From a virus, in the IMG/VR virus record IMGVR_UViG_3300006033_000086, positions 1-30,508 of that record: a stretch of DNA of 30,508 bases. One strand, given 5' to 3'. The notes beneath the pieces are model-generated. The model saw nothing but the letters and a program-made list of their open reading frames with translations, made no database searches and was not told where the DNA came from. Shown here piece after piece: positions 1 to 30,508 of the stretch. A program made the position numbers and the translations under genes. Numbering within the stretch: the stretch's first letter is position 1; every line of letters begins with the position of its first letter.

Positions 1-70
1 TCGAATAAACAAGCGATTATACATCTAAATCAAAGGTGATATCATCGAGGTTTTGCCCGATGTTTTTGCC

Positions 71-265
71 TTACTCGAAGACGGTTTCCTGCTCGATAAA
101 TGGTTCTTCGACGCTGTCCTGGACATACTCAAATCCGGCTTCTACTAGATCGTCAATGACACATTCACGAGGTCTTCCGACCACTCCACGCGCAGCCCAG
201 CTGCTTACGATCTGGTCTACATCATCGTCCGAAAGCGTCTGCCCTGTGTTGCTGTTTCGGTACAT
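71..265 (-). CDS. Small hypothetical protein downstream of the repressor
   Basis: This encodes a 64-residue acidic protein that I do not recognise. It starts 2 nt after the repressor stop codon on the same strand, so it is probably translated from the repressor mRNA by coupling and expressed in the lysogen. The start lacks a strong Shine-Dalgarno (only GGAGA within the repressor end). There is no membrane segment or cysteine motif. The position, at the distal end of the leftward repressor operon next to the presumed left phage end, is where superinfection or lysogenic accessory genes often sit, but function is unknown. Confidence 0.55.
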   Translation of the reverse strand: MYRNSNTGQTLSDDDVDQIVSSWAARGVVGRPRECVIDDLVEAGFEYVQDSVEEPFIEQETVFE

Positions 266-267
266 GG

Positions 268-1254
268 TCAGCTCTCCGGATCGGGCTGAATCACCTTCAC
301 GAACTTGCCCAGGACGCGGATCGGCGCGTCGGGCGGGTAGTGCTGCTCGGCGTGATCCGCGCTGCAGGGCACGAGGCGGAAGCCGTTATCGTCCATGTAA
401 AAGCGCTTGATCGTGCTGCCATCGTCGACCGCGACAAGCGCGATCTGACCGTTTGCGACCTCCGGCGTTTGATGAATCACGCAGTGGTCGCCGTCGTGGA
501 TCCCGCATTCAACCATGCTGTCGCCGTCCGCGATCACGATAAAGTCACCGGGGCGAATATCGTGCGCTACATCACCATTGGTGCGCAGCTCCTCGCCCTC
601 AAGGCTGATCATGGTCTTTGGTGCGCCTGCGGCGGCACGGCCTATGACAGGCAGGATCACGCGCGCGGGCGCAGATGGTGTTTCAGAAGCTGCGATCTCA
701 TTAAATGGAACGACCGCACCTTCGTCTTTGCGCCGGTTCACATAGCGCTGATAAGCGGAAAGCTTGGCAGGAAAATCGACGATCATATCCTCCATGCGCA
801 CCTCGATCCGGGCGCGATATCGAACGTCACTTTGATCCCACTCTTTAATAAGAAGATTCAGCCGCGCAACGAAGTCGAAGGAGCTGTCTTCGGACAGCAG
901 CTTGAGCATATCCCAGATGCGCGGGTAGGTCGGCGCGAATAGATAGCGCAGCTGCTCCAGCTGCTGTTCGCGGTACTCCATCTGGGTAAGCCGTTGGCGA
1001 AGATCCGGCTCCTCGATGACATACTCACGAATTCGATCCGCGAGAATCTCCTTTGAGCCCTCTCCTGTTTTTATCCACTGTTCTTCAACCTGAAAAATGA
1101 AACTAAGCATTGTGATGAGCGTATCGGAAGGAACGACTTTATCAGCTTCAATTCTTGACACGTATGATGGAGTTACTTTCAGTGCCATTGCAAGATCATA
1201 TTGCTTCATATTCTTTTCGGCACGTAGTCCACTGACCCTTGTTCCTAATGACAT
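268..1254 (-). CDS. LexA-like self-cleaving phage repressor (HTH-XRE + S24 peptidase)
   Basis: This 328-residue protein is the likely lysogeny master repressor. Residues about 4-60 form an XRE-type helix-turn-helix (QYDLAMALKVTPSYVSRIEA). Residues about 195-322 form an S24/LexA peptidase: a probable Ala209-Gly210 cleavage bond (GRAAAG), nucleophile Ser246 in DGDSM, and general-base Lys283 in GSTIKRF. The middle 130 residues are a helical linker longer than in LexA. The start has AGGAG 8 nt upstream. It is divergent from the early operon and faces an operator/promoter region (1271-1320). The S24 domain implies RecA-stimulated autocleavage, so SOS induction is expected (inferred from the family), unlike the non-cleaving Mu c repressor. 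Confidence 0.93.
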   Translation of the reverse strand: MSLGTRVSGLRAEKNMKQYDLAMALKVTPSYVSRIEADKVVPSDTLITMLSFIFQVEEQWIKTGEGSKEILADRIREYVIEEPDLRQRLTQMEYREQQLEQLRYLFAPTYPRIWDMLKLLSEDSSFDFVARLNLLIKEWDQSDVRYRARIEVRMEDMIVDFPAKLSAYQRYVNRRKDEGAVVPFNEIAASETPSAPARVILPVIGRAAAGAPKTMISLEGEELRTNGDVAHDIRPGDFIVIADGDSMVECGIHDGDHCVIHQTPEVANGQIALVAVDDGSTIKRFYMDDNGFRLVPCSADHAEQHYPPDAPIRVLGKFVKVIQPDPES

Positions 1255-1270
1255 AAATAGCTCCTTTATG

Positions 1271-1316
1271 TACTCATGTATGTTATTTTTATTGACATGT
1301 TACATGAGTTCATGTA
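1271..1316. promoter_or_regulatory. Operator sites between repressor and early operon
   Basis: A 16-bp dyad at 1301-1316 (TACATGA, GT spacer, TCATGTA) is perfectly palindromic. A related half-site ACTCATGTA lies at 1272-1280 on the repressor side. Both lie between the divergent repressor (start 1254) and the first early gene. The dyad lies inside the spacer of the rightward promoter, so bound repressor should block RNA polymerase. Which of the phage HTH proteins binds it is inferred, not shown. Confidence 0.7.
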
Positions 1317-1320
1317 TTAT
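1292..1320 (+). promoter_or_regulatory. Early rightward promoter (sigma-70 type)
   Basis: TTGACA at 1292-1297 is a perfect -35 box, followed by a 17-bp spacer and TATTAT at 1315-1320 as the -10 box. The spacer contains the palindromic operator. Transcription would begin near 1327 and give an untranslated leader of roughly 85 nt before the GTG at 1411. This is the clearest promoter in the window and should drive the early operon. Confidence 0.82.
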
Positions 1321-1410
1321 ACTTTGTAGATACTTGATGTACGTTCCTGCGTGCACTATCGACACGGGAATTATACAACAAGAATGTCAGTTTGGAAAGG
1401 AGGCATTTTC

Positions 1411-1650
1411 GTGAAGGAAAAAAGCAAGGTTAAAGAGATCGATCGGCAGATGGCTATAAAGGGACACACTATCGCATCCCTTGCAAAAGCAACCGGGTTG
1501 TCGAAGCTGACCGTTCGAGAGGTGCTTTGCTGTGAAAGATTCCCGTCCGCTAAAACTTCAAAGCAAATTGCTAAGGAGATCGGAATGAACGTAGAAGAGT
1601 TCAGAGCAATGATTTACGACGCTCAGCAGCAAGAACAACAGTCGGCGTAA
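1411..1650 (+). CDS. Small HTH regulator (Ner-position)
   Basis: A 79-residue protein starting at GTG, chosen because AGGAGG sits 7 nt upstream; an ATG further upstream in the same frame has no ribosome binding site. Residues about 10-65 look like a compact helix-turn-helix (IASLAKATGLSKLTVREVL). It is the first gene of the early operon, the position of ner in Mu, where the product is a Cro-like repressor of early and repressor promoters. That role is inferred from position and fold; the sequence is not close enough for me to name it ner. Confidence 0.72.
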   Translation: MKEKSKVKEIDRQMAIKGHTIASLAKATGLSKLTVREVLCCERFPSAKTSKQIAKEIGMNVEEFRAMIYDAQQQEQQSA

Positions 1651-1660
1651 GGAGAAGAAT

Positions 1661-2305
1661 ATGGGATTACTGAAAGAAACCATGCAAGCGATCATCCGCA
1701 TTGATCGGAACCTCGCCGAAATCCGCAAGGAGTTAGCGTTTGAAAGAGACGCTAAATACTTCCGCGCTGTGTATCAACAGAAGCCGATTGAGCAGGTTCG
1801 TTCCGATGAGCAGCGGAAGACTGAAATAGAGGAATCGCTATTCGATCGACTTTCTCAGCTCGATAGATTCCCGCATCCCGACCACTTGACGTTTGGTGGA
1901 AGGCTAAAGGCCGTGCGAGCGTTCTGGAGACTCAAACAAGATGAGCTTGCAAGCGAAATAGGCGTTTCGCCTCCGCACATCTCAAACCTAGAAGCAGATA
2001 AGAGCACACCATCTGCGATGTTGATCCGCTCCGTGAGCCGGAGATTCAGTATCAACGAGACATGGCTTGCCACCGGCCATCTCCCGCAAACCACCGAAGA
2101 ACCCGCGACGCCGATCCACCTCGGCAAGATCGTGCCGCTGAGCGGGTACGGGGAGAAAGACGCGGAACAAGAAACGTGCGACGCTATATCTCAGCGCCTT
2201 CGGTTGATTGGAGAGGAAGAAGACTTAAATCGTCAGGGCAGGGTTCGTTGTAGTCGATATCCATCGCATTGTACTCAAGCAACACCTGAACAGCAAAAGT
2301 CTTAG
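1661..2305 (+). CDS. XRE-family HTH regulator
   Basis: A 214-residue protein with AGGAG before the ATG. A charged N-terminal helix (about 1-60) is followed by an XRE helix-turn-helix at about 67-125 (QDELASEIGVSPPHISNLEA) ending in a W-x-x-TG motif. The repressor HTH also ends in a W-x-x-TG motif, so the two may recognise related operators. There is no S24 peptidase domain. The last 41 codons overlap the convergent gene at 2184-2456; that C-terminal part is low in recognisable protein character and may be a dispensable read-through tail. It is likely an early regulator, possibly of the dyad at 2469-2484. Confidence 0.75.
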   Translation: MGLLKETMQAIIRIDRNLAEIRKELAFERDAKYFRAVYQQKPIEQVRSDEQRKTEIEESLFDRLSQLDRFPHPDHLTFGGRLKAVRAFWRLKQDELASEIGVSPPHISNLEADKSTPSAMLIRSVSRRFSINETWLATGHLPQTTEEPATPIHLGKIVPLSGYGEKDAEQETCDAISQRLRLIGEEEDLNRQGRVRCSRYPSHCTQATPEQQKS

Positions 2306-2456
2306 CTATCTCCATGATTACAGTGAGCTGAGGCTTCGTAAAAACAGAACTGATTTTGCTGTCTTTCTCAGAATAAGCCTTTTCGAATTTCTTGATGACG
2401 CGGTCAGTCAGAAAATTAAGTTCACTCTTGAGATCTTGAACTTCTTTTACACCCAT
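2184..2456 (-). CDS. Small antisense-oriented hypothetical protein
   Basis: A 90-residue protein on the strand opposite to the early operon. ATG at 2456 is preferred over the GTG at 2465 because AGGAGG lies 8 nt before the ATG. The protein is charged and helical (DLKSELNFLTDRVIKKFEKA) and unrecognised. Its DNA is more AT-rich than its neighbours, suggesting separate acquisition. It overlaps the 3' end of the XRE gene by 122 bp, tail to tail. A perfect 16-bp palindrome sits immediately upstream of its ribosome binding site, so it is probably regulated separately from the early operon. Confidence 0.6.
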   Translation of the reverse strand: MGVKEVQDLKSELNFLTDRVIKKFEKAYSEKDSKISSVFTKPQLTVIMEIAKTFAVQVLLEYNAMDIDYNEPCPDDLSLLPLQSTEGAEI

Positions 2457-2468
2457 TGGTTCCACCTC

Positions 2469-2484
2469 CTGAGATTTATCTCAG
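2469..2484. promoter_or_regulatory. Perfect 16-bp palindrome, putative operator or RNA hairpin
   Basis: CTGAGAT, TT, ATCTCAG is a perfect inverted repeat. It lies between the minus-strand gene starting at 2456 and the hammerhead element at 2493. As DNA it fits a dimeric regulator site; as minus-strand RNA it would form a hairpin directly abutting the AGGAGG and could limit ribosome access. Confidence 0.55.
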
Positions 2485-2492
2485 CATACCAC

Positions 2493-2555
2493 ACAGCCGA
2501 AACCGCCACAAGGCGGTCTGCCGGAGACGGGCTACCGGCACTGACGAGGCAGCCT
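2493..2555 (+). ncRNA. Type II hammerhead ribozyme, copy 1
   Basis: All hammerhead core elements are present in order. GAAA is at 2499-2502. Stem III is 2502-2507 with 2512-2517 (loop ACAA). The cleavage triplet GUC ends at 2518. Stem I is 2519-2524 with 2535-2540 (10-nt loop). The CUGACGA core is 2541-2547. Stem II is formed by 2548-2550 pairing back to 2496-2498, so stem II is the open end (type II). GGGCU in loop I (2529-2533) can pair with AGCCU at 2551-2555, a pseudoknot-like contact of the kind that supports fast cleavage. The expected cut is between 2518 and 2519, 55 nt before the next start codon. Hammerheads are known in phage and bacterial genomes. I have no activity data. Confidence 0.9.
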
Positions 2556-2573
2556 AGAAAGGATTTAGTCGGG

Positions 2574-2864
2574 ATGGTAACGATCAAAGTAAGCGACAGC
2601 GGCGAATGCCGCGTCACAGTGAAAGGCCCTTGGGACACCGTGCAGAAGAATCTGCAAGTGGCAGCCAACAAGGTGCGCGGGATGGCACACGACAGCAGGC
2701 AGTTTGCGAGCATCACGGATGGCACTTTTATCCCTCCGATGCAGGTGCCAAGGCAACCGCCGAGGCAGCCGCGCGAGGATCATCCGCAGGAGTTCCGGCA
2801 GGAACGACAGCCGTCGATCAGCCGCCCTGCGCCAGCTGAGCGCCCCGCAGGAGGTGCCGCGTGA
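2574..2864 (+). CDS. Small hypothetical protein with Pro/Arg/Gln-rich tail
   Basis: A 96-residue protein that begins just after the first hammerhead element and has AAAGGA about 11 nt upstream. The N-terminal 60 residues look folded (ITDGTFIPP near the end); the C-terminal 40 residues are rich in Pro, Arg and Gln and probably disordered. It overlaps the next gene by 4 nt (GTGA), indicating translational coupling. It is the first gene of the small-gene cassette. Function unknown. Confidence 0.6.
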   Translation: MVTIKVSDSGECRVTVKGPWDTVQKNLQVAANKVRGMAHDSRQFASITDGTFIPPMQVPRQPPRQPREDHPQEFRQERQPSISRPAPAERPAGGAA

Positions 2865-3094
2865 AGAAGGTCAAGCTGTACTACCGGATGCTGGAGAGCA
2901 ACAACGTCGACGCCGAAACCGAGGAGGGCGAAACGGTCGTGCTCGTAACGGACGGCATCGCCCAGCGGCTCCTTGAGGGGCAGAAGGTCGGCAAGGCAGT
3001 TTGCTACCTGATCGCGCTGGCAGCCTTGCAGGGCTGGAACGGCGGGTGCCACCTACTCAAGGCGGAAGAGGTCGCGGAGGCGGACAATGGGTAG
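2861..3094 (+). CDS. Small early protein, divergent member of the paralog cassette
   Basis: A 77-residue protein starting at GTG, overlapping the previous stop as GTGA. It begins with VKLYYRM and ends with LAALQGW followed by an acidic tail. These two segments match the N-terminal VK-(L/I)-x-(V/I)-TY-x-M and central LxxLQGY signatures of the genes at 3087, 3547 and 3795, so I consider it a divergent paralog. No catalytic motif or membrane segment. Function unknown. Confidence 0.65.
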   Translation: MKKVKLYYRMLESNNVDAETEEGETVVLVTDGIAQRLLEGQKVGKAVCYLIALAALQGWNGGCHLLKAEEVAEADNG

Positions 3095-3368
3095 AAAGAC
3101 GCTTACAGTCACCTACCACATGGAACGCCCAAAGGAAACGGCGGAATCCTGCATCGACTTGCCGGTTGATGATGTTCTGGTAGACATTGTGCTCAAAACC
3201 GGATGCAGAGAACCTGCTTCTATGAAAAAGGTCACGGCAATGAATCCGGGCGAGATGGCGGTGTGGGCAGTGTGGGAGGTTGTTCGAGCTCTTGCCTATT
3301 TACAGCTTTACACGCACCCGACAATCGTCGACATCCGCATCGCGAATCCCGAGGAGGCACCTACATGA
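3087..3368 (+). CDS. Small early protein, paralog family member
   Basis: A 93-residue protein overlapping the upstream gene by 8 nt. It shares with the genes at 3547 and 3795 an N-terminal LTVTYHM, an Ile-Asp-Leu segment, a helical region with LAYLQLY, and a C-terminal IVDIRIAN. This copy has a longer central insertion (about 15 residues containing KKVTAMNPGEMA). It overlaps the zinc-ribbon gene by 4 nt. No known function recognised. Confidence 0.7.
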   Translation: MGRKTLTVTYHMERPKETAESCIDLPVDDVLVDIVLKTGCREPASMKKVTAMNPGEMAVWAVWEVVRALAYLQLYTHPTIVDIRIANPEEAPT

Positions 3369-3550
3369 ACGAGCACGTGGCGAAGGAAAACGCAGACGGC
3401 ACGTGGACGATCAAGATCAAAATTCAGGTTCCGAAGTGCTCTAACTGCGAAGTCCCGCTCAACAATGACCTATCATGCCCGGCATGCCGGATCCAGTATA
3501 CGGTCACTTCCGTAGGGATCGGTCATATGAGCGGCGGAGGTGGATCATGA
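3365..3550 (+). CDS. Zinc-ribbon small protein
   Basis: A 61-residue protein starting at ATG 3365 (ATGA overlap with the preceding gene). It carries CSNC and CPAC separated by nine residues, a CX2C-X9-CX2C zinc ribbon, and ends in a glycine-rich tail. Such ribbons bind nucleic acid or protein. It overlaps the next gene by 4 nt, so the whole cassette appears to be translated as one coupled unit. Confidence 0.68.
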   Translation: MNEHVAKENADGTWTIKIKIQVPKCSNCEVPLNNDLSCPACRIQYTVTSVGIGHMSGGGGS

Positions 3551-3798
3551 GCAATACGGTCAAGCTCACGATCACGTACACAATGAAAAAAGGCGACCGC
3601 ACTGACGAGGACAGCATTGATATCTCTGCGGACATTGGTACGGCACTGCTGCTACGGAGCGGAAGCGTTGAGGATGGATACCTCAAGCAACGCGCAAAGG
3701 TATACACCTTGGTCAACGTGTTGGCAGCACTGCAAGGTTACGATTGCGCCGATATCGTAAAAATCCGGCATGCAGCTAAGAAAGGGACGGCAGTATGA
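3547..3798 (+). CDS. Small early protein, paralog family member
   Basis: An 83-residue protein with GGAGG about 7 nt before ATG 3547. Signatures: VKLTITYTM at the start, DSIDIS near residue 25, LAALQGY near residue 63, and DIVKIRHA near the C-terminus. These align with the products at 3087 and 3795. The even spacing and ATGA overlaps point to tandem duplication. The predicted fold is alpha/beta; no catalytic residues recognised. Confidence 0.72.
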   Translation: MSNTVKLTITYTMKKGDRTDEDSIDISADIGTALLLRSGSVEDGYLKQRAKVYTLVNVLAALQGYDCADIVKIRHAAKKGTAV

Positions 3799-4043
3799 GC
3801 GAAATGGTCAAGATCGCGGTAACCTACGACATGGTGGTCTTCAAGAGCCATCAGGAGGGCCGAATCGAACTTGCGGTACCCAAACGGCTTTCGGGGATCC
3901 TCGTGCATGACCGGCACTGCTACGACAACACCGTTGCCAAGACGGAGATCATCCGGATCATCTCAGGCATCGCGCATTTGCAGGGGTACGAGACAGCAAC
4001 GATTTCAAATATCCGCTACGCTAACTCCTCCAGAACGGCATAA
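3795..4043 (+). CDS. Small early protein, paralog family member
   Basis: An 82-residue protein, ATGA-coupled to the previous gene. It has VKIAVTYDM, RIELAV, IAHLQGY and TISNIRYAN in the same order as the paralogs at 3087 and 3547. Its TAA stop (4041-4043) touches the first base of the second hammerhead element, so the cassette ends exactly where that RNA begins. Function unknown. Confidence 0.72.
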   Translation: MSEMVKIAVTYDMVVFKSHQEGRIELAVPKRLSGILVHDRHCYDNTVAKTEIIRIISGIAHLQGYETATISNIRYANSSRTA

Positions 4044-4105
4044 CAGCCGAAACCGCCGCAAGGCGGTCTGCCGGAAATGGGCTACCGGCACCGATGAGGC
4101 AGCCC
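4043..4105 (+). ncRNA. Type II hammerhead ribozyme, copy 2 (core variant)
   Basis: This is a 57/62 identical copy of 2493-2554. GAAA is at 4049-4052. Stem III is 4052-4057 with 4062-4067 around a GCAA loop. GUC ends at 4068. Stem I is 4069-4074 with 4085-4090. The core is CCGAUGA at 4091-4097, and stem II is 4098-4100 with 4046-4048. GGGCU in loop I (4079-4083) pairs perfectly with AGCCC at 4101-4105. None of the five differences from copy 1 lies in a helix. One, however, changes core U4 to C, which is expected to weaken or abolish cleavage. The predicted cut is after 4068, 57 nt before the transposase start. Confidence 0.8.
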
Positions 4106-4125
4106 GACAACAAATGGAGAGCAAT

Positions 4126-6177
4126 ATGGAAGCTGAACAATACATTGATACTGGCACAGCCGCGCTGCTCTTGGACGTGCACCCGAATACGGTGCTCAAC
4201 ATGATTCGCGACGGCAAGTTGTCAGCTCAAGAACTCGACGGAAACCGTGGCGGGAATCATGGCAAGCGTCAGCTCATCGCTGTCGCGAGTATGCCGCTCA
4301 ACGCTCGAATCAAGTATGTGGCGCAGATCGACGCGGCTCACCCGGTGAGCAACGTCGACCTGATTACGTACCAGGAGCGGTTCGGCGACGACGGTATGAA
4401 GGAGCTTTGGAAACGGCATCAGACGGTCATAGCCTGCAAGGCGGTGGTCGCGGCTGCCGGATGGAAGCGCCAGACCGAGACGAAAGAGCAGTTTGCAGAC
4501 GAATGCGGAATCACTACTCGGACGCTGTACCGCTGGATCAAAGCCTATGACGCCGAGGGAATCGCGGGATTGATGGACAAGGTCGATCAGGCCAACAAGG
4601 GGCGCATGACCTCGATGTGCATGCTCTCGCAGGATCTCGCAAAGTCAGAGCTGTTCGGGCCTTCGCGCAAGACACACAGCGCAACCTACGCCGCGATTCT
4701 CATGCAAGCCAAGAAGCTCGGCAAGAACGGCTGCCAGCACTGCGTTCACAACGCCGACAGCCTCGTGCGCCGAGAGTTCGCGTTTCGCGGCGAGGCGGAT
4801 CACTACGCGATCTGCGATCAGGTCGGCGGCGGGATGATCGTGCCGGGCACGAGATCGACCTTTAACCGCTTTGTGTCGACGATTCCCAAAGATGAGATGG
4901 CCTACGCGCGCAAGGGCAAACGGTACTGGGAAGCACATTACATGCCGAAAGCCGACCGCGTCCGGCCTGAACGTGCCAACGAATGCTGGTTCGGCGATCA
5001 CCACATGTTTGACCTTTTCGTCATCGACGATGACGGCGCGATTGTGCGACCGTGGATGACCGCATGGTCGGACGCGGCGACAGGCTGCTTCGTGAGCTAC
5101 TGCATTACGACCAACCCGAACAGCGGGACGATCGCGGAGACCTTTGTGCGGGCGATCCCGCAGAAAGCCGGATCTGAGTTTTACGGAATACCGAATCTGA
5201 TCTACATCGACAACGGTAAAGACTACCGAAGCAAGAAGTTTGAGGGCGAACGCGAGGTCGAGCATGTGATTGGTCGGCTGAACGAGAAGATGGAAGCCAC
5301 GGGCATCCTGCAGCAGCTCGGCGTGTCCGTGATCCACGCACAACCATACAAGGCGTGGTCAAAGGTCATTGAGCGGCTCTTCGGAACGCTTGAGGGCCGA
5401 TACATCCGCGAATTGCCCGGCTGGTGCGGAAACAGCCCCGGCGCGAGGCCGGAAGAGCTCACATCGGCACGTCTGCGGCACATGGCGGAAAAAGGGCAGT
5501 TGCTCACGCTTCAGCAGTTTGAGAAGATCATCCGCGAGCAGGTCATCCCGCAGTATCATGCAGAGCGGTTCAGCAACGCCCAATCGCCGATCGAACTGTA
5601 TCGTTCCTTGGAACGCTCTCGAGACGATATGCCGAGCTGGGAAGTGCTCGACTTCATCAAGCAGGAGCGCTGCACCCGCAAGGTTTACCCGAAGGGCGTC
5701 AAGCTCAACAACCGCTGGTACTGGCACGAAGACATGCGCCGCCTGGTCGACCGCACCGTAACCGTGAGATTCAGCCTTGATGATGACAGCAGCGTAGCGA
5801 TCGTTGACAACAAGCACTTCATCTGCCACGCGCCGCTCAAGGAGCAGATAGCCATGATCAACGCGGATCGTGAACAGCTCTCCTCGCACATGGCGATGCA
5901 GCGCAGTACACGTCACGAGGTGATCGACGGCATCAGCCGATCCAAGGCTGTTGCGGACAGCCTCAGGCAGCGGAACGTGATCTATGAGACGATCGACCTC
6001 AAGCAGGTCGGGTACACTGGAAAGACCACAACGGAATTCCGCCGGGCGGCAAAGAGCAAGGCTGCCATCGATCAGGAGCGCCGGATCCGCGCCGGGCAGG
6101 AAACCGACACGGCAAATGATCGTGTGCTAGAGATGCTCAAGCAGACCTATCGAGACAGAGCAGTAGCGCAAGACTGA
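4126..6177 (+). CDS. Mu-type DDE transposase (A protein)
   Basis: A 683-residue protein matching MuA in size (663) and layout. ATG 4126 is chosen for its GGAGA at 5-nt spacing; the open frame extends further upstream but through the hammerhead element. The N-terminus (about 5-50) has an excisionase-like winged helix, then an HTH near 122-140 (ITTRTLYRWIKAY). The RNase-H-like catalytic core has Asp291 (GDHHMFD), Asp362 (YIDNGKD) and Glu416 (VIERLFGTLE). A Mu C-terminal beta-barrel-like region and a charged helical tail, which should contact the B ATPase, follow. It carries out replicative transposition. Next to the B ATPase gene. Confidence 0.95.
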   Translation: MEAEQYIDTGTAALLLDVHPNTVLNMIRDGKLSAQELDGNRGGNHGKRQLIAVASMPLNARIKYVAQIDAAHPVSNVDLITYQERFGDDGMKELWKRHQTVIACKAVVAAAGWKRQTETKEQFADECGITTRTLYRWIKAYDAEGIAGLMDKVDQANKGRMTSMCMLSQDLAKSELFGPSRKTHSATYAAILMQAKKLGKNGCQHCVHNADSLVRREFAFRGEADHYAICDQVGGGMIVPGTRSTFNRFVSTIPKDEMAYARKGKRYWEAHYMPKADRVRPERANECWFGDHHMFDLFVIDDDGAIVRPWMTAWSDAATGCFVSYCITTNPNSGTIAETFVRAIPQKAGSEFYGIPNLIYIDNGKDYRSKKFEGEREVEHVIGRLNEKMEATGILQQLGVSVIHAQPYKAWSKVIERLFGTLEGRYIRELPGWCGNSPGARPEELTSARLRHMAEKGQLLTLQQFEKIIREQVIPQYHAERFSNAQSPIELYRSLERSRDDMPSWEVLDFIKQERCTRKVYPKGVKLNNRWYWHEDMRRLVDRTVTVRFSLDDDSSVAIVDNKHFICHAPLKEQIAMINADREQLSSHMAMQRSTRHEVIDGISRSKAVADSLRQRNVIYETIDLKQVGYTGKTTTEFRRAAKSKAAIDQERRIRAGQETDTANDRVLEMLKQTYRDRAVAQD

Positions 6178-6187
6178 TGTCAAAAAA
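6172..6187 (-). repeat. GACTGATGTCAAAAA repeat, copy a
   Basis: GACTGATGTCAAAAAA overlaps the transposase stop codon. The same 14- to 15-mer recurs at 11239-11253 and, in the opposite orientation, twice at the right end (30404-30441). It may be a binding site for the transposase or a phage regulator. Confidence 0.55.
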
Positions 6188-6257
6188 GTGACTACAAGGC
6201 CCGATCCCGTGGAAGCCGGGATCGCCCCTCAAGGGGCGCGGCGCTCGCCAGTCATTT
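6186..6257 (+). ncRNA. Multi-branched structured leader between transposase and B ATPase
   Basis: The 98-bp gap between the two transposition genes folds well by eye. An 8-bp closing helix pairs 6186-6193 with 6250-6257 (one G-U). Inside it are hairpins 6203-6209/6217-6223 (7 bp, GATCCCG), 6225-6228/6233-6236 (CCCC, UCAA loop) and a short 6240-6242/6247-6249. The structure ends about 5 nt before AAGGAGG. It is not followed by a U-run, so it is not a plain terminator. I do not recognise a known ribozyme or riboswitch in it. Confidence 0.5.
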
Positions 6258-6275
6258 GATAAGGAGGTACATATC

Positions 6276-7274
6276 ATGGCAGAGGCATTACACCAGACCG
6301 AGAGCAGCTCCATCTACGAGCGGGATTCCCGCAGCCTGGATGGACTGCGCGCTTCACTCCGGAACCTGCAGGTCTACGGCATCACGTATGCGAAGATCGC
6401 GGAAGCGACCGGCGTCAACCGCTCGACGATCAGTCAGTTTGCCAACAATAACGAACCCATGACATACGCCAATGTCGACAAGCTTCAGGCCTATGTCGCG
6501 AAGCGAGAGGCTGAGATTGTCCCGATGGCATCCGAATTGAGCAAGCAGCAGGGACAGCAGACCATCGGGCTTTGGCAGACCGAAGAGTATCAGGCCGCCA
6601 TGGGCTGGATGCACTATGTATGGGATCACCGCAAGATGGGCGTCCTCGTCGGCGCGCCCGGTACGGGCAAGACGACGATCCTCAAGCAGTTTCAGCGCGA
6701 CGTGCCCGGCGCGGTCTACATCGAGGCTCAGCCGCACATGCGCTGCAAAGACCTGTTCAACGCGATCGCGGACGGAGCGGGCATCCAGCTGGGCAAGGGA
6801 AACGCCTACGAGCGCTTCGCCTCGCTCCTCGACGGCCTACGCGGGCGCAGCGATATCATGATCCTCGTCGATGAAGCCGAGTATCTGCACAAATGGGACG
6901 CTGATAAGTTTGAATATCTGCGGAAGATTTGGGACAATACCGGAACGCCCGTGGTGCTCTGCGGCACCAACGCACTAGAATTGCTGCTGACAAGAGGCGC
7001 AGGTCGGCAGAACTTAGCCCAGCTCTATCGCCGTAAATATGAGTTGCAGCTCAAAGGCATCACTGCCAAGGCGATTATGACCCACCTGCGCCAATACAAT
7101 CTTACCACGGACGCCGCCACGATGCTATCAGAAATCGGTTCGGACACCCAGCACGGCGGTCTTGGAAACCTCGTAGAAATCCTTGAGCTCTGCCTTGAGA
7201 CGGCAGCCGGTGGCCCGATCGACGCCGACATGGTGAGATCCGCCAAAAAGTACAAGCTCATGTATACGAGGTGA
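6276..7274 (+). CDS. Mu B-like AAA+ ATPase (transposition target protein)
   Basis: A 332-residue protein, close to MuB (312). AAGGAGG sits well before ATG 6276. An N-terminal HTH (about 36-58, YAKIAEATGVNRSTISQF) resembles the MuB DNA-binding domain. Walker A is GAPGTGKTT at 126-134, Walker B IMILVDEAE at 194-202, followed by a sensor-like VLCGTN. In Mu this ATPase coats target DNA, delivers it to transposase and provides target immunity. Its place directly after the transposase gene supports the call. Confidence 0.93.
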   Translation: MAEALHQTESSSIYERDSRSLDGLRASLRNLQVYGITYAKIAEATGVNRSTISQFANNNEPMTYANVDKLQAYVAKREAEIVPMASELSKQQGQQTIGLWQTEEYQAAMGWMHYVWDHRKMGVLVGAPGTGKTTILKQFQRDVPGAVYIEAQPHMRCKDLFNAIADGAGIQLGKGNAYERFASLLDGLRGRSDIMILVDEAEYLHKWDADKFEYLRKIWDNTGTPVVLCGTNALELLLTRGAGRQNLAQLYRRKYELQLKGITAKAIMTHLRQYNLTTDAATMLSEIGSDTQHGGLGNLVEILELCLETAAGGPIDADMVRSAKKYKLMYTR

Positions 7275-7279
7275 GCGAG

Positions 7280-7582
7280 ATGGCTAAACTTGATCGAACT
7301 TGGTACGAGAAAGCTGCTGACATTATTGCCAGCAGCGCCAGCCCTGAAGAACGTCTCGCGGCACTCAACGAAATCTGGAGTGAGTACTGCTTCTTGACAA
7401 GCCGAAAGGTCGCCGGGCTGACGGTGGCATATGAGCTTCCTGTTGAATGGGTCAGGGAGATGGTGAATGACCAACTCAAGAGCGCCACCGGATACACCCT
7501 TGAGGAGATCATAGAATTTGCAAAGGAGAAAATAGCAAATGGCACGAATGAAACCCACGAAACAGCTACCGACCCTGAGTAG
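7280..7582 (+). CDS. Small hypothetical protein between B and Gam
   Basis: A 100-residue acidic, mostly helical protein. ATG 7280 is preferred over the GTG at 7271 because GAGGTG lies 6 nt upstream of it. It starts 5 nt after the B gene stop and overlaps gam by 44 nt. Small genes of unknown, non-essential function occupy this semi-essential early region in Mu. No motif recognised. Confidence 0.62.
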   Translation: MAKLDRTWYEKAADIIASSASPEERLAALNEIWSEYCFLTSRKVAGLTVAYELPVEWVREMVNDQLKSATGYTLEEIIEFAKEKIANGTNETHETATDPE

Positions 7583-8057
7583 CTGGGATGAAGTAGATCT
7601 CGCGCTCAAGGCGATCGGGTCGCTCCAGCGATCCGTTGAAGCCGCCGAGAGCATCATGCAGGAAGAGATCGATGCCGCAAAGCTCAAGGCCAAGGAGGCA
7701 GCCGATCCCGATCTTGCGAAGATCGCGGCGATCTCCAGACAGGTGCAGGACTATGCGGAGCTGCACCGCGATGATCTGGTCAGCAAGAAGACCAAGCCGC
7801 TCGTCTTCGGCGTCATCGGATGGCGCAAGAGCACGAAGGTCAAGCTGCCGAAGGACAAGACGCGGCTTGCGGACATCATCGACCTGCTCCACCGTGTCGG
7901 ATGGCACGACTGTGTCACCCAAGCGGATCCGACGATCAACAAGGAAGCGCTGCGCTTGCATGACTTCGCCGAGGTCAAGAAGCTCGGAATCGACGTTTCG
8001 ACTGAGGACGTCTTCTGGTTGGAACCGGCGCGCGACGACCTCACCAAGAAGGAGTAG
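7539..8057 (+). CDS. gam: Gam-like DNA-end-protecting protein
   Basis: A 172-residue protein of the Mu Gam family (Mu Gam is 174). Characteristic segments are a start with SWDEVDLALKAIGSLQR, a long coiled central helix pair, and GVIGWRKSTKVKLP. Gam is a Ku-like dimer that binds double-strand DNA ends and blocks host exonucleases. AAGGAG lies about 9 nt before ATG 7539. The order B, small gene, Gam, GemA matches Mu-like genomes. Confidence 0.92.
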   Translation: MARMKPTKQLPTLSSWDEVDLALKAIGSLQRSVEAAESIMQEEIDAAKLKAKEAADPDLAKIAAISRQVQDYAELHRDDLVSKKTKPLVFGVIGWRKSTKVKLPKDKTRLADIIDLLHRVGWHDCVTQADPTINKEALRLHDFAEVKKLGIDVSTEDVFWLEPARDDLTKKE

Positions 8058-8060
8058 ACC

Positions 8061-8474
8061 ATGGAAAACGCGCTCATCAACAAAGAGCAGATCAAGGCCA
8101 TTTGGGCACTCTCCCATGTTGTGGGAATGGATCGCGACGAAGTCTACGCGATGGCCCGTGTCGAGCATTTGCACGATATGACGATGGCGGGTGCGATCCA
8201 GATGATTGATCTGCTCAAGCATATGGCCGGGCAGGACAAGAACGAGGATAAACCCGTTCCGCAGGGCAAGCCGACGACCAAAGAGATGTCCATGATCAAT
8301 GCTCTGACCCATAAGCTTGGTTGGTCAGATGAACGCCTCAAGGCGTTTGTCGAGAAGCGGTTCGGGATATCGCACCCGCGCTTTCTGGATGACAAGACCG
8401 CGCGTAAGGTCATCGAAGCCCTCAAAGCTATGCTGGCCGGTGGGCGCGGAGAAAGGAGACAAGCTAGTGATTGA
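8061..8474 (+). CDS. GemA-like regulatory protein (gp16 family, DUF1018)
   Basis: A 137-residue protein resembling the Mu GemA/gp16 family. It has two similar helical modules, one near the N-terminus (IKAIWALSHVVGMDRDEVYA) and one near residues 75-110 (INALTHKLGWSDERLKAFVEK), and ends in a helical tail. In Mu, GemA affects host gene expression and DNA topology. It begins 3 nt after gam and overlaps the Mor-like gene by 8 nt, as in other Mu-like genomes. Confidence 0.82.
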   Translation: MENALINKEQIKAIWALSHVVGMDRDEVYAMARVEHLHDMTMAGAIQMIDLLKHMAGQDKNEDKPVPQGKPTTKEMSMINALTHKLGWSDERLKAFVEKRFGISHPRFLDDKTARKVIEALKAMLAGGRGERRQASD

Positions 8475-8799
8475 AATACCAAAGTGGATGATTGAAACAG
8501 TGCCGGACGAGCTGCCTGACGTATACCAGCGAATCGTCGACCTGATAGGTTACAGATCGATGTTGGCTCTGATCTCGAACTACGGTGGCGATTATATGTA
8601 TGTGCCTAAGCTCGACCAGCTCCAGCGGGTCATGCGCGATGATAAGCTTATGGCCGACTACATAAAGGGAACCACGCCTGACCAGTTGGCTCACCGTTAT
8701 AACCTGTCAGTTGTGCAGGTATACGAGATCATCAAAAAGCAAAACAAGAAGGCGGGGATCATCGGAGATCAGATTTCATTGCTGGAAACCGGAACGTAA
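8467..8799 (+). CDS. mor: Mor-family middle transcription activator
   Basis: A 110-residue protein starting at GTG 8467, within a strong GGAGAAAGGAG context. It has the Mor/C family layout: an N-terminal dimerisation part (LPDVYQRIVDLIGYRSMLAL), a central GGDYMYVPK strand, and a C-terminal HTH (TPDQLAHRYNLSVVQVYEII). In Mu, Mor activates the middle promoter. It is the last early gene, and the 107-nt gap after it holds a small dyad and a strong terminator, so it probably controls the downstream operon. Confidence 0.9.
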   Translation: MIEIPKWMIETVPDELPDVYQRIVDLIGYRSMLALISNYGGDYMYVPKLDQLQRVMRDDKLMADYIKGTTPDQLAHRYNLSVVQVYEIIKKQNKKAGIIGDQISLLETGT

Positions 8800-8814
8800 T
8801 TTAAGAACATAAAA

Positions 8815-8829
8815 TAGATACCTTGTCTA
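8815..8829. promoter_or_regulatory. Small dyad downstream of mor, possible activator site
   Basis: TAGA and TCTA flank a 7-bp spacer, in an AT-rich stretch 16 bp after the mor stop. Mor-family activators bind short interrupted dyads upstream of weak promoters. No convincing sigma-70 boxes are visible here, which would fit an activator-dependent promoter, but this is inference. Confidence 0.35.
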
Positions 8830-8853
8830 ACGGGGCATGGCGAAAACATTACA

Positions 8854-8891
8854 TAATACCGATGCGTGGAACGCATCGGTATTAGTTTTTT
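8854..8891 (+). terminator. Strong intrinsic terminator in front of the middle/late genes
   Basis: A perfect 14-bp stem (8854-8867 with 8871-8884, GGA loop) is followed by six T residues ending at 8891. The next gene has its ribosome binding site at about 8894, so any promoter serving that gene from upstream must pass this terminator. Confidence 0.9.
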
Positions 8892-8905
8892 ATAGGAGCT
8901 GCTGT

Positions 8906-9205
8906 ATGAAAACCGACTGGGTCACATGGGTAATTCAAACATTGATCGGGATAGGATTCGCAATCGTCGCCTATTTCTGGAAGAAGGATCAGGCCTCACT
9001 GCAGGCGCGACTTGAGAAAGTAGAGTGCCGGTTGGATGCGCATGACAAGCAGCTCGCAGAGATGCCGTTTGTATATGTCACCAAAGACGACTTCATCCGT
9101 GCGATTGCAAGAGTTGAAAGCACGGTAAACGAGAATCAGCGAAAAACGGAAGCCAAGCTCGACAAGATTCTCGACCACATAATGGCGCGTGAAAAGGAGA
9201 ACTGA
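8906..9205 (+). CDS. Membrane-anchored coiled-coil protein (Mu gp25/DUF2730-like)
   Basis: A 99-residue protein; ATG 8906 is chosen for its TAGGAG 7 nt upstream, the longer frame having no ribosome binding site. One transmembrane segment covers about residues 7-24 (VIQTLIGIGFAIVAYFW), followed by a charged coiled coil to the end. Mu-like phages carry a protein of this architecture (DUF2730) just before the gp26 and gp27 genes, as here. Its role is unknown. A lysis (spanin/holin) role is possible but less likely given the lysis genes at 28462-29944. Confidence 0.7.
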   Translation: MKTDWVTWVIQTLIGIGFAIVAYFWKKDQASLQARLEKVECRLDAHDKQLAEMPFVYVTKDDFIRAIARVESTVNENQRKTEAKLDKILDHIMAREKEN

Positions 9206-9206
9206 T

Positions 9207-9500
9207 ATGGGTCAGTCGATCGAAGCAATCAGAAACAAAGAGGTGCGCGGCTGCATCATGCGCGCCCTCGCCCTCTCGCAATTCAACCCACTCAGCAGCC
9301 ACACGCTGCAGATGGCATTGGTTGATAAGTGCACCGACATCATGCCTCAGGTACGCTATCTCGAGAGCAAAGGGTACATCAGCGTGCAGGACGTCAGCAA
9401 AGAGAACCTCGGCGGCATTCCATACCTGATCAATCTGACCGCAGTTGGCGTCGACCTGATCGAGGGCAGCATTGCGCCGGATCCGGGGGTCTCACTGTAA
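9207..9500 (+). CDS. Winged-helix-like protein (Mu gp26 position)
   Basis: A 97-residue protein with AAGGAGA 6 nt before ATG 9207. Helical N-terminus, then LESKGYISVQDV and ITL-type strands that look like a winged helix-turn-helix (TDIMPQVRYLESKGYI). It overlaps the DUF3486-like gene by 1 nt. Mu-like phages keep a gp25-gp26-gp27 order that fits. It probably assists DNA recognition by the terminase, but this is inferred. Confidence 0.68.
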   Translation: MGQSIEAIRNKEVRGCIMRALALSQFNPLSSHTLQMALVDKCTDIMPQVRYLESKGYISVQDVSKENLGGIPYLINLTAVGVDLIEGSIAPDPGVSL

Positions 9501-10075
9501 TGGGCAAGCAGCGGACGAAAAACCGCATAAAGTCCCGCGTGGACGAGCTGCCGCCCGAAGCCCGCGAGATGCTCAACAGCATGCTTGCAGACGTCAACTA
9601 CACCTATGTGCAGATCTCCGAAGCAATGGCTTGCAAAGGCTGGGAGATCAGCCGCCAAAGCGTTGGGCGCTACGCCCTTCGGCAAAACGCGGTAGCCAAT
9701 CGGTTGATGGACGTTCGCGAGCAGACCACTGCGCTGCTGGCGGTAGCGCGAACCAACCAGGATGTCGAGGCGACTGAGTTGGCGACGTCGATCCTGATCG
9801 ACGGTCTCACGCAGAAGATTGCGACCGCGCAGGAAGAGTTTGACGAAATGCCCCTCGAAAAGGCGGGCAAGCTGCTCGTAGCGCTTCAGCGATCGGCAGT
9901 CTATAAAGCCCGGATGCGCGCCACTCGCGCGCAGGCCTGTCATGACGTCGAAGCAAACATCCTCGCGAAGATCCGCGAACAGGTACAGGGCGATCCGGAG
10001 CTGGTAGCTCGCCTTTCCGCTATCGTGTCGGCAGCTGCCACCGAGGAGGCCAAGCGCCATGAAAACGACGAGTAA
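9500..10075 (+). CDS. Putative small terminase subunit (DUF3486, Mu gp27-like)
   Basis: A 191-residue protein typical of DUF3486: a basic start (KQRTKNRIKSRVDELPPEAR), an HTH-like portion (YVQISEAMACKGWEISRQSVGRY), then long helices and an acidic end. The family is regarded as the small terminase subunit of Mu-like phages and is normally adjacent to the large subunit. Here about 1.9 kb (NusG-like, DUF6527 and methyltransferase genes) separate it from the large terminase at 12000. It overlaps the next gene by 17 nt. Confidence 0.83.
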   Translation: MGKQRTKNRIKSRVDELPPEAREMLNSMLADVNYTYVQISEAMACKGWEISRQSVGRYALRQNAVANRLMDVREQTTALLAVARTNQDVEATELATSILIDGLTQKIATAQEEFDEMPLEKAGKLLVALQRSAVYKARMRATRAQACHDVEANILAKIREQVQGDPELVARLSAIVSAAATEEAKRHENDE

Positions 10076-10574
10076 GTGGTACGCGCTGTATGTGGCATCC
10101 GGGCAAGAGCTTGAGGTCGCTTGCGCGATCGGACGGCTGGCGTGGTGCGAGGCATCCGCTCCCCTTGTCAAATACGACTATCGCGGTGCATGGCGCATCG
10201 AACCTCTCTTCGGTGGTTACGTATTCGTCCACTGCGACCTCACCCCGACGCTTTACTACCAGCTGATCGATATCAAGGGTGTGATCCGCATCCTGGGCGT
10301 GATGCCCGGCGGGCAGCTTCCGGAGGCGATCCCTGATCAAGACATGTGGTGGATCGATACGTTGAAGGCCTACAGCCTGACATCCATGGTCATCGGTGAA
10401 TCAGAAGGCAAACGCGGCGCGAATGGCCGCGTAGAGATCACCAGCGGCTTTCTGAAAGAGATCCCGCAATACATCACCAAGATTAACGCACGGCAGCATT
10501 ACGCAGTCGTAGAGCTGCCAGTCGGCGGGACGGTGCACAAGCTCCGGTTTGGCATCAACGTCAATTCCAATTAA
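10059..10574 (+). CDS. NusG-family transcription elongation factor paralog (LoaP/RfaH-type)
   Basis: A 171-residue protein. The N-terminal NGN domain covers about 5-105: KWYALYVASGQE, then LFGGYVFVHCDL and IKGVIRILG, the conserved core of NusG proteins. About 125-168 corresponds to a KOW-type domain (VEITSGFLKEI, INARQHYAVVELPV). NusG paralogs bind the RNA polymerase clamp and promote read-through of pauses and terminators, often after recruitment by a specific DNA or RNA element. AGGAGG lies 10 nt before ATG. Its operon contains several intrinsic terminators just ahead of genes, so it is a good candidate for a phage antiterminator. The function is inferred. Confidence 0.87.
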   Translation: MKTTSKWYALYVASGQELEVACAIGRLAWCEASAPLVKYDYRGAWRIEPLFGGYVFVHCDLTPTLYYQLIDIKGVIRILGVMPGGQLPEAIPDQDMWWIDTLKAYSLTSMVIGESEGKRGANGRVEITSGFLKEIPQYITKINARQHYAVVELPVGGTVHKLRFGINVNSN

Positions 10575-10588
10575 TAATCAGTCCGGGA

Positions 10589-10666
10589 GGCGCGGCGGTT
10601 GACCATTCGCCCCGCGCCAAACGGATGATCATCAAGGTAGTAGCGCAGCCACGGCAACGACCGTGG
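10589..10666 (+). ncRNA. Tandem hairpins downstream of the NusG paralog
   Basis: Two hairpins lie in the 122-nt gap between the NusG-like and DUF6527 genes: 10589-10595 with 10612-10618 (7 bp GGCGCGG, 16-nt loop) and 10649-10654 with 10661-10666 (6 bp CCACGG, loop CAACGA). Neither has a U-run. They are candidate recruitment sites for the NusG-like protein or simply mRNA punctuation. Confidence 0.42.
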
Positions 10667-10696
10667 AGGGCGAAGCTATATACAGGAGGATAACAC

Positions 10697-11002
10697 GTGC
10701 GACGCGATGAATTTGCATACGTTGTTGACGTTGAAGATTTAGACGTGAACGTGATGAAGGAAGATACCTTGTACGCCATTCGCGAAGGATGGAGAGGCAG
10801 AAATGCCGTTGCATTCTTATGCCCCTGTGGTTGTGGAGGGTTTCATTGCATTGCTGTATATGCCTCCAATGAGAGCATTCCCGATTTCTGTGCATGGGAA
10901 ATTCAAAGAGAAGGGGACAAGATCACTCTTAGTCCTTCGCTGCTCAACGGATGCGGGGCACACTTTTTCATCCAAGAAAACAAAATCATCTGGTGCAATT
11001 AG
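10697..11002 (+). CDS. DUF6527-family protein (zinc-binding)
   Basis: A 101-residue protein starting at GTG 10697 with AGGAGG 7 nt upstream. It shows the DUF6527 signature: FLCPCGCG near residue 40, a W-E-I strand, then ITLSPSLLNGCGAHFFI and a terminal IIWC. The Cys/His residues probably hold zinc. Members occur in phages and, in some bacteria, beside ubiquitin-like conjugation (Bub-type) operons, where a protease role has been proposed. No ubiquitin-like, E1 or E2 gene is visible here, so its function in this phage is open. Confidence 0.74.
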   Translation: MRRDEFAYVVDVEDLDVNVMKEDTLYAIREGWRGRNAVAFLCPCGCGGFHCIAVYASNESIPDFCAWEIQREGDKITLSPSLLNGCGAHFFIQENKIIWCN

Positions 11003-11192
11003 AAGCACCGGAACACCGGGGCAAGCGTGCAGAACGCCTTTGGGGGGTCACACCCCGATGCCCCGACAATGCCTCCCGACTGGCGGGGGCGCGGTCTTTG
11101 GTTCTTTCCCCGCGCCCCCATTCCTTTTGTCCACTCTCGCCGGATCACGGCGTCATACATACACAGGTTACTTTTTGCAGAGAGGAGGGATA
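11003..11192. other. 190-bp GC-rich non-coding gap with hairpins
   Basis: No convincing gene start lies here. The plus strand contains short inverted repeats (CCGG/CCGG near 11010-11022; GCGT/ACGC near 11025-11037; GGGG/CCCC near 11043-11055) and then the 10-bp terminator-like stem at 11085-11119. The last 30 bp hold the ribosome binding site of the methyltransferase. A long frame starting at 10803 runs through it but has no start signal and overlaps the DUF6527 gene. Confidence 0.6.
11085..11127 (+). terminator. Terminator-like GC stem upstream of the methyltransferase
   Basis: A perfect 10-bp stem GGGGGCGCGG (11085-11094) with its complement at 11110-11119 and a 15-nt loop is followed by ATTCCTTTTG. 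The U-tract is imperfect, so termination may be partial. The methyltransferase starts 66 nt later, downstream of this element. Confidence 0.6.
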
Positions 11193-11897
11193 ATGCAACA
11201 TCTGAAAATTGACCGAATCTACAATACGGACTGCGCACGACTGATGTCAAAAATCAGCAGCCAGTCCGTCGACCTTATCCTGACAGATCCACCTTACGGG
11301 ATCTGCTACAAGTCCAAGAGCCGACGCCTCAGCCGCCAGACGGTGGCCGGAGATGAAGCTCCCTATATTTGGTGGCTCAAGGAGGCTGACCGCATCCTCA
11401 AGGATGACGGCAGCCTGCTTTGTTTTACGCGGTGGGATGTGCTTGGAGCATGGCACACCGCGATCGAGTACGCCGGGCTTCGAGTGCGTTCCTGCATCGT
11501 GTGGGACAAGGGCATACACGGCATGGGAAATACAAAGGCGGCGTTCGCGCCGCAGCACGAGCTTTGCCTCTTTGCCACCAAGCACGACTTCGAGTTCAAG
11601 AGTGGTCGACCTACGGACGTGATCCGCGTCGGCAAGCTTGCATCATCCGAGATGATCCACCCGACACAAAAGCCGGTCGAGCTGTTCGAGCAGCTCATCA
11701 ACGTGACCACGTTGCCCGGCGCACTCGTCGTGGATCCATTCGCCGGAAGCGGGACAACCGCGATGGCAGCTATCAATACCGGACGGCATTTTGTATGCTG
11801 CGAGATCGATCACACCCACTTCACAGCCTCCTGCAGGAGGGTTGCCGCCCGCCTTAAAGAGGCGCAAGCGACCGAGCCGCTGACAGGCTCGCAGTAA
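11193..11897 (+). CDS. DNA adenine/cytosine-N4 methyltransferase
   Basis: A 234-residue beta-class (D12-N6/N4) DNA methyltransferase. Catalytic motif IV is DPPY at residues 32-35, HPTQKP at 156-161, and the SAM-binding FAGSGTT at 183-189 lies near the C-terminus. ATG 11193 has AGGAGGG 5 nt upstream; the longer frame from 10803 is not real coding. There is no restriction enzyme partner, so it is an orphan. It probably modifies phage DNA against host restriction, the role Mu's Mom plays by other chemistry. It overlies repeat copy b at 11238-11253. Confidence 0.92.
   Translation: MQHLKIDRIYNTDCARLMSKISSQSVDLILTDPPYGICYKSKSRRLSRQTVAGDEAPYIWWLKEADRILKDDGSLLCFTRWDVLGAWHTAIEYAGLRVRSCIVWDKGIHGMGNTKAAFAPQHELCLFATKHDFEFKSGRPTDVIRVGKLASSEMIHPTQKPVELFEQLINVTTLPGALVVDPFAGSGTTAMAAINTGRHFVCCEIDHTHFTASCRRVAARLKEAQATEPLTGSQ
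11238..11253 (-). repeat. GACTGATGTCAAAAA repeat, copy b (inside the methyltransferase gene)
   Basis: CGACTGATGTCAAAAA sits in the early part of the methyltransferase reading frame (RLMSK). It is identical over 15-16 bases to the right-end copies read on the other strand. Because it lies in coding sequence it may be chance shared codons or a true protein-binding site. Confidence 0.5.
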
Positions 11898-11939
11898 ATC
11901 TGAGAGGCATTTACGCCCTAACCCACGTCGGAGACCCCT

Positions 11940-11973
11940 ACAACGCGAAATAACGCGTTGTCAGGCGTTATTT
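11940..11973 (+). promoter_or_regulatory. Two mutually exclusive hairpins upstream of the large terminase
   Basis: ACAACGCG (11940-11947) pairs with CGCGTTGT (11954-11961). AAATAACG (11948-11955) pairs with CGTTATTT (11966-11973). The two 8-bp perfect helices overlap and cannot form together. The second is followed by GACCCATTTTT. The arrangement resembles an antiterminator/terminator or translational switch in the 102-nt leader of the terminase gene. Confidence 0.5.
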
Positions 11974-11999
11974 GACCCATTTTTACAAGGAGGGAGCAG

Positions 12000-13490
12000 A
12001 TGAGCGCAACTATGACACCGACAACAACAAAAACGAGCGATTTCGAGGTTGGCTCACTGCTCGCTCCGGATGGCATTAAGGATGAGCGCTACCTCAAAGC
12101 TCGCGCATCGTTCTGGGAGTACTGCAAGCTGATCAACCCGAAGTTTTACAGGGATGATCGTCCGCACCTGCGCGAGCTGGCGAACGCCCTTCAGGCATTG
12201 GTCGAGCGCAAGCTGATCAATCCGAAGACAGGCAAACCATATCGTAAGTTTATGCTCAACCTGCCGCCTAGGCATGGGAAGACTTACATACTGACGCTTT
12301 TTGACCAGTGGGCCTTTGGCAGGAATCCGCTGGAACAGATCATCACCGTTAGCTACAACGAAACACTGAGCGGAAGATTCGCTCGAAACGTCCGCGACGG
12401 CATCGACGCGACGAAGGCCGATGACAAGATCACGATCTTCAAAGACATGTTTCCGAACGTGCAGATCAAGTTCGGAGATGCGGCGACACAGATGTGGGCA
12501 CTTGAGGGCAGCTTCTTCTCCTTCCTTGCTGCGGGCTTCGGTGGCACGATCACCGGTATCGGCTGCTCGATCGGCATCATTGACGATCCGATCAAGAGCG
12601 CGAAGGAAGCATATAACGACCGTGTCCTGGATGATCAATGGTCGTGGTATACAGACACGTTTTTGTCGCGTCTCGAAGAAGGCGCGCTGCAGATCGTCAA
12701 CATGACGCGTTGGTCGACCAAAGACCTTTGCGGCCACCTGCTTGATAACGAGGCAGACGATTGGTATGTGTTCCGGAGGCAGGCATACAACGAAGAGACC
12801 GGGCAAATGCTTTGCCCGGCGTTGCTGAGCCGCGAATCCTACCTCGATAAGGAGCGCAAGACAAGCGCCCCGATCATGGCAGCCAACTATCAGCAGCAGC
12901 CGGTCGACATCGAGGGCAGGCTTTACGCCTCCTTCGAGACCTACGACCACCTGCCGGATCGGTTCGACCGCATCATCAGCTACACCGACACCGCAGACGA
13001 AGGCAAGGACTTTCTCTGCAGCATTGCCGCAGGAGAGCGCGAGCTGCGCGCATATGTGCTGGATGTCGTTTACACGCAGAAGCCTATGGAGCAAACTGAG
13101 CCGATGGTTGCGCGGCAGCTCCACTTGAACGGCGTAAATTACGCCCGGATGGAGAGCAACAACGGTGGTAAAGGATTCGCCCGCGCGGTGCAGGAGCAGC
13201 TGCTCAAGCTGTTCAATGTGCGGAAGCCCTATATTGAATGGTTCCATCAGAACGAGAACAAGCGGGCGCGCATTCTGACCAACAGCAGCGCAGTCATGCA
13301 CGACTTCCTCGTACCGAAGGACTGGGAAACCAAGTGGCCGGAGTTTGCGAGGGATATGAAGAACTACCAGGCGGAGGGCAAAAACGCCCACGACGACGCA
13401 CCGGACTGCGCCACCGGTATCATGGAGACGATCCAAATCAAACGGCGTAAAAAACTCCAGACAATGAGCAAATCATTGCTGGGCCTGTGA
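12000..13490 (+). CDS. Large terminase subunit (TerL)
   Basis: A 496-residue DNA-packaging motor. ATPase domain: Walker A-like PPRHGKT at 89-95, Walker B IGIIDDP with Asp195/Asp196 at 191-197. The C-terminal RNase-H-like nuclease begins at about 325 with YTDTADEGKD (Asp330, Asp333), and its last acidic cluster is HDDAPDC near the C-terminus. Size is as expected for TerL of Mu-like and SPP1-like phages. AAGGAGGG lies 7 nt before ATG. Directly followed by the portal gene. Mu-type phages package headful from an end of integrated DNA, expected here too. Confidence 0.94.
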   Translation: MSATMTPTTTKTSDFEVGSLLAPDGIKDERYLKARASFWEYCKLINPKFYRDDRPHLRELANALQALVERKLINPKTGKPYRKFMLNLPPRHGKTYILTLFDQWAFGRNPLEQIITVSYNETLSGRFARNVRDGIDATKADDKITIFKDMFPNVQIKFGDAATQMWALEGSFFSFLAAGFGGTITGIGCSIGIIDDPIKSAKEAYNDRVLDDQWSWYTDTFLSRLEEGALQIVNMTRWSTKDLCGHLLDNEADDWYVFRRQAYNEETGQMLCPALLSRESYLDKERKTSAPIMAANYQQQPVDIEGRLYASFETYDHLPDRFDRIISYTDTADEGKDFLCSIAAGERELRAYVLDVVYTQKPMEQTEPMVARQLHLNGVNYARMESNNGGKGFARAVQEQLLKLFNVRKPYIEWFHQNENKRARILTNSSAVMHDFLVPKDWETKWPEFARDMKNYQAEGKNAHDDAPDCATGIMETIQIKRRKKLQTMSKSLLGL

Positions 13491-13500
13491 GGTGACAACT

Positions 13501-14931
13501 GTGTACCGGATGGATCCGTCTCTAGATATGACTGTTGAGCGCATGGATGCTTACATTAAGGACTTCAAGAAGCAGGAGCTTCCGCGCCTCAACAGACTAG
13601 CTCAATATTATTTGGGCAACCAGAAGATCATGCGGAGAACCGCCCCATACGGCAAGCCGAACAATCGCATCGTGCATCCGTTTGGGAACTACATCGTGGA
13701 TATCAACGTCGGCTATTTCCTTGGAGAAGCCATCACCTACAACTCATCTTCTCCGGCTGAAGAAACCAACGAAAAAGCCAACATGCTCCGGAAGGCGGCG
13801 AAAGCGATCAAGACCGCACTCAAGAAAGGCGCGGAGGCGCTTGGCCTTGGGCTGCTGCCTCGACTGATGGAGATCAACGCATACAACGACGAAGCTGCGT
13901 CGAACGCTGACCTCGGAACGGACGCTGGTATCTTTGGTATCGCTCGCGAGCTCTTATATGTTGACGAGGATTCCAATATCAGGTTTACGCCGCTTGATCC
14001 TCGCACGGTGATTCCGGTATTTGACAACACGGTGGAGAACCGGCTCCTCTTCGGCATCCGTTTCTGGACGGATCAGGACATCGTTACTCGATCCAAAACG
14101 GAATATGCTACGGTGTATTCTCGATTTAATGAAACGACCTATAAACGCGGGAAAACCGGAGGCTGGATCAAATACGGAGAAACCACGCCGCATTACTGGG
14201 GCGAGGTGCCGCTCAACCTCTTTTCAAATAATCGGATGGAGATCGGCGACTTCGAGTTGGTCATTCCTCTGATTGATGCGTATGACGCCACGCAGAGCGA
14301 CAGCGTCAACGATGCCGAAGCCTTTGCAGATGCTTATCTGGCTTTGATAGGCATGGAGCTCGATACTGACGAAAATGAGGATGGATCTCCGAGCGATGGT
14401 GAGAAGCAGATCCGGACGATGAAGGACAATCGCGTCCTGCTCATTCCGCCCGGTGGAGATGCCAAGTGGCTTGTCAAGGAAATCAACGACACCTATCTGG
14501 AGAATCTCAAAACGCGCATCGCCTCTGAGATTCACAAATTCAGCAAAACACCTGCTCTGACGGATCAGGATTTTGCGGCGAACGCCTCCGGAGTTGCCAT
14601 CAAGTACAAGCTGATGGGTCTTGAAGCAATGACCGCTCAGAAAGAGCGTGCATTCCGGAAGGGTCTGCAGCGTCGTATCGAGCTGATTTGCAACATGCTG
14701 GGCGTCAAAGGAACCAAGTATAATTACACAGACGTCGGCATGTCCTTCAAACGAAACGTACCGGCCAACCTGACGGAGATTGCTGATGCGCTGACGAAAG
14801 TCGGCCATATTCTCAGCAAGGAGACGCAGGTCGGCCTACTTCCGGTCGATACGACTTACGCCGAGGAGCGAGAACGCATGATGGCCGAAGCGGAGGACGG
14901 TTACTCTGTACCGCTTGATGAGGAGGAGTAA
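13501..14931 (+). CDS. Portal protein (SPP1 gp6-like)
   Basis: A 476-residue portal. GTG 13501 is preferred over the in-frame GTG at 13492 because GAGGTG lies 6 nt upstream of it. Typical features are a start with RMDAYIKDFKKQELPRL, RIVHPFGNYIVDINVGYFLG, a stem region and the helical crown near the C-terminus, with an acidic end. It makes the dodecameric DNA channel at one vertex. Order TerL, portal, minor head protein is that of SPP1-like Firmicutes phages, not of Mu itself. Confidence 0.92.
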   Translation: MYRMDPSLDMTVERMDAYIKDFKKQELPRLNRLAQYYLGNQKIMRRTAPYGKPNNRIVHPFGNYIVDINVGYFLGEAITYNSSSPAEETNEKANMLRKAAKAIKTALKKGAEALGLGLLPRLMEINAYNDEAASNADLGTDAGIFGIARELLYVDEDSNIRFTPLDPRTVIPVFDNTVENRLLFGIRFWTDQDIVTRSKTEYATVYSRFNETTYKRGKTGGWIKYGETTPHYWGEVPLNLFSNNRMEIGDFELVIPLIDAYDATQSDSVNDAEAFADAYLALIGMELDTDENEDGSPSDGEKQIRTMKDNRVLLIPPGGDAKWLVKEINDTYLENLKTRIASEIHKFSKTPALTDQDFAANASGVAIKYKLMGLEAMTAQKERAFRKGLQRRIELICNMLGVKGTKYNYTDVGMSFKRNVPANLTEIADALTKVGHILSKETQVGLLPVDTTYAEERERMMAEAEDGYSVPLDEEE

Positions 14932-14934
14932 CCT

Positions 14935-16209
14935 ATGGCTGAGACATACTGGGAGCTGCTGGCTAGGTTGACGGAGGAGGCAGCGCAACGCGTTGCCTCC
15001 GACAACATGTTCTATGTGCGGCAGGTCTACCGTGAGGCGAAAGCCGAGATTAAGGTCAAGATAGATGCGCTGTACGCGCAGATCCTCGACAAAGGAGCAG
15101 AGAGCATAACCCGAACGCAGCTGTGGCAATACAGTAAGTATCACGCTTTGCTCGATCAAATAGACCTATCAGTCAACACGATCCGGGCCGCACAGGACGT
15201 CACGATCGAACGCACGATCCGTAAGGTGTTTGAGGATACCCTCGGAACATCTCTTGACGCGATTATCGGAAAAGGGCGCTGGACGTACCCAACCCGGTCA
15301 GTGGTCGACCAATACCTCGCGACGCCTTGGTCGGGCAAACGATACAGCGATCGCGTCTGGACGAACGCGACGAAGCTCGGCACCGACATGCGCAAACACA
15401 TGGAGGACATGCTCGTTCTGGGCAAGTCCCCCAGCGCAGTCAAAAAGCAGCTCATGGCTGACTTCGGTGTCAGCTACGAGGTTGCCGACCGGCTTGTCAT
15501 TACCGAGACCAGCAACGCTTACAACACGGCTGCCATGAACTCCTATCGTAAGGCGGGCGTGAAACAGGTGCGCTGGGTTATCGGCCCGGCTGAGGGCCTT
15601 TGTGAACGGTGCCGGACGTACTCACTGGAAAACGGCGGGATCTACGACATCGACGACGCGCCGCACATCCCCGTGCATCCGCGCTGCCGATGCAGGTGGG
15701 TTGCCGTTGTAGACATTGATGCCCGGACGAAGCAGATCCGCGAGCAGCTGCTCAAAGATCTGCCTGCGGACACGATCGTCAAGCCGCAATACAAATCCAC
15801 CCCGATGCACAGCGGTGGCATCATCTACGAGGATTCCCCCGAAGCAATCCGACACGCCGAGACCTACTATGCGGCGGTGCGTAAAATGCGCACCGATGTC
15901 AGAAAGATCGCAAAAAACACAGGGATGAAGAAGCGCGATATTGCTGAAATCAAGGCGTACATCTTCGAGGATGAGCACAAGATTTACGGACATACTCGTC
16001 GGTTCGATCCGTCGTATGAGATGGCGCAGTCCTGGCAGAGGTTGATTGACGGAAGAAACATTCAGGAGCAGGATATGATCCTGTTGCAGCACGAGCTGAT
16101 GGAGCTTCAGCTCGTAAAAGAGGGCATCCCGCTTGAGGTCGCTCATGTACAGGCGTCTAAAGCCTTTGACTTTGCGAAATACGTCAGTTATACTGGCGTC
16201 GAGGAGTGA
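14935..16209 (+). CDS. Minor head protein (SPP1 gp7/Mu F-like) with C-terminal toxin-like extension
   Basis: A 424-residue protein, 3 nt after the portal gene. Residues 1-260 are a phage head morphogenesis domain: TETSNAYNTAAMNSYRK near 190-206, CERC at 223-226, and the closing HPRCRCRW at 248-255. This part accompanies the portal in SPP1 and Mu. Residues about 290-424 are an additional domain, with FDPSYEMAQSWQRL near 357-370 and LLQHELMELQL near 383-393 (His386, Glu387, Glu390) plus His404. Such extensions on minor head proteins often carry polymorphic-toxin-like or enzymatic domains. The exact activity is not known to me. Confidence 0.88.
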   Translation: MAETYWELLARLTEEAAQRVASDNMFYVRQVYREAKAEIKVKIDALYAQILDKGAESITRTQLWQYSKYHALLDQIDLSVNTIRAAQDVTIERTIRKVFEDTLGTSLDAIIGKGRWTYPTRSVVDQYLATPWSGKRYSDRVWTNATKLGTDMRKHMEDMLVLGKSPSAVKKQLMADFGVSYEVADRLVITETSNAYNTAAMNSYRKAGVKQVRWVIGPAEGLCERCRTYSLENGGIYDIDDAPHIPVHPRCRCRWVAVVDIDARTKQIREQLLKDLPADTIVKPQYKSTPMHSGGIIYEDSPEAIRHAETYYAAVRKMRTDVRKIAKNTGMKKRDIAEIKAYIFEDEHKIYGHTRRFDPSYEMAQSWQRLIDGRNIQEQDMILLQHELMELQLVKEGIPLEVAHVQASKAFDFAKYVSYTGVEE

Positions 16210-16214
16210 TTTGT

Positions 16215-16460
16215 ATGGTAGCGTTAAGAAACATAAAACGTGAAGGTGACCGCATCAGTTGCGATTACCTGCCTGACGGCACCGATGCCGGTGGACGCAT
16301 TGAAGTGAATGCGGCGACCGGTGATATCGTGCACGTTGATCGGGCGCAATACGAAAGCTCCAACCCCGCGATGTATATCAGTCTCGCACAGCGCAGACTG
16401 AAAGAGCTTATCCTGTCCGGTAGGCCGCTTCCCGCGACTGAATCAATCGCGACACATTAA
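16215..16460 (+). CDS. Small companion protein of the minor head protein
   Basis: An 81-residue protein; ATG 16215 is chosen because GAGGAG lies 8 nt upstream, overlapping the end of the previous gene. It begins VALRNIKREGDRISCDYLP and has a YESSNPAMYISLAQRRL stretch near residue 50. It resembles small proteins found beside toxin-tipped phage or polymorphic toxin proteins, so an immunity or folding-partner role for the upstream C-terminal domain is possible. This is inference. It is the last gene before a terminator. Confidence 0.6.
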   Translation: MVALRNIKREGDRISCDYLPDGTDAGGRIEVNAATGDIVHVDRAQYESSNPAMYISLAQRRLKELILSGRPLPATESIATH

Positions 16461-16481
16461 GCACCTAACATAAACCAATTT

Positions 16482-16506
16482 GGCTCCCATAACGGGGGGC
16501 CTTTTT
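16482..16506 (+). terminator. Intrinsic terminator between minor head and scaffold genes
   Basis: GGCTCCC (16482-16488) pairs with GGGGGCC (16495-16501, one G-U), followed by five T residues (16502-16506). The scaffold gene follows 53 bp later with its own AAGGAGGG. Confidence 0.82.
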
Positions 16507-16558
16507 AGTTTGCCGATTTTTTGACCGGCAATATCAAAACAACAAAGGAGGGTACCCA

Positions 16559-17146
16559 ATGTATCAGATCAACAGGTTTCTCGCAGCGGACGCGGGTGGT
16601 GCACCCGGAGCTGGCGCGAACGGCGGTGCCGAAGGAGCTGCCGCTCCCGGCGCTGGACAGGCAACGGGCGGCGAAGCTGCCGCCGCTGCAGCTGGCACGA
16701 AGCCGGAAACGAAGCCGAGCCTCGAAGAGCTCCTCAAGGATCCCGCTTTCAAAGCCGAGTATGACAAGTCGGCAAAGACGGAAGCGGAACGTCTCGCGAA
16801 GCTCAGCGACGCGGATCGCGAAGCCGAGGAGAAGAAGGCGTTCCAGACCGAACGCGAGCAGTTCAGGCGCGAACAGCTTGAGACGGAAACGACCAAGCAG
16901 CTCGCCTTGAAAGGTCTTCCCACCGACTTTGCCAAGCACCTCACCGGCAAGGACGCGGCGGAGACGCTGGCGAACATCGGCGCGTTCGAAAAGACGTACC
17001 TGGCCGCTGTGGAAAAGGGCGTCAACGATCGCCTGAAGGGCTCTTCGCCCAAGGCCGGCGGCACCACGGCTGCTGGCGGTGCAGCGGCTGGCGGATCGAA
17101 AACCGGCATGATGGCTGCAATCACCGACGCACAGTTCAAGAGATAA
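16559..17146 (+). CDS. Head scaffolding protein (DUF4355/GP20-like)
   Basis: A 195-residue protein. The N-terminal 55 residues are Ala/Gly-rich and unstructured; residues about 58-155 are a charged helical coiled coil (EAEEKKAFQTEREQFRREQL); the C-terminus is Gly/Ala-rich with a final TDAQFKR that likely docks to capsid. This is the layout of phage scaffolds placed immediately before the major capsid gene. AAGGAGGG precedes ATG. Confidence 0.84.
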   Translation: MYQINRFLAADAGGAPGAGANGGAEGAAAPGAGQATGGEAAAAAAGTKPETKPSLEELLKDPAFKAEYDKSAKTEAERLAKLSDADREAEEKKAFQTEREQFRREQLETETTKQLALKGLPTDFAKHLTGKDAAETLANIGAFEKTYLAAVEKGVNDRLKGSSPKAGGTTAAGGAAAGGSKTGMMAAITDAQFKR

Positions 17147-17161
17147 GAAGGAGGCAAATCT

Positions 17162-18334
17162 ATGGATCCCACCAACAACTACATGCGCGATGAACTTGCG
17201 GGGTTTATCCCGACTGACATCGCAACCGAAATCATGCAGACCGCCGTGCGTGGTAGCACGCTCATGCGTCTCTGCAAGGTGGAAGAAATGACGACCGACC
17301 GTAAGAAAGTGCCCGTGCTAACCAATGGCCCCGGCGCTTACTGGGTTGGCAAGGGCAAGCGCATCACGGCCTCCAAGGGCACGTGGATCTTCCCCGAACT
17401 CGTTGCCGAGCTGCTCTCGGTCATCATCCCCGCGCCCAAAGAGACGCTGGACGATTCGCCCGTGGACTTCTTCGAAGCAATGAAACCCGCTGTTGGTGAA
17501 GCGTTTGCAGCTGCCATCGACGGCGCTGGTCTGTTTGGCATCAACAGCCCGTTTGCGACCAACGTTTACACCGCAGCTGAAAACGTCGGCAGCATCGTGA
17601 ACCGCACGAGCGCCAACTTCGACATCGATGCGTCCGACGCGATGGCGAAGGTCGAAGAAGGCGAATGCGACGTCGATGGTTTCGCAGCTCGCATCGGCGC
17701 GAAAAACATCATGCGTAAAACGCGCGGCGCGAACGGCGAGGCGATCCTCACCATGGATGCATCCGGCGAAAAGCTGTACAGCCTGCCGATCGGTTTCACC
17801 CACAAGGCAGCATCCTGGGACAAGGACAAGGCGGACATCATCGCGGGCGAATGGCGATTTGCGCTTCTCGGCGTTCGCGCTGACATCGAGTACGAAATCC
17901 TTAAAGAAGCGACCCTGCAGAGCGTGATCATGGAAGATGGCTCTCCGCTTTCCCTCGCCGAGAACCACATGATCGCACTGAAGGCGATCATGCGCATCGC
18001 CTTCCTCGTCGTGAAGGAAAGCGCCTTCGCCGTGTTGGCACCTGCTGCTGCGACGCTGCGCGCGCTGACGGTGACGTCCGTTGCGGGCACCGCCTCCGGT
18101 GACACCGCGATCAGCGTCTCTCCGTCGATCACGGCTGGCAACTCGTACCGTTACAAGGTCGCGGACAACCCGACACTGCCGAAGTACGACGCGAAGTGCG
18201 TTGCCGGCTACTCGGTCTGGGATGGCTCCGCAGACATCACCGCAGCCACGGGCAAGAAGATCGTCATCGTCGAGGTCGACGAGGACGGCGAAGCGCGCGG
18301 CGCGGGCATCGCGACGGTCACGGCAAAAGCCTAA
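17162..18334 (+). CDS. Major capsid protein (HK97 fold) with C-terminal accessory domain
   Basis: A 390-residue major capsid protein. Residues 1-295 are the HK97 fold: IMQTAVRGSTLMRLC, then ISAP/IPAPKETLDDS and LRVD-like segments, typical of the phage major capsid family. Residues 301-390 are a beta-rich domain beginning ALTVTSVAG that is not part of the HK97 fold. The tail tube protein carries the same domain at residues 187-277. AAGGAGG precedes ATG. A strong terminator follows, as usual after the most abundant protein. Confidence 0.92.
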   Translation: MDPTNNYMRDELAGFIPTDIATEIMQTAVRGSTLMRLCKVEEMTTDRKKVPVLTNGPGAYWVGKGKRITASKGTWIFPELVAELLSVIIPAPKETLDDSPVDFFEAMKPAVGEAFAAAIDGAGLFGINSPFATNVYTAAENVGSIVNRTSANFDIDASDAMAKVEEGECDVDGFAARIGAKNIMRKTRGANGEAILTMDASGEKLYSLPIGFTHKAASWDKDKADIIAGEWRFALLGVRADIEYEILKEATLQSVIMEDGSPLSLAENHMIALKAIMRIAFLVVKESAFAVLAPAAATLRALTVTSVAGTASGDTAISVSPSITAGNSYRYKVADNPTLPKYDAKCVAGYSVWDGSADITAATGKKIVIVEVDEDGEARGAGIATVTAKA

Positions 18335-18362
18335 CCGAGCAACGGCATAACCCTACCGACAG

Positions 18363-18395
18363 CAGCGCGGGGATATTCTCCCCGCGCTGTTTTTT
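18363..18395 (+). terminator. Strong intrinsic terminator after the capsid gene
   Basis: An 11-bp perfect stem (18363-18373 with 18379-18389, 5-nt loop) is followed by six T residues. The next gene starts at 18412 with GAGGTG at 18401-18406, so the connector genes depend on read-through or on a promoter overlapping this site. Confidence 0.93.
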
Positions 18396-18411
18396 GAATT
18401 GAGGTGATCCT

Positions 18412-18714
18412 ATGGCAACCAAACTACAACGGCTGCAGACCCGGTTGGGAGCTGCCGCCACTGGCAAAGAAGCACTGCTTGAGGAGCTGCTCACCGGTGT
18501 TGAGGAGAACCTCAGGCTGACAACGAAGCGTAAGACCCTACCGCCCGAAGCCGATACGCTGATCGTCAAGATCGCGGTGATCGACTTTAACCGTCTGGGC
18601 TCAGAGGGGCAGCAGTCGCAGTCGTTTTCTGGAGTGTCCGACACGTGGATCGACGGTTATCCGGACGACATCAAGAGCGACATTCGCGGGTTGCACAAGG
18701 GGAAATTCGTATGA
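18412..18714 (+). CDS. Head-tail connector (gp6/gp15-like adaptor)
   Basis: A 100-residue helical protein in the position of the SPP1 gp15/HK97 gp6 adaptor, directly after the capsid gene. Features: a helical start (LQRLQTRLGAA), IVKIAVIDFNRLGSEG near residue 50, and FSGVSDTWIDGYPDDI, a typical adaptor end. It forms the ring beneath the portal. It overlaps the next gene by 4 nt (ATGA). Confidence 0.8.
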   Translation: MATKLQRLQTRLGAAATGKEALLEELLTGVEENLRLTTKRKTLPPEADTLIVKIAVIDFNRLGSEGQQSQSFSGVSDTWIDGYPDDIKSDIRGLHKGKFV

Positions 18715-19049
18715 GTGTACAACGCAACTTTCGCCCGGCTACGGTTTACCGCCCTGGGCCGGAGACGAAGAACGCCTTTGGCGAAGATATCTCTCAGCTC
18801 GTCGCGGATCCGCAGACGATTGAGATAGCGATCAGCGTCATGACGAGCACGTACACCGTGCAGAATGACGTGAAAGCTGTCCGGGCGACGCACGCTGCGC
18901 GCACATCATGCCGCACGCTCAATGAGCACGCTCAAATCGAATGCGATGGGAAACGGTACTCTGTCGAGTTTGCTGACAACCTCGCAAGGCCGTGGGCAAG
19001 CCTTTATCTCAAGGAGGTGCGTTCGGTTGCAGGTGCAAACCAAGGTTGA
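18711..19049 (+). CDS. Head-tail joining protein (stopper-like)
   Basis: A 112-residue, mainly beta protein starting with ATG 18711, coupled to the adaptor gene. Segment YRPGPETKNAFGEDI and IAISVMTSTYTVQNDVKAVRATHAA are consistent with SPP1 gp16-type stoppers that close the connector after packaging. The assignment rests on length and gene order more than on strong motifs. Confidence 0.68.
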   Translation: MSVQRNFRPATVYRPGPETKNAFGEDISQLVADPQTIEIAISVMTSTYTVQNDVKAVRATHAARTSCRTLNEHAQIECDGKRYSVEFADNLARPWASLYLKEVRSVAGANQG

Positions 19050-19458
19050 TATCTCGGAACTGCTCGCCAATATTGAAAAGCTGCCGGAAGCGCTCGTATC
19101 CGCGCTGGCCCAAAGCATGGAGCTCGCGACCGAGCTGGTTGAGGCTGACGCGGTCGATCGCTGTCCGAAGAAGTCGACCGAACTATCAACCAGCATCCAG
19201 CATGAAGTCGTTGTCAGTGACGCGGCTGTTCGTGGTTATGTGGGTTCTATGTCGCCACATGCTGTTTTCGTCCATGAAGGCACTGGCCTCTTCGCCAAGG
19301 ACGGAAACGGGCGAAAAGATGTCCCATGGGTTTACTGCGACGACTTTGGGAACTTCCATTCTACGAGCGGGCAGAAACCGAACCCGTTTTTGCAGGACGC
19401 GATCGACGCGAACAAAGACAAGATTTTGCAGTGCTTTAAGGGGGTGCTTGGCGAATGA
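19027..19458 (+). CDS. HK97 gp10-like tail completion protein
   Basis: A 143-residue protein. The start is probably TTG 19027, with AGGAGG 9 nt upstream; the GTG at 19033 is too far from that site and the upstream ATG has none. It has the HK97-gp10 layout: helical start (LLANIEKLPEALVSALAQSMELA), RCPKKSTELSTSI, GSMSPHAVFVHEGTG (the characteristic Y/F-x-x-x-x-E-x-G-T), and NPFLQDAID. It overlaps the previous gene by 23 nt and the next by 4 nt. Confidence 0.86.
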   Translation: MQVQTKVDISELLANIEKLPEALVSALAQSMELATELVEADAVDRCPKKSTELSTSIQHEVVVSDAAVRGYVGSMSPHAVFVHEGTGLFAKDGNGRKDVPWVYCDDFGNFHSTSGQKPNPFLQDAIDANKDKILQCFKGVLGE

Positions 19459-19811
19459 TCACGGAGATCCGCACGATTTTGCTCGCAGATCACGACCTTA
19501 TGAGCATTGTCAACGAAGTCGTACCGTCTCCAACCGAGCGGGTCGACAACGTGATTATCTACGAAGTGTCTCCAATCAGTGATGATGGGATCAAGCAGGT
19601 GTCGCGCGTGAAGCTGACCACGGTATGTGATACCGAGGCTCAGTGGGCAGTGGCATCGGAACGTATCCGCGAGTTGCTGATCACAAAGGACGACCGACCG
19701 CTTACCAATTCGATTTTGTCGGTTGCGGTCAATGGCGGTGGATCCGCGTATGATACCGACCGCAAGAAGTATCACAAGTTCATCTTCCTCAATATCACGA
19801 CAAGGAGCTAA
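19455..19811 (+). CDS. Tail terminator-like protein
   Basis: A 118-residue alpha/beta protein ATGA-coupled to the tail completion gene. The start ITEIRTILLADHDLM and the VSRVKLTTVCDTEAQWAV stretch fit the SPP1 gp17/lambda U tail terminator fold, which caps the tail tube and joins it to the head. The position immediately before the tail tube gene supports this. Confidence 0.72.
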   Translation: MITEIRTILLADHDLMSIVNEVVPSPTERVDNVIIYEVSPISDDGIKQVSRVKLTTVCDTEAQWAVASERIRELLITKDDRPLTNSILSVAVNGGGSAYDTDRKKYHKFIFLNITTRS

Positions 19812-19816
19812 AAACT

Positions 19817-20650
19817 ATGAACAACCTGACAGAGGTCATTCTCGGTTCCGGCGATTTGTATGCGCTGGAGTTCACCGGTTCCGTCCCGGCACACACGGAG
19901 ATCGAAACCGAAGCAAACCTGCTTGGCCGCATCAAGGGCGGTGCGAAGCTTGAGTACAAGCCCAGCACGAAAGCCGTCAAGGACGATTCCGGCGCGGTCA
20001 GCAAGGAGTTCATCACGACCGAAGAAGGCAAGCTGAAATCCGGCGTGCTCACGTGGTGCCTGGCAACGCTTGCCAAGCTGACTGCCGCCGGGCGTTACTC
20101 CGAAAGCGTTGTCGGCACCAAGAACGTCGCAACGCTGAAGATCGGTGGCAAGCTCGGCCGTGCGCTCACGAAGTACCTGATTCGCTTCACGCATGTGAAG
20201 GAAAACGGTTACAAATTCCGCTGCACGATCGTTGGCACCGCGTCTTCCGGCTTCAGCCTTGAGTTCAAACCTGAGGACGCTACCGTCATCGACGCAGAGT
20301 TCACCGCAGTGTCTCACGACGCAGACGGCACGCTGATCATCATCGAAGAGGAGCTATCCTCCGCTGAGCTGCGCGCATTGACGGTAACTTCCGTCGCGGG
20401 CAGTTCCTCCGGCAAGACCGCGATCACAGTCGAACCCGCTCTCGCCAGTGGCTGCTCGTACAAGTACAAAGCCGCAGCGAGCCCGACGCCGCCGACCTAT
20501 GATCAGGTCTGCACCACCGGATACACGGCATGGGATGGCGTGTCCGAGATCACGGCGACCAATGGCCAGACGATCATCATCGTCGAGGTCACCACGGACG
20601 GCAGCAAGGCACGCGGCGTCGGACAGGCGACGGTCGTGTCGCTGGCATAA
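19817..20650 (+). CDS. Major tail tube protein with C-terminal accessory domain
   Basis: A 277-residue tail tube protein. Residues 1-180 form the tube domain (LTEVILGSGDLYALEF; SGFSLEFKPEDATVI). Residues 187-277 begin ALTVTSVAG and repeat the accessory domain of the capsid: by my alignment over half of about 90 positions are identical, with shared Y-x-Y-K, WDG and IIIVEV. The extra domain would project from the tail surface. The tail chaperone gene follows. Confidence 0.88.
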   Translation: MNNLTEVILGSGDLYALEFTGSVPAHTEIETEANLLGRIKGGAKLEYKPSTKAVKDDSGAVSKEFITTEEGKLKSGVLTWCLATLAKLTAAGRYSESVVGTKNVATLKIGGKLGRALTKYLIRFTHVKENGYKFRCTIVGTASSGFSLEFKPEDATVIDAEFTAVSHDADGTLIIIEEELSSAELRALTVTSVAGSSSGKTAITVEPALASGCSYKYKAAASPTPPTYDQVCTTGYTAWDGVSEITATNGQTIIIVEVTTDGSKARGVGQATVVSLA

Positions 20651-20674
20651 CCAACACAGTCGGGAGGCACAACT

Positions 20675-21001
20675 ATGGAAGGCAGAATCCTTGATCTAAG
20701 TGTATTCGCGCAAGAGACGTTCGACATCAAATTGCCGGACGGCGAGATGATCCACATCGTGAAACCTACGAGAGAACAGGTGATTAAAATCGCCGAACTC
20801 AAGTATCTAAAGGAGAGCTCCAAACCTACCGTTGTTCAGGATCGTCTTGACAGCCTTGTCTTTAGCATCCTTAACAGCAACGATGCAGAAAGATCGTTCT
20901 CTCGCGAGTTTATAGAAAACCAGCTCAACGTCAGGATGCGAGTTGCCATCATCTCGGCATATTCGGCCTGGATCGGAGAGATTGAAGCAAACCCAAACTG
21001 A
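20675..21001 (+). CDS. Tail assembly chaperone, short product (gpG-like)
   Basis: A 108-residue protein after the tail tube gene. N-terminal strands (IKLPDGEMIHIVKPT) are followed by a helical bundle, as in Firmicutes tail chaperones. Its stop codon comes two codons after a slippery heptamer at 20989-20995, which gives a longer fusion product. It chaperones the tape measure protein during tube assembly. Confidence 0.85.
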   Translation: MEGRILDLSVFAQETFDIKLPDGEMIHIVKPTREQVIKIAELKYLKESSKPTVVQDRLDSLVFSILNSNDAERSFSREFIENQLNVRMRVAIISAYSAWIGEIEANPN

Positions 21002-21270
21002 TTATCCCCTCCTATCCAAACGTAGGCCGCTCAGAAGGCGGGGATGTGGAACTGTTGCCCGCTATGCGCCGAGTGATCGCGTATAGCGGGCAGTCTTATG
21101 CCGAGGTCATGCGCATGCCCTACGACCTGTATCTTCTGATGCTCAAGCACGCTGTTGTTGATGAGTATCGGTCGACACCGGAGGGACGCCAGTACCTGGC
21201 TGATTGTGAGCGGCTCAAAACGACTGAGCCGGATGTCGAGGGAGCTCGTAAATCCGGTCTCATGCGCTAA
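20675..21270 (+). CDS. Tail assembly chaperone, -1 frameshift fusion (gpGT-like)
   Basis: A -1 slip at A-AAC-CCA (20989-20995) moves ribosomes to a frame that is open from the slip site to 21270. It adds about 91 residues (KLIIPSYPNV onward, with AYSGQSYAEVMRMP) to 107, giving about 198 residues. The second frame has no good start of its own, only a GTG at 21046 without a ribosome binding site. Synteny between tail tube and tape measure genes is the usual place for this frameshift. Confidence 0.85.
20989..21045 (+). promoter_or_regulatory. Programmed -1 frameshift signal
   Basis: The heptamer AAACCCA (20989-20995) fits X-XXY-YYZ exactly in frame (A AAC CCA). A stop follows at 20999. Eight nt downstream, ATCCCC (21004-21009) pairs with GGGGAT (21040-21045), enclosing CCTA/TAGG (21011-21014 with 21023-21026) and GCC/GGC, a suitable stimulatory structure. 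Confidence 0.87.
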
Positions 21271-21297
21271 TTCTGGTAGCGGAAGGAGGCAGCGGAT

Positions 21298-24177
21298 ATG
21301 CCTATTCTTGATCTCGGAACCCTGAAAATCGAAGTGAAGGTTCTGACCGGCGATTCAAACAAAGAGTTTGATGGCCTCGGGAAAAAGAGCAAAGAGACAT
21401 CTGAAAAGGTGAAAGAGGACTGGAAACAGGTCAGCTCTACGCTAATCAGCACAGGAACCTCGATGACGCGGTATGTCACGCTGCCTCTCCTCGCGGCAGG
21501 AACTGCTGCGGTAAAATTTGCCTCGGATATGGTGGAGACCACAAACAAGGTCAATGTGGTCTTTGGAAGCAACTCTTCAGCGGTCGACAAATGGGCGGAC
21601 AACAGTCTGCGCAAGATGGGTCTTGCGAAGCAGTCCGCGCTTGATTACGCCGCAGCCTACGGTGATCTCGGCAGCTCGATGCAGCTGACCGATGAGATCA
21701 ACTACAAGTATTCAACGTCGCTCGTACAGCTGGCCGCCGACATGGCCAGCTTTAAGAATATCTCCGCTGATCGCGCCCAGCTCGCTTTGACGGCGATCTA
21801 CACGGGCGAAACGGAATCCCTCAAGGCTCTCGGCATCGTCATGACGGACGCCAACTTGCAGTCGTTCGCTCTCTCTAACGGGTACACCAAACAGTACAGC
21901 GAAATGACGCAGGCCGAGAAAGTGATGCTTCGCTACGAGTTCGTCATGTCTTCCACAAAAAACAGCATGGGCGACTTCGCTCGTACGTCCAGCGGCATGG
22001 CAAACCAGACCCGCATGCTCGGCGAAAACGCCAAAGAAACAGGCGCGATCCTCGGCGAAGTCGTCGCTCCTACGGTGAACGAAATCATCACGGCGACCAA
22101 TGGACTGCTCGATAAAGTAAAGCAGTTAAATCCGGAAGCTCGTGAAACTGTCGTTGTAGCCGCCATGATCGCGGCTGGAATCGGCCCGGTGCTGGTTATG
22201 ATCGGGAAAGGTATCAAAGCCTATAACGACATCGCCAAGGCCGTGGCAGCTGCGAACGTGAAAATGCAGCTGTCAGCCGGGGTAATCGGTGCTGTTTCGA
22301 TTGCGATCGGACTCCTGATCGGCGTAGCTGCCACGATAGTTGCCCGGTATAACAAGCTGACCGAGGCGGCCAGCGACCTCGCTGCCGCCAATAAGAAGGC
22401 AGCTGAAGACGTCACTGATGCCAAGAACGCGCTCAACGACAGCCTAGTGGCTGTCGATGCAAACGCCAAAATGGCGCAGACGTACGCCGCCCGGCTCACC
22501 GAACTATCTTCGGTACAGAAGCTCGACAACGCGCAGCGCGCCGAATCGAGATACCTGGTCGACCAGCTCAACCAATTATATCCGGAGCTGAACGCGCAGA
22601 TTGACGAGCAGACAGGTAAGATCGTCGGCGGGACACAGGCTATCAACGATCAGATTCTCGCGTTTCAAAATCGTGCGACCGCAGCTGCCTACGAGGCACA
22701 ATACACTGCGGTTTTACAGGCGAATAGCGATCTGCTCTATGCTGCTGCTGCCGCAGAGACCGAACGCGGCATGATTGCCGAGGAGAATAATACCATCCTT
22801 ACGGAGCGGACGCAGCTCGAAAAACAGTTCCAAGCTGAGACCGGCCTCTCCATTCAGGCGTTGAGCGGCATGAATGCCATGGAGCAGGATGCCCTGATAT
22901 CCGGAAACAAGGCCGCGCAGGGCATGGTAAAACGCTACACAGAGCTTGGGAACAAGATAGACGACAATACCGTTTCCATCAAGGCGCTCGACCGCGAGAT
23001 TGAAAAGAACAAAACAGCCACCACGGCTAACGAGCGCGAAGTCGCTATCGCGACAGAGACTTATAAGCGGATGACTGGATCGTCGGATGCTCTTGGAGAT
23101 TCAATGTCTGAAACTGCTGGCGACATCGCTAAGACCGGAGATGCGGCGGCAGAAGCAGAAGCGAAGCTCAAAGACTACACCGATGAAACGATCAACAACT
23201 TCGCGAAGATGCCTCGCGCTGTGAAAATGTCAGCGGAACAGGCGACCGCGAACCTCGTGGCTAACAACGCCACCATGACGCAGTGGATGAATGATCTGTC
23301 CACGCTCGTTGAAAGAGGCATGGACGAAGGCGTCGTTGCCAAGCTCTACGAGATGGGGCCGCAGTTCCGGGGCGTCGTTGCGGATCTCGCAAGCGGTACG
23401 CCGGAAGCCATGGCAGCGTTCGAGAGTGCAATGGGTGCATCCGGAGATCTGACTGGTAAGAAGTTCACGACTGGTGTCAAAAATTCTACCGCAGAGGTCA
23501 CTGGAACGTTATCTGAAGCATCCAAAGAGGTCGATACATGGACTTCGCAAACGACGACCGATATCGCCCAAGTGGTTGATGTTGGCATTATTGCGAAGCT
23601 CCGGACTATTTCTCCGGCATGGGTGTCGGTCATTGCGGATCTCATTCGGGTGAACAACACGAACCTCGTCGCGTATAAACAAAGCATGCTCACATCCGGC
23701 ACAGAAAGCGCGAACAATTTCTATGCTGGTATTAAAAACACGACTGAAAGCAAGTACAGCTTGTACTATCATCTAGGTTTTACTGCTGGCCGGAAGTTCG
23801 TGCAGGGGTATAACGACGCCCAACAAAGCAAATCGCCTGCCCGAGAGGGTATCAAAAGCGCGAAAAATTGGGCTGATGGTGTCGAGATAGGAACCATCGA
23901 AAGCACAAACAAACTGGTCGAAGCCGCTCAGGCACAGGCGCGAATTCCGATCAACGCCACAAAGTCGGCGCTTGGAAGCTTGCCGAGGATCATGGGCGGA
24001 GCGCTTCCTGTCACTTCGCCGGTGTACAACAACACCACAAACACGACGAACACAAGCGTCGTGACACGCGGCAAGGTCGAGCAGCATCTTCACTACGAAA
24101 CGAAGCCGTTGTCTTCCTATGAACGGCACGTTGAGCAACGACGCGCTTCGCAAACACTAGCAAAGGAGATTGGATAA
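21298..24177 (+). CDS. Tape measure protein
   Basis: A 959-residue protein, the longest in the window, which sets tail length (roughly 0.14 micrometre at about 1.5 angstrom per residue, from the general rule). The N-terminal region (about 1-260) resembles TP901-type tape measures (LSSTLISTGTSMTRYVTLP). Hydrophobic segments near 282-304 and 322-350 probably insert in the host membrane. A long coiled coil covers about 350-620; the C-terminus has YNNTTNTTNTS and a basic tail. It follows the chaperone pair, as expected. AAGGAGG precedes ATG. Confidence 0.95.
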   Translation: MPILDLGTLKIEVKVLTGDSNKEFDGLGKKSKETSEKVKEDWKQVSSTLISTGTSMTRYVTLPLLAAGTAAVKFASDMVETTNKVNVVFGSNSSAVDKWADNSLRKMGLAKQSALDYAAAYGDLGSSMQLTDEINYKYSTSLVQLAADMASFKNISADRAQLALTAIYTGETESLKALGIVMTDANLQSFALSNGYTKQYSEMTQAEKVMLRYEFVMSSTKNSMGDFARTSSGMANQTRMLGENAKETGAILGEVVAPTVNEIITATNGLLDKVKQLNPEARETVVVAAMIAAGIGPVLVMIGKGIKAYNDIAKAVAAANVKMQLSAGVIGAVSIAIGLLIGVAATIVARYNKLTEAASDLAAANKKAAEDVTDAKNALNDSLVAVDANAKMAQTYAARLTELSSVQKLDNAQRAESRYLVDQLNQLYPELNAQIDEQTGKIVGGTQAINDQILAFQNRATAAAYEAQYTAVLQANSDLLYAAAAAETERGMIAEENNTILTERTQLEKQFQAETGLSIQALSGMNAMEQDALISGNKAAQGMVKRYTELGNKIDDNTVSIKALDREIEKNKTATTANEREVAIATETYKRMTGSSDALGDSMSETAGDIAKTGDAAAEAEAKLKDYTDETINNFAKMPRAVKMSAEQATANLVANNATMTQWMNDLSTLVERGMDEGVVAKLYEMGPQFRGVVADLASGTPEAMAAFESAMGASGDLTGKKFTTGVKNSTAEVTGTLSEASKEVDTWTSQTTTDIAQVVDVGIIAKLRTISPAWVSVIADLIRVNNTNLVAYKQSMLTSGTESANNFYAGIKNTTESKYSLYYHLGFTAGRKFVQGYNDAQQSKSPAREGIKSAKNWADGVEIGTIESTNKLVEAAQAQARIPINATKSALGSLPRIMGGALPVTSPVYNNTTNTTNTSVVTRGKVEQHLHYETKPLSSYERHVEQRRASQTLAKEIG

Positions 24178-25049
24178 TGGAACGATTCACGTTCGTCAGC
24201 GGGCATGGAAAATCGATCGTGATTGACTACAATGGCCCGTACATTCTATATCCAAACTACGAAGGTCTGAGCAGCGTCGAGGTGATCCCGCGCGTTACCA
24301 AGGGCTATAAGCAGATCGGAAACTCCCTGCAGGACACGAGCCTTGGCATTCGGATCATGATGATCCCGTTTGCCGTGGAGGCGGATTCACTGTTTGAAAC
24401 CTACAGCCGCAGTGCTTATCTTGGGTCGGTATTCAATCCGCTTGCTGGCGAAGGAGTTTTGACCTACGAAAACGACGCGGTGCAACGGTCAATTCGATGC
24501 AGCGTTACGGCGACGCCTGACAAAGGTGAACGCAACGGCACGCTGATTGAATATTTCGTCGAACTAACCGCGCAGGAGCCGCTCTTCTTTGACCCTATCG
24601 AGACCGTACGCATGGTTCAGGACTTCGTAGGAGGCTTGCGGTTCCCGATTCGTTTCAATCCAGCTATACGCTTTGCCCGGCGTGGAGATGCGCTCACAAC
24701 ACTGATTACAGGCGACGTTCCGTCGCCGATCCGCGTCGAGTTTCGCGGCGGGTGCACCAACCCGCGTATCACCAATGTCAACACTGGCGAGTTCATAAAG
24801 ATTGGATTCACCGGCAAGGATATCACGCTGCAGGAGGATGAAAAGCTCATCGTCGACACTGCTTACGGCAATAAAACTGCAAATCTGATCCAGGCGGACG
24901 GTTCCATTATTGCCGTGGATGACTACATTGATGATGATTCCACGTTCTTCTCGCTGCCGGTTGGGTCGAGTAAAACAACCTTTATCGCGGACGCCGGATC
25001 TCCTGCAGCTTATATCGCGTACCGTAACTGGTACACGTCAGGGGGTTAA
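24177..25049 (+). CDS. Distal tail protein (Dit, siphovirus type)
   Basis: A 290-residue protein overlapping the tape measure stop by 1 nt (TAATG). N-terminal strands FVSGHGKSIVIDYNGPYI and a central PLFFDPIETVRM fit the siphovirus Dit/phage tail component family: an N-terminal ring domain and a C-terminal galectin-like domain (about 140-290). It forms the hub joining tail tube to the host-recognition device. Confidence 0.85.
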   Translation: MERFTFVSGHGKSIVIDYNGPYILYPNYEGLSSVEVIPRVTKGYKQIGNSLQDTSLGIRIMMIPFAVEADSLFETYSRSAYLGSVFNPLAGEGVLTYENDAVQRSIRCSVTATPDKGERNGTLIEYFVELTAQEPLFFDPIETVRMVQDFVGGLRFPIRFNPAIRFARRGDALTTLITGDVPSPIRVEFRGGCTNPRITNVNTGEFIKIGFTGKDITLQEDEKLIVDTAYGNKTANLIQADGSIIAVDDYIDDDSTFFSLPVGSSKTTFIADAGSPAAYIAYRNWYTSGG

Positions 25050-25051
25050 GT

Positions 25052-26158
25052 ATGGTCGTCAAGTTCTTCACATATGACCCGGTAACGGGCAAATGCACAC
25101 CCGTGGCTAACGTCGACGACATGCTATACCTGCGGTTCGAGCGCAGCTACGTTGGCATCGGCACGTGGGATATCAAGCTCAAGATGACCAGCAAGTACAC
25201 ATCGCGCGTCCGGCAAGCCAACATGATCAGCCTCGGCCCGCGCCGGGCAGGGTTGATCACATCCAGAGTGTGCGTGGATAACGATGAGTTTTTCGGCGTG
25301 ACCTATTCTGGCGTTGAGCTCAAAGGTCTGGCCGCGAAGCGTATCGTTTTGCCGCCTTCCGGAAGCGCATATCAAACCTATTCCGGCGTATCGCCGGAGT
25401 ACGCGATTGACCAGCTCCTTCTTGCTCAGCTGCTGTCACCGGTCAATGCAAATCGCAAGATATGGGGATCGATGAGACCCTACACACAGGGTACGGAATC
25501 CATAAAATACGAGGGTCGATTCGGTCAGCTTGCTGAAGATATCGTCGCCATAGCGGAGGCAAATCAGGCTGGATGGTATGCCGATATTGACCGACGCGAG
25601 ATCAAATGGGGGCTGTACCGTGGCGTCGATCGCCGCGTTTCCTCGGCTGTCGCAAGCACGCTTTTGCTCTCGGCCAGCCGCGACAATATTGGCGCACGTG
25701 AGTTCTCAGAAGAATACGGCGTGCCCACAACGGCGATTGTCGGCGGTCAAGGCGAAGGCGTAGCGCGCGCGGTTGTAACCGTAAACGATGGCGTCTCGGG
25801 ACTGTTACGGAACGAGATATTCGTCGATGCGCGCGACGTAGAGCTTACAGACGATCTGACGCAACGCGGAAATGACAAACTTGCCGAAGAAGGTGACGCC
25901 GAGGTGTACAGCTTCGGCCTGCAAAACTCGGCGATCAAAGCATACTTCGATGGCGGATTCGACATAGGAGATCAGTGCACCGTCAGAGATCTGGACTTCC
26001 TTCCCGGCATTGATCTCGACGGTCGACTTTCTTCGATTGAAGAGATCTTCGAGGATGACTTACAGCGCGCGGAAGCGACTGTGGGCTATGACAAGCGCAA
26101 ACTCGCGGCGGCGATCCGCAAGATACGCAAGAGCACGCAACCACTTTTAACAATTTAG
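25052..26158 (+). CDS. Tail hub protein (ReqiPepy6 Gp37-like)
   Basis: A 368-residue protein, 2 nt after Dit. It matches the siphovirus Gp37-like family: start VVKFFTYDPVTGKC, LRFERSYVGIGTWDIKL, then GVTYSGVELKGLAAKR (a typical IEG-like strand motif), and the late FDIGDQCTVRDL. This family replaces the larger Tal protein as baseplate hub in many Gram-positive siphophages. No protease or lytic domain seen. Confidence 0.82.
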   Translation: MVVKFFTYDPVTGKCTPVANVDDMLYLRFERSYVGIGTWDIKLKMTSKYTSRVRQANMISLGPRRAGLITSRVCVDNDEFFGVTYSGVELKGLAAKRIVLPPSGSAYQTYSGVSPEYAIDQLLLAQLLSPVNANRKIWGSMRPYTQGTESIKYEGRFGQLAEDIVAIAEANQAGWYADIDRREIKWGLYRGVDRRVSSAVASTLLLSASRDNIGAREFSEEYGVPTTAIVGGQGEGVARAVVTVNDGVSGLLRNEIFVDARDVELTDDLTQRGNDKLAEEGDAEVYSFGLQNSAIKAYFDGGFDIGDQCTVRDLDFLPGIDLDGRLSSIEEIFEDDLQRAEATVGYDKRKLAAAIRKIRKSTQPLLTI

Positions 26159-26168
26159 GAGGCGCAGA

Positions 26169-27005
26169 ATGAACAAGATTATGGATAACTTCGGCGTGTT
26201 TGACTATCTCGAAACGCCCGAAGGCACCTACGAATACACGGCAGAGGAGATGCGCAACTACTTCGCCGCGATTGTCGGCAATGGCGTTTTGAAAGGCGTT
26301 GGCGGTGAATTCGCGGCATCGGCGGCAGGACTGACCATCACTCTCGCAACTGGCGAAGGGTGGTTGCTCGGCGTTCATGGCGTCATAGTCGACCCGGTCG
26401 GCTTCGTAATGGATCCAGTGGTATCCGGTATGTCGCGCATCTGCAGCATTGTTATGGATGTGGATACGATCAATCAGCTGATGGGTATATCGGTTCTAGT
26501 TGGAACACAGGCTGCGTCGCCATCCGATCCGGTATTGACGCAGACGGCGACGCGGTACCAGCAGCTGGTTCACAAGGCACAGGTGCACGACGATGGCACG
26601 GTCACGCTGACTGATTGTCGTTCGTTCGTCACGCGTCCGGGCGATGGCGTAGATCTCACAAGCATTGGCGGGATCTCGTTTCTCATTAATCAGTCTTCGC
26701 TAACAGCTGCTCAAAAAGCTCAAGCAAGAGCCAATGCAGGCGCGTCTTCAATCCCTGTGGACTATGCTGTGACGTTGGCCGCTGCGAACTGGGCAGCAGG
26801 CATATACACAATATCGAGCGCAGTCATCACCGCGAGTAACGCGGTGCTTTTCACGCCTTCCGCTGCTGCCACTGACGCTCAGCTGAACGCGATTCAAGCG
26901 GCAAACATACAACGCTCGACACAGTCAAACGGTGAGATAAAAATCAAGGCGAGGGGCACGGTTCCGGCCATCGACGTCCCGCTTGTTTTGACCATTTGGG
27001 GGTAA
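26169..27005 (+). CDS. Baseplate/receptor-binding protein
   Basis: A 278-residue protein. The start NFGVFDYLETPEGTYEYTAEEMRNYF is common in proteins that follow the Gp37-like hub in Firmicutes phages and attach to the baseplate. The central part (GEGWLLGVHGVIVD; YQQLVHKAQVHDDG) is beta-rich, and a short repeat-like segment (LTAAQKAQARANAGAS) often separates attachment and receptor domains. The C-terminal 80 residues are probably the receptor-binding part. GGAGG precedes ATG. Confidence 0.72.
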   Translation: MNKIMDNFGVFDYLETPEGTYEYTAEEMRNYFAAIVGNGVLKGVGGEFAASAAGLTITLATGEGWLLGVHGVIVDPVGFVMDPVVSGMSRICSIVMDVDTINQLMGISVLVGTQAASPSDPVLTQTATRYQQLVHKAQVHDDGTVTLTDCRSFVTRPGDGVDLTSIGGISFLINQSSLTAAQKAQARANAGASSIPVDYAVTLAAANWAAGIYTISSAVITASNAVLFTPSAAATDAQLNAIQAANIQRSTQSNGEIKIKARGTVPAIDVPLVLTIWG

Positions 27006-27009
27006 CGAC

Positions 27010-27927
27010 ATGCGTAAAATATACGATTGGTGCATGCTGAAAGCTCGGCGAATCGCCGGAGCTTTATCCGGCCTTTTGCCCAAGCAGGAGTTTTTGCTCA
27101 AGGTGCGCAAAAGAGTATGGCGCGTAGCGCTGGTGCTCGGAATGCTTCTGTTTATGTGCCCGGTGCTCTTCTCACCTTCGATGTACACGTCTGGATTTTC
27201 GGCGTCGGACTTCACATACACGGGCTCGTATATGTGGGTCGATGATGGAAATAACAACTTACGTATCAAATATCTCACCAGCGGAGTATTTACGCCGAAG
27301 AAAAACATCATCGTAGACGTGTTTTTGGTTGGTGGTGGCGGCGGAGGCGCTAGTATCACAAATGCAACTGCGGGAGCGGGTGGCGGCGGTGGTGGTTATA
27401 CGGGCACTTGGATGTCTGTCACGCTTAACGCAAACCAAGCTTACTCAGTAGTAATTGGCGCTGGAGGTACATCGGCATCAAACGGTGGCTCAACTTCTGG
27501 ATTTGGATATTCTGTAAACGGGGGATCATCCGGGACTGGAACTGTTTACGGCGGAGCTGGTGGATCCGGTGGTGGCGGTGGTGCAAATAGTTCTTATGCC
27601 GGAGGTGCTGGAGGCACGAACGGTAGCAACGGAACAAACGCAAACAATTACTATGGTGGAACAGGGCAAGGAACCACGACAAAAGAATTTGGTGAAACAT
27701 CTGGAACGTTGTATTCAGGCGGCGGCGGCGGTGGTGCAAATCTCACCGTTGGCTCAGGAGCAGGCGGCGCTGGTGGAGGTGCTAATGGTGGTGCTGCTAA
27801 TGCTGCGGGATCCAGTGCCTCTGCGAATACGGGCGGCGGTGGCGGCGGTTCAGGACGCTATATGAGCGGAACCATGCTTGGTGGCTCTGGCGGCTCTGGC
27901 ATCTGTATTATCCGTAACCATAGATAG
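27010..27927 (+). CDS. Glycine-rich tail adhesin with an N-terminal membrane segment
   Basis: A 305-residue protein. Residues 1-36 are basic, 37-56 form a hydrophobic segment (VWRVALVLGMLLFMCPVLF), about 60-100 is a beta domain (FTYTGSYMWVDDG; VDVFLVGGGGGG), and from about 108 to 300 runs of Gly with Ala, Ser, Thr and Asn dominate. Glycine-rich blocks like this occur in tail fibre tip adhesins, where they form packed polyglycine helices with variable loops. The hydrophobic N-terminus is odd for a virion protein. The start lacks a clear Shine-Dalgarno. Confidence 0.7.
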   Translation: MRKIYDWCMLKARRIAGALSGLLPKQEFLLKVRKRVWRVALVLGMLLFMCPVLFSPSMYTSGFSASDFTYTGSYMWVDDGNNNLRIKYLTSGVFTPKKNIIVDVFLVGGGGGGASITNATAGAGGGGGGYTGTWMSVTLNANQAYSVVIGAGGTSASNGGSTSGFGYSVNGGSSGTGTVYGGAGGSGGGGGANSSYAGGAGGTNGSNGTNANNYYGGTGQGTTTKEFGETSGTLYSGGGGGGANLTVGSGAGGAGGGANGGAANAAGSSASANTGGGGGGSGRYMSGTMLGGSGGSGICIIRNHR

Positions 27928-27940
27928 GAGATGAATATAC

Positions 27941-28207
27941 ATGGACGAACCTATGAATTTTGCGATAGTCGAAAACGGAGTCGTTACCAATGTGATTTGG
28001 CTTAGCGCTTCAAACCGAGGCGATTTTCCGAATTCAGTTTGCATTGCGAACCGCGCGGTCGCGATAGGCGATCAGTATATTGATGGCGTTTTCTTGCGCG
28101 ACGGCGTGCCGGTTCCAGCGTACATTGAGCAGATAACGGCATTAAGCAACCAAATTGGTGAGCTCGAAGCCACTGTCTCGTCAATCGAGGAGGCACTCAA
28201 TGGATGA
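27941..28207 (+). CDS. Small tail accessory protein
   Basis: An 88-residue protein with AGGAG about 10 nt before ATG. It begins MNFAIVENGVVTNVIWL after a short leader and ends in a coiled-coil-like helix (IEQITALSNQIGELEATVSSIEE). Proteins opening with FAIVENGVVTNVI are common downstream of tail fibres in Firmicutes phages and are thought to be fibre-associated. The next gene starts 8 nt inside it. Confidence 0.65.
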   Translation: MDEPMNFAIVENGVVTNVIWLSASNRGDFPNSVCIANRAVAIGDQYIDGVFLRDGVPVPAYIEQITALSNQIGELEATVSSIEEALNG

Positions 28208-28433
28208 TATATCTACACGTCGGCAAAAGATATTAACCAACATAGAACAGCTTCGGACTACAAAATCCGAGGCTGTTCTTCAAGCTGAGACCCTGCGAGG
28301 CGAATTACTTAAAAAAGCCGAAGAGCTGGGCAACCTCGATAGCCTAAAACAGGCTGTCAAGGCACTGCCTGACACCGCCTATAAGGTGCTCCCTAGCGGC
28401 CTGAAAACGGTGCTGGGGAAGTTCAGAGGGTAA
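28200..28433 (+). CDS. Small coiled-coil protein
   Basis: A 77-residue protein; ATG 28200 has GAGGAGG 6 nt upstream within the previous gene. The first 50 residues are a charged coiled coil (LTNIEQLRTTKSEAVLQAET), and the end is basic. It has no transmembrane segment. The position between tail fibre and lysis genes fits a tail or lysis accessory role. Function unknown. Confidence 0.6.
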   Translation: MDDISTRRQKILTNIEQLRTTKSEAVLQAETLRGELLKKAEELGNLDSLKQAVKALPDTAYKVLPSGLKTVLGKFRG

Positions 28434-28437
28434 AAGA

Positions 28438-28450
28438 TTTTTGACATGAG
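28438..28450 (+). repeat. Near-match to the TTTTTGACATCAG repeat, upstream of endolysin
   Basis: TTTTTGACATGAG differs at one base from the TTTTTGACATCAG core found at the right end. It overlaps the ribosome binding region of the endolysin. It could be a fifth, weaker site, a -35-like element, or chance. Confidence 0.3.
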
Positions 28451-28461
28451 AGGTGATAATC

Positions 28462-29346
28462 ATGCGGACACTACGAGCCGGTAGTTCTGGAGAGGACGTC
28501 GTGAAAGTAAAGCAGAAGCTGCTGTCACTTGGCATGTATGATCCGAGTATTGTTGAGCTGAAGACCAACAGATTCGGGACAGACACTCAGACTGCGGTAA
28601 GAAAATTCCAAGCGCAGCATGGGCTTGTTGCTGACGGCATCGTCGGGCCGCTGACCTACGCCGCGCTGTTCCATGAGGAGCAGCCGGAAGTGATTGTCGT
28701 GCCAACATCCGACATTACGGGCTTCCCGCATCAAATCGGAGCCACGGCAGCCCGCGCAATTATGAACGAGCTTGCCAGCGTGAGCGATTTGCGCAGGAGT
28801 ATCGTTCTTGATGCACTGCAATTTGCGTACGATCCGGAATGTCCGAGGCCTTACCCGACAAGCCTCTACATTCGCGGCGGAAACCTCTACAACGCAGATC
28901 TGCAGCCCAACGTCATCACCATAGCGCGGATCCGGAGCGGGGCGCAGCGCCAGCCGGAATACTACGACGGTGGGCGTCAGGAGATGATGGAACTCGCGGT
29001 GATCGCAAACCCGCTTATCACGGGCGGCGATTGCTCCGGTGGTGTCGTTGGATTACTGCGCCATGCGGGTGTTGTGAAGCCTAAATTCGACTTAGCAGCC
29101 GATGGTTTTGCAGCGAGCTCGTCCTATAAGCACATCGAAAGAGAGCAGCTCTCGCCGGGCGATCTGCTTCATAAGAACGGTCATCTTGGAATCTATGTCG
29201 GCGGCGGGTATGCCGTTGAGTGGATGGGTGGTGCTTATGGGTGCCAGCTCACCAAGGTCGACGCCCGGCGCGGCTGGGACTTCGTGAGAAACCGGTACGT
29301 CAAACCGGGCGCATGGACTTCGTTCCTGCACCCGAAGTTCTACTAG
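28462..29346 (+). CDS. Endolysin (peptidoglycan-binding domain + NlpC/P60-type peptidase)
   Basis: A 294-residue lysin; ATG 28462 is preferred over GTG 28453 because AGAGGTG lies just upstream. Residues 1-72 are a PG_binding_1 domain (RAGSSGEDVVKVKQKLLSLG; FQAQHGLVADGIVGP). Residues about 170-285 are an NlpC/P60-like cysteine peptidase with Cys191 in GGDCSGG and His241 in NGHLGIYVGGG. It cuts peptide stems in the wall, released by the holin coded next. The cell-wall-binding domain is at the N-terminus, less usual than C-terminal placement. No signal peptide. Confidence 0.88.
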   Translation: MRTLRAGSSGEDVVKVKQKLLSLGMYDPSIVELKTNRFGTDTQTAVRKFQAQHGLVADGIVGPLTYAALFHEEQPEVIVVPTSDITGFPHQIGATAARAIMNELASVSDLRRSIVLDALQFAYDPECPRPYPTSLYIRGGNLYNADLQPNVITIARIRSGAQRQPEYYDGGRQEMMELAVIANPLITGGDCSGGVVGLLRHAGVVKPKFDLAADGFAASSSYKHIEREQLSPGDLLHKNGHLGIYVGGGYAVEWMGGAYGCQLTKVDARRGWDFVRNRYVKPGAWTSFLHPKFY

Positions 29347-29395
29347 GGAACTAGCGGGACACCGCTTTCCGAATAAAACAAAGGAGACAAACACT

Positions 29396-29944
29396 ATGAA
29401 AAAGGTACTTTCTCTGATCCTGACGCTGATCGTCATCCTCGTCCTGGTCTTTGCGGTCACAACCACCGCGCTGGCCGACACCAGTGGCACTGCGTCGGGA
29501 CAGCCCGACCTTGTCGCCGGCTTGATCGACAAGGCGGCGGATATCGTACAGACAGCGATTCTTGCTGTGATCGGTATCCTCGGCGCATGGGTGTCGAGGA
29601 AGCTGACGGCATCTACCGAACTCAAAAACGTCGGGCTTGCCTGGGACAAACTGATTGATGCCGCAAATATCACGGTCGGTGAGTTGAAACAGACAACCGT
29701 CGATGAACTGAAGGCCGCGCACGCAGATGGAAAACTGAATAAATCCGAGGTATCCATGCTGCGCAAAAAGCTCATTGACAAGACGCTGGAGAAGATGTCC
29801 AAACCGGCTTATGATATCTTAATCGCGGCGGGCGTGGATGTACAAGCACTGATTCTCGGTGCTGGAGATGCCTTCATCCAGGAGATCAAACGCGGAACAT
29901 TCCCGGAAGGCGCACTCCTGCAAGGCGTCGTGGTTGATGATTGA
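29396..29944 (+). CDS. LLH-type holin with signal-peptide-like first segment
   Basis: A 182-residue protein resembling the phage holin LLH family. The first hydrophobic segment (about 5-26) ends in ALA before Asp28, like a cleavable signal peptide. A second (about 52-68, VQTAILAVIGILGAWV) is followed by charged helices (KNVGLAWDKLIDAANITVGELK; ADGKLNKSEV). The C-terminal cytoplasmic part is long. It starts with AAAGGAG 10 nt upstream and follows the endolysin. It should form the membrane lesion that frees endolysin. Confidence 0.8.
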   Translation: MKKVLSLILTLIVILVLVFAVTTTALADTSGTASGQPDLVAGLIDKAADIVQTAILAVIGILGAWVSRKLTASTELKNVGLAWDKLIDAANITVGELKQTTVDELKAAHADGKLNKSEVSMLRKKLIDKTLEKMSKPAYDILIAAGVDVQALILGAGDAFIQEIKRGTFPEGALLQGVVVDD

Positions 29945-29951
29945 GGCGCGT

Positions 29952-30308
29952 ATGGACGTTCGTAAACTGGACACCATACAGAAGCACAATCGGATTGACA
30001 ACGTCTTCGCCCAGGGGCAGACCGGCGCGTGCGGCGAACGCAGCGAGTATGCTGTCGTGAGGCCGTGTGACGGCAAAGGCGAGACAGGCGAGATAATCGC
30101 CATCATCCAGTTCCAGCACGACCCTCGTGACGCGGCTGGTTCCGTGGCAGGGATTCTCGACGAGGACGCACTTGAGATGGTGCGAGATCGCCTCACAGCA
30201 TTCCAGGACAGCGCTTCGGCGTGTGACGAAATCGCAATGGCATTGCAGCACGTGACCATCGCATTGCTGTATCTAAACATGCGCGCTGAGCGATGTGCAG
30301 AGAGCTGA
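29952..30308 (+). CDS. Small accessory protein at the right end
   Basis: A 118-residue protein; ATG 29952 has GAGG 5 nt upstream; another ATG at 29937 in the same frame is less well placed. It starts IQKHNRIDNVFAQGQTG, then has IIQFQHDP, EDALEMVRDRLTAFQDS and ALQHVTIALLYLNMR. This pattern (QFQ..P, EALxMVxDRLxAFQ, helical end) recalls small phage proteins of unknown function. It is the last gene before the terminator and presumed right end, a typical site for host-interaction genes. Confidence 0.66.
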   Translation: MDVRKLDTIQKHNRIDNVFAQGQTGACGERSEYAVVRPCDGKGETGEIIAIIQFQHDPRDAAGSVAGILDEDALEMVRDRLTAFQDSASACDEIAMALQHVTIALLYLNMRAERCAES

Positions 30309-30354
30309 ACGCGCGGCACTCAACAGGCACAAACTGACCGACAAAATACAGCAA

Positions 30355-30384
30355 AAAGGCGGGGCGCATAAGCGCCTCGCCTTT
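30355..30384 (+). terminator. Intrinsic terminator of the late operon
   Basis: A 13-bp stem (30355-30367 with 30372-30384, one G-U, ATAA loop) runs from AAAGGCG to CGCCTTT. The A-run/T-run flanks make it possibly bidirectional. It lies 47 bp after the last gene and ends the rightward transcription unit. Confidence 0.82.
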
Positions 30385-30403
30385 GACTATTTATACAGAT
30401 AAA

Positions 30404-30441
30404 TTTTGACATCAGTCGTGATCTTTTTTTGACATCAGTCG
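30404..30441 (+). repeat. Paired TTTTGACATCAGTCG repeats near the right end
   Basis: Two copies (30404-30418 and 30424-30441) share TTTTGACATCAGTCG and are 23 bp apart, about two helical turns. Mu-type right ends have tandem transposase sites of about 22 bp. They are the reverse complement of the copies at 6172 and 11238. The 67 bp beyond are AT-rich and could include the phage-host junction; no junction can be placed without a reference. Confidence 0.6.
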
Positions 30442-30508
30442 CGCGCCGCTACAAGAAATATCAAAATTATACAAATCAATTGCAAAACTTGATTTATAAC
30501 AAGGTCCC

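Follow-up and report, generated by a model that had tools for sequence, protein, structure and literature searches.

The early operon of a Mu-like phage

The DNA analysed here (the window) is a 30.5 kb IMG/VR record (IMGVR_UViG_3300006033_000086, 30,508 nucleotides). It carries MuA, a MuB ATPase, Gam, GemA, Mor and Mu Gp27 in that order, together with a divergent repressor (Table 1), and this is the gene order of a Mu-like phage. An earlier reading made from the letters alone (the sequence-only reading) had placed a hammerhead ribozyme in the early operon of such a phage, just before a gene cassette, and both the phage type and the placement are borne out. The window contains three predicted self-cleaving ribozymes, two hammerheads and one twister-sister, all on the same strand and each before an early gene or gene block. 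These were obtained with cmscan against all 4227 Rfam families with no preselection, and a search of the window against Rfam up to an E-value of 1 gave no ribozymes beyond these three. Gene boundaries are those of a simple ORF caller.

Table 1. Early genes and predicted ribozymes of the window.
Feature	Position	Strand	Basis or remark
S24-type repressor	268-1254	-	PF00717 2.4e-21; divergent from the early operon
Two helix-turn-helix regulator genes	1351-1650, 1661-2305	+	PHROGs and Pfam HTH matches
Type II hammerhead ribozyme 1	2495-2558	+	Rfam RF02276 51.5 bits, covariation, fold; consensus core
Accessory cassette, small ORFs between the hammerheads	2574-4043	+	At least two ORFs paralogous
Type II hammerhead ribozyme 2	4045-4108	+	Rfam RF02276 47.0 bits; core U4C (C4092)
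MuA-type transposase	4126-6177	+	PHROG 310 E 2.4e-91; Mu-transpos_C 5.9e-12
Twister-sister ribozyme, MuA/MuB gap	6187-6258	+	Rfam RF02681 51.1 bits
MuB-like AAA ATPase	6276-7274	+	AAA_22 6.6e-20, TniB 9.5e-6
Gam	7539-8057	+	PF07352 6.7e-35
GemA	8061-8474	+	PF06252 2.3e-13
Mor-type activator	8467-8799	+	PF08765 8e-12

The early transcript presumably starts with the helix-turn-helix genes upstream of hammerhead 1. As the promoter scan did not rise above chance (3 found against 2.8 expected), TTGACA-17-TATTAT (1292-1320) stands as no more than a candidate for the early promoter; the terminator scan was also not above chance (4 found, 5.1 expected). A DNA similarity search with 2300-7300 gave no match among annotated phages. 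A Firmicutes host is suggested, since the closest relatives come from genomes of Clostridia and other Firmicutes.

Several of the smaller genes deserve mention. The cassette proteins matched no family in Pfam or PHROG, and a profile of the paralogues, run against the collected loci, recovered its own members only. Tandem ORFs of about 80 amino acids with an LQGY-type ending (2861-4043) look paralogous, the pair at 3547-3798 and 3795-4043 sharing 28% identity (E 2e-7), and a small cassette ORF at 3371-3550 has four cysteines and is zinc ribbon-like. On the minus strand, an ORF at 2184-2456 with a strong Shine-Dalgarno sequence (AGGAGGTGG) overlaps the end of a plus-strand helix-turn-helix gene and has its start some 40 nt away from hammerhead 1. 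It would be crossed in antisense by the early transcript. Finally, a NusG-domain protein is encoded directly after Mu Gp27 (10059-10574), has a homologue in the equivalent place in most relatives, and may act for the phage in transcription elongation or antitermination.

A type II hammerhead before the accessory cassette

The sequence-only reading had called hammerhead 1 a type II hammerhead, and the covariance model agrees: the match to RF02276 (Hammerhead_II, gathering score 37) is full length (model positions 1-66, E 5.2e-8), and every element lies where that reading had put it. The core consists of GAAA at 2499-2502 and CUGACGA at 2541-2547, with A2502 paired to U2517. Stem III (2503-2507 with 2512-2516) is capped by an ACAA loop (2508-2511), GUC occupies 2516-2518, stem I is formed by 2519-2524 with 2535-2540, and stem II by 2496-2498 with 2548-2550. 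This is the full type II layout, with stems I and III closed, stem II open and a CUGANGA/GAAA/UH core, and the minimum-energy fold gives back all three stems. The cut is predicted between 2518 and 2519.

A pairing of loop I with the downstream tail (2529-2533 with 2551-2555; 5 bp including one G-U), also proposed from the letters, is confirmed by comparison. Such pseudoknots are common among type II hammerheads (PMC3088659), and in relatives this one covaries at two pairs, A-U in five and G-C in five at the first, C-G in eight and G-C in two at the second. Across ten homologous hammerheads, 96% of the paired cells of hammerhead and pseudoknot are kept, against 29-43% in slid registers, and both sides have changed at 11 of the 20 pairs, including the two pseudoknot pairs. 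The position of hammerhead 1 is exceptional, 189 nt past the last plus-strand stop; the next start codon on its 3' side is the ATG at 2574.

A second hammerhead with a U4C core

Hammerhead 2, which the sequence-only reading had missed, is 90% identical to hammerhead 1 and likewise matches RF02276 over its full length. It follows the stop codon at 4043 by 1 nt and leaves 17 nt to the start of MuA; its predicted cleavage site is 4068|4069. The core reads CCGAUGA, that is, U4C, and is otherwise of type II, as is the stem layout; the lowest-energy fold, computed with the pseudoknot left out, is not the hammerhead fold. U4C has been reported to decrease activity in vitro considerably, yet to leave enough for viroid infectivity (PMC3088659).

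Type II hammerheads are abundant across viral contigs. A pattern scan of these contigs, whose counts are no census since the pattern matches a single sequence subset of these ribozymes, found U4C in 21 stretches, the consensus in at least 119 and any of the three G5 substitutions in one. Stems I and III pair over at least 4 bp in all 22 distinct U4C sequences, and a pseudoknot of at least 4 bp is possible in 17. We had considered U4C as the mark of a decayed copy, and set this aside: because the stems stay intact wherever it recurs, U4C is, judged by these sequences, a recurrent and tolerated core of type II hammerheads. It is not bound to one junction, being in the second ribozyme of the window and in the first of the related locus L004; the Rfam-matched hammerhead before MuA in L158 also carries it.

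A variant twister-sister between MuA and MuB

The third ribozyme, again missed in the sequence-only reading, is a full-length match to RF02681 (positions 1-81, gathering score 34) that lies 9 nt past the end of MuA and stops 17 nt short of MuB. It shares with the family model and with the twister-sister of PMC5660989 the GTG-AAGCC loop and the CGCU strand, but differs in the L1 active-site loop. There the consensus has G5, A63 and a 3' strand of 6 nt, whereas the window copy reads ACAAG/GCUCGCC, with A5, one additional base in the 3' strand (7 nt) and G63. Conservation of G5 in the family is not absolute (PMC5660989), nor does RF02681 strictly require it, so we have classed this copy as a loop variant inside the family. 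By analogy with C62-A63 of PMC5660989, cleavage is predicted at 6246|6247.

Ribozymes at the gene borders of related phages

Viral contigs supplied homologues of both MuA and MuB, and genome contigs further homologues of MuA; all were scanned with all Rfam families. The lineage closest to the MuA of the window comprises 17 loci, the window included, with MuA identities of about 28-51%; loci in which MuA is cut were assigned by their MuB. For MuB, a single-query search found one relative and a profile search four, and a search in plasmids gave distant AAA ATPases only. The tree of MuA and MuB has weak support at several of its deep forks and long branches for L009, L129 and L080.

Ribozymes occur in 15 of the 17 loci, 28 in total (10 type II hammerheads and 18 twister-sisters), and every one is in the sense orientation relative to MuA. 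At the gathering score there is none in L005 or L078 of the lineage, nor in 29 more distant MuA loci (L010-L038), and thus they are not essential to the Mu-like cycle. Of the 28, 23 start between -6 and +19 nt relative to the upstream ORF's stop codon, and in 23 of the 28 a start codon with a Shine-Dalgarno-like sequence follows within 7-28 nt.

Hammerhead and twister-sister stand in for one another at the same borders. Before MuA, the window, L004, L071 and L073 carry a hammerhead, L007 and L080 a twister-sister; the MuB-Gam region holds a twister-sister in L006, L008, L074, L075 and L079, and L009 has three hammerheads after MuB. A hammerhead directly preceding MuA is seen outside the lineage too, in the more distant Mu-like elements L154, L158, L216 and L226. 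The culturable lysogen Paenibacillus naphthalenovorans PR-N1 (L081) has three hammerheads downstream of MuB. That two unrelated folds with the same chemistry replace one another at one junction would mean that cleavage, rather than sequence, has been kept, and this is the strongest comparative argument that we have.

The junction after MuA has a pattern of its own. The first twister-sister after MuA is without G5 in 10 of 10 cases, and the other twister-sisters of the clade are without it in 0 of 9. The loop without G5 is combined with a 7-nt 3' strand in the window, L004, L006, L007, L070, L074, L075, L084 and L129, and L175 has the same C5 loop strand with a disrupted 3' half. The nine other lineage twister-sisters have G5 without exception and a 6-nt strand in eight, and both kinds are found within one phage in L006, L007, L074, L075 and L129. 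Among twister-sisters outside Mu-like elements found by pattern, G5 is usual and L171 an exception. These ten cases are not independent events, as one ancestral change at the junction followed by vertical inheritance would explain them. The L175 copy (11150-11260, minus strand) appears broken, its 3' half swapped for unrelated repeat-like sequence.

Strict inheritance of each ribozyme at one position proved only partly right. The post-MuA twister-sister fits it and the hammerhead copies do not: hammerhead 2 of the window is 95% identical to the first hammerhead of L004 (L004a), at another position, with MuA only 51% identical. Copies within one phage are also close (100% for L073a/b, 90% in L129 and 90% in the window).

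Relation to known ribozymes

That hammerheads are known in phages, as the sequence-only reading had said, holds; the early Mu-like setting is less out of the ordinary than that reading supposed, as a strong association with Mu-like phage genes and prophage gene blocks flanked by hammerheads have both been published (PMC3088659, PMC10085705). Perreault et al. 2011 (PMC3088659) described type II hammerheads flanking phage genes and proposed processing of transcripts (reviewed in PMC6155905), and their ribozymes have the fold, the loop I-tail pseudoknot and the consensus core of hammerhead 1, with several copies flanking genes in a phage and a long transcript as the proposed substrate. The operon described here differs in its second ribozyme class, in having MuA and MuB as the genes that the ribozymes bound, and in one U4C copy. 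The passage of PMC10085705 that bears on this, citing its authors' earlier work, associates hammerhead and twister ribozymes with Mu-like phage genes, with ribozymes clustered near one another as they are here, and leaves the biological reason open; it names the association alone, to which we add exact junctions, the exchange of classes and a junction-specific variant of the active site. As a kind, then, the arrangement was already known.

The new details are apparently the post-MuA loop without G5 and the recurring U4C. In the literature searched, outside which lies the 2015 twister-sister discovery paper, we found neither the hammerhead/twister-sister exchange around MuA and MuB, nor the junction-specific twister-sister loop, nor a recurring U4C among type II hammerheads. 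The glmS ribozyme, which is activated by a metabolite and lowers expression, likewise is a self-cleaving ribozyme in an mRNA that leaves a message with a 5'-OH, but here no ligand is indicated and the elements lie mostly between cistrons.

These observations bear on the reason for the abundance of self-cleaving ribozymes in bacteria and phages. The lineage offers a clean natural comparison, with well-defined MuA and MuB junctions, two unrelated folds at these junctions and natural variants of both cores, and makes the purpose of phage ribozymes testable.

A probably self-processed early transcript

We consider it reasonably probable that the three ribozymes are cis-encoded processing sites in one polycistronic early transcript, and that the early message probably cuts itself into pieces. 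A role in processing or mRNA stability had been put forward in the sequence-only reading, and the comparison favours it, because coding-strand elements occupy the stop/Shine-Dalgarno boundaries in relatives and because a second ribozyme class with the same chemistry occupies the same junctions. Each ribozyme would fold and cut its own strand as the polymerase passes, at 2518|2519, 4068|4069 and 6246|6247, and the message would be split into the helix-turn-helix regulators, the accessory cassette, MuA, and MuB-Gam-GemA-Mor. Upstream pieces would end in a 3' hairpin with a 2',3'-cyclic phosphate, and downstream pieces would have a 5'-OH end followed by a short leader: after a hammerhead, the stem I hairpin at the 5' terminus; after the twister-sister, about 29 nt of bare leader that include a strong Shine-Dalgarno sequence. 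The phage would probably gain independent stability and translation of adjacent early genes, above all of MuA apart from its neighbours. Family membership, covariation, position and conservation can be read directly from these sequences; cleavage in the cell, the stability of the products and the gain to the phage we infer. Arrays of hammerheads flanking genes in prophage regions cleave in vitro, and one also in E. coli (PMC3088659).

Two of the three ribozymes may be slow, given U4C in hammerhead 2 and the absence of G5 with G63 in the twister-sister, positions at which deviation reduces or abolishes activity in other constructs (PMC3088659, PMC5660989). Cleavage rates may be tuned. Somewhat unlikely, in our estimate, is that cleavage is tuned or conditional rather than the work of simple constitutive scissors, with deviating cores and ribosomes at overlapping stops setting how often each site is cut, so that MuA/MuB stoichiometry would track translation or ions. 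The restriction of the G5-less loop to the ten post-MuA copies, with G5 in all nine others, speaks for this, as do the intact stems of the 22 distinct U4C hammerheads against one match for three G5 mutants together, and the stop codons often found at or inside the ribozyme start. Each point has its counterpart: the extra loop base may offset the loss of G5, U4C is not tied to a single junction, and stop overlap may merely mirror compact phage genomes. In a published twister-sister construct G5C and G5U abolished cleavage, G5A nearly did so, and A63U abolished it (PMC5660989), but the natural variants carry an extra base and are not single mutants, so their activity cannot be predicted. More specifically, the ribozymes could form a junction-specific, rate-tuned set that grades self-cleavage of the early transcript, with the G5-less twister-sister and its extra loop base only after MuA and U4C hammerheads elsewhere, and graded cleavage would then set the ratio of MuA to MuB and hence commitment to transposition; this we judge unlikely.

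The near-identical copies within phages and the resemblance of hammerhead 2 to L004a across distant MuA genes could also mean that the ribozymes are recombination joints, short patches of homology through which cassettes are swapped or duplicated, with cleavage incidental; the cassettes between copies do vary among phages. Nothing in this account would lead one to expect that cores are conserved, that stems and pseudoknot covary, that the orientation is uniformly sense or that another ribozyme class takes over the same junction, and we regard it as improbable.

It is very improbable that the paired ribozymes serve to release the RNA of the cassette, about 1.55 kb from 2519 to 4068, as a separate molecule, or as a circle once its ends are ligated. 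Two hammerheads in direct orientation flank the cassette in the window, L004 and L073, and self-cleaved RNA ends suit RtcB-type ligation. Many relatives, though, have a single ribozyme near MuA, no ligase was recognised among the scanned window proteins, and spliced or circular products of such hammerhead arrays have been sought and none detected (PMC3088659). That the ribozymes are decaying or selfish copies of no benefit to the phage, as patchy presence and deviating cores might suggest, is hardly credible beside the compensatory changes in stems and pseudoknot, seen even between the U4C copies hammerhead 2 and L004a, and the conserved position at low MuA identity.

Ribozyme arrays in other settings

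Among 391 Clostridia genomes, a twister-sister search under a strict large-set filter gave no match, by which absence is not established, and type II hammerheads were present in 11. A Dysosmobacter MAG contig (G015:C29, L133) holds five twister-sisters of 70-85 bits in direct orientation within 3.4 kb (5992-9341), with no recognised MuA, MuB or Gam gene nearby. Two contigs of another MAG (G255 contigs C68 and C86; L151 and L152) carry five near-identical type II hammerheads with similar flanks and no recognised Mu genes, which looks like a repeated element. Finally, four viral contigs (L194, L224, L252, L265) pack three to six type II hammerheads each into a few kilobases.
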